A stretch of 64,000 nt of DNA from Polytrichum commune (Eukaryota; Streptophyta; Polytrichopsida; Polytrichales; Polytrichaceae). Below, piece after piece: positions 1 to 64,000 of this stretch. Below the pieces are notes generated by a model. That model saw only the letters and a program-made list of their open reading frames with translations, searched no databases and was not told where the DNA came from. The stretch's first letter is position 1. Each line of letters starts with the position of its first letter. Location of the stretch: assembly GCA_950295325.1 (NCBI GenBank), contig OX485803.1, positions 57,985,554-58,049,553 on the forward strand. Reading direction: 5' to 3'. The position numbers were made by a program, and so were the translations under genes.

Positions 1-1479
1 AGTAACGCGAAATAGTTCCAGGACCACAATGCGGGCAACCCATGTACCCCTTGGTTGTGCATCCCGCGACAATTCCTAAACCAGGCAGGTCATCGGCAGT
101 ACAAAGCACAACCAACCTGCATGTAAAGTGATGCTGCCCTAGAAATCCGGAAGCATCTTTCATCCGCACCCCCTCAAACCACAACTCTTTCAACTCCTCT
201 GTGGTGCTTTTGGGCACCCCCCTCCGAGGGAGCCTAAAAGTACCGCACAAGTCCTTCGGTGAGGGTGGCCTGCCTAGGCAGGTGCCCAAGCCGAACCCGG
301 GTGTTATGATATTTAATGGGTATTTTATGTTAGTGGAGGGATTTGATAATCGCGTCGTATCCTTCCAATAGGTTGTGCCTAGATTTTAAGTGCCTAGGAT
401 AATTATCAAGTTCCCTAACCTAATGCCTACTCTATCCTAGTCTACGCGCAGACGCACAACCTTGGGATCAAGGCAACCTAACCCTAATGGATGAAATAAC
501 CTTACCTTTTACCTTGGGCCACCTCTAATTCTCTACTTCTTCTATATTAAATTCTCTAAACGAGGGGACCTTAATTAAGTCTCACCCTCTCAACCTTCAT
601 TCTTAATTTATGGTTGATTGAACAAAGCCTATGTTACTAAGTTCATAATTTATGGCATCACCACCTACATGTTTAGTGCACGCCCTAACCCAAACCCTTC
701 AAGGCCCTGTATGGGTTTCTTGAAGGTTGATTGATACTTATACCCTCCGATCTTTGCCACCATAGGGGTAGTCTCAATCCTCCGAGTTAAGTTTCCGGTT
801 GGTTTTTTTGCCCACGGGGTTTGTACGAATGGTGTTGGTTATTAATTAGTTTAACACGGTTTGACCACGAAAATTCAACTTGATGGGATTGAGGAATAAA
901 GTAACATGTGTGTTCAACCTGTTGTACAAACTTTAAGGCTTGGGACCATCACCTCCAACCCTTGGGGCCAACAATATGATGATGATTTCGTGGGTCATTA
1001 CTCCCACCTTACCACCTACAAACATACAGAGTGGTAATGCCGGTGATTAACTCGGTTTCACCACACACGAACGAGCTATGAATAGAAAACTACTACCACA
1101 ACACTTAACCGAGAGGCTCCGCACACATGGGAGTTGGAATCCCCCTCGGCGGCTAGGTGGGTGATGCCCCCTAGCCTTACATGGATAGTTGGGTTGGGGT
1201 GAAAATATACCTTTACCGCGCTTCCTTCATCCCTAAATTGAAGGGTGTAGGTTTAAAAAACTTACCGATTGACTCCCATCTTGGTTTGGCGATGGTTGGT
1301 GCGGAACCCCTACTCCAACGCTCGGCCGCCCACAACACCAGCTCGTACCCGCCAACCTTGGATGGACGAACCTCTTCTCATAAGGCAATAGACACCCCTT
1401 TGCTTAAACGGCCACAACTTTTGCCCTTAAGCTTCAATTGAAAAAAATATTAGTAATATGGGAAGCTAACAAAAAGAAC
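1..1479. other. Intergenic repeat-like DNA, no gene recognised
   Basis: I see no reading frame with a recognisable domain here. The longest open stretch (1181-1441, plus strand, 86 codons) has no motif I recognise. The DNA is AT-rich with CCCTAA-like words and probably belongs to the untranslated part of a large retroelement, which is an inference from its neighbour, the tandem array that follows. Confidence 0.4.
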
Positions 1480-2200
1480 TATCATTCATCCAATTATCAA
1501 AGTAACTGCGTGTATCTTCTTAAAGATATGAGCTTACAAAGTCAGCTCTTAAAATTCAAGAGGCAGCTGGGATACCTTCATTAAAACATCCATAACTTTT
1601 GCATATTAACTTAGATTCTAGCAAGCTTAGACTTTTTAGAAACCTTAAAATTAGATCTACAACTCCCTCAAATATCAAAACAAATGCATGCTTCTTCTTG
1701 CTGGTATGACTTACAAAGTCAGTTTTTATATTTTAGGAGGCAGTTGGAATACCTTCATTCAGATATTCATAACTCTCACTCCTTAAATCTGATTGTAACA
1801 GACTTATACTTTTAAAAAAGCTAACAACAAGAATTATAATTCATTTAAATATTAAAGCAACTGGATCATTTCTCTTTTAGTTATGCACTTACAAAGTCAG
1901 TACTTATAATTTGAGAGGCAGCTGAAACATCTTCATTAAAACACTCATAACTTTTACACATCAAATTAGATTCTAGCATGCTTGCATATTCTAAAAAGCT
2001 AACAACAAGACCTATAACATACTTAAATACCAAATCAATTGAATGACTAAGCTTTTAGTTATGCGCTTATAAAGTCAACGTTTGTAATTGAAGAGGCAGC
2101 TGAGACACCTTCATTCAAACACTCATAACGTTTGCTCCATAACTCTGATTCTAACAATCTTAGGCTTTTTGAAAAGCTAACATAAAGGGCTACATTCACT
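1480..2200. repeat. Tandem array, four units of about 178 bp
   Basis: The word CTTACAAAGTCAG occurs at 1533, 1710 and 1888, and as CTTATAAAGTCAA at 2066, giving spacings of 177, 178 and 178 bp. Each unit also carries a GAGGCAGCTG word, a block like CACTCATAACTTTTGC, and AAAGCTAACAACAAGA. The units have diverged clearly, so the array is old. Tandem blocks of this kind are common in untranslated regions of large plant LTR retrotransposons; that assignment is inference, since no gag or pol domain was found beside it. Confidence 0.8.
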
Positions 2201-2994
2201 CAAAATCGGAATGCTAAATTATAATTTTTCTGTCCACTACACTTGCTTGGAAGTGGCACAACTCCTTAGGGGTGTTCAAAAACACACTACCTTCTCTCAA
2301 GAATTCTAATTACAAGAATTCTAACTTATGACTATATTAAATGAATGAGGATGTTTCCTCCTTTTAACTAAAATTCTAGAGGGCTTCGCCGTGCTAAATG
2401 AAAATTCGGAGAGATTTTGAAAGGGGAAGATGGGGTTTTAATCAAATGAAGGGTTGGGCCCCTTCGCCCTTCCGCTCACCGAGGGGTACCGTTCCTTGAA
2501 CGGTGGCAATCAAGCCTCGGAGGTGAATGGGGGTGAGAGATGCTACCTCGCACCCCACTTGTTTAAGCCCTTAGAAAGAATTTTCAATTTCCGTTTGAAA
2601 TTCATTTTTGGTTGGTAAGGGTGGCAACATGGCCCCCTTTCCTTAGTTGGCAAGATTCCTTACGCTCGTAGTTCTCACTTTCTTTTCTTTCTTGGCCGTT
2701 TTCGGAATTATCCTTGTTTTGCCGCCGCTTGACTTTTGCTTGTTTGATTTGGTTGTTTCTAACTTAAATTACCTACTAACTAGCCTACTATTTTCACGCT
2801 TCCGATTTGGGTAAAAACCATTTTCCTTTTATCCCTTCGGTTTCTAAGTTCTATTTGCCCAAAAGTTCTACACCCCTAGGCAACCTACATTAATCTAAAT
2901 GGTTTTTTCGCCAAATTTCTCTAGTTCTAATCTAATGATTTTGCTAAAACACCTCAATTGTGAGCCAAATTACCGTTGGGGGCAATTTTGACAC
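2201..2994. other. Intergenic DNA, no gene recognised
   Basis: No open frame with a recognisable domain. It contains a G/C-rich block around 2450-2570 and AT-rich DNA up to the end of the Mutator-like pseudogene. I see no terminal repeat of the Mutator-like element here. Confidence 0.4.
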
Positions 2995-5869
2995 TCACAT
3001 CCTCCAGCAATGGCTCAAAGAATAATTCGCACATCCAAGCTTGTAGGTTGCAATGCACGTACCTTTTATAGGCGAAAATCTTTTGAATCCATCATCTTTA
3101 TGTGTACGTGGAAATAAATACATATTCACAATCATTTGAACTCCCAAGATATGCTTGCAACTTGATACGCGCGCCGCACAATCACAAAAATACGTTTGTA
3201 GAGAAATATTGTATTTTGTGGTATGAGAACTTTCACTTATGATACGGAATAACAATTGTTCTTCACTTATTACCTCCAAAGTATTTTCCGGGTCCAATTC
3301 GTATGGTTTGAATAATTTTCCTCCTCCTTTCGACCGACGTTGATAATATCGATCATTTGCTCTTCTTGATAATCTTCCCGAATCACCTAAAACAAAAAAT
3401 AAAACAAAAACATACTTCTAAATTTTACAAATATCGCATTATATAACAAAATGTCATACTAGACCATAACCTATTAACCATGACAAAATGTAAGCAACTT
3501 AGACTAAACTCACTTATGAATTAAATTTGTTGAAAGTGATCCAACAAGGTAGGCCCTTCAACACGGGTACCATTTTCCGCGCTTCCAATGATTGCAACAA
3601 TTAGATATCGGAGTGAACGATTTATTTTGCCTTATAACAAAGTGTATTTGATCCACTCCCAATGACGTTCTACATTATTAGTAGTATTCATACCGCAATA
3701 AGAAAATAAATCTTCCAAATTTTGGCCATAAAGCTCTCCACGGAATATCTGGATCACTCTACTCCGATCGAAGATAAATATTTACGGTTGAAATATGTTG
3801 AAAATCATTTTACAACTTTTGTAAATGAACTTAAAAATGAGACTCATTGGGGCAATACATCAAAATATGCAATGAATGCCATAACTTCTCTTTATCTGGT
3901 TCCGGAACGCGAGTAAGTAAGTTTTTCACTCCAAGCCTTCATCACATGAAAATGACAAAAGAGAATTCTTCCCGTAATTTGAACTTTTATGGCATCTACA
4001 AACTCCAACAATTAATGTTATTAAAAATGAGTTTGTTAATAGAGTTCAAAGACGTTTTATGTTTGTCAATGACCATTGCGGAGGGTCTTATCTCTCCGAT
4101 AGAAGCAAACACCGTGGATAATGCCACCTCTATGACAATGCCTTCATGTCTTTCATACACAACATATAAAATACTGGCATCCCATTTTCATCTTGATTAG
4201 GAATAATAACCGCATATAGAGGTAAGTCCCATTGGTTTGTTTTGAAAGTAGAGTCTAATGCCCATGCATTAGCATTAGAATTTTTTTTATCACAACTCTC
4301 ATGAACCCATCTTGAATAAGTACAACAAACGGTTATTTCGTTTTTCCCGGGTACTTTGGTACATATGGTTGGTGAAAGATGACTTTGCCTTGTTCTTGTA
4401 GCCTCATCACTTCCACTTCAGCGGAATCCAAATCATGAACTCTTAAAGAATCTAATAAAATCAAATCAATACTTGAATAAAAAAAAAACCATAACACAAA
4501 GTAATTCATAAAACATAAAAAAATAGATAATGCAACATATTGTTCAACTTCATTGAATATATTATTTGTTCCACATTCTTTGCAAAAAGGTAGAATCGAA
4601 AAATGACTCGTTCCAATCCTCCAACCATGCTTATGATTTTTCTTTGTTTGTTTTTGGATGTGGACACTATCCGCTTCAAATTTTCCATAGCTAAGGACAC
4701 AACTATAGGATGCACTGGTAGAATTAGTTTATCAGTGTCCGTACCGGGTTGGTATCAACTATGCTTTGTATGTAACGATATAGTAGCCATTCCGGCGCTT
4801 AAACCTTCGATTTGTTTCCCTTTGTGTAGAGGTTCCATTGTTCTAATTCGAAATTAATAATTACATAACCTAGACATCAATTTTTTTTCATGGGTGATAT
4901 TATTTGAGCATCTCTTCACCTTAGATTTAGTTGATACCCTTCTTTTCTCACCTCTATGACAACGGTAATATTTAACAACATAACTTTTACTTTGATAAGT
5001 ACAAACCCATCGTCATAGTACAAGGTGACTCTTACAAAATTTGTCTAATGTCACATCTAATCCTTCAATTGGAACATTATGCACATCATTCCATAGTTGA
5101 GCATTCAAACAAGTTTCACAAGAATGAAGACATTTTTCAACATAAGTTGAAAAAATGCCTCCTATTCTAGTATTCATACTCCAATTCTTCCAAATTTTGG
5201 GTAAGATTGTGCGAAACATCAAATATTTACCACAAGTATCTACATGAAAAGATTGTACTATCAAACTTCAATTATCAAAAGAATGAATTTCTCTATCTTT
5301 GGAATCTTTCAACGGTAATAGACCAAGTCTATTACTTATGTTTATGACTTTCACATTCTCTTGGATTTTTTGCCATCGTTCAATGATATAATGACTATCG
5401 TTTGAATCAATGAGACGTCCATGAGTGTGAGAAAATGGTCTAAAACTTGCATCATTTTCACGAATTTCAGTGAATGTTGGAACAAACCCACCTTGTAAAC
5501 ACTTGATCATAAAATATCTACTAGCATTTGTAAAATGAACAAATTTTGGAAAAGACTCAATGGGTATATCCGCAAAAAAATGTAAGGTAGGTTCATCTAC
5601 AAAATTAGGAGTGTTTCCAATCAAAGAAGTGAAGCTTGTATCATCCCTCCTTCTTCACACTCTTCTCTTTGCTCTTCATCCTCTTCAATCACTGCTTCAT
5701 AGTCGGAGATGTGAAAGTAGGTCTCTCGGACGGTGCTATATGAAGCAAAATCATTGTTTTCTTGTGGTGCTTGGATTAGCTCCTCTACACTTACTACATC
5801 AAATAATTCTTTTTCAAAATCGGAAGGATAAATGCAATCATCACCCAAGAATTCACTATTTTTCTCCAT
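2995..5869 (-). pseudogene. Mutator-like (MULE) transposase pseudogene with SWIM zinc finger
   Basis: Read on the minus strand, the pieces come in the order of a MULE transposase but in several frames. At 5869-5621 lies an acidic N-terminal segment, followed by open pieces at 5624-5268 and 5264-5013. Around 4870-5010 comes a basic segment with YYRCHRGEKRR, like the N-terminal DNA-binding domain of FAR1/MULE proteins. The catalytic core follows: ALDSTFKTNQWDLPLY (about 4210-4270) with the first Asp, AMVIDKHKTSLNSI (about 4045-4090) with the second Asp, and TTNNVERHWEWIKYTLL (about 3640-3700) with the expected Glu. The last piece, 3297-2995, has a CxC...CxH SWIM finger (CDCAARVSSCKH). Frameshifts separate the pieces, for example just after the first Asp block, and there are in-frame stops, so it cannot make a whole transposase. 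I did not find its terminal inverted repeats. Confidence 0.8.
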
Positions 5870-7141
5870 GCTTCAAGACTATTTTTCAAAAGAAATACAT
5901 ATTAAAGAACACACTCACTATTCTATTACTCAAGTAAGAAGGAAATAAAAGGCACCTTCATGTACTTTCAAATCCTAATCATGTTTCCCTCTACTACACT
6001 CTTTAACTCAAGAAGTACAAGTAGTCAAGAAAGAAAAAAAAAGTTCATGGAGTACAAATGGTAGTCAACTAGCACAAGAATCAAGAGAATTTTTGATAAT
6101 TGAAAAACATCACCGTATGTGGTGAACGAACGCGTCAGAAATCATCCAGCGTTCAAAGTATGGACGCTGGTGCGTCAAAGGGTCAATATTGCAATTGGAA
6201 ATTATTCATTTCCCATTAAATTATTGATAAATTCAAAGGATTCAAATTAAATTAAAAAATACATTTAAAAGAAACAACATTGGACCCTAATAACATATGA
6301 AAATTAATGTGGTATGAAACATCAAAGCCTAATGGTTTGTTCACACTTTGTGGTGTTCATGATTTGCCACACACTTTGCTCATTGTTTGTGGAGCTCTCT
6401 GTAAGCTCTTGTGAAACAGGGCCGGATGGCTAGGGGGTGGAGATTTTTGAAGGGACGGATGAGCTGGAGCCTAAACCCTAAACCCACGCATGGGCGGGTA
6501 TCATGGGCGGGCGGGTCCAGGCATGGAGCTAGGGGAGGCCAGCTGTGCCGAGGGGCTGAGCTGGCCGGGTAGGCCTCGGTTTCGGGCAGCATGCGGATTG
6601 TGGCGGATGAAGAGCGCCTAGTGCCGAGGGGGGGAGGGGGGGGACATGTACAATCATCTAATTTGAAAGAGAAGGTTCACCTTGACAATGAATAAAGATA
6701 TTCATATGAGCTCCAAAAAACACAAGGAAAATGGTCACATGCACGATTTATATTTGCTAATCAGGAGTCTTGCTCTGATTGCATGATTCATACTTGAAGA
6801 GAAATGGGTGTGGAGCTACAAAGTGTTTGTTTTAGGCCACTTACTTACCTTACCTTGACCAAAAGGGGAGGCCACACACGTTTAAAAACTCCAACTTCAA
6901 AATGAAGTTTGGTAAGCCAAGGTAAAAGATTTCCAACCTTGATTGAAAATGAAGGTTTTAAGCCATGCAAAAGCTCCATCTTGGATTGAAGTTGGAAATA
7001 GATGGTTTTAATCAAAAAGTAAGGGACCAACCTTGAAACTGAGCTCTTTGAAGTTAGGCACATGTCAAGGCCATAGTTCTTTTACCTTGGCTTCCCAAAC
7101 TCAATTTCAAAACTAGTGTTTTCAAACATGTGTACTAATGT
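5870..7141. other. Intergenic DNA between MULE remnant and YCF23
   Basis: No gene recognised. A GC-rich block at about 6400-6660 contains two CTAAACC words and a G-run near 6630-6645. At about 6665-6725 a stretch with TTGACAATGAATAAAG and ATGAGCTCC matches part of repeat family D seen again at 33, 35 and 37 kb. Short imperfect inverted words around AACTTCAA occur at 6850-7060. Confidence 0.45.
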
Positions 7142-7362
7142 CTGGGAAATTTTTTGGGCATAATTAGCCAAAATCCTAGTGTTTCCAAGTCCAACCGGTT
7201 ACATGTTGACATCTTTCGGTTTTTCTTTATTAAAATGGGGTATATTCTATGGATTCCTCTAAAGTGATTGGTAAATATGCTGAAGTCTTGAACTTCCACC
7301 GGTTATTTCTCAAACTCAACCGGTTCATCTGTCACAAGCAGCCGGTTATCCCCGGTCATTGG
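7142..7362 (-). repeat. Repeat family A, copy 1 (inverted)
   Basis: About 220 bp matching, in reverse complement, the copies at 13074, 25191 and 28623. Shared blocks run in order: CTCCCC...CCAAAAAA, GTTTCCAAGTCCAACCGGTT, the GGTATATTCTAT block, then three more CCGGTT words. Each well-kept copy carries four or so CCGGTT words and ends in CGGGGAGA-like sequence at both sides. This copy ends about 340 bp before the YCF23 start codon, so it sits in the promoter region. It has no coding capacity and is probably a non-autonomous element. Confidence 0.75.
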
Positions 7363-7702
7363 TGTGTGGCCTCCCCTGGCCTGGAGTGAAACTCCAAACA
7401 GCAGATGCCTCCAGAGTCCACACTGGGATCTTTCCATGCATAACTCAACATAGCTCAACACAGGCGGAGTAGAATAGCATCTTCTCCTTCACTGCAAACG
7501 GCCAAAGGTGCCACCTTTTTCCCTTCAAAGCCCTCCCTTCCTTATCTGCCCACTCCACCCAATTCCATCATTCCGGAACCTCTCAAATCAGTAATCTTCT
7601 TCTTCTTCTTCTAATCTGTGAGCAAGTTGCTGCCACATAGTTTCTGCATTGAAGTTGCCATCAGTCTCTCAGTGAGCCGGAGCCGCATTTGATTAGACTA
7701 CA
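7363..7702 (+). promoter_or_regulatory. Putative core promoter and 5' leader of YCF23
   Basis: This interval lies between repeat A copy 1 and the YCF23 ATG. It contains a pyrimidine patch TCTTCTTCTTCTTCTT at about 7596-7612, a type of element frequent near plant transcription starts. No clear TATA box is seen at a fixed distance, and the transcription start is not determined. Confidence 0.35.
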
Positions 7703-10700
7703 ATGGCAGCTTCGGTAGCTCTTCATTCCGCTGCTGTAATTGCACCTCTCTCTGCTGCCAGGTGCTCCACCCTGTCGTCCTCGCAGTGTCTGTCGGGCCC
7801 TGCTGTGGTCGTCAAGGCCCAGGGCGTGGCGTTGGCGAGAGGCTCGGCCTTCAAAGTGCGAGCTGGTGTTGAGTCACACGACGCTATTCGGGAGTTTGCT
7901 CTGCGCGGATTCCGCGCCAAACAAGCCCTCAAGGTGGGGGAATTCCACGGAATTTAGTAGGATTTGTCGTTTCAGCTTGTGTTTCAGGAAGCTATGCGGA
8001 TTGCAACTTCTTGTCGGTTGTGGTCGTCGTCGTCGTCGTCTCATCAATATTGATGGTGCTTGGTATTCATATGCGTTGAAAAATATTGGAATTAGTGGAT
8101 GCAGTATATGTGAGCTCTATGAATTCCACTGTTCCGGTGTTGCTGCGGCGAGTGTCCCATTTTGTAGTGCGTCTGTAATTCGGGATCACCCACATGGAGC
8201 CAGTATGTTTTCGGTCACGTTGCTCTAATTCTGTAATCTGGACTTTGAATCGAGCTCCTTTAAATTCCTCAACCCTACCATGCAAATCTGGTTCCAGAAA
8301 GACATGCGAATTGCAACTTGTTATTATTGTTGTTGTTGTTGTTTTCGTCGTCTCATCAATAATGCAATGCGGTGCTCCATTTGGCAAGCGTCCCTTTGTC
8401 CAACTATGTAATGGAGCCAGTTTGCGTGTCGTAGACTCTGTCGCATGCAATGCACATATTGCTCTAATCCTGTGCCCCCGGGCTTCGAATTAATGGAGTT
8501 CTAAGTTTCTTCCTGTGTCTCAACCATATCGTGCAAGGAAGGAATGCGGATTGCAAGTTGTTGTTGTTGTTGTATACTCATTAAAATATGATAGTTCTTG
8601 CTTGGTGTTCATATGCGTCGGTTTTGTGGGGTGTTCGTCAGGTCATAGCTGGGCTCCAGAACTTCGACGCCCAGAAGGTTGCAGCTGTGGTCATTGCTGC
8701 TGAGAAGGTAATCCCCCTCCTTAGATCAAATTGCGGTTAACCATAGAGTGGTCTCTATTTCGACAAGAAATAATTAATTCCCCCCTCAAACTATCCAAGT
8801 GTCATTCTTACAGTGGTTGAGAACCTCTTGAATCCCATGTGGAAACTACATTTCGGCACTAATTTCTTAAGCTGAAGAGTCACAATTCCTATCATGAATT
8901 CAATGCACGTATACCGACGATGTTCAATCAATCTGTTTGGTCGGGTTGGTGTTGCTGATTGATTGAACAGGGCGGGGCGACCCATGTCGACATTGCATGC
9001 GACCCGGAGCTCGTGAAGCTTGCAACAAGCCTTACTAGTCTGCCAGTAAGTCCATATACCTACCGCTCTTGAGTCCTTGACCTGTTTTAGATTTTTCACT
9101 ACAAATCGCCATGTTCGCTTACGTCATATGTAGGATTATCGTCATTTGTTGAAGTGCTCGGTGCAATGCAGGTATGTGTATCTTCGGTGGTTCCTGAGGA
9201 TTTTGTGGCTGCCGTTGAAGCTGGCGCACACATGGTAAGCACCTTCGTTGCATTCCTTTAGTAGCCATTTCCAATGTCGATGGATGCCTCTTAACCTTGA
9301 AGATTTAGAGCTGCTAAAACATTTCCAAGAAGCAATGTGCTGGAGTTGCATGTTTTCGCCTTAGACACATCTTCAAGATTATAAATTCTAAGAAATTTCA
9401 TGATACTCTTAAAAGTAAAGATAAATACTTACGGGGTCTGGAAGATGGTGACCCCTGCTGTAGAAAATTTGGTTTATATTGGTTCTGTAGACACTGACAT
9501 TTGTAAGTCTGAAGCTTCTCCATCTCAGACACAGATGATATCAATGGGTTCCTCTCCATGCCTTCTTTCCAAGCATATTTAGCGCTAAGAATGTGTGAAG
9601 ATACGTTCCTCTTTGTGTAGTACCAATGAAGCATCAGTTCACGAGAAGCAATTTAGAAACAAATGTTGTAAAGGGGAGAAACCCTACTCGAAGAAAACCT
9701 ACTTGGGATGCACCCCTCTACCATTCCCCTATTGTTTCTGATTCAGTGCTCATTTAACCTTCCTCCCTCTCAGAAGTAGCATTAAGAATGAGTGTTTTCC
9801 TGTATAATTATTTGACAGATTGAGCTGGGCAACTACGATTCTTTCTATGAGAGTGGACGTGTGTTCTCCGCCACAGAGGTAAAACATCAGTGCATTACCA
9901 TCTTCAACATGTGCACTTCTAATCAAATACACCTTTCCCCTTTTTCCAAAGTATTTTCTCGAATGAATCGATCTGTTGGCTCTGTTTTTCCTACTTTAGG
10001 GTTCTGTTTTATCTATCCGGGTTTCATTGTGTCAGGTTTGAGGTCTTAGTACACGTGCTATACAGAAACTTTCTTAAGTCTTCCCCTTACCTTTGGAGAT
10101 CAGTAGTAGAGACTCAAGACAATCGCCACCTGTGCATTGAGGGTTCTATTACATTCTAGATTTTCATTGCTTGGTATTGAGTATATAGCTCTCAAAAGCT
10201 TTGAACAAACTATCTCTCTTGATTCTTTTTTCTGTAAATACTACTTACCTAAATCTGTAAGTGTTGTTTGCACATCCATATTCACAAGGATAATATTTCT
10301 GACTTCAAATTCGTAGCACTGCTGTATATTTTTCTAAGATTGAACTTCGATGAAATCGATTGTGGATATTGAGAAGCCTTCATAGTGATTGACAGATCCA
10401 CAAGCAATTCTTTTTTTTCTTTTTCTTTTCTACTGTCACTGCACACCCCATCAAGGTGTTTCTGAAAAGTGTGCAATTTCTCCACATTGAGGAACAGATT
10501 CTGGAGCTCACAAAGAGAACAAGGGAGCTGTTGCCAACTATCACCCTCTCTGTTACCGTTCCACATACTCTGCCCCTTGATGAACAAGTACGTTGAATCA
10601 CTTAATCAAACCAAAAATAAAATTGCCTTACGTAGCAGATTGGAGACTTGACTAACTCTGTGCCAAGATCTGTGCAAGTATCAGGTTCCAGATATGTGCC

Positions 10701-12502
10701 GTAAAATGTGACTTTCCAGCTGATCCAGTGCTCTTTGTGATGGGTTTCGATCTGAATTTTGGGAAACTGTTTTACTGACTCAGGTGAGCCTTGCTGAGAG
10801 ATTGGAAAATCTTGGAGCTGATATCATCCAGACCGAAGGTGGAACAAGTGCAGCCCCTCACAGTGCAGGAATCCAAGGGCTGATTGAGAAGGTACCTTTT
10901 CCTTTTGGCCTCACATCAATCACAGACACAGTAGAAATGAACGACTCGCAGGTTATGTTTGGAACCGTGAATACACATCTCCATAGTCTCCTATCACAGA
11001 ACTCTCATGTGAATTGATTGCATTCTAACCTGAGTCTGTTGATGTCTTCTTTAATTGCAGGCTTCACCCACTTTGGCGGCAGCATACGCCATCTCCAGGG
11101 CAGTGAGGATCCCAGTCATGTGCACTTCTGGAATCAGTGCTGTCACCGCACCCATGGCATGTGGTGCTGGTGCTGCAGGCGTGGTGAGATAATTCTCTGC
11201 AACCTGAATCAGTTTTATGTCTGAATCTCCAGTTGGATGCTAATTGTATCGGTCAGTCCAAGCGATTTTGCTGACATCTCTATCCTCAACTGGATACGAG
11301 GAGGCACATTATCACCTGTAATTGGATGACATGCCATGGCCTGACCACTACGCCCAGTAATGGACACGTGTTGCCTTGCTATCGGCTATAGTCGGCACCC
11401 AATACCTGCCTTTTTGGTGCCGCGGTTTGGTAGGCTAGGCGCCTACTATAGCCCGTGGCAGGGCTCCTCGCATCCATTTATGCAGTTCATGGTAGAGAAC
11501 ATCAATGTTGCCACCGGTGTGAGTGAATCATGGTGTTGCTTCATCTGTGAGCCGGTCTAATTGTATGTGTAGTCTTGAAACAAGCATCTAGAGCATTACA
11601 AGGACCTTGGAGAATAAATATTGCCTCATATTGAAGGTGAACACCTTGAATGAGCACAAACTGAATTGGCCCATAACTGTCTCCCCTAAGGAAAATCCTC
11701 TAGATTCCCACATGGTTGGTTGAAAATGTCACCCAGATCTCTCTACTATGAATGGGTGGATCCTAGTCTAAAACTATTCCAACCTCAGGCTACTTACTCT
11801 TGGAGTTCCCATTTCGATCACGGTTAAGGTCTAGATTTAAGCCATCAATGAGGACATTCATATATCATGTAAGTTTGGACCATTCAGACGGGCAGTTTTG
11901 TATAGTCATTCCATTGTATCTATTGTGTGAACACAAGGGCACTGCTTTGCAACCGTGATTCAAAATATGTAGAGTTAGAATCTGGTGGAGTGTTTGAGCT
12001 CATATGGGTCGCAGATGAAATTTATTGATTTAGCACCCTGATCCAAAGGCCTTCTCAAATGGGCCCTTGGATTAGTGGTCAAGCCAAGCAATTTCGCCAA
12101 CATGTCTATTTCTGATTGAATAAGAGGAGGCATATTATCACCTGTTATTGATAATTATGTCATGGCTCATCCACTGCGCCCAATAGTGAACTTGTGTCCC
12201 CTTGCCATTAGTTATTCTAAGCACCCAGTTTGTACCTCACCGCTACCAGCTACAGCTCGGTAAGCTAGGCGCCCATTACATCCAAAACCTAGTTCATAAT
12301 TTTATTGCAAGCAACTTGTGTGGTAGATTCAATGTGTAACTCTAACTTGTAATTGGAGCTTCTTGTGCAGGGTGTCGGCTCAGCTGTGAACAGATTGAAT
12401 GATCAAGTTGGAATGGTAGCGGCAGTGCGAAGCATTGCAGATTCTTTAGGGCTTCCCTCACGAACCACTGTCTCAAGCTCCACTTCTGTAGCTGCTCAGT
12501 AG
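7703..12502 (+). CDS. YCF23: Plastid-targeted Ycf23 family protein (DUF561), nuclear gene, nine exons
   Basis: Exons: 7703-7933, 8642-8707, 8971-9045, 9172-9234, 9819-9878, 10498-10587, 10784-10891, 11061-11183, 12371-12502. All introns are GT-AG and in phase 0, and the joined frame codes for 315 aa. Residues 1 to about 55 are rich in Ala, Ser, Val and Arg with almost no acids, as in a chloroplast transit peptide. The mature part follows the Ycf23/DUF561 family, a predicted TIM-barrel-like fold: GGATHVDIACDPELVK (residues 100-115), VEAGAHMIELGNYDSFYESG (about 139-158), LSVTVPHTLPL (about 181-191), GADIIQTEGGTS (206-217), IPVMCTSGISAV and GAAGVGVGSAVN near the C-terminus. Ycf23 is plastid-encoded in red and some other algae and nuclear in land plants; its biochemical role is not established to my knowledge. 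The start codon is the first ATG before the transit peptide. Intron 1 holds a degenerate duplication and intron 4 a copy of repeat C. Confidence 0.95.
7985..8665 (+). repeat. Degenerate tandem repeat in YCF23 intron 1
   Basis: Three related blocks each carry ATGCGGATTGCAA (or ATGCGAATTGCAA) followed by a TTGTTGTTG/GTCGTCGTC run and a CTCAT(C/T)AA word, near 7993, 8303 and 8541. Other shared words in register include ATGGAGCCAGT (about 8192 and 8412) and GTTGCTCTAAT/ATTGCTCTAAT. Spacing is about 310 and 240 bp, so the intron grew by unequal duplication and then indels. No splice sites in the extra copies change the coding exons. Confidence 0.65.
9420..9700 (+). repeat. Repeat family C, copy 1, in YCF23 intron 4
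   Basis: This stretch matches 29700-29960 over about 260 bp with many mismatches and small indels. Shared blocks run in order: GGTCTGGA-GATG, CCTGCTGTAGA, CAGACACAGATGAT, GGTTCCTCTCCATGCC (GGATTCCTCTCAATGCC in the other copy), TTCCAAGCAT, and TAAAGGGG near the end. It is non-coding. Function and class are unknown; a solo LTR or a MITE relic are both possible. Confidence 0.6.
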
Positions 12503-12962
12503 AATAATACACCAGTTTTTAAAGTGGAGAGCAGCACTAAATGTGCTCTACACTCTCAGAGAGCTACTTACCAAACACGAGCAGCCATCAATTTCACACA
12601 AGAAGCTGCAAGTGATGAACAAGCCAAAGTGCGTCAAGTTTGCTTGCCGTCCATGCCTCAAGAGTTAAATTCTAAAATTGTACAGTCTTTCTTACCTGTG
12701 GACTACTGGGAGCCTGATTGTAAACAGAGTTTGCTTATGAGTGGAAAGATCTGGAGGTTTTGGTAAATTGACATGCATGATTTAACATGTTTGAACTTTA
12801 TCCAAGAGGTACTGCAAGTTACACAACTGTAAATTTGTGCATGTGTATGTTTTTTTTCTTTTCTTGTTTCTGAGAGTATGTCGCTAGCATGATGAAAAAT
12901 GAATGTCTAAAGTTCACTCACTCAACTGCCACATAACATTATTCAATGTTCAGCTCTCAGTC
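12503..12962 (+). other. 3' flank and probable 3' UTR of YCF23
   Basis: The stop codon is at 12500-12502. The next 450 bp contain no coding feature I can support; a frame of 80 codons at 12524-12766 has no recognisable domain and fits a 3' UTR. A T-rich run at 12850-12870 follows. No unambiguous poly(A) signal can be chosen. Confidence 0.4.
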
Positions 12963-13067
12963 TGTGGGCCCTCATAATATAGCAGTGGGATGCTTAAAAA
13001 GTTGCAGGGAGACTCAAATTTTAAACCAAGCTCCTAGCATCCCACTGCTATATTCTGAGAGCCCACA
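12963..13067. repeat. Small foldback element, 32-bp arms
   Basis: The arm at 12963-12994 (TGTGGGCCCTCATAATATAG...) is the reverse complement, with about three mismatches, of 13036-13067. The loop is about 41 bp. This is the structure of a very short MITE or a snapback repeat. No target-site duplication is clear. It sits 460 bp after the YCF23 stop, immediately before repeat A copy 2. Confidence 0.7.
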
Positions 13068-13073
13068 ACTATG

Positions 13074-13295
13074 ATCGGGGAGAACCGGCAGTTAATTACA
13101 CATGAAGCGGTTGAGTTTGAGAAATAACTGGTTGAAGTTCAAGACTGCAGGAAAATTACCGATCAGTATAGAGGAATTTATAGAATATACCCCAATTTAA
13201 TAATGGAAAACCGAAGGATGTCAACATGTAACCGGTTGGACTTGCAAACACTAGGATCTCAACCGATTATGCCCAAAAATCTCCCCGATCACTGG
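13074..13295 (+). repeat. Repeat family A, copy 2
   Basis: About 220 bp, opening CGGGGAGAACCGGCAG and closing AAAAATCTCCCCGATC. It carries the block AAGCGGTTGAGTTTGAGAAA also found at 28.65 kb and, inverted, at 7.3 kb. The ends share only about 8-10 bp of inverted complementarity (CGGGGAGA). No coding capacity. Confidence 0.75.
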
Positions 13296-13530
13296 CCCAC
13301 AATGCTGAGTAATATTACGCTGCTTCAATCTTATCTGATAATTGTGACAGAGGTTTTCATGATATATATGAGATTCGACATTTGCGTATTCCACATAATA
13401 GCATGAAATGGGTTTGATCACCTAAACATCAAAGCAGCTCTTTGGGGAAATGTTAAGGCAGGATGGGGATGGGTCCCATGGCAGTGGGCAGTTGAATCCC
13501 CAGGCTCTCCCTTGAATTCTACATGGGTTA

Positions 13531-14032
13531 AGTGCCACTTCACACACGAGACTGAGAGCCCGTGACCAGTACACCTCAAGTGCTCTCATTGGTGGAAAAG
13601 GCGGAGCCGGTCCAAGTTCGCTTCACACTAGGCTTGAGGGACCAACGGAGTATGTGAATGCAAGATGGATGTCGAGTCTACATGGATTCCTACAGGGTAC
13701 CAAATGGATCATGTTTCATGGCCACTTGGACTATTTTCCAAAACCACCTCTTGGAGGTAGGCCTCACACAAAAACCGGGAGACCACGACACTCCGAATGC
13801 TCATAACCGTTGGTTTATTTTATTTTATCATGTGTGAGGACCCGCATGAATAGAAATTCATTGAAATAGCATTCGGTTGAGGGCCTGATCACATATAACT
13901 TCACACTACACTCGAGGATCTGTGACCACACTACATGATTTTGGAGGTGTCTTGGGACAATCTTTGAACACTTTCTTTTGGGCTCTCAAAATTTCATGGT
14001 CACGGCTCTTGGCTTGTGTGTGAAGTAGCCCT
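13531..14032 (+). repeat. Repeat family B (MITE-like), copy 1
   Basis: About 500 bp with terminal inverted repeats of roughly 35-40 bp: it begins like GCCACTTCACACACGAG...GCCCGTGACCA and ends TGGTCACGGCTCTTGGCTTG...GAAGTAGCCCT. Internal blocks include GGAAAAGGCGGAGCCGGTCC and TTTATTTTATCATGTGTGAG. The same unit recurs at 25388, 38903 (inverted) and 60097 (degenerate). It has no protein-coding capacity, so it is a non-autonomous DNA element; the CAGGGCC-like end suggests a hAT relative, which is inference only. Confidence 0.8.
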
Positions 14033-14200
14033 AAGAGTGTTACACTAATTATCTCATTTAATGCGTCTTACTATTCGGAGTTACGCACTAAACATGGGAT
14101 TTGTGGCACTCAGCCCCCACTCAGCTAAAGGTTTTTTAATCCGGTGGGGGGGAGGGGTTGCCCGCTACCATAAGAAAGATTATCTCTCTCTTCTAGGTGG

Positions 14201-14243
14201 ATGCATGGTTGAGTGGCTCACTTTTTGTGTCACACCCTATTTT
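14201..14243 (+). repeat. Left terminal inverted repeat of the two-gene transposon
   Basis: ATGCATGGTTGAGTGGCTCA at 14201-14220, then 13 bases, then ACCCTATTTT at 14234-14243. The five bases before it (GGTGG) are near-matched by GGTAG outside the right arm in the same orientation, so the repeat may begin around 14196. Confidence 0.75.
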
Positions 14244-14866
14244 ACAGTGTACCCCCGTGCATTGCAAGCCACGTTGCATACAATTTATAGCAGCTATGGA
14301 TGTGAGATTTGGGCCACTCAAAGGTAACTTGAATAGGTAGATGACCACATATTCCTTTACATGAAATTCTTCTTCAATTAAGGGTGATGGACTTTTGAAA
14401 ATACAATATGGACTGTGGTCAACAGGTTTTGGTTTAGGAATTTTGGCGTAAACGTCAAGAATTTTTTTGCATTCTACTAGGAGTGACTATGTATGTTATG
14501 TGATCCACTATGAGGTCCATAGTAGTGATGTTTTTTTGCACATTATGTGTGTAAATACAGTTCATATGGACTTTTAAGTAGGCTAAATGACGACGTTTTT
14601 TCGAAACTCCATACTTGGGGCAAAAATAATCGTTTTTCATGATTTTTTTTCTGGAAACTACTCATGTACAATGTGTTCAGGTGGGCTTCTTGTCAAAAAT
14701 CCCACCCTTACTTGCTATACTACAATCATAGAATTGGGGTTTTCGGGTCCCACCGACTGTGGGAGGGTGGATGTGGATGAGTTTAGTTGTAGAGTGAAGT
14801 GCACACTGACGGGTGTGACCCGCCACGTGGACTACAACCCTCTGGTTTAGGGTTTAGGCAATCTGA

Positions 14867-17800
14867 ATGTTCTCCACCAGTTTTGCGTTGCCCGTTGCAG
14901 CTCGCATGTCTCTTGTTCAAACCTGCAGGTGCTCGTCATGTGCAAGAGGAGTGAGGTTTAGGGTTCAACTTGTGTGTGTGTTGCTCGCGGAAATGGGTAG
15001 TGCGAGAGCGAGAGATAGGAGGGCAGGTATTCGGAGAGAGGGCCCTGTGGAGAAGGCGAGAATCGATGTTGCGCAAGAGCGGGCGAGGGAGCGCCAACGC
15101 GAATCACGGCGTCGGAGGAGAGCAAATGCATCGAACTCCGTGCGTGTCAACGTGGATGCGGGATCCTGCTCGGAGGGTGATGACGCGTATGCTGATGGCG
15201 TCAACCGCAGATTGGTGCGCCGGGACGTTGTGGCAATCTTGGGCTGCGTTCAGAGGACTTTGAGAGGAAGAGGGCGGTTGCTTCCACACAAGCAGGCAGT
15301 AATGCGGTCGGTGTGGAACAATACTATGACGAGGGATCTCCTGCCACTTGGGACACGGAGGGTTTGCAATGAAACAGATGCGCGACAGACAATTGTGTCC
15401 AGTTTGTTGCAACCGCTGTCGGAGGTGAAGACATCGAAGACACAGGCCCATTTAGCTACAAAACATGCTATCCTTACAGCCGCTGTGACGAATCCAACGC
15501 GAGTCTCTGCCCGCCAGACAGCTCGCCTGCTAGGCGTTCATCCCGCAATGTAGCGATGGCCACACAGAGGCGAGTGACGATGGTCAGGTTCGTGCATATG
15601 GAGTGGACTTTGTCCGTCAGGAAGATAAGGAGCGATGCGACATCTTCGATGGTACAAGACATTGTCACTGCGTGGTGGGCTGCAGAGACACGGCCAAGCC
15701 CGAATCGCAAGGAAGTTGTAAGGAAGTGGGTTGCTCCAAAAACATATGTTCAACACCATGCTCAATATTTGTTGGAATCTCTGGTGGGCGCTCTCACATC
15801 TATGTAGAATGTCTCCTTGCATTTTTTTTTTGTGTAATGCTGGTGTCTGCATTTCATAGGAGCAATCTGTGAAGCTTGGCACTTCTGATGGAGTTTTGAA
15901 TCTCTAGGTTTTTTACTGTCGCAGTTGATTGCAATAAAAACATGGGTTCTACTTTGTTAGGATGTGATTGTTTGTAGGATTTCAGGTTTTCCTTGCGACA
16001 GAGGATGCAGTAGGCTTGGAATCGAATCTTGGATTATATTTTGATATTCTAGGGTATATTGAGCATGCTGGCATCTTCAATGCTGGTATTGAGCATTGCT
16101 GGTATTGAGCATGCTGGCATCTTCAATCTGTGAAGCTTGGCACTTCTGATGGAGGTCTTAATCTGTAGGTTTTTTGCTGTCAGAGTTGATTTACAAACAA
16201 ACATGGGATCTACTTTGTCTTGAAAGTAGTTGCACATACATCTGGATGGATGCAATTTGCAACTGCCTATGTATGTTCAGGGATTTATATAAAATCCGTC
16301 AATATTGAATTCACATGTTTGAGTCAGGATTTTTCTCCTGCACCAATTTGCATATGTAATTTGTTGTTAATTCAGCCATCCGAAATGTTGGATCCCAGCA
16401 GAAAATTTGCAAAGGTTTTAAATGGAAATGCTTTTAGTTATTTTCCTGAAGCCTTGGACTTTGACTGGAGATTCCGTCGTAGTTTAGGGATGCATCATCG
16501 GGCTTCCTGTACACCTATGTAGAATGTAAACATGCCATTGCGACTTCTGGACTCTGTGGACCTTTGCACGCATGGGTGGAAGTTCAGGGTGATCCGTTTG
16601 GGTCTTCATGGGAAATGTTGGAGTTTATTTACTTCTCCAACCACTGTATGTACTACGGTGGACATGCTACAAAGTTCCCATGTAGAATATGGGAGGGTAT
16701 TGTCAATTTATGGAATGTTTAGATATGGGCGCTTCATGTATTGACATCTTTGGGGTTTCTCACCAATCCTTTGGAGTGTATGCAGTAAAGTATTGAATAT
16801 GTGGACTATTGGAGACGTTATATGCAATGTGTGGGAGTTCATGGACTTCATATTGAGTATATGGAATTAATTGTGTAATTCTAGACTGTGTGGACAGTTA
16901 CCCAAGGTGAGGACTTGGATTTGGGGTTCATGGATTTTTTGGGAGTTCTTGCAAGAAATATATGACAATATGGACTGTACAGAACATCTATGGAGTGCTA
17001 CAGGAATTTGCAAACCCATAACTTTTGCTGAATTTCTTCTTGGTGTATTCGTGTGACAGATGGCGTTCTATATGCGCTTCCGTGAGGCCCATCCCGAGGT
17101 AATTGTCGGTAAGCGTGTTTTTGATTCCATGCAACCATACTGGGTGAAAAAATTGCTAGAGAGAAATGTGTGTTGTTGTATATACCACGTAGAAATGGAG
17201 GAATTGCTATCTGCATTTACTCAATTGAGGACAAAATCAGGTATACACAACAAAGTAGATTGTGTTTGTCAATGTGAGGTCTGTCTCAGTGAATCAAATG
17301 TGGGGCATTGTGTTGCGGGAGTGTTTGTGTATCCTGGTCTGACAGCCATTTCAGATGCAGTGTTGTGCCCAAAACCTCCTAATTCAGCGTGGCATGCAAA
17401 GGATTGTTTGTTTGGTGAATGTATGTGCTGCGGTGTGGACATTCTACCCATGTGTCCTACAGAAGAGGATGGATTGTCTCCTATACCTGTGCAATGGAAG
17501 CATTACGAGATGCAGTCAATCACTACGAGGAAAGGTCTACAACGGAAGAAACTGCAGTTGGTTTACAAAGATACAACATCGCGTGAGTTAATCAAGTACC
17601 TCAAGCTTAAACTCCAATTTTTTGTGCGTCATAGTTTTGTGGCGAAGTGGGAGGATGAACAATTTAGGACGTGCTTGAGGACCTCCCCCGCAGACACAAT
17701 GGTGTCCGTCATTGACTATGCTGAAAACTATTCTTTTGAGGTGCAAAATGAGGTCCAATCCATGCACTGGCATAGCTACCAAATTAGTATCCTTGTACAC

Positions 17801-18954
17801 ATAGCATATGTCCGAAATCCTCACCCAGATCCACATGATGAGAGCACACGTAATATCACGAGCTACCATTTCTACATTAGTGATGATATGAAACATGAAA
17901 GTTATTTTGTGCAACACTGCCTCATGTTGCATTGGGAAAGCCAGGGGGGTTTCATACCCAAACATCACTGGATATGGTCCGATGGCTGTGCAAATCAGTT
18001 TAAGAGTCGAGTCCCCTGGTACTTTGTAGCTCGGTATCCAGAGATTACCGGTGGTTGCACGTGCATGTGGTCTTCTTTTTGGAACAGGGCATGGGAAAGG
18101 ACCGCACGATGGGGCAGGTGCTGTCCTGAAACGGTACATTCGAACTGCCCAATTGGACATAAATGGCCCGAAGCTACAGTGCGCTGAAGATGTGGTCGGT
18201 TACTTGAGGAAAGAGTTGAGTGACCGCCCTAAAACTGTCTATGGCGATAGGAGGCCTATGAATAGAACATTTTGGCATGTTCTCGAAGGAGATGTTGACA
18301 GGGAACATGAGTACGATTGTGAGCCCATACCTCGTTGCAGAGACTTGCACTCTATTCGCTCCGTCGACAGCATGGAGGTTGGTAAGTTGTTGAAGCGCAC
18401 TTTGGCATGTTTTTGTTTCTCATGTATTGAAGGCAACTGGGAGGAGTGTGAGAATAGAGCTTGGGCTGGGGACTGGGAATTGGAGGTCTTAGTGCCATTG
18501 AATGCTGCTTATGTCCGGAATGTCCAGCTGAATGAATTTTTGGTGGAGGATTGGCATGCATCATGTTGGAGTAAATGGTACGTATTTTGCTTCAATACTC
18601 GAAGTGGGTGATAACTTTGTTGTTGCAGCTTCCCCTGATAATGAAGAAAATGTAGATTTTTATGTTCTTGTATGCACTAGGAAAGCTTACACTTGTAAGA
18701 CAACATTTGTTTGCAAGTGGGGTGAGGAATTTATACCGGGAGATCAGGTTCTTGAGGGACTCTACTACCAGAAGTACGGTTTAGGGGCTGATACGTATGT
18801 CCTCTTGAGGAAGTCACATAGGGCGCACATTTTAGCAGATCATGTTTGTGCAGTGAAATTTCCGATGTTGTTGTGTGATCATCGTGTGTTTGGTAATGAC
18901 CCCGTGTACAAGCTGCAGAGAAAAGTGGAAGAGGCCATTTTGGAGCAGGCGTGA
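14867..18954 (+). pseudogene. RNase-H-like transposase gene with three frame disruptions
   Basis: Piece 1 (14867-15553, possibly starting at the second ATG, 14993) is strongly basic and ends with a helix-turn-helix-like VSARQTARLLGVHP. The frame changes there and piece 2 (15556-15807) continues with WWAAETRPSPNRKEVVRKWV. The 15808-17059 gap fits an intron ending in ACAG. Piece 3 (17060-18187) has FREAHPEVIVGKRVFDSMQP, Cys-rich segments (CVCQCEVC; CLFGECMCCG), then VIDYAENYSFEVQNEVQ and WSDGCANQFKSR. At about 18075 one extra base moves the frame, and GTGHGKGPHDGAGAVLKR continues in the next frame (to 18611). A third shift near 18540-18600 leads to the C-terminal module GDNFVVAASPD...VDFYVL...GLYYQKYGLGADTYVL, ending 18954. 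Asp codons at 17714, 17981 and 18108 are candidates for the catalytic triad. The motifs belong to a protein family widespread in animals and plants and often called uncharacterised; transposase function is inference. Confidence 0.7.
15866..16219 (+). repeat. Direct repeat inside the transposase intron
   Basis: About 95 bp at 15866-15959 (AATCTGTGAAGCTTGGCACT...) recur at 16126-16219 with about twelve mismatches, 260 bp downstream. Between them is a small simple duplication based on TGAGCATGCTGGCATCTTCA and ATTGAGCATTGCTGG at 16060-16125. These are internal duplications of the intron, not coding. Confidence 0.65.
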
Positions 18955-20455
18955 ATGCTGCCATTGCGAAGAAGGGTAATTTTAAGCCAAACCATTCCAT
19001 GAGATCTTGATAACTGTGATGTTTGTGTTATTTCCTCAACATATGATCTGCTTGTGGATCTTTTTGGCTGGTTTTAGGGGTTTGCAGGTAAATGGGCTTT
19101 CGTGGCTGGTCATTTTGGCAGTAATTGCAGTATTGAAGGTTTCTTCCAAAACTCCTGTCCTCGATTGAATTGATTATGGAGAAACGTGGGGAAGTATAAT
19201 GAGAAATCGGTGGAGATTTTTATTCTGTTGAGATAGGTTTCTGGAGATTGGTGTTTAGGTTTTTTGCTAAAGCTGCATCTCCACACACTGATTTGCATAA
19301 ACCATCCATACATATTGGGTTAGTAGCTGCATAATATTGCATAGATGTTCGCTTGAAATTCCAAATTCGGAGTTGAGGTGCAAAAAATCGTTAGAGGTTG
19401 AACTGAAGATTGTGCTTTTCTTCAAGCAACCACATAAGCCCTCCAAATAAAGGTCACTATTGAACCTTAAATGGTGTCTAAGGTACTATGTGAGCCTTAT
19501 GTGATCACTACACTCTAAACTCCATCGTATCACACCAGTGGCAACCAAAGTGCACATGATATTACGGAATTTTGTAGTGTTAACGTGGAATTTAGTTGGT
19601 ACCATCTGGTTATTGAAGGTGACTGAAGTTTTGGCCATCCAAGATGCTATCTTACATCAACCATTTGAAGAAGACATTGAACTTCTACTTTCAGACTATT
19701 CTGTATAAGCAGCAACCTTACAAACTACAACATAATTGCTGAATTAATAGCTTTTGGAGGCTTCTGACAATTCATAACTGCATACAGCTAAGAGCTTTAT
19801 TGACACAGGTTCCAGATCGCACCTTCTGGAAAATTACCCATCATTCTAGAGGAATTTAAGGAATACACCCCAATACAGCAAGGTGAATTTAAAGAATACA
19901 CCCCAAGTCATTGTGTCCTACAGTATAGACATAAAAGACATACAAGGTGTGATGAGATTGGACTAAGTTCTCAAATATAGACACCATTTAAGGATCTGAA
20001 CTGATTCTGAAACTTGGAATGACAGTCTATGCAGATCAAAATTGCTAACCAGATGAAATTATTCCCAATCCGATACAGTGGCCACAGTCAGCTCTGGAGT
20101 TAAAAGTGCCCACGACAGGCTCACATACCACAATGAGAAAAGGTGCAGAAATTGGCACAAGAGTAGCAGAGCACTTACACAACGATGAGTAGAGCTAAGC
20201 AGTGATAAAATAAAGAGACAATGTACACCAGGTATAGCAAAGTTTACTAGACAAAATTGATATTGGATCTGGATTGTGGTGGCTGGAGGTCAACGTTGAC
20301 GAGAGCCACTATCATAAGATCGTCAAAATAATGGATACAATTGCCGTTGTTTGCTATCACAAGACCGTCAAGATAATGCAATCTTGAATGCAACCTCCTG
20401 CCCAACCAGAGACAAGATTCCCACAGGATATGCAAAGACCCCTAAACCATAATCC
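18955..20455. other. Spacer between the two convergent transposon genes
   Basis: No gene. At about 19826-19925 there is a fragment similar to the middle of repeat family A (GGAAAATTACCCATCATTCT and GGAATACACCCCAA), itself partly duplicated at 19885-19912. Around 20305-20385 a short direct duplication of ATCACAAGACCGTCAAGATAATG occurs. The spacer should contain both 3' ends; no clear polyadenylation signal can be assigned. Confidence 0.5.
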
Positions 20456-20725
20456 TTAAGGCCTCCCCCGCTGGGACGATCTGGTCCTCGTTGAAATGCC
20501 TTTTCGATTAGGAAGGGTCAATTTCTTCCCCTTGTTCACAGGTGAATTTTTGCGGTCATCTTCGTCACTCTCACCTCTTAGGAACCGATCAATGTGGGAG
20601 TCCTTCTGCTTAAAACATAGTTGGGACAGGGTTGGGTTGTCTTGAAAATCGTCCTCCGAACCCCCGCCTTCGTCGTCCTCGTCCGTTGAGAATTCTACAG
20701 CGTCGCCCTCAAAATCACAAGGGGC
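20456..20725 (-). pseudogene. In-frame extension of the RING gene beyond a TAG stop
   Basis: After the TAG at 20728-20726 the same frame stays open for 89 further codons to a TAA at 20458-20456. The extension reads as real coding sequence: an acidic tract (STDEDDEGGGSEDDFQDNP), then HIDRFLRGESDEDDRK and a basic end (LTLPNRKGISTRTRSSQRGR). The simplest reading is that TAG replaced a sense codon such as CAG in this copy. Programmed readthrough is possible but there is no evidence for it. Confidence 0.6.
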
Positions 20726-23662
20726 CTATGATTGAGTACCCCGCCTGGAACTGCCCAGATTCGTCTTCCTCTTCTGAGATACGTCTGCCTCTGGTAAGTT
20801 GATGGGAACCTCCTTCTCATGTGGCTGAACCCGTTGGTGGCCATTTTTTCTCTTCAACCGCCCATTGACTTCCTCGTCACCGCAGGAGAGCCTCTCTTCC
20901 CACTGCACGTCGTTCCTGGATTTTGTGCGCCTCTCTCGAAACTGCACCTCATCAGAAGTGGCGTCAGCCTCCTTCTCGGGTATGATGGAATCATATTGCA
21001 CAACGGGTGCCTGCATTTTTGGAACTGCGAACTCACGAGTGTCAGGAGGTGCCATTCGATTGGAATGTGGCTGCGGGTGAGCTGGGGGGGTGACCTTCTT
21101 GGCCACATCGTCATCTTGGCGGGGCATCCTGGTGGCCAAATCTTGAAAGCTTCCAACGGAGGGGCTTGGAGTACGTGAAGGAGCTGGTTCCCGCACCTTA
21201 TCAACCCCAAAAACCATTCGGGACGTTTGTCCAAGGTCTGCAATAGACACACACAACGATTAGTTAGCCAGAGATGTTCACAGGGTTTAGCAATATAGGA
21301 ATTGCGATCCCCTAAACCCTGGTGACAAACCCATCCATGACCACACCCATTAGTAGTTAGTAGACCTCCACACCCTAAACATACAAGTCACTATATGCCA
21401 CAATATATCAATATCACATTGAACTCTACATACAAGTCAATGATCATCCAAGCAGGAAATATAGAAACCCATTCAGTGTTGTTGACATCCCTAAAAGTCC
21501 CAACACAGTCAAAACTTCATTCAAACAATCACTAGGAAGCCAGTTTGAACACTGCACTGTCCACAACTCCTATACTACATGGTAACCCTCTACACCATTA
21601 TACAACGCTGCCAAAATTATCAAATGAACCCTAAACCCCACACTTGTTGTCAGTGGACATCCACATGAGAGGGACAGAAGCCCATTCCCACCTAAACGTA
21701 AACACTGAAGACCATGTGAAGCACATACAACATCATGTTGGCTCCATACAATCAATACCACAACAATCACCTTATCATCTATGCCAAAATTTTCAAATTA
21801 ACCCCTAACTCCTCTTTTGGCTGTCACTGGACCTGCACATGAGAGGGATTAAAGCCCATCTCCACCACACCCCAACACTGAAAACCATATGAAGTACATA
21901 CAACTCAATGTAGGCTTCTTCCAATCAATACAAACAATGCAGGGATGCCAAAATCAGACATGTATTCTTAAATTCACTGCAAGTACCCATGTGTGCAGCT
22001 ACAAAGTCTAGGAGTCCAGAAGTCCAAGCCAAGCAAGTGCCAACCTCCAATTTCCATAACATGATGGAACACGCAGATGTGGTTATCTTTCCCCCCAAAA
22101 AAAGTGGACATCATATACCTAAACCAGCATGATGTCCCAACAACAGCATGATAAACTCAAATTGGACAGAAGATCAGGGGAGTGAGGGGATTACGTGTAA
22201 GAGGTGTTCTCTCCCAAGCTGCAACCATGACGACTCCATCCTTCCCCAGCACTGGCTTCGGAATCCCTGTGCAGATCCACCAATCCTTGTGCATCTCCAT
22301 AGCACAGTCTTTGTGGATGCATTTGGTGGACTCACTGAAATGGGTGAGTGCACACCATGAATGGTAAGCGTGGCGGCAGGAGGCTAAACGACAATCCCAC
22401 GCCGGCTCAAAGCCCCGCAAACAAAATGGGCACACACCCACCTGAATTGTGTCACTGAATACAGGCTCCTCTCGCCAGTCGTTGTGGATAGCCGGCAACG
22501 GCACAGGTGTTGTGGTAGGACGCTCGTAGCCGGCCCGCATACCTCGCAGTTGGGATTGGAGTGCAATTTGGTGACGGTTCCACAAGAACTGCCTCGTCTT
22601 GGCGTTGTTCCAGGCTTCCTCGGCATTCGTCAATTTCGCCAATTCCACTATCTCTGCGTGCCGACCACCACAGGTCTCCTCAAACACGGCCATAATTCCT
22701 TTTTGGGCATCCACTCGGAGCTGGAGGCCTTCAAGATCTCGGTGTATGAAGGCCAACCCACCATCTTCTAGCCTCACCGAAACCAGTTTGGCCCTCAAAT
22801 CATCCCGCTCTGCCTCCAACTCCGACAACTTTGATTGAGCGTCGGAAATCAGCTTGCGGCCATACTCCATTTGGGAGGAGACCTTATGCAAGGTCATTCT
22901 GGCCTCTTCTTTTTCGCCGAAAAGAACCTGGACGTACCCATCCAAGCCAAGCGACTCCCGCTCCAACGTCTCCAAGCAATGTTGCCATTCTTCGATGGAC
23001 ATTGCAATTTTTTCCAGAAAAGAAATTTTGTGGCCTCGCTGCGGTATAATGCCTGCACAATTGATCCCGGAGCCGGGCACCTGCTCTCGCGAGCAGTTCT
23101 CTTTGCCCAACTGACACTCCTTCTCCGAATCCACCTCTCCCTTTAGATAAATCCCCTTGGACTTTGCGGCGTCCTCTTCCTCTGCCCGCAACTTCTTCAA
23201 CTGGTCCCGACAGGTCCACTCTGTGAAAAGGGCCCAGTTAGTTTCTTTTTTCTTCACAATCTCGTACGTAAACCCTTTAGCCTCGGAGACGTTCACCATG
23301 CGGGTGTTGGGCACCACTGTTTTTTGGTGGCAAATCATCCACATTGTCTCCACCTTACGCACAAACTCCTCATCCATTGTAGCGTATCGATAGCCATTGC
23401 CATTCTGCCGCGGCCCAAACAAGCTTTCCACATCCGCCTCTTCTAAATGGTGCCCAATCTTAATCTGTTTCGGGGTGATTCCTCTATTGCACAAGTTGTA
23501 TTTCTCTGCAAACCAATCCCTTGTCACTACTGACTTTCGATCCCACAGGATCTCAGGCTGGCAAGCATACAGGGGATCCACCCAGCTGCTCTTCTTCGCA
23601 CCTCGTTTTGGACACAGTAGCCTCTCCTCCGGCTCCTCCTGCGAATCCTCGGAATCGGACAT
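20726..23662 (-). CDS. Coiled-coil RING-H2 protein, second gene of the transposon
   Basis: Two exons, 23662-22195 and 21237-20726, joined at GT-AG sites in phase 1, give 659 aa. An ATG at 23803 in the same frame would add 47 residues, but MSDSEDSQEE at 23662 is the more natural start. Residues 1-30 are acidic. A middle region of roughly 110 residues (SSQMEYGRKLISDAQSKLSE... onward) has heptad-like Leu/Ala spacing and charged residues, as in a coiled coil. A zinc finger follows at about 411-453: CxxC, CxHxxHxxC, Cx4C, which is the C3H2C3 RING-H2 pattern, then EMHKDWW. The exon 2 part is Pro/Ser/Arg-rich and probably disordered. RING-H2 proteins are usually E3 ubiquitin ligases, but function here is unknown. 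It is transcribed toward the transposase from the opposite transposon end, which suggests a second element-encoded protein. Confidence 0.7.
21616..21939. repeat. Tandem duplication in the RING-gene intron
   Basis: About 148 bp at 21616-21763 recur at 21793-21939 (offset about 177 bp) with roughly 20-25 percent differences. Shared words in order are CACATGAGAGGGA, AAGCCCAT, AACACTGAA-ACCAT, TGAAG(C/T)ACATACAAC and CAATCAATAC. The copies lie wholly in the 22194-21238 intron. Confidence 0.65.
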
Positions 23663-23986
23663 GGCGTACACCTTCACGTCACCGTAACAGACGTCTCCGT
23701 AGCAGGGTACCCGGACAGCAACTCCCGAGTGTGACAAAACGTGACAGTGTGATGGCTCCGCGTGCGACAGCTCCGGGAATAGAGGACAACGCACATGCGA
23801 CAAAGGGAGGTCATGCTCCCAAAACCCTAGTAGTTGAGGGCCATACGATCGGGTTCCATCTAACGGCCCAAACGCATGCCCGCCAAGGAGTTTGAAAATC
23901 CATCATGGTTGGATGAATGAGGGAGCAGATTTGGATGACGGACGTTTGGCACGTGTGGACGGAGAATTTGAAGGGTATGGAGTTAA

Positions 23987-24030
23987 AAAAAACAGGGTAT
24001 GGTCCGGTATTGAGCCACTCAACCATGCAT
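23987..24030 (-). repeat. Right terminal inverted repeat of the two-gene transposon
   Basis: TGAGCCACTCAACCATGCAT at 24011-24030 is the exact reverse complement of 14201-14220. In the inward direction, 12 bases later, comes the complement of ACCCTGTTTTTTTT (about 23986-23998). Outside it lies CTACCCTCC followed by a run of C and then A. Confidence 0.75.
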
Positions 24031-24889
24031 CTACCCTCCTCCCCCCCCCCCCCAAAAAAAAGAGCTTGTAGTGGGCAGGTGATAAGTTGTAAAGTCCACC
24101 AGTTTGTTGGCTTTGTCTGTAGGACAAAGACTATGCATTGACTTTTATGTTTCAAGAGCAAAATTCCTAACCACTTTGTGTTCATACTTGAATGTTATTT
24201 GTTCCTATTATTTCTGGTCCAGTATATTTAACGCGGATGTTAATTATAGTCATATATATCTAGTCAACTATAGTTGTTCCCTAAAATGTATTGAAAAAAA
24301 AATCTAGTTAACTATAGTTATTTTGGCAGTTGTCCAAGATCTAGAAGCTTGTATATATCGAGATGGTCTACGAAGTTGCAAAACCACCTTCACATTTTTT
24401 GATCTTGCATCTACTAATTACATATATATAATTAACATTCATTATATATGGAATTTACTTGTTTTGCAAATTTTTGGATGATAAATGAGTAGTTTCAGTC
24501 CTTCACCCACATTTGAGAAGAAGGTACACAAAATCCAGGAAAGGTTTGGTTATAGGTATAGAATAGCCATGGATTGGCATGAGCAAAGTGGACAGCTATA
24601 GTTGTAGTCTTTCATAAGAAAGGACAGAGCCTCACAGTTCTACCATTTTCTTGTTCAAGTTTCTCAAGGAAACTATGTATACACAATGAATTTACAACAA
24701 AAAAAAAACACTTGTAACCACTATGTTGTCTGATTTTGTGAGTATTATTTGTGGGACCTTACAAAGTCCAAAGTGGATGAAATGAAGCACCACTCATCCA
24801 CAGCCTCCCAACATCCAATCTTAGAATTTCTTGCTTGAAGGAGACCTAAGAATCATGGATCCACACCTTTTTCTTTTAGATACTTAGGA
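24031..24889. other. AT-rich intergenic DNA right of the transposon
   Basis: Begins with a C13 run and A8 run (24041-24061), then AT-rich DNA with TATATATA words around 24420-24460. No gene recognised. Confidence 0.45.
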
Positions 24890-25000
24890 TTAGTTTTCAT
24901 GTAGGCCACTTGCCCACTAGATTCTAGTAAAAATGTAGATTCCACCTAATGGACGTCTACATTTCCACTAGAGTCTAGTGGGCAAGCATGAAAACTAACT
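24890..25000. repeat. Small foldback element
   Basis: The arm 24911-24938 (TGCCCACTAGATTCTAGTAA...) pairs with 24957-24984 with about four mismatches around an 18-bp loop. Weaker pairing continues outward: TTTTCATG at the left and CATGAAAA at the right. The structure fits a MITE relic of about 110 bp. No target duplication could be fixed. Confidence 0.65.
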
Positions 25001-25190
25001 GTTTAACTTAGTCCGAAGTCATTCAACCTAGCTTCCACAACTTGCTGCACTTTTGCTTCCCCCAACCTCCCTAAACCTAAGATTCCAAAAGCATCCAACG
25101 TACCCCCCCCCCTGTGTATGAGTCCCTCGCCATCATTGGTTGTGAGGAGAGCAAAAGAGCAAGGGGAGCTGTGTTGGTTAAGGCAATGAA

Positions 25191-25378
25191 CGGGGAGAAT
25201 TGACCACTAGTTATAGATGAACCAGATGAGTTTGGAAAATTACCGACATTTTTGAGATTTTTATAGAATATACCTTGAATAAATGACGAAAAACCAAAAG
25301 ATGTACACATGTAACTGGTCGGACTTGGAAACACTAGGATCTTGACCGATCATGCCCAAAAATCTCCCCAAACATTGG
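25191..25378 (+). repeat. Repeat family A, copy 3
   Basis: A shorter and more diverged copy of about 188 bp: ACGGGGAGAATTGACC at the left, GGAAAATTACCGACAT and ACATGTAACTGGTCGGACTT inside, and CCCAAAAATCTCCCCAAAC at the right. The central 30 bp that carry AAATAACTGGTTGAAGTTCA in other copies are missing. It abuts repeat B copy 2 with only about 10 bp between. Confidence 0.75.
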
Positions 25379-25387
25379 GTTAAGGTG

Positions 25388-25886
25388 AGGGTCACTTCAC
25401 ACACGAGACTGAGAGCCCGTGACCATTGCACTTCAAGCACTCTCATTGGTGGAAAAGGCGGAGCCGGTCCAAGTTCGCTTCACACTAAGTGTGAGGGACC
25501 AACGGAATATGTAAATGCAAGATGGATGTAAAGTCTACATGGATTCCTACATGGCATTGAATGGATCATGTTTCGTGGTCACTTGGATTATTTTCAAAAC
25601 TCACCGCTTGAGGTAGATTTAACACAAAGCCAGGAGACCATGGCACTCCGAACGCTCACGACCGTTGATTTATTTTATTTTATCATGTGTGAGGACCCGC
25701 ATGAGTAGAAATTCATTGAAATAGCATTCAGTTGACGACCCGGTCACATATGGCTTCACACTACACTTGAGGTCCGTGACCACACTACATGATTTTGGAA
25801 GTATCTTGAGATGGCCTTTGGACACTTTCTTTTGGGCTCTCACAATTTCATGGTCACGGCTCTTGGCTTGTGTGCGAAGTGGCCCT
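25388..25886 (+). repeat. Repeat family B (MITE-like), copy 2
   Basis: A 499-bp copy. The left end AGGGTCACTTCACACACGAG and right end CTTGTGTGCGAAGTGGCCCT are inverted complements with three to four mismatches over about 35 bp. Its interior aligns end to end with the 13.5-kb copy (GGAAAAGGCGGAGCCGGTCC; CATGTGTGAGGACCCGCATG). No coding capacity. Confidence 0.8.
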
Positions 25887-28622
25887 GAGGTGGGGGTGGC
25901 GAGGGAGCCATGACAAAGAAGGATGTGCTGGGGGACTTTTTAATCCGATTTTACTCTAATCTTTGTTGCGACACTAATTTGAAACATCTCAGCCATTAAC
26001 GTAACCTGTACTTAATCTTCAATATAGGGTCGGTGTCACTATGGAATCAAATTGGTGACACTAAATACCATATCAAGTGTAAAAGATATATTGATTACTA
26101 TATGATTGTCACATCAGCCGATAAGTACTTACATCTACAGTGTGGCATGTATTACCTTGTCACAACATGATCACATGTTGCACACGAAACACTCACATCA
26201 AGGGGTGTTGAATCATGTGTGATGCTTTTAGGATGAGGAATGACCGTAACCTCGATAACACAAACAAGTCCCACCTCTTCTTTATTGAGTACATACTTTA
26301 AACTTCGGGCCTGCTTAAAGTATGTGTACTATCCAAAACCAAACATTGAACATAAAACCAACACTAAGTATGCACCACATGCTTACATCTAGAACCGAAG
26401 AGTGTATGAAAGCGGTACACGGTGTTGGTTTTAAGCTATTGGTGGTTTTGGGTATACGTACCTTAACATCGAAATATGTTCTAATCGTTGGAATATTTGG
26501 AAAGTCCAAATCACACAATGGCTTTGGAGATTATCATCTTTTAGGTTGTTATCCACCGTCCGTTTCAAAGAAGATCACAAGAATCGTGACTTTGAACATT
26601 CCATGTCCTATTTGAAACTCACGAAGATTATTTCAAAGTGAGATGGAAAACATGGGTCCGGAAAATCATGAGAAAGTTCTTTATGGTGCGAAAGCTACAG
26701 AAGCGACTACTCATGTTGATTCCAAAGACGGCCTACTACAAATTTAAATTAGAATAACATTTACTTCATGCCCGTGGGGAAGCAAGCCAACAACATGAAA
26801 AGCTCACACCTAAGAGTAGTTAGGTTATACATGTCAACATAAGCCGCATGCCTACTTCGAACTCCATTGTTGACCATTGATTCTCTCCAACACTACATGC
26901 GATTTGAGCTTTTTGAGTCCCCCACACCCATTCCACTTTCGGTATCAAAAAAGTAGTGTGTTCTTGCCTCGATCGGCCGATTAGCTAAGCAAACGCGACC
27001 ATTTCTTTCTCATTGTTTCTAGGGCACCAAAATACATGGTAGCGGTTCTAGTAAGAGGAAACCTTGGTAATTGTATCTTAATTATAAGTACCAAGTCCAT
27101 TTACTTGTTGAATCATGTGCACGACACATATGGCCGCACAAATTGGAGCATGGAGCATGTGCGATTGTGAAGCTATTCGACTCTAAGAAGATCCCTTGAT
27201 TTATTCTATTATAGTGATAGAAATACAATTTTACTTGTGAAAGGTTACGAATATTTGAAAGTGTCAATTAAATGTGCCCATCGTGTGTCCATCAAAGCGA
27301 AAGGAAAGGGAAACACAAAAAGAATAGCTTTGCTTGAATGGAAAAAGTACATTTAGAGATGTGCCCACCTAAACATAAGAATCTAGACCCAAACTCCATT
27401 GTTGTGCACAACAGTGGCACGATATTGCGTATCCATTCTACTTCTATTATGGCAATGTGAAAGTCCACACATCCAACAAGCCTTGTGATTGAATCTTTTG
27501 AGACTACATAACATGTCGAAGAGCTTGGGACTCATACTGAAACTTGTATTCAAATGTTAATAGTCTAGGAGCTAGACCCAATCAAACAAGTCCTTGGAGA
27601 CCCCTAGACATAAGCCATGGTATTTTTGGGAAGAAAAACTCTTTGTATCTTAGCTTGAGAATTTGACTTCTCTAATCTACCTTGGTTGAACAGAATGATG
27701 TGTCTTTCAACAAGCCTTTGTGGGATGGGAAGAAGGATCCAACAAACAATCTGGCAAGCCATTTTTCACTACAAAAGAATTGTTGTCAAATGGATCTTCA
27801 ATTGTTAGAAGTTGCTCTTCATTTTGTATAAATATGCTTACAAGTATTGTCATCCCAAGTTACTTTTAGTTCATCCAATTTAGGTATAATCTGCATCCTA
27901 GCAAAATTTTAATGCAATATTATCATGGATGATTGAAATTTGGATAACGAAAATCACACAGTAAGTGTCAGGAATTGTTTAAACATTGTAAATCTATGAT
28001 ACCTAAACTCATTTACATGCACTGACAAATAATGTTAGGCTTACATTTAGCATTAGTGACACTGCACGGGCGGTTTACAATTAGTTGAGAAAGACAAATA
28101 GAAGTGGTGACACTATATACAATATTCAGTGTACTGCTCTCTTTTTTACCAACTTTCAGCAGCTTTATGAAAAAAATATTACAAATATAGAGTTTCTCTT
28201 GGAACAGCTCAAACAATCAAAACATGAAGAAACCTTTAGAATCAATACCTCTCACCATGACTACATCTTGTTATTTCCTGCCATAACTGGTTTCAATTAA
28301 CAAATATATTCATCTTAGGAGATAGTGGGGGTGAGCCCTAACTTGTTGGTTAACCCCTAGAGGACCATAAAGGTGTAGAGTAGGTACCTTTACTCACTAA
28401 CTTAGGTACAATTCTAGAATTTGTTATTGGAACTCATTGGGTGAAGTTCTCCGAAGGCCATGTGTGCAGCAGTAATATTATTTTATTTTGGCACACAAAT
28501 TATGACCTGTTCGTTGATGCTGTGATGCTCAGAAATCACCATGAAATGCAGTGATTCACCATCTCTTATATTGTGCAGGATTCTTGCACCAGGTTTTTAT
28601 GATTCTATCTATCAGTTGAACT
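25887..28622. other. Intergenic DNA, no gene recognised
   Basis: About 2.7 kb of AT-rich DNA. Open frames here are at most about 97 codons and show no domain. I see no terminal repeats or transposase motifs. It may be old transposon DNA, but nothing in it supports a specific class. Confidence 0.4.
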
Positions 28623-28845
28623 GATGGGGAGAACTGGCTGCTAGTTACAGATGAAGCGGTTGAGTTTGAGAAATAACTGGTTGAAGTTCAAGACTTCAGG
28701 ATAATTACCGATCATTTTGGAGGAATCTATGGAATACACCTCAAATTAATGAAGAAAAGCCGAAAGATCACAACATGTAACCGGTTGGGCTTGGAAGCAC
28801 TAGGATCTTGACCGAATATGCCCCAAAATCTCCCTGGACACTGAT
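28623..28845 (+). repeat. Repeat family A, copy 4
   Basis: About 223 bp, opening TGGGGAGAACTGGCTGCTAG and closing CCCCAAAATCTCCCTGGACA. It shares AAGCGGTTGAGTTTGAGAAA, CTGGTTGAAGTTCAAGACT and ACATGTAACCGGTTGG with the 13-kb copy and is the closest relative of that copy in the window. Confidence 0.75.
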
Positions 28846-29699
28846 CAGTTCCCACTTTTTGCAGGTGTGTTTGTGTGTTTTGATCATGAGAATGTGAAAA
28901 GTAGCACAGAAACTGTACAACAGATGATCATGTTCCAATCTGTATTCAAATAATTTCTTGCTCCTTGCTGCATACGTGCATCACAATCCACTAAAGGCCA
29001 GCAAACGTAATGATAATTAAGTCAGACATAATGATACTAGCATCACACACATTCAAATCACAGGATTTGATCCTCTCAATTATCAATACAGAGTCAGTTA
29101 CAAGGAACGAAACAGGAGACACTGCTTGCCTGCAGCTTTTGTTCTCTTCGGTAAATCCATTCCTAACATTTGGGAGATTTCTCTCAAGCACTTGGACCAC
29201 TTAACTCTCAGCCACCTAATATGTTACAGATTCTGTTGTCACAACTGTTTTCATATTCAGCTGTGAAGAGTGGACCAATCCGTGTTGACAAGCATCTAAT
29301 TAACAGCAGTAGATGTAGAAATTGAGATTTAGCACCTACCTACCTACTGTAAGAACCTGATTTACAGCTTCTACCTTGACCTACCAGCTATGTTCCGCAG
29401 GGAGAATGTACCTACAACCTGTTCCGCAGGAAGAATCCAGGCCCAACCATGTACTAGGTATGTGATGGAACAGTTACAACATTCAAATTCAATTTAGCTG
29501 CTAGTGATTAAGCTCGTGGATGTTGTGAAAACCTGGGACTGGGCTCTTGTACAGTTGATCTAACTGACTTATTCAACACCGACGAGTTGTTGGGTTCTTC
29601 TGCATATGCAGCACCCAGATCTCCGACTCTCTGACTCTCCATGCCACAGTTTCACTGGTATGCTGTTCTTTTATTAGAAACATCTCTACGACTATATAT
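28846..29699. other. Intergenic DNA, no gene recognised
   Basis: No coding or RNA feature that I can support. Short duplication of TGTTCCGCAGG with an AGAATG/AGAATC tail at about 29392-29440. Confidence 0.4.
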
Positions 29700-29960
29700 T
29701 CTAGAGGTATTTCTTAAGAGGTCTGGATGATGAACACCTGCTGTAGACACAATTGCTCGTAATAGGCTCTAAAGACGACATAAATGAGTTCAGACACAGA
29801 TGATGGTATCGATGGATTCCTCTCAATGCCATTCCTCGTTCCAAGCATGTTGCTCTCACTCTTTGTGAAATCATAAGAAGAGCACTGAATCATTGAAAGC
29901 ATTGGATTCAGCGATTTTAGAAATAACGGTTCTAAAGGGGACAGTTGCGACCCCAGGGCT
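29700..29960 (+). repeat. Repeat family C, copy 2
   Basis: Matches 9420-9700 in the same orientation: GAGGTCTGGATGATG, CCTGCTGTAGA, CAGACACAGATGAT, GGATTCCTCTCAATGCC, TTCCAAGCATGTTG and GTTCTAAAGGGGA. It lies directly downstream, in minus-strand terms, of the TM9SF-like fragment and supplies the tail of an open frame there (30169-29714). Confidence 0.6.
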
Positions 29961-30068
29961 GTTATTGAAATAAGGCCGATGAGGAGGAGGAAGATAAAAT
30001 GATTCACATTTGCAAGTTGGCGGATTTCTCGACTGCTAGACTTCCTGGATCTCCAGCTGCCGAGGATC

Positions 30069-31004
30069 CTATCGCTCAATGCGTAATTGAGTTGCAGATG
30101 CCTGCGGATGCTGAGTACTAAGCTTCTGTATGTGCTTCGAAGATTCATCTTCATCTGCATCAGGATCATCTGCGCATGTCCACTTTACAGAGAATGTAAA
30201 TTGGACCTCCAAAGGCAGGTCACTCCAGATGCCTCCATCTCCATCCGAGTACGCATCCGTGAGCTTCTCGGTGATGTCGAGTGGCAATTCTGCCACTACC
30301 TCGACTTTCAGCACCGCATTCAATTTTCTCGTATACAGAACCTCGAGAGCCAGGTGCGTGAAGAGAAGGTACTCCTCCATGCTGTCCTCCAGGAAGTTGA
30401 TATTCCCTGCCGAAGCGTTCGCTGGAATATCATCTATAACGGTGATAAACTGGAAATTGTCCGCTAACGCTCTCCGGAGCCGCCTGAGGTCCCTCGGTTG
30501 GAAAATTACCGAGCACAAATTGGCCATAACCACATCCGTCCTGAAGCTCACATTAGGCAGCTTGGTGAAACTATGTCCATCTTCGGGTAGCGCCATCTGC
30601 GCCATCTTTCGGTTCCGGTCATGGCCAGTTGCTGCTGCCTTCGAGTTGTAGCATATTCCTCGCATCAATTCGAATTTTTTATCAATCGGGCCGATGCCGG
30701 CATAGGCTGCCACCTCCTCGTGCTCCGTATGATGAATTGCGCGAGAAATTTTCACGGCGCTTTGGAAAGTTCCTGGATTCGGGAAGTAGTGCGAATGCGT
30801 GCAGTGCAAAAGCAGCCAGGCCATGGCGAGCATGTATGCAACCACTTGCACTTGCAGACAACTCACGGGTACCTTCGATTGCCCGAATTCCCCTCGTGAC
30901 ATCGATCTCTGCATGGTGAATTGCCTGCTCAAAGAATTCGAGCGCTCGTGTGCAGCTAATGGGTGCCTGAGCACATCGACATCGATGTCCTGTATTTTCA
31001 TCAT
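30069..31004 (-). pseudogene. Nonaspanin (TM9SF/EMP70) lumenal-domain fragment
   Basis: A 311-codon open frame. Its first 45 residues have no family match. Residues about 50-75 look like a signal sequence ending in YFPNPGTFQ, where family members have a signal peptide followed by FYLPG...FQ. Similarity to the TM9SF N-terminal lumenal domain is clear from about residue 150: DLRRLRRALADNFQF, VIDDIPANASAGNI (DDLPxWGFxG in the family), YLLFTHLALEVLYTRKLNAV, and LEVQFTFSVKWT, which matches the conserved (D/E)xxxTYSVKW. Immediately after this, an intact protein should enter nine transmembrane helices. Instead the frame runs into an acidic tail and stops, and the DNA beyond is repeat C. So this is a truncated gene or captured fragment; a short diverged gene cannot be fully excluded. 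TM9SF proteins act in Golgi and endosomal membranes. Confidence 0.6.
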
Positions 31005-31084
31005 CCTTTCGATATTGCAGCGACTTCACCACCTCATTCTAATTAAGTACTACTATAACTACAAAAATTACCTCTAAAATGCAC

Positions 31085-31840
31085 AGGACTTGAATTATTC
31101 CTCCACACAACTATTATATCTCCGGTGCAGATCGACGACCATCAATAGAAGTAAGCTGGTTTGCTGACAGGTCGGGATCATTCAGATTGTTGCGATCGAA
31201 AATGCAGCCACAAATCCAAAAGGAAAACACAAGAATACTAGATGGAAACTACTGGTCGAACACGTACAACTTCCGAGATGCACATCCTTCACAGAACTAC
31301 TTCACAGGTACTGCAGATCAACGACCACACCTCCAAATTAACCGAGCTAGTTTGCAGACAGGTCGGATTAATTCAAGTTGTTGCGATCGATGATCGAAAA
31401 TTTAGCCACAAATCCAAGAGGCAAACACGAAAAACTAGATGGAAAGTACTGGAACTAGAACAACTTCTGACATGCGCATGACTTCAATTAGATTTCCTTC
31501 ACAGAACTATCTCACAGGAACTGCAGATCGACGACCATATCTACCAAATTAAGCAAGCTCGTTTGCAGACAGGTCGGATTGATTCAGGTTGCTGTGATCG
31601 ATGATCGAAAACTAAGCCACAAATCCAAGAGACAGACACGAAAATCTAGTTTATGGAAAGTATCACTGGAACTCGAACAGCTAATTCTGACATGCACATG
31701 ACTTCAATTTATCCTGCACAGAACGTCTAGGATGTCATCGGTGCAGATCGATCGACCATAGCTTGTGTGCAGACCGGTCGGGGTAATTCGGGTTGTTGCA
31801 AAAAATCCAAGAGGCAAAGACGAGAATTTTAGTTGAGGAT
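31085..31840. repeat. Tandem array, four diverged units of 186-220 bp
   Basis: The word TGCAGATCGACGACCA or close variants occurs at 31126, 31312, 31522 and 31742. Each unit continues with TTTGCAGACAGGTCGG, a GTTGCGATCGATGATCGAAA block, CCACAAATCCAAGAGGCA, CTAGATGGAAAGTACTGGAA and TTCTGACATGCACATGACTT. The last unit is truncated. The array begins about 80 bp upstream of the TM9SF-like frame, so it occupies the position of that fragment's promoter. Confidence 0.8.
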
Positions 31841-31909
31841 TGACGATAGAAGGCTGCAAAGTCATGAAATATATCCATGCATGGGTCACGATATGAGATC
31901 GGCGCTCGC

Positions 31910-31966
31910 AGAGGAGACAGATACAGACAGACACAGAGACAGACACAGAGACAGACGCAGAGAGAG
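31910..31966. repeat. (CAGACA/GAGACAGA)n low-complexity tract
   Basis: AGGAGACAGATACAGACAGA followed by repeated ACACAGAGACAG words. A short imperfect microsatellite just after the tandem array. Confidence 0.7.
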
Positions 31967-32929
31967 GAGAAATTACTAAATCCAAAGCATTCAGTTTGAA
32001 TCATAAGTATGCGTTGCCAAAATCATACAGTTCCAACCAACTGCTTTGAATCTGACTATTCATGTGTAGGGGAGAGTGGCCCATCACGGATGCTGACACT
32101 AAGGCGTTTTTACTGCGTAAATGTCAACTTATTCAGCACAATAATGTCATAAAATATGACACTTTCTCTCAGTAGAAACTACTTTGAATCTAACTATTCA
32201 TGTGTAGGGGAAAGTAACTCATCATGGATGCTAATGAAATGTTTTGACAAGTTACATTCATAACTTATAAATTTATGCAGGCCTACTGGCCTTCAATTAC
32301 TACTTGGGGAATTTAGAAGCAGGTTGTGCAGTGAATTTGCAGGCGGTGGGCACTAATATTCTATTGTTGTCACAAGTGGACTGATCCCACAAATTCCACA
32401 CTTCAGCTAATTATAGAATGGTGTCTACAAAATTTTGACAATTCCATCAAGATTAAGCAGTGAGTGGATAGAAAACAAGCTTGCAGATATTTGTATGTTT
32501 GTCACTGGGATTGTATCACCGCTTGTCAAGGTTGTCCAAAGGATTTGAGTAACTATGCAAGTGAAACAGGATGTGCACCGAGGTAGATGGGTCTTGAAAT
32601 GGTTACATTTTCCGACTTTGAGCCCACTTCCTCTTAGGATATGAACATCACATTATTCAGTTGAGTGACAAGGTTGGGTGGAGCCGCAAATATGTCATGT
32701 GAGGTGCTAGAATTATATCTTATGGATGCTTGCTAATAAGTAGATTCGGTATGAAAAACAAGTGAGATTCGTGTGAAGCATTGTCACTGAATATAATTAG
32801 AATGGAACGCTTGATAGCAACCGAATAATGTTATGAAACACGTGATTAGTAAATGCACGAGATGGTCAGCAAATCCAAATCGAGTCCGTGGCCACTTTCT
32901 TCATAAATTCCAAAGCTCATAAGAGCCTA
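31967..32929. other. Intergenic DNA with short duplications, no gene
   Basis: No gene recognised. ACTTTGAATCTAACTATTCATGTGTAGGGG near 32185 repeats a similar block near 32043. A word GGTAGATGGGTCTTGAAATGG at about 32582 resembles the edge of repeat family D at 32935. Confidence 0.45.
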
Positions 32930-33300
32930 CTAAGGTAGATGGGTCTTGAATGGTCACTTTTTCCAAGTAGCCCACTTCTTCTAGGATTTGAGACACATGA
33001 TTAGCTTGAGATGGTTAGTAGACCCAATTCAAGCTTGAGGTTGTAGCAACATTCCTCGTAGCTTTCAAAGCTCGTAAGAATATTTCAATCTAAGTCAAAG
33101 TGAAGATTCTTGAACTCATTAAATGGTTATATAGATCCTCTCATTTTTAGTGAATATTGAGCCCATAATGATTATCATATGTTGAGCATACATACCCATC
33201 TTTTAAACGTGATCTTTTAGTATTTGTTCTTGGAGCCTCACCAACCAAATACCACTCAAACTTAGGTGTTAGATTAAGCTGTAAGTAATCGAAATAGGCA
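32930..33300 (+). repeat. Repeat family D, copy 1
   Basis: Diverged copy sharing, in order, GGTAGATGGGTCTTGAATGG, GAGATGGTTAG, AAGCTCGTAAGAATA, CAAAGTGAAGATTCTTGA(A)CTCATTAA, ATTGAGCC...ATGATTATC, CATCTTTTAAACGTG and ACCAAATACCACTCAAA with copies 2 and 3. Non-coding. Confidence 0.6.
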
Positions 33301-35299
33301 CATCTACCTCAATTCTCGAATGTTGCTCCAACATTTAAGTACACTAGTACTAAGGCGTGTGGGCCATAAATATTGGTCACCCTTCTTAATCAGACACCTA
33401 TATTTGAGTGATAAATATAATATAGCAAGGTACGTAATGTAGTTTGGAATCAACACCAAAAACACATGTGTTACAATGAGATTATGTGCTCAAAATCTAT
33501 TTAAATGGTCAATTGTTTACACAATTGAGCGTGTCTATTTGATCACTTGAAGAGAGAGACAATTTGAATCACTTTGACCTTGTATAATAATTCTCGCATC
33601 TTTGAATTCAAGCTTGAAATGATAATTTACGTGATTTGCAATTTTTGACCCGTTGAGGCATTCCCAACTTAACCCAATGGGCCAAGATTGTTTGTGAAGT
33701 TGGAAGTGCTCACAATAGGGCCACATACCTTAGGCCCCCTTTACACTAGAGAGGATGAGAGCTCAAACATCGGTAACTAGAAGATAGGGGCCTTCTCATC
33801 ATCAAGGGGACACTCTTACTCACTCTTGTTCTGAAGTCTACCTTAAACTTGCTTCAACATTCAACTTAAGAACCTCTTAACTTTACAAAGGATTTATAAA
33901 AACTTAGACAACGTCTTGACAGACCCCAATGCATGTGAAACAACTATGACAAGCTCTCAACCAAAACCCTAAGAGCCATACTACTGTAGAGGGCTCCCTA
34001 TTTCATCTTTACATGTGTTGGAATATAATTTCCACATGGGATACAAGTGAATCCTAGTGAATGTGAGCATAACATATGACAAACTTTGAGGACAAGAAAT
34101 AATTACTTTGTGTCGGAATAGAAAGGCCTCTACAATACTAGTACCTCACGGACATCAATTCAGGATGCTTTGGGTTCAATAAGCTCTCACTTTCTAGGGC
34201 CCGATTTCCAAGTCAATGAACTCTCCAACACACTGTTGACGTACCACGTTAAGTTATCCTTTGTATATTCCATATTCCACAAGGGGAAATGATTACCCTT
34301 TAGGAGGAATTATTACATTCCCCCTTGATAATTTCATGCGAACATCGCCACTTTATAACCACTTTACATCTAGGGACATGCTAATAATTGTACCGGCTAC
34401 CCCCCCAACGGAACCCAAATGCTACTCCTAACACCCTACCCCTTCCTCATCACTAGATACATGATGTCATGCACTACTCCTTCATTGACATTCCAACACT
34501 ATTCACCCAACTAGTGTACCCACCAAGCTCACCCCCTTTCTATCATTCCGCACTTCTCTTACCTTACGACGGGGCCAAAATGGTGGGTTGTCATCCCACC
34601 CACATGTGGGCCCTAAAACCTAACACCACCTTTCCCCCCCCCCCTTCTTTAAACCCTAATTGAGCGATTCCAAAAATCTATTATAAAAGAATACGATGTT
34701 GTTCTCTATATATGAATGAGAAAAACTTTTAAGAGGAAGTTGTTCATGAAGGATCGGTAACATAAATTGATATTTTAGTTGGTGTTTGAAGGGGAGTTTA
34801 CAATACTTATATGGGCATTATAAAAGGGTTATCAATTGGGAGAATCTCGTGAATATGATTTAGATTGTATTTAGTAGAATGTTTGTTCACAATTTTTTAT
34901 AGAAAGGAATAGCGTGTCATGAAAAGTTGTGAGGATTTTTATTTTTTATATTTTATCAAGCGTGTCAAAAACCTTCAATTATGTGAATATTCTTTGTTAT
35001 TGGCTACGCCCCTGCTACACCACAAAAGTGTGGTGTGTTTGACTTTGGCAAGGCATTAAAAACAAACAGATGGTCTCATGTGGTGAGGATTGGGCTCCAT
35101 TATTAAGTCTCAAGCCTTCACCCTGCCCTACAATCAGAAGCCCGACTACATTGGAGGTACCCCGGAACCCCAACCGGCTTTGTGAAGGCGAAGGAGGGAC
35201 TAGAAATGTTCTCTTAGGCGCTTAAAGGGTTTAATAAACAATCACTTTATAATTTATTCACTTGTTATTAGACAATATACCTATACAAGTCCCACTAAC
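33301..35299. other. Intergenic DNA, no gene recognised
   Basis: About 2 kb with no supportable feature. It contains a C-rich block at 34390-34650, including a C9 run, and AT-rich DNA on both sides. Confidence 0.4.
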
Positions 35300-35700
35300 T
35301 AAGGCAAATTTGATGTTATTCAAATATTTCTCTCTTTGCCCCCACTTATCATAGGATATGAAACAATGTGCAATCAATATGAGATGATTAGCAAATCCAA
35401 ATTGTGCTCATCATCATTTGCCTCGTAATTTTTGGAGCTCATATGAATACTTTCTCATTATCAAAGTGAAAATTCTTGTGCTCATTAAGTAATCACACTC
35501 GTCCCCCCCCCCCCCCCCCCTCCCACCAAGCATGTTGACTATCGAACCTAAAATGGTTAGAATACCTTAAGCACGTAGTCCAATCTCTTTTAAACGTATA
35601 TATGTCCTTACCAGTGTTCGTTTTTAAATCCACCTAACCAAATACCACTCAAAAATAGGTCTCCAAATTATTGCTATGTTGGATTTACACATGTCCATCT
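35300..35700 (+). repeat. Repeat family D, copy 2, with C18 tract
   Basis: Shares GAGATGATTAGCAAATCCAA, GAGCTCATATGAATACTTTC, TTATCAAAGTGAAAATTCTT, GTGCTCATTAAG, TCTTTTAAACGTATA and CCAAATACCACTCAAA with copies 1 and 3. A run of about 18 C at 35503-35520 lies where copy 3 has a G-rich run in the opposite orientation, so the homopolymer is a property of the family. Confidence 0.65.
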
Positions 35701-36879
35701 TAATGTCAACATGGCTATGTACAAGCAAACGGACCCTTCTCACATTGCACCAAAGTTATGTTGTTGAGTTGTCTTATCCTTATTGTTTTTTTCCTTGAGA
35801 TATAAAGCAAGGAGTTGTGTTTTAAAAGAAGGCTCGAGTTAATGACAAGCAAGATACTCAAGTGGAAAGCCCATTGGTTGGGGACCCACAAACAAGAGAC
35901 CGGCTTCTCGGACACGCAATATTCCTAAGAGACCTCCATGAGATAGTCCAGAATTTCAGAGATTTCCCCTATGGGACCCATCAAAGGGGCATCTATATGT
36001 TTGTGCTTGGTAAAAGGTTCAAGCTATCAAGCTGAAAGAGCAAGTGTAAAGTGGACTCGAATGAATGTCAAACATAAGTAAGAGGTTCCTTGCCAAGAAG
36101 AAAGAAAAAGAAAAAGAATGCAATGTCGGGCAATCTAGCATGAATATGAGCATGTTGGTTCTACCCTACTCAAGAGGCTCCTTGCCAGTGAGAAAGATCT
36201 TTTCTTAAAAGCTCTCGATCTTCGAATTTCAAGTGCAAAGGAGGCCTCAATAGCCAATTACTTTATTGTGGTGTGTTTAGGGGGGGAGGGGGGGGGGGGG
36301 TTTAGGGTGGGTGTCTTAAGATTCCAATCTGCAATGAAACACCTTCGATGAGAATCTGCTTGCTCAATCTCTACAACAATCTTGCTTTCACGACATGCTA
36401 CATGTTAGAGGATTCTGACCACTTTATAATTGGTGCTTGTTATAGGCTCACATAACCTTGATACTCGGTGGAGGAGATGAGCTTGCCATGAGAGGGGGAG
36501 AGGGGATTATCGTGTACGAGCGTACCTCTCATTCATACAACATAAAAGTTTTGAAATAGTATGCATTCAAGATGTCACGATTTCTAGTCGATTTGACACT
36601 GAATTTATCTTTAAAGACCCCGAATTAGTCGGGTCCAAGTCATTTGGGATGAGTCGGCCAGAAACTCATAGGGTGTCAAGGTTTTATATTGAAGGATGGA
36701 TGAGAGGTGCACTCATGTGCGATAACTCCCTCTCTTATCCCATGTGATAAGTCTTTTGGTTGCATCCTCATGGTTACTTATTGGTCTTTTGGCTTCCCGG
36801 ACTTTCCAATCAAATTTCATTTCATCAGGAGGGTTATAAGTTGTAATGGAGTAAAAGAGACATGTCTAATTCAGTCACT
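35701..36879. other. Intergenic DNA, no gene recognised
   Basis: No gene recognised. A G-rich run with G10 or more lies at about 36280-36301. The remainder is unremarkable AT-rich DNA. Confidence 0.4.
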
Positions 36880-37246
36880 CATCTTAATCATGCACCTCCA
36901 TTTGAGTGGTATCTCGAATGGTGTGGCTCCAACAACAATGACCAAACATGCAATATGTTTTAAAAGAGATTGGACAACATATTCAAACCACAATAACCAT
37001 TCTAAGTCCAATAGCCAACATAACCAGGGGGGAGGGAGAGACCTATATGACCATTTTCTAATGAGCACAAGAATCTTCACTTTGATAATGAATAAGACAT
37101 TCGTACGAGCTCCGAAAATAGTGAGGGAGGAAAGTGCTACAACCTCAATACGGATTCGCGAGCTTTCTCATACTAATCGGGTGGTTCATATCCCCTATGA
37201 GAAGTGGGGCTAGTTGGGAAAGGTAACCATTTAGGACCCATCTACC
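36880..37246 (-). repeat. Repeat family D, copy 3 (inverted)
   Basis: In reverse complement it matches copies 1 and 2: CCATTTGAGTGGTAT, TTTTAAAAGAGATTGGAC, AATGAGCACAAGAATCTTCA, CTTTGATAATGA, ACGAGCTCC, and AGGACCCATCTACCTT at its end. A short frame on the plus strand (36707-37213) overlaps it and is a chance frame through the repeat. Confidence 0.65.
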
Positions 37247-37361
37247 TTAACTCAACATTGAAACAACACGTGGGGTAGACGTGAGGTACAAAACACATGT
37301 CAAGTATTGCCCTTGCCTCCTGAGTTTAGGGCTACCGCCGCTCTTTGAAGGTGTGATATTA

Positions 37362-37755
37362 GAGCATCCTCAGTCGGTCTAGGTAAAGCTCATTGCAAAC
37401 CAAAACCTATCTTTTGACTGACCTAAAATTAGAAACTGAAATTACCATCATTAGAAGCACACCTAAATAAACGTGAGATATTTCTCAAGAAAAAAGAATT
37501 GTAAAAATTTGACGTAGGTGAAATCCCTCATTGAAAACACCACATTTTCAAAATTTAGAGGGAGTGCACCAAATCTTGCTTTAAAATGGAAAGATCCTCC
37601 CACACTCCCTCCAAATTTTTGACATTTAGAGGGAGTGTGGGAGGATCTGTCCATTTTAAGCAAGATTTGGTGCACTCCCTCTAAATTTTGAGCAATTTTA
37701 AGCAAGATAGGTCTTGGTTTGCAGTGAGCTTTACCTAGACCGACTGAGGATGCTC
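37362..37755. mobile_element. Harbinger-like MITE of 394 bp with TTA target duplication
   Basis: The left terminal repeat begins GAGCATCCTCAGTCGGTCTA at 37362 and the right end, read inward from 37755, begins with the same words; arms match over about 52 bp with two differences. TTA stands directly outside both ends (37359-37361 and 37756-37758), the 3-bp target duplication typical of PIF/Harbinger elements. Inside, a second palindrome spans roughly 37549-37695, with arms carrying TTTAGAGGGAGTGCACCAAA and AGATCCTCCCACACTCCCTC. The whole element can therefore fold into nested hairpins. It has no coding capacity. Confidence 0.88.
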
Positions 37756-37758
37756 TTA

Positions 37759-38376
37759 ATATTGCATGCAGAATAGTAATATGTCTGTAAACAAGCTTAT
37801 AGGTGGAAATTGGAATTTGGCATCTCTCTCAACATCTTGAAGGTTCGAGGGGCCTCTGGGCCAAGTGGGCTTTCCCAATACATTTCATTCACTTTTACAA
37901 TTGTGCTTAGAGTTAATCTTGTCAACTTGGGGGTCCAAACAGTTTGTAACCGGCCAATATCCTATATTTTTTTTCAAGTGCCGGCTAATTTCTTCTTCAT
38001 TGTAATGACAACTGGTCAAAAATTTGGGCATTGATAAGTAAGCTTGTTTTCAATGTAGCAAAATTATATGTACAAACAACATACACCATTCAACAACAAC
38101 GTCCAAAGAATATATCGACATACAACAATAATATGTAATGATATCAACATTCAACAACAATGATCAACAATTTATTTTATACAAGAAACAACAACAATGA
38201 TCAACAATTTATCCATAGGAGGAGTTGAACTTGAAATAACCCATCAACCGGTTGATGGCCATGGATTTACTCTTCTATCATACCTAGGTCTTAAAACCTC
38301 ATATTAGATTTGAGGCCACATCATGATAAAAAAAGAGTATCCTAACATACCATACTATATACAAAAATGAAATTCA
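37759..38376. other. Intergenic DNA, no gene recognised
   Basis: No gene recognised. A short direct duplication of ACAACAATGATCAACAATTTAT occurs at about 38155 and 38191. Confidence 0.45.
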
Positions 38377-38640
38377 TCAACTGTTAGAGTCAAAATCAAC
38401 AGTATCATCTTCACCTTCAAGAGGAAAATGCCCTGAAAGGTATCTCCATGGATGTGAAAACAACCATCTAAACTTTGCAGAGTTCCTCCATAAAGCTATG
38501 GCGTCCATTAGTATGTTATCAAGATCACCACGAAGATCTTTCATAGACACACTCATAATACAATCTAAACGCTAGCCGTCAACAATGAAATGCAATAATG
38601 AAGCAAAAGCTTTGCCTATCCGCCATTCACCAAATCGCTA
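38377..38640 (-). pseudogene. Unrecognised coding-like fragment with one in-frame stop
   Basis: On the minus strand a frame of about 87 codons reads like protein: GEWRIGKAFASLLHFIVDG, a TAG at 38574-38572, then RLDCIMSVSMKDLRGDLDN, FRWLFSHPWRYLSGHFP and an acidic end EGEDDTVDFDSNS followed by TGA at 38379-38377. The residue composition, with Trp, Phe and clustered acids, is more protein-like than the surrounding frames. I do not recognise the family. It may be a fragment captured by, or left beside, the neighbouring A/B repeats. Confidence 0.3.
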
Positions 38641-38689
38641 CAAGCCTACAACGAACACATAACCTAAACCCTAGCACTAGATGATATCT

Positions 38690-38902
38690 GGCCCTAGATG
38701 AATCAAACCGGATGAAATCCGCTTATTTCACAATTCATCCAGGTAAAAATCCTCCTCCTCAAAATGGTTGCCGGTTGAAATCCGTTTTTTTTTGGTTTAA
38801 AGCTCCGGTTTCACATCCTCCACTTTCCCAATTCAACTGGACATTTTACAAAACCAACCGGCCGCCATTACACTAAATACCAGTTCTCCCCGGACATTGC
38901 CT
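38690..38902 (-). repeat. Possible degenerate repeat A copy (inverted)
   Basis: Only the end is clear: ATACCAGTTCTCCCCGGACA at about 38877-38896 matches the reverse complement of the family A start. Scattered CCGG and CCGGTT words lie upstream, but the interior does not align well, so the extent is uncertain. It abuts repeat B copy 3. Confidence 0.4.
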
Positions 38903-39409
38903 CAAGGCCACTTTACACACGAGCCAAGAGCCGTGACCATGAAATTGTGAGAGCCCAAAAGAAAGTGTCCAAAGGCTGTCTCAACACACCTCCGAAATCA
39001 TGTAGTATGGTCACAGATCCTCAAGTGTAGTGTGAAGTCATATGTGACCGGGCCCTCAACCAACTGCTATTTCAATGAATTTCTATCCATGCAAGTCCTC
39101 ACACATGATAAAGTAGAATAAATCAACGGTTGTGAGTATTCGGAGTGCCAGGGGCTCCCGGTTTTGTGGTAAGCCTACCTCCAAAAGGTGATTTTTGAAA
39201 ATAATCCAAGTGACCACGAAACGTGATCTATTGGATGCCATGTAGGAATCCATGTGGACTTTACATCCATCTTGCATTCACATAGAACTTCATTCGTCCC
39301 TCAAGCGTAGTGTGAAGCCAACTTGGACCAACTCCGCCTTGTCCACCAATGAGAGTGCTTGAAGTGTAATGGTCACGGGCTCTCAGTCTCGTGTGTGTGA
39401 AGTGGCCCT
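38903..39409 (-). repeat. Repeat family B (MITE-like), copy 3 (inverted)
   Basis: About 507 bp. The left end reads CAAGGCCACTTTACACACGAGCCAAGAGCC and the right end GGCTCTCAGTCTCGTGTGTGTGAAGTGGCCCT. In reverse complement the interior aligns with the copies at 13.5 and 25.4 kb, including TCACATATGACTTCACACTA and GGTTTTGTG-TAAG-CCTACCTCC blocks. No coding capacity. Confidence 0.8.
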
Positions 39410-41357
39410 CTGAGTCATTGGTTTCTGCTTCAAATAGGTTGCTCAATCTGTGCGCTACATGTTAGTCTTCTTCCTATAAGTAGTATGTTTGGTCGACATT
39501 ATCGTGAGTTATTATATATATATATTTTTTAATTCTTGAAAAACCATCGTGTTTAACATAGGTTTCATCCCACAATATACAAACTTACAGATTACTCAAT
39601 CTATCTGTGGTTTTCATAGAAAATTTAACTCAAAATCATGAAGCATGGTTGAGGTGTAAACAATGCTTCCCACGATACAAAATTTGCCATGACAAGACTT
39701 TTGAAGGACCACAAAGACCCCCTAAACGACCGTAAGGTCATATATGGCTATCTAAGTTTCTTCGAGTATTCCATTGAATCACATGAATAGTCTCATGTTA
39801 TCATGAATTTCTTCACAACATCGCCAACCCTTTGTCCAAGATCAAGAGTTTGAAATCATAGACTCAGAATGTTTTATCATTTTGAAAATGGAACGAAAGC
39901 CATGTCGCAAGAGTCACGGTGTCTAAAGGGAAGTTTTGGCACAACGTGACCCACAACGGGAGTTGAAGGTGGGTGGGATGATGCATTGAGGTGTGTGATA
40001 GACCTCGGAAGGGGGTAGGGTAAAGGGGGTGAAGATACAATAGGCGAGAGGGCTTTACCAAATTGGGCTATGTGGTTGTGTCTAGGGCCGTCATTGAGGG
40101 AGATATAGTTGGGTAATATTGGTCCCGGATTCCCTCAAGTGGTACCCAATGTTTGGGCCACAAGAGACCCGGTGCTTTGTAGTTTGTGCCCTTGAGCCAA
40201 AAATACCTAAATCTTGTTTCTATATAAAAACGAGGGAAGAGTGACTCTAAAGTATTCAAGACAAATTGTGTATTATATTTCAATCTTGAATACCATATAC
40301 TTCGAAAACCTTAAAGAATGTGGAGGGTGCTTATCTAAGATGGACACGTGTATATTGACTGGTGCATGGTTACGTGTGGATTTAGAAACCGACACCAAAA
40401 AGACATGTGTTTGATGACGATCAGACTATGAGCTCAAAAATTGTCAACTATGTTTTGTCAATATAGTTGGGAGGGCCTTATGTTGACTGAGTTATGGTTC
40501 CCCGGCTCTCACCTTTGAAAATTCATAACAATTCGGGGCGGGTTCCCAAATTCCCTCCGATTGAACTTGACTGCTCCATCCACATTCACAAATCAACCAA
40601 AGTGTAGACTCCATGATTCGGAGTCTGCAAATTGGAGTAGCGCACATGAAAAGTAACCATTTTAAGACCCTCCACATGTAACTTAGGTTTGTAACTTTGA
40701 AACCTTCAAAGATTGGCTCACATTACCTCTAGGTTCTAGCAAAGCTTCAACTTAGATGGAATGAATCGGATGGTGTTGCATTGAATTGCATGTTTTAGTT
40801 GATTGATGAGTTTTGTTTTTGATGAAAGATTGGATGAAGGCCACATACAATGGCAAAAGAGAGAGAGATGATAAGTGTTGGATGAAATTTGGTGAAGCAA
40901 AGTTCGATGACTTCTTCTTCTTACGTAGGCTACCAAATTTGAGAAATTCAACAATTGACTTATAGACTCCACAATTGGTGACAAGAGTCATAGTGAATGG
41001 CGAGTTGTGAGATATCCACCTACTCAAATTCTTTATTGAGTATCACCAATTCGCTCATGGACATGAACCAAAGGTTATGGATGGAAATAGCATGTGTGGA
41101 TAGAAAATACAAGATAGTTGTAGGAACTGAAGCGCTATTCACTTGGATGAGAGATCGATATAATGTACATAAGTTTAATGTAGACAACCCACTCAAAATT
41201 TCATAATGTACTACTGAGGTCGCATTGGTCACATTATTGTATTTTGTAAACACCCTCCACATTTTGAGCATGCGTTATGCTTATGTAAATGCTTGATGAG
41301 GGGTAACAACTACATTCATCCATTTTGTTGTGAAAATTTGGACGCTTTTGTACGCAA
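39410..41357. other. Intergenic DNA, no gene recognised
   Basis: No gene recognised. AT-rich, with a TATATATATATA tract near 39513. Scattered words near 40400-40440 (ACATGTGTTTGATGACGATCAGA) recall the surroundings of repeat family D. Confidence 0.4.
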
Positions 41358-41459
41358 GATAAGGTCCTCGGACCACATCATTGTAGGAATGCCAATTGTC
41401 CTCGGCCCCGTCTCAAACGGGTCCTTCTTCCCAAAACGTCATGGCCCGAGGACCTTATC
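41358..41459. repeat. 102-bp foldback with 14-bp perfect arms
   Basis: GATAAGGTCCTCGG at 41358-41371 is the exact reverse complement of 41446-41459. The interior is GC-richer than the flanks and repeats GTCCTCGG once more. It could be a small MITE or a hairpin; no target duplication is evident. Confidence 0.6.
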
Positions 41460-42287
41460 CATCATCATAATTGGATTGCTCGTGTACGAGAATTGGAGGT
41501 TATGGATGAAATGTTCTTTGTGTGGATGAAGATACACAATGGAGTTGCTGGAAATGCTCTCCCCTTGGATGACACCTGGATGAACGACCACTTATGGACA
41601 TAGATAATCGATGAGAAAAGAGTGGCTGACAAGCGGTAGAAAGGATTACCAAAACTCGTCACAAATGTTCATTCATCCATGGAGGCACGATATCATCCAT
41701 AAATCCCGGATTCTGTGCATGAGCGGGAAGTGCCATGAATGCATGCAGAGCACATCGCTCCTGAGTCCTCGCAGCACAAACCCTAATTTGCAGCTCCATC
41801 CATTGAGAGCTCGCCATCGCCAGAGCAGGGCCTCCGAATCTGCCATGAAAGGCAAGGCGTAGAAGCCATACAAGCTAAGCCGTGAGAACTAATAAGTAGA
41901 AGTTGTAGGATAATATTCGGTAAGTAAGTGAGCATGTTATATACATAAGAAGCTTGAACGCTGGATAACTTCGTCGCTTGATTGCCTGATTGCAGCTTCC
42001 GTTACAAAAACCAAAACCGACCGCCATCGCCAGCGCAGAGTAACTTATACATACATACGCACGTGCATACATACGTTCCACATCGCCGTAGGAGCTGCAA
42101 GGTTAGGTACGCCGTTACCACCATTCTCCCACGTGCACATGCACATCGGAGTTCCATAATACCTACCTACCCCAGGCCACCTTATGCATAACCTCACAGG
42201 CGGTCGATTGAATTCAATCCGAGCTACATGTGCATTCCATGCACGGAACTTGATGGTTACCACGCTGCTGTGCTGCAGACGTAAAAT

Positions 42288-42291
<4 letters not shown>
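41460..42291. other. Intergenic DNA upstream of the histidine kinase
   Basis: No gene recognised. ATACATAC words occur at about 42048-42074. Confidence 0.4.

Positions 42292-42331
<40 letters not shown>
42292..42331. repeat. (GA)20 microsatellite
   Basis: About 40 uninterrupted bases of GA, 750 bp upstream of the histidine kinase start codon. GA repeats near plant promoters can bind BBR/BPC (GAGA-binding) factors; a regulatory role here is only a possibility. Confidence 0.9.
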
Positions 42332-42333
<2 letters not shown>

Positions 42334-43077
42334 TTAATGTCGGGACTTCTGTAGCTATGTCGGGAGGTGCCGTAAGGTAAATTGGCATTGGCATTGTACA
42401 TACGGTGGAGTGATGGTGTTTGATCATGTGTGTGGATGTGTGGTCCATGGTATTGCAGTGAAGTGGACTAGGTTTGGACATGGCCGTAGAAGAGGATTCC
42501 TGATCTCATGGGGTTGGGATCGAATCAGCTGCTCGCAAGGGAATAGGATGGAAGGTGATGGTGTGTGCAATTCGGTACTGTCAGCATCGAATGATGCTGG
42601 ATTTGAGAGGTTCCGAGGGCACAGTGAAAGGGAGGAGTCGTGAAAATCGAGAAGGGGCTACGGATCGCTAATTTCGGCAATCTTTGAAGTCATAGCGATT
42701 CTAAGGGGGCAAAAGAAGGGAATCAATTGAAGGTGAATGCAGGAGCATGGGGCATCATCGTCATACCGAAATTGAGAATGTGGAGTCGCAAACTTCATTT
42801 ATATAGCTTGAGAGAACTACACTTACAATGTCATATATGTCATGCTATGCAATTCAGTGTCTTCAACAACAAGCACCGATGTCTACTATAGATTATGACT
42901 GCCATAAATTTTCCAGGTAAACTTGGAATCTCAAAGTCTCAAAAAGTTCTTTGTACCAAATTGCGTGCCAAGGAAAGACAATTTAGGTTGTGGGAAGCTC
43001 ATGTTGAGCAGACATCTACTTTGAACCACTGTAAAAGGGTAGTCCTATTTCATGTTCATCAATGAAAGTGAAGGACT
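42332..43077 (+). other. Upstream region of the histidine kinase gene
   Basis: No coding feature. This should hold the promoter and 5' UTR of the gene starting at 43078. I cannot fix a TATA box or a transcription start. An in-frame TGA at 43069-43071 lies three codons before the chosen ATG, so translation in this frame cannot start further upstream without splicing. Confidence 0.4.
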
Positions 43078-46000
43078 ATGGTGGGGATTTGGGAGGTTGG
43101 CGTACGAGTGTGGCAGAAGAGGCCGCGGAAATTGCTCAGCTGGAGCATACCCAAGAGCTGGATCCGAGGGTTTCTGGTGATATGGCTTCTGGCAGGCGTG
43201 GTGGGTGCCCTTTTGGTTATATGGAGCCGCAAAGGATATGTGGAAAAGGAGAAGACTCTCGAAATGGAAGCCTGGTGCAAGCAGCGCTCACGAATTCTCG
43301 AGGAGCAAGTGAAGGCCAATAAGTACAATGCTAAGGTAAGCGACTGAGTGAAACTCTGTGTGAACTTCTGAAAAGGTACATAAATGCCACCTCGCTATGA
43401 TTATTCTGTTGATTTTCTTTGAAAAACCCCAAATTATTTATTGGTGCAGTGGTCAAAGAAAGGGTGCTGTATGTAATATTTGGATGTTCCATCTCTGTTT
43501 GCGATTTCACATCCTTTCCTCTGCCAATTTGATGTTGCTTTTCTATTTAAAAACCTCGCTGAGCTATCGCCATGCTTCCAGGTCCCCGAAGCACGTTCTT
43601 GCAGGCGCAGGTAGCGTGCATAGATTTGCTATGTAGTTGGCAGAAATTGACATATTGCATCTTTACCTATGATTTCCCCGTTGGTAGCTTTCATTTTTAT
43701 CCCTGAGAAAGTCCTTCTCGCATCCTGAGTTAATCCTTCGTCAGCACAAAAAGTCATTTCCCCTCGCGAGCACCATTCCAGAGCCGCTGGAAGCACAATG
43801 GGGTCCTGACCGCCAAGTACGTCGACAAGATAGATAGCAATGCACACGACTGTGTGCCTTTATGTTTCTAGTCCATAACCTGTCACATTTTAGCGGGTTT
43901 GGAGCACATAATGAAGATGGTGGCCAACACGCTAACGAAAGTGATCTAACTTGTTAGTGGGGAGGGATGGGGGTCAGGCATTTTCAGATATGATTGTTGT
44001 CTTTGGAAATAGCGTGAGCAAGACCACCTTTCAAAGGTTCAGTGACAGCACCAGCTATGCTCATCCTCTGCTGCTCAGCCTCATGTACGCTGTCTTTGTT
44101 GACCAAAATGGACGGTATGTATTCTCTGCCTGCCTATTGTGAGATGTGCTTAGCCAGGATACCTCTTGTCAACCTCCGATAATCAAATAACGATGGAATG
44201 CTAATTGTGGGTGTCGATCCTATAAAGGACATGATTAAGTGTTGCACTTTGTCAAGAATCCATCCGTTAAAGATCTCATAGGATGCCTCAGATTCCAGAG
44301 GCCTAAGACTCATTGGAACGAGCAGAAAGAAAGCAACCTTCTAGGGTTAGCAATAGCAATAACGTAAATGCTTGTCAACCCCAAGGGAGTTGCACTGGAT
44401 AAACCCTTGAGGTGTGGAACCAACTGCAAAGAGATAATTGTGGGACAAAGATGGGGATGTAACCTGATACGTAAATTGTGATGCTTGAGCACTCTAAAAT
44501 TAAGTAAACATTCCATCCCGACCTTGCCGTATCTGCTGCTTTAGTAGCTGCTAGATTGAAATAGCCGTGGCCCTTCATGAATGTGATGTATACATCATTG
44601 CTCCAAACTGAGATAGCTGTAGATGATGGAGCTCCGTCTGCTGAAAACCCACAAAAAACCTCTGAAGGCGGTTGATGTCAATCAAGGCAGCTACTAAAGC
44701 ATTGCTATTAATATTGCTTAAAGAGATAGGATGAGTAAAGGCTTGTGGATACCATTGTCAAGGGTTTATGAGATTCCAGAAATTAATTCTAAAGTTGAGG
44801 AGAGGTGATTCGTCCGGATTTCTACACTTGTGTTGTTTCTCAATTAATCCTCTAGTTTTATAGATTTATGTGGCTATGATGAAAGTAATGAACACTTGAT
44901 AACTATGCAAATTGATAAGTGCTTCTCCTGACCACATGCCTTGTGACCTTATTGGTGCCTGTGAGCAGAACGGGGTTTGAGACACAAAATGGGCTTAGTA
45001 TCATGGACTTGAGCACTGGTGGTGTACGATCCACCCAAGTAGACTATCTGGTCATATTATACTCCAATAGTGAGGGTCAGAAGTATGTGAGCTATGACCT
45101 TCTGTCCTTGCCAGATAACTATGATGCAGCTGTGCGTATGCGTATTTTCACCACTGGGATAATGACAGAGCCTTACCACACTACTCAAAATGGAAAAGTA
45201 GGCATTGGTTAGTAAATATTCTAATCCTCTTGTTGGTCAATAGAAGCCTGTAAAAATGTGTGAAAGCTTAAAATCCTGTGCCCATCTATGAGACTGTAAC
45301 ATCTTAAGCATCTTCCCTGTACGGATGCAAATCACGGACTGGTGATATAAACTCAGGCACTTTGGAGGCTGGTAATCTCTTACAGAGGACATCAAAGAGA
45401 CAATGACAGAATTCACTTGATGAAGAGCTGATCAAGGGTTTGGGTTTCCAGCGGTGATGTATCCAGTCTTTCCAAGCACACCAAATTCTACTACTCCGGC
45501 AAGCAATCAGACAGCATTGATGGGGGCCATATTCTCTTTATTTGATTTTGAGACTTTGATCAACAACCTTCTGATGCAGGCTGATGACCCCCGTACGTAC
45601 AATTCTTCTGTCACCCTCAAACATAACCTCTAAGTCGAGATGTCAAGACATGCATTTGTTTCATTTCACCATAGTCTGAAAGAAGAAATTGCTGGCTGGT
45701 GTCCCCGTGATTGTGAAGGATAGGATTGGGTTTAATATTTCATCACAAGTGAACTATCGTTGTAAAGGCTTTTAAATCATGTATCAGAGAACTGAGAAAG
45801 ATTAAGCACATAATCTGTATACAAATCCGCCAAAGAAGAAATATACTACGATAGTATCTTCTTGTATGTCAAGGTGTAGGTTCTTGAATTCAACTGATGT
45901 TAGGCCTTAAGAGTGTGCTGGTGGATGAGTGCAGCTTCTCCATTCGTATTTGAGCTCTTTGATGTAACGGACATCACGCAACCAATTTTGGTATTTGGAG

Positions 46001-49000
46001 AGAGCATCAAATTGTCAAGAGGATCAAAGGGGACACCAATTGCTTTTGCCAAACACGTCAAATTCAGCAAGTCCGACAATCCACTTGAAGTTAATCTTGG
46101 GGACCCATTTCGAAAGTACATGGTAACCTGTAGGTAATGCGCAAATTGAGGAAGTGCATCTCTTCATCTTGTCAGCAAACAAGCCTAGTTACTGATGACG
46201 CCTATCTATTCATAAAACGGTTTAGTTTCTAGGGAAACACCAAGAATAAAATATCTGTATACACTTATTTCTGTACATACAAATTCTGTACATACTTATT
46301 GTGATAATTCTTGCAATGTAATATCTTTGCTAATTACTGACTGCGAGAGATTGCTAAAGACACGTGGCCACACTTAGAACATATTGAATGGTGATGGCAG
46401 GTATTTGAAGCATCAATCTGGGTGGTGTTGGGGTGCAATTTCATGGGGAATCGTATTCATGGCATTAGTGATCATAGTGTACTATATTGGATGGGCAGCT
46501 GTGAAGCAGATGGAAAATTTGCGGACAAACTATGAAAGAATGGAGGCTATGAAAACCCAGGCAGAAAATGCACACAAGGCCAAAAGTGAATTTCTCACAA
46601 CAGTTTCCCACGAAATCCGAACTCCAATGAATGGTGTATTAGGTACAAGTTGACATATGACATCCACTTTACATATTTTCTCGATGTGTCTCAGCTGTTG
46701 CCACTCTCAGAAGCAGATGGATGGCTACTACTATTTAAAAATATTGATCCACTTGATGCCATCCTAGATATTAGTCGAATGGAATTAAAAAGTACCGAGT
46801 TGCAGGTATGCTAGACTTCTTATTGGACACAAAGCTCGACTGTGAGCAGCTTGAGTACACAAAAATTGCGCAAGCAAGTGGGAGTGCCTTGATCTCTCTC
46901 ATCAATGACGTCTTGGACATGGCCAAAGTGGAGTCGGGCCACATGGAGCTGGAGATTAGAGAATTTTCGATTCGTGATACACTTGAGGATGTCTTAGATG
47001 TGTTCAGGGCACGTCTGAGGGAAAGTGGAGTTGAGGGTATGGAAAATCACTACGCTTTATGCTAATCTGTATATCAGTATCTGTACAAGGCCACAGGTCA
47101 TCTTATCCCTTGAAGATTTAGCGAGAACTTGTGCATAATTGTTTTTTTGTAATTCTGACTTCTTTAGAACGTGAGACAATGGGTATATAAAGGCTCCCTT
47201 TGCACCAGCCATTGGATACATCCTTCCGGTTCATAAATTCGAAACCACACCATCTTCTCTATAATAGCTCTAAACATGTTTGCATCCTTCTACAATGTAA
47301 CTTCATGAGGTGATCTTCAGCCTGCAAGATATCGGCAGCAGTCTATTCGGGTTCTGAAATGCACAAACCGTTTACAGTTGCAGCATTGGTAGATGAAGAA
47401 GTACCTGCGATTATGGAGGGAGACCCTTCTCGATTGCGGCAGGTGCTCGTGAACTTGATGGGTGCGTTTCTTGTCTCTTGACAGTACCCTCGCAATGGTA
47501 GCTACTGTACTTCCAGAGATATGGTGTTAGCCGCAACATTCGTAGCGAATTTTGTCCTTCATAGATGTTTCAAAGTCGCTTTACCATGAAGACCATTTGG
47601 TCACTTGTTCCTTGTAGATTCTTATAATTCTTATAATATTTTGGTGTGTCACTGAAGCACTTCAACTGTGAGTAATGCAATGCATATGAAGGACCAAACA
47701 AATTTACATTGAGTCTGTACAAACTTAGTTGAAACTGGCAATTCAAGGACTCATGGAGAAACGGTGGGTTCATTCAAACAGGAAATGCCCTGAAGTTTAC
47801 CGCATCAGGCCATGTACTACTACGAGTGTGTTTGTACCGGGAGAATATGATGAAGGTGAATAAGTCAGGTGAGGAAAGTAGTTGGGAAGACTCAAAGAGC
47901 ACTCCCGTGTCTCTATCGCCAAATGAGGCTCTTCAATCCAAGCCATTTTCAGATGTCAACGGACATAGATTTTCTACACATTCTCGGTATAAAGCGACTC
48001 TTAGCTTGGCTAAGAGATCTGTTGACAGGATGCGATATTCACTAGACTCACGTCATGACTCCCCCCTACCCAGCACCAAGAGAGAGAGGTATAGCTCCTT
48101 TGAAAACGTTTATGACACACTTAGCGGCAAACAAGCCCCAGATGATCGCAACAGCTGGAGCCGCATCAAACAAACCTGGGAAATGAAAGATTGTCAGACC
48201 AGGGAGTCCTCGGAGGATGGGAAATCGAACAGAAGTTCAGATCGTTCTATTGACTTAGAAAAAGGTGATGATGATGAGGATAAGAAAAAGATACCCTCTG
48301 TGATTCCCACGCCAGAGTCTCTGGATTCAGGTCATGCAGGGAGTGTGAAAGTATGCATCGTTTGTGAAGACACAGGTGCAGGCATTCCAGCTGATGCCCG
48401 AGCTCGAATTTTTAAGCCTTTTGTACAGGTTAACTGTCAACCATTTATCATGCCAAGCGTCCTTTGCTTTGTTTACCCAAATTAAAATATGTGCCACTGT
48501 CACCACCCTACATCCTGTTTGTGGACAGAGGTTCTTTTCGATAGGTGGACACAGGGTCCGAATATGTCATGGACGGGGTGTTAATTCCTCTTAAATAAGG
48601 ATGCATACATGTATGAAATTATTCTTTGCACGATAGAAACTTGTATAATTATGTGTGCAATATAGAGGTTGCTGTTATAGCTTTCGTTGCATCTTGTAAA
48701 GGTATAGATTGATGATTATGTGTGATATTGAAGCTATGTCTTAAGCACTTATGTTCTCGATATCTGTTATGGTTTTGTTTAGGCTGAAAAAAGCACTACC
48801 CGACTGTATGGAGGAACAGGCGTGGGTCTCTCCATTAGCCAACAGTTGGTAATCATATCTAAGGCTTCGCACAATAAAGTTTGAAAGCACGTTATATATT
48901 AAAGAATAATGAATGTCTTACAATATATTCTGATGAAAAAGTTTAGGAAGGGTACACTTTAGAAATTTTGTACTACTATTGTGGTGGACTTGCACAGATT

Positions 49001-52000
49001 TGGTTCTTTCAGACTACTAACAAGACAAGAAATGTTTCTAAAGGGGATAGCTGCAGTCCAAATGCATCAGGAAGTGCCAAAAATGGAATAAGTCTTGTGC
49101 ACAAAGTATACAAATAACAGTGGTTCAACAGTAGGTCCAAAGAACTTCGAATTCTTTCGAGGTGCAGGGGCTCATATGGGTATAGTTTGTTTTGTCACAG
49201 GTGCATTTAATGGGAGGAAAGATATTCCTGAGCACACAAGTTGGGGTGGGTACCACATTTTTCTTTGCTGTCACCTTTGGGTTGCCCGTAAAGTGTGACA
49301 TCAATAATGAGAGCAAGCAGAAATCAAATGAACCAGACTCAACAAGTGGCCTACATGGCAAGAGAGTCATCTTAGTGGATGGTATCCCTCTTCGCCGCAT
49401 GGTGGGTCCAGTCTCTTTCCTAGCTGCAGACACTCGGTATCTTTTGGTGGATGTTTGTTCACAAGAACCTGATTATTGAGTACAACATGTTTAGAGCCTC
49501 TTAGAATCCATAATTAAAGCACAAAGTCTTGTGAACATGCCTAGGTTTTCTCTTCATTACTTATTCTCCTTGACTAGTAGACCTTGACAAAAATAAGGCT
49601 GTACTGAGATATGCTTGGTTTAGTCGATGGGCAGACTGCAGCCAGAACTTTTCCTCATCCCTGTGCTTCTGAATGTCGACCTTTCGGTGCTTGAACTGGG
49701 ACTGTGCAATTTGTGCACCTTAGGGCATCCCCTAGTTTCAGGATATCGTTGAACATGCAGTTCACTTCTGTCGTCCTGCCAACACTTTTCCTGTGGTATG
49801 GAGAGTTCGCACTGTAAAAAGCGTTCCGTGCATATTCTGTACATCTTACATGCTAAAATGAGCTAAAATTAGAATATTTTGGCAGTTTAGCTTTGCACCC
49901 TTTTCAAGCAAGCATGCTATGGGTGGGTATGGGAATCATTAGTATGCGCTAGCTTCCTGAAGGTCTGAAAATGAGATGTGTGTGGCTTCAGATAACAGAG
50001 ATTGCACTCCGAAGATTAGGAATGGATGTGCTATCAGTGAGCAATCCGCAGACTCTGGCAGATACCATGAGTGTTTTTTATGATGAGGGAGGAAAGCCAG
50101 CGCTTGAGAAGGAGGCCTTACTGGGCATATTTAAGAGCTGGATTGCTCCCTTTACAAAATCGTCCTTTATTCAGAACCGAGAGGACTGGAAGCCTCCTAG
50201 AACAAGTTATCATTTAACACGTGACAATGAAGGATTAAACTCAGAAATTTCAGGTGCATATATACTCTTTCATTCTTTCACCTTTGAGAATGTCTACGGC
50301 AAGGGAGAACAATGGTCTCATTGATGTGGAATGTGAACGGTGGTAGTGTTTGACACATGACTTGATATGTCTATGTGCCTATTTCTAGCTACAATGTACT
50401 CAGAATTGCACCTAACCATCAGATTCACATCTGCTGCTGGGTTGACGTGTAATATTCCAAAGTAGGATTCATGTTGCATCAAATGCTGAACTTTCAGACT
50501 TGATGGAAATGTTGCAGGGGCGAATGGGCCTGTAGATCAACTGGATTCAGGGCCGGTCACCCCTGTGCGCACATCCTACCAAACTCACCTACACAAAAAT
50601 TTACAGCGATTACCATCACTTAGGTTGCCCACGGACATACCACCAGGGACCTCAGGACCGTCAGCAATGAGAGTGCACTATAATCCAACACAGGCAGAAA
50701 GACAAGTGGTTGAGGAATTCAGAAAGGGGATGAAATGTGATGTGATATTGGTGGACAAGGACTGCTTCGGGAAGGGTTCAGGTGTGGAGATGGGGAAATT
50801 CTTACAGGAAGCCCGCATAAAGTCGCCAACAATTCAACCACCACCAATGGTGCTCCTTGCTTGCAAACTTGAAGAGAACGAAAAAAATGTTCAAAGCCTT
50901 GGTTTTGGGGGTGTCTTGTTCAAACCCATCAAACCCACGGTCATGTTGATGCTGCTCACTGAGGTGAGGCGTAATACAATCATGCTAGTCCACAATTTTG
51001 AAGTTCCTGGAAAGCATGACCAGAAGGAGTCAGTAAAGAAGTGTCTGTGCAGGGTCCACAGACTGAAGTACAGATATATTCCGCTACCGTTTTCTCACTG
51101 TTTAGATAGTTGCCAATATTATGGAGTATATTATAAATCTCGAAATTTTCGGTTGTGATTAGTTTGTTTATGTTTTCTATAATTACAAAAGTAAGTTCAA
51201 CTTTTGCTGGACTGGACAGGTTATGAAGATAGTGAGTCAGCAGAACATTGTGGGAAATGCGAGAGATTTGGAGAAAGCTTCTATCCGACGTTCTCTTCAG
51301 ACCTTAATGAAGGGACTACGAGTCATGGTAATACAGTTTGCTCCTTCAGTTTCTTACACCTCATCAAGGAATACACTCACCTGGACGTGGAATTTGTGAT
51401 AGATCGTCTCCGATGAACAGTAAATGTCGCATTGGATTACCTGAGTGCTATTTCTGCATGCCTGAAAGGGCAACTGCAGCCAATCAACCAGGATAGTAAG
51501 GGTAGAATAGAAGAATGGATATTATCCTGCATAATGATATTATCCTCATAGGCTTCTTCCATCAAAGATTCACGTTATTGACTATAATTCAATATCTGCA
51601 GGTTGTGGATGATAATTATGTGAACCGTCTAGTCTCAACGAAAATGTTGCGACGGTATGGTGTGAATGTGGTCACAGCAGAGTCTGGACAACAAGCTATT
51701 GATATTCTGAAGGGAGCCGCCCATGACATAGATATTGTATTCATGGATGTGCAGATGCCAGGAATGGATGGGTCAGTTTTCTCTTCACACTCTACATAAC
51801 AGTTGAATGTTTTCTGACCTCTTCAACTTGCAGCGAGGTTTTTTTTCCAGGGATACCGGTACTGTAGTGGGAAATAATTAATAGACTTTGCGTGACTGCC
51901 GGAGTAACTGCCAAATTTTCTTATTGTTTCATGGTTACAATCAAATTCTTCTGAACTGAGAGTGGATTGTCAAGAAAGAGAATTCCGCTGAAGGTAACTG

Positions 52001-52314
52001 GGATATTTGTATTGGCATTCACAATCGATTGTCTGGGAATTCTCTAGATTGTCTTAAATAAGTATTTTGATGTGCTCCGTAGGTTTCAGACGACAACAAA
52101 GATACGTGAATTGGAGACAGCTGGTGAGATTGTCAGAAATGAGATAGTGATGTCTTCGATGGCGATTCAAAGGAAACGTCGGCTGGTTGTGATGGCTATG
52201 ACGGCAGATGTATTCTCTACCAACAGTGAGAAGATTGCAGCTGGCAAGATGGACGGTTTTATCACAAAGCCAATTGACGAATACCAGCTCTACAGAGCTT
52301 TGAAAGCAATCTGA
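43078..52314 (+). CDS. CHASE-domain hybrid histidine kinase (cytokinin-receptor family), sixteen exons
   Basis: Exons: 43078-43335, 43978-44114, 44969-45207, 45452-45592, 45935-46133, 46401-46642, 46806-47036, 47378-47461, 47782-48428, 48783-48848, 49201-49401, 49992-50253, 50518-50963, 51220-51327, 51602-51771, 52083-52314. All joins are GT-AG with matching phases, giving 1220 aa. Order: membrane helix at about 31-49, CHASE sensor (about 87-325), second helix (about 336-356), HisKA with [10 protein letters not shown] (phospho-acceptor His395), N box NLMGNALKFT, G1 box EDTGAGIP (Asp707), RIFKPFVQ, G2 box [10 protein letters not shown], a pseudo-receiver (about 800-1051, VILVDKD, FKPIKP) and a C-terminal receiver with VVDDN (Asp1090/1091), [11 protein letters not shown] (Asp1136), AMTAD and TKP. 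The insert between the N and G1 boxes has YDTLSG...DDRNSW, as in plant AHK2/3/4. In that family cytokinin binding triggers a His-Asp phosphorelay from the ER or plasma membrane. All catalytic residues are present, but CHASE is divergent ([12 protein letters not shown] where AHK4 has SYLESLDMMSGEED), so the ligand cannot be assumed. Confidence 0.92.
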
Positions 52315-54138
52315 TCCAACCCCAAAATCAACAAGCTCCCTATCTTCTGCAACCCCACATTCCTGCCAAGCAGGCATGCTGCAAGGTGAAGCAAAGGCAT
52401 TGTGTATGTCATCACCTCAGGATGTCTATCTGAACTCTCGAGATGTATTTACGACTGACTTGAGTGAGGCAGTAGCCAGTCGCTTGGTATCATTGCAAAA
52501 TGCATACAACGAGGACCTAGTAGTGCTACCAATGAGACCCAGATTGGAGAAAGGTTTGTCAGGCATGGTTTCGAAACCAATCCTGGCGACGACACGAGTG
52601 ATGTTTTGAGTGATCATGTGAAGCAGGAAGAATCTCAAGAGAACCCTAGTGGACAATAATGGAAATGGAAGCAACTGTGGTCGGAATGATCTCACGATTG
52701 GCGTTGGAGATCAACCAGAATAGTGATAAATCAAAGGGTGCTGGATCCTGGGATGCAGGATTCCACTTCTTGACAGATATACCCTAAAGTCAACACATTC
52801 AACTGTATTATGCTGTAGCAAATTGGGACTTTGAAAGTTATATTTGGTGATGGGCATGCCTGGCTTTTATTTCACATGGCGAGTGAGGGGTGAAGTCGCA
52901 GCTCAAAGAGCCGATTGTTCCACTTTTTACCTCTCATTTCAACTTATCAAGATTTTCAACAGATTTTCTGGCAACCTGCAAGGTCAAGAGCTGGAAGCAG
53001 CTTCTGTCTACATAATAGATTAGTTCCATAGTATGACTATCTGAAGCAGGAAAGACTACAATGAAACTGACAGGAAGGATTCAAGCCTGAACTGAGGTAA
53101 CAAAAGTTTACCAGAAACTTCTCGCTGGGATTACTTCAATTCTAGCTCAAGAAGATCCCCAGGTCCCACAATGTAACTTAGACTTTCAATCCCACCAGGC
53201 ACCGGAAAGTGCAATTTCTTCCTTCCAACTCTGTATTGCGTGCACCACAGTGGATGAATTTGGTGGAGTGGCGTGTGCCTCCGAGAGGAAGGCATCCTTT
53301 CATTGGCCACAAGCACGTGGGCTGGGGTGCCCCGGTGACCCGGCTGTTCACTGGGCGGGGCGGTTTCCCGTGACTGTAAAAGTGAGTGACCACGTCGACA
53401 TTCTAACGGCCCAAGCCCCGGGTCCGGCAATTCTCCGGGTCACTGGGTCCCCTTGCTTCAAAGGCATATTTCCTCGACCATTTAGGCCACTTGGTGTGTC
53501 CATAGGCTTGCTCCAGAGTCCAGAGTTCCAAGGTGATGAATTTTTTAGGCCTTGTAGGTAATCTATTTGCAGAAATCGCAGTAAGTTGGAGTGTTTTATG
53601 GGTAAGCTAATTTTGCCGTGGTTGCTAATTTCTTCACGTAAGGCAATGTGACAGTTTTCTCGCCCAGTTTAGTGAGTTCATCTCGTTACTTAAGAATGGA
53701 GTTCTTAGCCCTCATAGCAATCAGTTTGTAGCATTTACAGTTAGTTAAGAGTGTTTGCAGTGCTTCACTATTGAAGTCAGAATTCCCTCCGCAAATAAGT
53801 GGGTAGGACTACCTTGTTGCTTGAGGAGGGAATATTTAGCGCTTGTAGGGGTCATTTTGTTAGTGGGATCCGCAGTTAGATAAGTTGGAGTGTTCTGGAG
53901 TAGAATAGCTACGTCTGCAAGTTTCTTCACTTGGAAGTCACGGGGTTTGAGTGCCGGACACGAGGTGCCGGTGCCATGGCGGAACTTGAAGTGGAGGGTC
54001 AAGACCATAGAGGTGCAGTTACGTCACCACGCAGTACTCTATTTTGTGCAGGACCTTGTTATGGAATTGTCGTGGATCTAATACCGCGGTTCGGTTGGAG
54101 TATACGATCAGAGATTCAATTCCGGTGATGAACGATCG
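52315..54138. other. Spacer between histidine kinase and ABC1 kinase genes
   Basis: The first few hundred bases should be the 3' UTR of the histidine kinase. A GC-rich block at 53240-53480 includes a 103-codon plus-strand frame (53250-53561) with no recognisable domain; it is most likely non-coding. No RNA gene is seen. Confidence 0.4.
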
Positions 54139-54314
54139 GAAGGAATTAGACTAGCGCTCGAGGCGCGCGCGGTTCTTGTGAGCGATTGCGCTTCAAGGTG
54201 ATATTTTCATACGAGCACTTACAGGTGAAGGAATTAGACTAGCGCTCGAGGCGCGCGCGGTTCTTGTGAGTGATTGCGCTTCAAGGTGATATTTTCATAC
54301 GAGCTCTTACAGGG
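54139..54314 (+). repeat. Recent 88-bp tandem duplication upstream of the ABC1 kinase
   Basis: GAAGGAATTAGACTAGCGCT starts at 54139 and again at 54227. The two 88-bp units differ at about three positions only, so the duplication is young. Each unit contains AGGCGCGCGCGG and ends in a TTACAGG word that resembles a splice acceptor. It lies about 1.5 kb before the ABC1 kinase ATG and may fall in its promoter or 5' UTR. Confidence 0.85.
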
Positions 54315-55793
54315 GTTGACTGTTGCTGCAGAATTGAGCGCAAAATTTAGTGTTCTGCTTTTTCTTGGGTGGTTGAGGCTGTTGGGGTTTGTGTGAAGGA
54401 TTTTGGTTCACTGCGTTTTGATACTGGATCTGCTTGAATTTTTTTTGGAGCTGTTCTAATAATATCTGCAATGCCTTCATTGTTTCCCTCCTATACAAGG
54501 TTGCATCATTTTTGGTGATGGTTGTTTTGTTCCTGAAAAAGCTTCATATGCGTTCCGCACCAATCTGTCTTCCAGTTGATTCCGCTTGTTAGCGTCGTGC
54601 AAAACCTCCGTAATGTGACTTTACTAATTCACTTCTTCTGAGTAGCTGGAAATTCTTTAAGATCAGAGTTGCTCGTTAGTGAGAGCGCTTGAAATACTTT
54701 GTCTTGTAAGTAAAATGGATCGTCCCATCTAGCACGTATCCTTGTTCTCTACTCGATTTTGGTAGTACTCGTACGAAACCGTGTGCTCTCGTTTCGCAGT
54801 GGGTGTATTGATAGGAAATTGTTTGCATTTTTCGCGAGATCTTCAGAAATTCTGTTAGAGTCGTCATCGCCTTCATTGGAGCATGTGCTCTGTTTCCCCT
54901 TAAATAATCTACTTTGAATTCCGCATATTCGACTCAGTTATTTTGTTTCCGTCCAAGTAGCGATTCTTACCCCTTTTTTTTTCGCTCTTTTTTGCATCGA
55001 GCTTTCAAGAGGTTACTTGACACTTCGTTCATGGAATGCTCTCGTTACAGATACTGAACTTTGTAGGTGGGGAAGATCTCCGTACCAATTTGGTACTTCT
55101 TTCAAGAATCTTGTCTTCAATTTACTTTTCGAGAAACAAGTGGAACGCACCAACCAGATGTTGAATGTCAATGTTCTTGAAGTGTAAAAAATTGATCATC
55201 GTCTCTGTAAATTGTTTAGAATATTTCTGATTGCTTCCTGTTGCCTTATAAACAAAGAACTGAATCTTTGGTAGACTCTTGGAGTTGCAGACATATTGGA
55301 GTTTATATGTCTGCAAATTTCCCTCTTGTTCCTCCCTTCTCCACTCAGATTATAGATATATTTGTTGAGGTTAGTAGAATGAACTTGGCTTTCTTGTCTG
55401 CTTTTTTTTTTGTCAATCATTTCGAATTGTGATTCAAGCAATTTCTCCCACTTTACATCCCAACTGTCCCTTGGAACTCTGCGATGGTAGGAGACATTTG
55501 ATCACGACTGTGTCCTCATAGCTACTACCTCTGAATCTGCATTAGGCTTAACTTATATTTTTTTTTATCACTATCGATGAATCGACTTCAAGCTCAACTA
55601 CAGCTTCTCTGTTCTTATGACATGGGACGATGCATTAGGCCTCCATAAAGCAACCTCTTTTTGGTACCCGCAGGAAGGAACTTGTTAAGGCAGGCGGACT
55701 TGATTGACTCAAATGTTAACTAGATGATTATGATGCCAGCTAAGTTCATGCTCAATAAACCGTTTTACGCTTCCTCAGGTTGAAAGAGTCAAG
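54315..55793 (+). other. Upstream region of the ABC1 kinase gene
   Basis: No coding feature supported. T-rich tracts are frequent (for example 54966-54983, 55405-55414, 55556-55567), consistent with a 5' UTR intron or promoter. CCTCAGGTTGAAAGAGTCAA just before the ATG offers an acceptor-like CAG at about 55778, so a leader intron is possible. Confidence 0.4.
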
Positions 55794-58700
55794 ATGACGG
55801 CGTCCAGGCTTTCTCCCTGCCTCGCTCGCGCATCAATCAGCATTCACCCACCAAATGGTACCAGAAGCACATCAAGTTCCAGGCTACAGATAGTCCCTCG
55901 GAACAGTTTCGAGAGCTTTCACTTGAGAAAATTGCATCATACTTCTTATGCAATCAGGTCCTCAAGTTATTCAACGTATAGACACAAAGTACCTATATGC
56001 TTTCTTGAGAAGCTTCCACCCCAGGCGAATGTAGGACACCTAACATACTTGCATGACATGCACACAAGGTTATTGTTGGGAAGTTTGAATCGGACCATAG
56101 AGACCTCACCGGACCCATCCAGCACCTATCATCTTCTTGATTCGGTGAGAAGCGTATCAGATTTGTCGAGCGTGGATTCTTTAGTAAACTCCATGTCCTC
56201 AGTTTTGCATAATGCGGAGGAGGTGACAGCAAACCTTGTGTCGAATCTTGGTCATTTGGAGGTGAATGGGTTGTCAGCCCAGGATTTGGTTGATCAGATA
56301 GGGAGTTCTGTAGCTGGAATTATATCTGCGAAATTGGGTGCCGATTTTACACCTGGAGTAACAATGGCTACCCTTGCAACATTAGCAACCTCGATGATGG
56401 TCGTTTCTTCATTGAACTTAAGAGAAGAGAATCGAGGTTTTGTGGAGGGCCATGACCTGCCATTACGGTATGATCCAGAGATTATTGCCACATATTTCAA
56501 GAAGAGACCCATGGATGTTCTTATAAGGTCTGCGAAAATCATGCTCGAGTGCTCTTCGTTGACATTCAACATCCTGTGGGATAAATACGTCGGGCGTGAC
56601 CAAAAGATGGAAAAGATTCGTGCCAGACAGCTCGTTGAGCTTATTGCCAGGCTTGGACCTACTGCCATCAAGGTACATGGGTTGCCTACATGCATATGGG
56701 ACTCAGGATGTGGCCAGGGTGGATTTCTACGTTAATCAAGCATTTGCGTATGTCTTACATAGGTCATGTACGAGAAGTAGAGCTGAGAATCTGATGCAAT
56801 TTGAGCAGCTGGCCTGCAACTTGATATTTACCAAATTTTCTTCTTAAATGTAGGAATTAACGGCTGAAGTGATCTGTTTCCAAGGGAATTGTTAATAAGT
56901 TATGTTTCATATCAAGTACAGATACTACAACCCTGTGCCGCCTCAGTAGAATGCGGTTGTTTGTCTGGTAATTTACTGTTAACTTCTAGGACAGCAGTAC
57001 CACAATACATGAAATGTTACAGCAGAAATTTTTTTGCTGGGCTTATGAGTGTGGGAATCATGCAAACGCTGAAACATTTCTAATTGGGGGTTGCGTGGTT
57101 AATAGATTGGGCAGGCACTGAGCATCCGTCCAGACATTTTGCCACAAGTGTATCTGGACGAGCTACAAAAGCTTCAAGACCGTGTCCCTCCTTTTTCCAA
57201 CGAGGAGGCTAAGCAAATTATTCTTGAAAGCCTTGGTAAACCTGCGGAGGAGATATTCACAGAGATATCTGAACACCCCATTGCAGCTGCTTCTTTGGGC
57301 CAGGTTTGAATATAACCCTGGTTCCACTTCCTTGGATGCGATTTGGAAAAGTCTACTTTGAGCTCAACAAGAATCATTTGAGTTTACCCAAAATAGGGAC
57401 CTTCGCTTCAAAAACAATGTCTGCACCTTCCTTGAGTAAAACATCATCGTCAAGAACCAAGAGACATTTTGTGCTGAAGTTGAGCAGATATAATCTTAAC
57501 CTCATTTGATGCTTGCAATGGTCAACTTCAGGTGTACAAGGCAAAACTGCGAGATACAGGAGTGGTTGTAGCAATCAAAGTACAACGACCAGGAGTTTTA
57601 GAAGGAATTTCACGTGACCTCTTTCTGTTGAGGATAGGTGCGCAAATGCTTCAGCATGTGCCAATAGTTCAGTCCGACATGGTTGGTCTTATTGACACCT
57701 GGGCTTTGCGATTCTTTGACGAGCTCGACTATGTGCAAGAGGTCAGAAGCTACGTCTATTCTCTGCTTTTCATAGTTACATCCACATTTTCAATAATGAT
57801 AAAAATGTGTAATCTGAACCAACTTAACTAATTTGAAGAATCTAGCCACATTACATGTTTCCAACAATCCTCTGTTCATCTCTATTTTGTTCAGATACAA
57901 GTACTACCTAGTTTCAATAACTCGTTCTCAGTGTGACTTTCTGAATTGTAAGACCCCCAGAGCAGAGACTGTAATGCTGTAATGCTGCAACGAATTGACT
58001 CATGATCTACAACTTACATCTCTGTACCTCGGTATGTATCCAGGCAAAGAACGGGATCCAATTTTTGGAAAACATGAAGTTTTTGCCAAATGTGACAGTT
58101 CCTGAAATGTTCCTTTCATACACAGCTCGCAAGGTTTGTAATATGATCATTCTTTGTGTAACACGAAGACATATGAAGCTGCCCCCGTTCTTCCATATTA
58201 AAGCAAACTCAAGTGGATTACTGAGAACACGACTTTTTATCTCTGACATATGTATGAACATCGTAATCATTATCCAATAGGGTAGAGAGTTCTGTATCCG
58301 TTTAGATGGAGGGAGCTGTGAAGTGATTGTCTGTACCTTATTTTCAAAAAATGGAAAGTTTTTGAATAATTCTGTTATGGTGATACAGAACTTTTTCTAA
58401 AATGGTAATGTTACTGAATGTAGAATCTGGATGTATGTACATTGGAATTCACATTTTCAGGTCCTAACAAGTGCGTGGGTAGTTGGGGAAAAACTTTCCG
58501 AGAGCAACGCTGCCGACTTGCTGCCCTTGATCACGACAGCTATGAATTGTTACTTGGTGCAACTGCTTGAGAGCGGTTTCCTTCATGCAGACCCACATCC
58601 TGGAAATCTTTTACGTACCCCTGACGGCCTCCTCTGTGTCTTGGATTTTGGCCTCATGACAACGGTAACCTCTCAACAGATTTGATTAACACCTTCATGT

Positions 58701-61546
58701 AGTGCACATATAACAGCACATTGTGTACCTGTCTGCTACTACAAGCGGTTCAACTTCAACTCTTTCTCTAATAGGTTTAGAAGGGGTATTTTTTTCAGGT
58801 GACTGAAGACCAGCGATATACTCTGATAGAGTATATATCACACTTAATGAATTCTGATTATCCCCGTGTTGCGGATGATCTAGTGAGGCTTGGATTTGTT
58901 CCTGAAGATAGGGCTGACCCTGAGAAGACAGCAGCCGTAGTGCCCCAACTAACTCGTGTCATGAGCCAGCTCATACAAGGTGGTGGAGTCCGAAAAATCA
59001 ATGTTCAACAGGTACAGATCTATAAGGGAACCTGGAATCTACTTACAAAAAAATCGTCTGATTGTAGTGAACTTCAAAAAACGCACTTGGAAAAGTAATT
59101 AAGAAAGTATAGTTTTTTTGTTTTTGTTTTTGTTTCGTGGACTGTTATTGTATATGTAAGCAGTCGATGTGTTACTTTTGGGGCTTTCTGCGATCAATGT
59201 CAATGTGTGCACATGTGCAGATGAGTGAGGACTTGGCAATGATATCCAAGGACTACATATTTGTGATTCCACCATACTTTGCACTTATACTACGTGCCTT
59301 CTCAGTCTTGGAGGGAATTGGATTAGATGTAAATCCTGACTTCAGTATCGTCGATTCCTGCTACCCATACCTCTCCAAGCGTCTCCTCACTGATGACAGG
59401 TAGTTACACGTGGTATCCATATCTGGTAAGAGAGGAACTGGTTCCTGTACAAAGGATGTCAGCCATCTATTTATTAGTCAAAGCTTTGAATAGATAAATG
59501 TTGATCAAAGTATGGATACTCAAACAACATGATACAACTGGATGCTATGCATTAGAAGCTTTAATCAGATTGTCGATGTGTCACTTATAGGTTATCGTAT
59601 CTTTGAGCATTTTGCAAATTTGTATAATCTCAAATACCAGACTGAAATCTGATATTAAAATTTAATGGATGATGCAGTCCCCGAACTCGAGCAGCACTTA
59701 AGTACTTTCTGTATGGAGAGAAGACCCAATTAGATATACAAAGAGTAGAAGCATTGGCCTCGGGGTTTCAGAGCTTCAGAGATCTAATGGCTGTGACACC
59801 CGGGGGACCTGATGTTCCACGTCCTAAAGTAAATTATATGGATCCCACAACGAAAGAAGCCTTGAAGCTACTGTTTGCACCTGAAGGCAGCTACATACAA
59901 GAGCTGCTCTTGACTGAGGTAACACCATTGGCATGTCTCCATTGAACCAATAGTGAGTAGGACTTGATTGTGTTCAGTGTTTTCTTCTATGCGTACTATT
60001 TCTCTCGTCATTTTATGGTCTCTGTTGTCTGTACACATCATGTTAATGAAACATCATACAGTCAATTTTGCAAGTTCAACTTCCTGACCTAGATTAGGGG
60101 CACTTTACACCAGAGGTTGAGGCTCGTCACCATTGATATCTAAATCTCATTTGTGGAAAAGGCCAAAACCGTTCCACTTCACTTTGCAATAATGCTTGAG
60201 GGCATAAGGGACCAAGGAAGTTTGGAATTACGAGAAACCTACATGAAGTCCTACATGGCATGCAATTTATACTTTTTTATTCTCTTCTGCATTTTGCATC
60301 AAGCCCTATCTCAAAGAGGTGGGTCTAACACAAAACCAGGAGACAATGACACTTCAAAAGTTCAAAACCCTTGATTTGTTATAGCTTAATAGAAGCGCCC
60401 ACATGAATAGGATGGTGACGAAATAGCATTTGGTTGAGAGCACAGTTGCGTATATCCTTGCACTTGAGGGCCCTTGAGCATACAAAATTCAATTTCAAAT
60501 TTCCATGGTGCAGCCTTCGGGTGAATTTGAAGGGCCGTCACAATTTCATAGTCACGGTCCTTGGTCATAGTGTAAAGTGGCCTCAGTTCTCCACATCTAG
60601 GGCAGCAAGCATAGAATCAGAACACAAGCCCAAGGATATACTCAAGTTCTTCCATATTAGCAGAAAGCTTGTGCCTCCGGCTGCAAGTACATTAATACTA
60701 AGATAATTCCTCACTAAAACCTGAAATATTTCCAGCTAGAGACAGCATAATAGGATCGGATTCAGATTTTTTTCTGATAAGATGTGTTTGAAGAGTTTGA
60801 TATAATGTGTTTATGTCTCTAAACAGGTTGTTCGTGCAGTGGATGCACTCTCTCGGGAAGCACTATCAGAGCTCTGGTATTTCTTCTCAAAGCGTGTGCC
60901 CTTACCTCCAACAATTGCAACAATTGCAATTCCAGGGTCTTGGCCGCTCCCAGGCATGGTTTTTGGTGTCAACACCGTGGCCAAGCTCTCCCCAGAGGAT
61001 TACAAATCACTTGACCTAATCCGACGACTATGGCTCCTTGTAGAGCCTCACCTCACACATCCCAGCTCTGCCAAAGGTATGCTCACCAGAGCAATAACAA
61101 ACTTCCCCAAAGTGCACACACTTTTGCTTATGACGTACATCTTCATAATATTGATATTCCTTTTCTGTCTTTGTGGTAAGTGTGAAACCAATGGAATATG
61201 AGATGATTGCTACAGGGTTTTGCGCTCGGTTAGCTTTGTAAAGTATGATGGCAACAGGTGACATCAAATAATAAGCTTTTGGTTTTATGCAGAATTCGCC
61301 GAAATTGCTCAGGATATGGCTCCGATAGTTAGGGAGCTCCTTCCTGGTGTTACAACAGCTGCCCAGAGATTTGTCATTATGCTTATTCAAAGGCAATCAC
61401 TGCGCCTTGCGGATGACCTTGACGGCCACCACTCCGTTGGAGAATGGGACAGAGACCCAGCTGCCTTTGCTCGCAAAATTCGACCACATCGAGGTTTACC
61501 ACCACCCGGACAGAGTCCGAAAAGCCAACCACAACTGACTGCTTGA
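55794..61546 (+). CDS. Plastid ABC1-like atypical kinase (ABC1K/UbiB family), ten exons
   Basis: Exons: 55794-56672, 57106-57303, 57532-57741, 58044-58133, 58461-58664, 58799-59011, 59221-59399, 59678-59918, 60827-61076, 61293-61546. Joins are GT-AG and the frame stays open for 905 aa. The first 60 or so residues are Ser/Arg/His-rich with few acids, as in a plastid transit peptide. The kinase core has all ABC1 signatures: KIGQ (KxGQ motif, 293-296), the Ala-rich loop AAASLGQVYKA (353-363), VAIKVQRPG (Lys375), FFDELDYVQEA, HADPHPGN (Asp503, Asn508) and LDFG (Asp521). The C-terminal third (YGEKTQLDIQRVEAL; LTEVVRAVDALSREAL) resembles the plastid ABC1K1/ABC1K3-type group of plants, whose members sit on plastoglobules and thylakoids and act in prenyl-lipid and photosynthetic regulation. 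I cannot choose the orthologue. The N-terminal region before the core (about 230 residues) is longer than I remember for those proteins. Intron 8 contains a B-family repeat. Confidence 0.94.
60097..60585 (+). repeat. Repeat family B (MITE-like), copy 4, in ABC1 kinase intron 8
   Basis: A degenerate copy of about 490 bp. Left end GGGGCACTTTACACCAGAGG, right end GTCACGGTCCTTGGTCATAGTGTAAAGTGGCC. Inside are GTGGAAAAGGCCAAAACCGT, CTACATGGCAT, CACAAAACCAGGAGACAATG and CCCACATGAATAG, in the same order as in the three better copies. It lies wholly within intron 8 (59919-60826). Confidence 0.7.
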
Positions 61547-62455
61547 ATCACTGCCATGTGTATTAACACGGTTGCATTTCCTTGTGGGTACAATGTGTGA
61601 CACAGCTAATTTATTTTCCAATGTACATTGATGGGAGTCCACGGAAGGCCCAGCCTAACTACATCGAAATCAGATGACCTTCCCTCCATTGTAAATAGGT
61701 ATTTAGAGGTTAGGTGACAAATGTCTCTCAAAAGGTCGATTCAATTTCATACAAGTGGACAGGATTGTAATGATATAAAGTAGACCTAGAATATGTTGTA
61801 CAAGTATACTTCAGATTTTTGGAGTGCAAAGAACTCTGAATGCAGGACAGTGGACTGGCAGAGTGCCCAAAAGTGTGAAAGACCAGACTACCTACCTGAC
61901 CTAGTTTTTGGATCTTTGTGTCAATCTAGTAATCCCGTGTCGTGTCTCGGTACTTTCAAGCAACAAGAAAGATGCCCCACACTTTGGTCCAGAAATTGTG
62001 CCTCACTTCTGGCTCCTGCCACTCTTTAGGAGGCATTTATGTTTGTGAATTATGAAAGAGCTCGCCTTTCAATCATGCCAAAGTGCTTGTACTCATGGGT
62101 AACAGGAGGTGTATTTTGGTGAGGATACTTGTTGAACTGACCTTGTTATAAATTATTCAGTAAGATATGCATGAGTAATATCTTATGTACCTGAACTCCA
62201 GTAATTGCTAATTACTGTTTGAGGTTATGAGTACAGTGTGATGAGTGTTTTGGGTTTGTTTGCCAACTACCGTAACTGAACAGAGGTTTAAGTATTACCA
62301 TAAAAGAACGGAGTCGAGTCCCCCACACATGAATTAGTTAGACCACACCAAGAAATGATAAGGATGAATGTTACACGACCGACCAGATTTCTAATGCTTT
62401 GTGAACAGGTTGTGCAGGAAGTTGATAAGCAACACATCTGAAGAACAAAGAATAC
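61547..62455 (+). other. 3' flank of the ABC1 kinase gene
   Basis: Probable 3' UTR followed by intergenic DNA. No RNA gene or domain recognised. Confidence 0.4.
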
Positions 62456-62650
62456 TTGTGTAGCTTGATGCTTCCTTCTTTAGATCACTACAGTACAGTA
62501 GAGACAACAGACTATGTCACTTTCACTCACAACGTAGTTGAAAATGAGGCACACTTTGTGTTGGAGTGTTCCCTCTACAACATCTTAAGAGATAAGTTCC
62601 CTGCCCTATTTGAGAATGTAGTATTAGGAAATCTCAAGTCTTTCTTTTAA
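62456..62650 (+). mobile_element. Possible LINE reverse-transcriptase C-terminal remnant
   Basis: A 64-codon frame includes ENEAHFVLECSLYNILRDKF. The pattern (E)xxHF(L/V)(F/L)xCxLYxxxRxxF is common at the C-terminal end of non-LTR retrotransposon reverse transcriptases. No upstream polymerase domain is present, so at most this is a short decayed tail. Confidence 0.4.
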
Positions 62651-64000
62651 TCAAACCATCAAGTGGATATCAACTTCTACATTGATTATCCCAATTAGTG
62701 TATGGTACTAATTTTTGAAACATGCACTATTTTTTCAAATCTCAAAATTAGTGAGGGTTGAGTGATACTAAATTCATGAATACATGCTCATTTACCATAC
62801 ATTCCAAGAAAATCAATGCATGCTCTAAGGTGCTTGTAGAGTAATAAAAAAAATTACATGCAAACACACGCTTGCCAATGAATAATGCATGTATTTTCAA
62901 TGAATAATGTTACTATGAAAAATAATATTGTCAGTGAATAATGCCAACATGAACAATGTTTTCTAGATCTTTTGATGGCACTAATTTCATAGCTTTGAAA
63001 ATTTTAATATCACCTTTGCTAATTTCCCACACACACTATTAGCCCTCCCTCACTAATTGAGATAATTAGTGTAGGTGTCTCACGGAGGCTACCGTACTCT
63101 GTTACTCTAGAGAAATAGTCTTTTTGACACCATAGTCCCATAAGTCTTCAACTGGCTTCTTGAACTTTAACCCCTACATCCCTAAGAGACCCAAAATGAC
63201 CAAATTTTGAGGGTTATGGACTCAATGAGGTGTGCAACTTCTTAAATTGGATGTGAAATTTTAGTTAGCATTAACGGTTTTGATTTATCATTTAGTGCCC
63301 CAAATTCCGTTGGATTTGGACAAAATGTCAGCCTAACGATTTTTTTCAAAGTGACCATGTGCCAAAATAATTGGCAAGCACCGTTTTTGAAAACTTGCCT
63401 GGTAATGATGTTCCGCCATGTGTGGTAGCCCATAGCCTAAGGTAAACTGCGGGCAAGTCCAAGTTGAGGTTGAGTCCAAGTTTTGCCCTTGATTTCATTG
63501 GTTTGCTTGGTAAACCATTTGGGTAATTGCCAAGCCACTTGTACTGAAGAGGCTTCTAACATGGATAAGACCATCATGGTGTGGAGGAGGGGATTTGTAA
63601 AACCAATTTTTTGGCTATCGCCTAGCCGAAGTTGGCCATTTTCAAATTTTGATGAGATTCATCCGGCTATTAGCCTCTGGAGGTCGTCCAGTGTGAAAAG
63701 GAAGGGCAATCGCCGTTGCAGAGACAGTTACAAGGCTAACCGACTGTCTCTCTCCCCCGGCACTATGAGGAGAGGACAACCGAGACAGAAGGCAGGCTAT
63801 TTTCACTTTTAGAAATCAGGCATAGTCTCTTAGCGGAAGCAATAGGCTTTTCAAAGCACCAACTCTCGGTGATCGAGGTTGGATGGCTATTAGGCAGCTA
63901 AATCAAAATTTAGTAGAGTAGGCAAGTATGTCAAAGCCGTGAGATGCGGACTTCGGTAGAGTCAGAACTTGGACATTGAAGTAAAGTTGTAATTTCAGTG
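62651..64000. other. Intergenic DNA, no gene recognised
   Basis: AT-rich DNA with repeated AATGAATAATG words at about 62876-62945. A 109-codon plus-strand frame at 63483-63812 shows no recognisable domain and is not reported as a gene. Confidence 0.4.

Follow-up and report, generated by a model that had tools for sequence, protein, structure and literature searches.

The window (the whole 64,000-nucleotide stretch of Polytrichum commune DNA that was analysed) very likely carries a two-gene DNA transposon, one of several families in this genome with terminal inverted repeats (TIRs) starting with GGG, 4-bp target-site duplications (TSDs), a transposase gene and a convergent RING-protein gene. 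Such an element had been proposed in a preliminary description of this DNA, and sequence comparison across copies bears the proposal out, establishing ends, duplications, empty sites and the co-inheritance of the paired genes. By four LEAFY SAM-domain matches and TTTAGGG-like words the genome is land-plant-like. The element and its parts are located in the window as follows.

14191–14194, no strand: left TSD, TTCT, with 3 of 4 bases matching the right TSD
14195–14220, + strand: left TIR, transposase side, AGGTGG here versus GGGTGG in other copies
14993–15807, + strand: transposase exon 1, basic, with a helix-turn-helix-like region (ARLLGVHP...), ending at YLLESLV; located by tblastn with the open exon of copy C7:12.68
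17057–18954, + strand: transposase exon 2, catalytic, with VIDYAENY, SDGC..QFK and GHGKGPHDGAG
20456–21259, − strand: likely exon 2 of the RING-protein gene, a disordered basic tail with matches in C1:24.06 and C1:54.20
22157–23662, − strand: exon 1 frame of the RING-protein gene, with a conserved N-terminal domain, a coiled coil and a RING-H2-like domain; its last codons are probably intron
22307–22435, − strand: RING-H2-like domain, C-x2-C-x14-C-x-H-x2-H-x2-C-x10-C-x4-C, coordinates counted by hand
24011–24036, − strand: right TIR, RING side, GGGTAGATGCATGGTTGAGTGGCTCA on the − strand
24037–24040, no strand: right TSD, TCCT

A repeat search of the window recovered the perfect 20-bp inverted repeat reported earlier, at 14201–14220 and 24011–24030, and extended it to 25 nt at 96% identity. 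Aligned with other copies, the element proves to span 14195 to 24036, with termini of 26 bp, GGGTRGATGCATGGTTGAGTGGCTCA, of which the first G is changed to A at the left end of the window copy. The second conserved word described behind each repeat is CACCCTATTTTAC on the left and ATACCCTGTTTTTT on the right, and further copies of this family share it. The two genes do run toward each other, the transposase gene on the + strand and the RING-protein gene on the − strand.

The 408-Mb genome contains 44 instances of the 20-bp end word with at most 2 mismatches (21 forward, 23 reverse), of which 32 form 16 convergent pairs; the same word read backwards, used as a control, was found on neither strand. 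An accidental 20-bp repeat was rejected on these counts. Other copies likewise have both genes enclosed by these ends, and alignment of the copy boundaries revealed a perfect 4-bp TSD in 12 of the 16 end pairs of the window's family. Of five loci examined from more distant families, four also have ends starting with GGG and 4-bp TSDs (ATAG, ATTC, ATGT and GTAT), and 12 reversed controls of the end finder returned no ends.

Empty sites were searched for with 15 copies, one of them in part only, and were obtained for two, one copy of the window's family and one of a distant family. Copy C4:24.31 gave 33 places with 98–99% identity across the junction, and copy C1:72.55 gave 7 places at 100%. Two empty sites of each were aligned without gaps, at 198/200 each with a single TTGA for C4:24.31 and at 210/210 each with a single GTAT for C1:72.55. 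No paralogous empty site was found for the window copy, whose flanks match only themselves. TIRs bounding a multicopy element, a TSD of fixed length and empty sites, all observed here, are among the features of a TIR cut-and-paste transposon. Three copies share 97.9–99.3% nucleotide identity, and the RING proteins of five copies of another family are 99–100% identical; near-identity of this kind indicates that copies of the element have moved recently.

Gene 1 is probably an acidic-triad transposase of the DDD type. All three motifs named in the preliminary description (IDYAENY, SDGCANQFK and GTGHGKGPHDG) are present, but a frame change near 18080 puts GTGHGKGPHDG and SDGCANQFK in different frames. 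A further frame change is found in exon 2 near 18558 and one in exon 1 near 15544, whereas several other copies have exon 2 open over 632 aa. The aspartates of (I/V)D(F/Y)A.NY, SDGC and KG..DG are conserved in the alignment rows that cover them. A profile of the transposase had no relevant match in Pfam and none in PDB, and returned neither an RNase-H fold nor a known family. Exon 1, which we take to be helix-turn-helix from its motif, may encode a DNA-binding region; a Pfam search with it gave no relevant match. Prokaryotic or viral origin was rejected, as a transposase profile search of viral and genome contigs detected no relative. As read from its sequence, the window copy is one that moved formerly and whose own transposase frame has since been broken, while some relatives have kept open frames. 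Gene 1 would most likely excise the element and insert it with a 4-bp stagger.

The co-occurrence of the two genes was examined at 59 transposase loci. At 52 of them the RING-protein gene lies downstream on the opposite strand, in 51 cases within 30 kb and in the 52nd at 33 kb inside one end pair; of the other seven, six have no partner match and one has a match on the same strand. There are also RING-gene loci that lack a transposase within the stretches examined, and at some of them the frame is open over about 500 aa. The preliminary description had pointed to such genes at conserved host loci as an argument against a two-gene element. In two of the RING-only loci a GGG end of the family type adjoins the RING gene, so that they resemble decayed or partial copies. 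When three gene-2 proteins and the tail of the C3HC4 RING described below were used as queries, the searches led to family loci or to transposase-less loci, and no host gene of another kind was recognised among these unannotated loci.

In nine pairwise comparisons of the same copies, dN/dS was 0.13–0.19 for the transposase and 0.13–0.31 for the RING exon, indicating purifying selection on both genes; two pairs of recent copies gave RING values of 2.6 and 0.90 from very few differences. The tail exon has a dN/dS of 0.97 between the window and C1:24.06, and is therefore weakly constrained or not coding throughout. The 52/59 pairing, purifying selection and recurring RING-H2 ligands together mark the RING protein as a regular second component of these elements and not as cargo picked up by chance.

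In the gene-2 protein, eight zinc ligands in RING order were found at 15 of 19 loci, the window among them, and in none of the controls; the pattern is incomplete at C1:54, C6:40, C1:62.3 and C6:36.2. In 15/15 pattern matches a hydrophobic residue (F, L or V) precedes the second cysteine, and the CPxC proline, typical of RING ubiquitin ligases, is absent from all of them. Profile matches of the domain in PDB were to the RING-H2 ligases RNF24, RNF165 and Arkadia (E 3.6e-4 to 0.007), while the window domain scored 17.6 bits against Pfam zf-RING_2, under the cut-off of 27.3. Single-sequence structure prediction for the N-terminal domain gave a mean pLDDT of 37, too low to be of use. In one family group, C1:72, the elements additionally encode a canonical C3HC4 RING, with a dN/dS of 0.22–0.45; its exon pair in C6:6.2 scores 27.9 bits against PF13920, for which the cut-off is 27. 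The C1:72 family also has a gene B, which has the N-terminal domain in common with the RING protein and in which no RING was matched. Gene B is conserved, its first ~130 residues being 85–87% identical in three other copies.

Since most related elements keep the gene pair together, the product of gene 2 is likely to aid movement or escape from control. It is probably either an accessory transposition factor that joins the transposase at the ends of the element or a shield against host control. It may be a ubiquitin ligase with protein targets, and we give about an even chance to the RING recruiting a ubiquitin-conjugating enzyme. The domain could instead be a structural zinc finger and gene 2 a DNA-binding or architectural partner that holds the ends without ligase activity, for which the Myb-like ORF1 of Harbinger and TnpA of CACTA elements are analogues. 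The C7-x4-C8 spacing, the missing proline, the sub-threshold Pfam scores and the fact that the N-terminal domain is the part common to the RING-less gene B all point that way; the best profile matches to RING-H2 ligases, the hydrophobic residue before the second cysteine and the above-cut-off C3HC4 RING that the elements of one family group also carry point the other way, and we hold this reading to be a tentative possibility.

It is also conceivable, though rather doubtful, that gene 2 counters silencing or is directed at the host, making a host silencing protein unstable, and is dispensable for cut-and-paste. The RING exon is constrained and yet changes more quickly than the transposase (61% versus 84–85% identity between window/C1:24 and C1:54), as such a factor might, but presence at 52/59 transposase loci suits an essential transposition factor equally well. 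Passenger cargo captured from the host is highly improbable: transposons do capture genes, RING-H2 genes are numerous in plants and some RING-only loci exist, but the gene recurs in divergent families at 21–40% identity to the window protein with its position and orientation conserved, and the searches with gene 2 and the C3HC4 tail led to no recognisable host gene of another kind among the unannotated loci. A more far-reaching proposal, which we consider unlikely, is an undescribed plant superfamily whose obligatory self-encoded ubiquitin ligase removes a host silencing factor or times the turnover of the transposition complex, with one lineage having doubled the RING (RING-H2 plus C3HC4).

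The two-gene element with a RING partner recalls several known systems. Like TransibSU/RAG1-RAG2 and ProtoRAG, it joins a transposase and a second zinc-finger protein in one DNA transposon, as is known for ProtoRAG. Transib has a 5-bp TSD, and the window family differs from it in transposase motifs, GGG ends and 4-bp TSDs. In the accessible text of PMC4411706, the second protein of TransibSU is a zinc-finger protein of the Kelch-PHD RAG2-like kind, and the RING of vertebrate RAG1, which has ubiquitin-ligase activity, is missing in TransibSU. The RING of RAG1 is fused to the transposase-derived protein, whereas that of the window element sits on a separate partner. Chapaev elements (CMC) have 4-bp TSDs and ends starting with CAC; the window element resembles them in its 4-bp TSDs and in having a RING in a DNA transposon. 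Membership in CMC/Chapaev was rejected: the ends start with GGG, not CAC, and the RING, which in two Chapaev subgroups follows the Chapa domain inside the transposase (PMC4411706, accessible text), lies here on a separate convergent gene, with no relevant transposase domain match. Academ, with a TSD of 3 bp in the part of PMC5199201 available, was rejected for the 4-bp TSD of the window family.

In PIF/Harbinger, CACTA and Mutator the partner is Myb-like, TnpA or VANC/MURB, whereas in the window element it is a RING protein. Their second protein aids movement or counters silencing, and their duplication lengths differ from 4 bp. Sola has a 4-bp TSD, to which the duplication of the window family conforms. 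Compared by description, not by reference sequence, the element is like Sola in being a plant DNA transposon with a 4-bp TSD, and it possibly belongs there. The accessible part of PMC9033089 reports further coding sequences in PIF/Harbinger, CACTA and Mutator, lists Sola1 for Physcomitrella in a table, and mentions no RING partner for Sola.

According to the accessible text of a 2015 paper, no known transposable elements encode a RING finger apart from Chapaevs and the RAG1 lineage (PMC4411706). No plant transposon with a RING partner is described in the literature listings surveyed or in the available parts of PMC4455052, PMC9033089, PMC10294476, PMC5199201 and PMC4411706, and PMC8969392 contains none of the relevant terms, a sample of mostly open literature without Repbase, and a RING partner outside Chapaev/RAG1 appears to be new. 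If the RING is a working ligase, the elements would give direct access to the way in which selfish DNA exploits the ubiquitin machinery of its host, and open frames and near-identical copies suggest that this could be put to the test with existing copies. A lineage of plant transposons has retained a gene for a RING protein as its regular partner, which offers a parallel to the two-gene transposons with zinc fingers from which RAG arose.

The perfect 20-bp inverted repeat of the preliminary description was present in the window, and a search of the Polytrichum commune assembly (407.8 Mb, 64 contigs) with up to 2 mismatches showed it to be multicopy, with 21 forward and 23 reverse occurrences and 0 + 0 for the pattern read backwards. 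The window itself occupies C1:57985554-58049553 of this assembly. Sixteen convergent pairs, spaced 5.6 to about 51 kb, take in 32 of the 44 end words, and three of them, the window pair included, have a spacing of 9.66-9.83 kb. Seven of the 12 words without a partner are of a TGGACCA type and lie inside or adjoin other ends. Alignment of both ends of the 16 pairs places the true end 6 bases further out (GGGTRGATGCATGGTTGAGTGGCTCA), and the window element therefore spans 14195-24036 (9,842 bp). Ends usually start with GGGTGG on the transposase side and GGGTAG on the RING side; GGGTGA stands on the transposase side of the C6:20, C5:32 and C7:12 copies (named by contig and Mb position), and the C1:54, C6:32.7 and C1:10.9 copies carry GGGTGG on both sides.

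Inner, RING-side-like ends of the TGGACC type were seen in the C1:24.06 copy (position 3202 of its stretch, L004) and at C4:8189516, C5:36457624 and C6:31527982. In several copies, some of 15 kb, such an end lies ~4.66 kb from the RING end, and is possibly what is left of a nested relative. In a 5.6-kb copy (C3:18018840-18024770) the ends have diverged and a short piece alone of the transposase query finds a match (residues 281-340, 53%); this copy either arose by deletion or represents an additional family.

Copy boundaries revealed the target-site duplication, which is 4 bp long and perfect at 12 of the 16 pairs (GTGG, TCCT, AAGA, ATAA, TATG, AATA, ATTA, TTGA, TAGA, TTGA, CACA and AAGT; 14 pairs were recomputed). 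No perfect duplication flanks the window copy (TTCT/TCCT), C3:27.96, C1:24.13 or C3:18.02. One flank of C1:24.13 is an inverted repeat of a C1:24.06 flank; these two 15.7-kb copies (C1:24062755-24078455 and C1:24132894-24148594) lie 70 kb apart in inverted orientation, with a common flank at one end and different flanks at the other, as a local inverted duplication, a rearrangement or an assembly effect would give. Among five loci of other families examined, the search for ends gave none at C5:42.41, and four have GGG-starting ends with perfect duplications:

C6:10.56, duplication ATAG
C6:28.50, duplication ATTC
C4:1.85 (family of C6:28.50), duplication ATGT
C1:72.55, duplication GTAT

Inverted ends that start with GGG and are bordered by equal 4-mers were sought in 12 loci; the expected ends were recovered in 6, C6:20.48 gave one additional, weaker pair, and the 12 reversed sequences gave none. 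Two further frames were recognised by eye: a Gypsy integrase-like piece inside the C7:12.68 copy (near 3419-3961 of stretch L008), and a CACTA-type transposase-like frame beside the C6:28.5 element (L032 from about 8994 into L037 to about 1112).

Empty sites were sought in the same assembly with the joined flanks of 15 copies, one shortened, scoring 40 of 4,910 candidates. The C4:24.31 junction, of the window's family, is uninterrupted at at least 33 places (98-99%), and that of C1:72.55 at at least 7 (100%). Two aligned sites for each are gapless, with 198/200 matches twice around a single TTGA and 210/210 twice around a single GTAT, respectively. For the window copy itself, the flanks match themselves alone. 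Judged from sequence, this is a multicopy element that has inverted ends and makes 4-bp duplications.

The transposase fragment (340 aa) had 94 matches in the genome, the window RING protein 83, and the RING proteins of two other families 84 and 100. For co-occurrence, 59 transposase loci were counted, namely the 60 matches of at least 171 bits minus C1:10970889 (another part of the C1:10.95 locus), leaving out 35 of the 94, and the RING set was a union of ~90 matches merged by hand. At 51 of the 59 loci the nearest RING match is on the opposite strand, no more than 30 kb downstream, against an estimated chance expectation of ~1 (90 matches in 408 Mb); four of these pairs, separated by 18-25 kb and with no pair of ends known for them, are less certain. 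At C4:18.8 the RING match is 33 kb away within one pair of ends, and at C7:39.44 it is on the same strand as the transposase. No RING match was found near C4:2.93, C3:36.40, C7:27.47, C4:48.99, C3:17.63 or C1:77.84. The two genes proposed to travel together co-occur in other copies.

Nine comparisons gave NG86 dN/dS of 0.13-0.31 for the RING exon (dS 0.20-0.61); with these nine pairs the transposase gave 0.13-0.19 (dS 0.15-0.36). By these substitution ratios, the second gene has been kept by selection next to the transposase. Exceptions were C6:20 vs C7:12 (RING 2.61, dS about 0.003; transposase 0.44), C4:1.85 vs C5:50.9 (RING 0.90, dS 0.02; transposase 0.30) and the RING-gene tail exon of the window vs C1:24 (0.97); in more distant family comparisons synonymous sites were saturated. 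Over the length they have in common, the C6:20.48, C5:32.58 and C7:12.68 copies show 97.9-99.3% identity, and the RING proteins of five C1:72-family copies are 99-100% identical.

A number of loci carry a RING match and no transposase, which counts against a strict partnership; in some of them (C6:130 kb, C7:458 kb, C1:62.3, C6:36.2 and C3:38.15) the frame reaches about 470-530 aa. Neither a transposase nor an end pair was found around four of them (15-19 kb searched at three, 8.5 kb at the fourth). These four stretches, with RING-type or N-domain genes and no transposase match, are candidates for decayed elements or domestication:

C6:113500-131500
C7:457500-476500
C1:62308500-62323500
C6:36203500-36212000

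Of these, the C7:458 and C6:130 copies start at a shared family-type end, GGGTYCATTCACGATTGAGG, and are best read as belonging, in partial or rearranged form, to another family; alternatively, they may be domesticated host genes. This second terminal word (GGGTYCATTCACGATTGAGG / GGGTYCATTCACGATTGRGG, up to 3 mismatches) occurs 307 + 282 times, against 13 + 9 in the control, and once, at the C1:39.2 locus with its degenerate transposase, adjoins the RING gene. It also forms several convergent pairs spaced 0.7-0.8 kb, probably MITE-like non-autonomous relatives, for example:

C1:35592735-35593498
C1:71635005-71635713
C3:3989254-3990059
C2:51984648-51985455
C2:22517142-22517929

Exon 2 of the transposase is an open frame of about 620-690 aa in many better-matching copies, with an exon upstream that holds a possible DNA-binding region. 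The motifs first noticed in the window, (I/V)D(F/Y)AENY, SDGC..QF and GHGKG..DGAG, are kept, with single substitutions (AKNY, GHEKG, DHGKG, DGTG), in families whose identity to the C1:24 reference is 39-50%. Residues D220, D311 and D353 (the last counted by hand) of the frame at L003:3233-5125 are probably the catalytic acids. Pfam gave nothing relevant for the protein, and searches of PDB, viral and prokaryotic sequences gave no match. In the window the transposase frame changes near 15544, 18080 and 18558, and the RING frame is open.

The RING protein comprises a conserved N-terminal domain, a coiled coil and C-x2-C...C-x-H-x2-H-x2-C-x10-C-x4-C. This full RING-H2-like ligand pattern is present in 15 of 19 loci and absent from a reversed control of 422,832 residues. 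A profile of the protein hits RING-H2 ligases with solved structures (RNF24, E 3.6e-4); among ten single members, seven match zf-RING_2 below cut-off and two are fragments without the RING. Besides the RING-H2-like gene (gene A), the C1:72 group has an additional open frame with a canonical C3HC4 RING split by an intron (CIICFEKCKPMATLE, then GTGAGT...TGCAG, then PCGHTCVCTTCAKDLLLCPTC), seen in four copies (stretches L030/L031 of the C1:72.55 family, L049, L050 and L051) with GTGATT in one and single residues differing. With exons joined, the C6:6.2 version scores 27.9 bits, above the Pfam cut-off of 27. All 23 matches to the C3HC4 tail fall within regions also matched by gene A. A third gene of the group, gene B (L030:6449-8152, minus strand; also L049, L050 and L051), has the same N-terminal domain and a coiled coil and gave no RING match in Pfam; compared with three other copies of the group, roughly its first 130 residues show 85-87% identity.

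Sola is a possible superfamily for the element, since Sola elements also make a 4-bp target duplication. A table in PMC9033089 lists Sola1 for Physcomitrella. Within the literature searched, no plant transposon was described as having a RING partner. In the proposed mechanism, a DDD-type enzyme would move the element by cut-and-paste and the RING protein would serve as an accessory factor. The latter might bind to DNA or to the transposase by way of its N-terminal domain and coiled coil, and its RING might recruit an E2. Ligase activity is predicted at roughly even chances, because the CPxC proline is missing from the RING-H2-like domain in all 15 pattern matches, yet one group adds a canonical RING.
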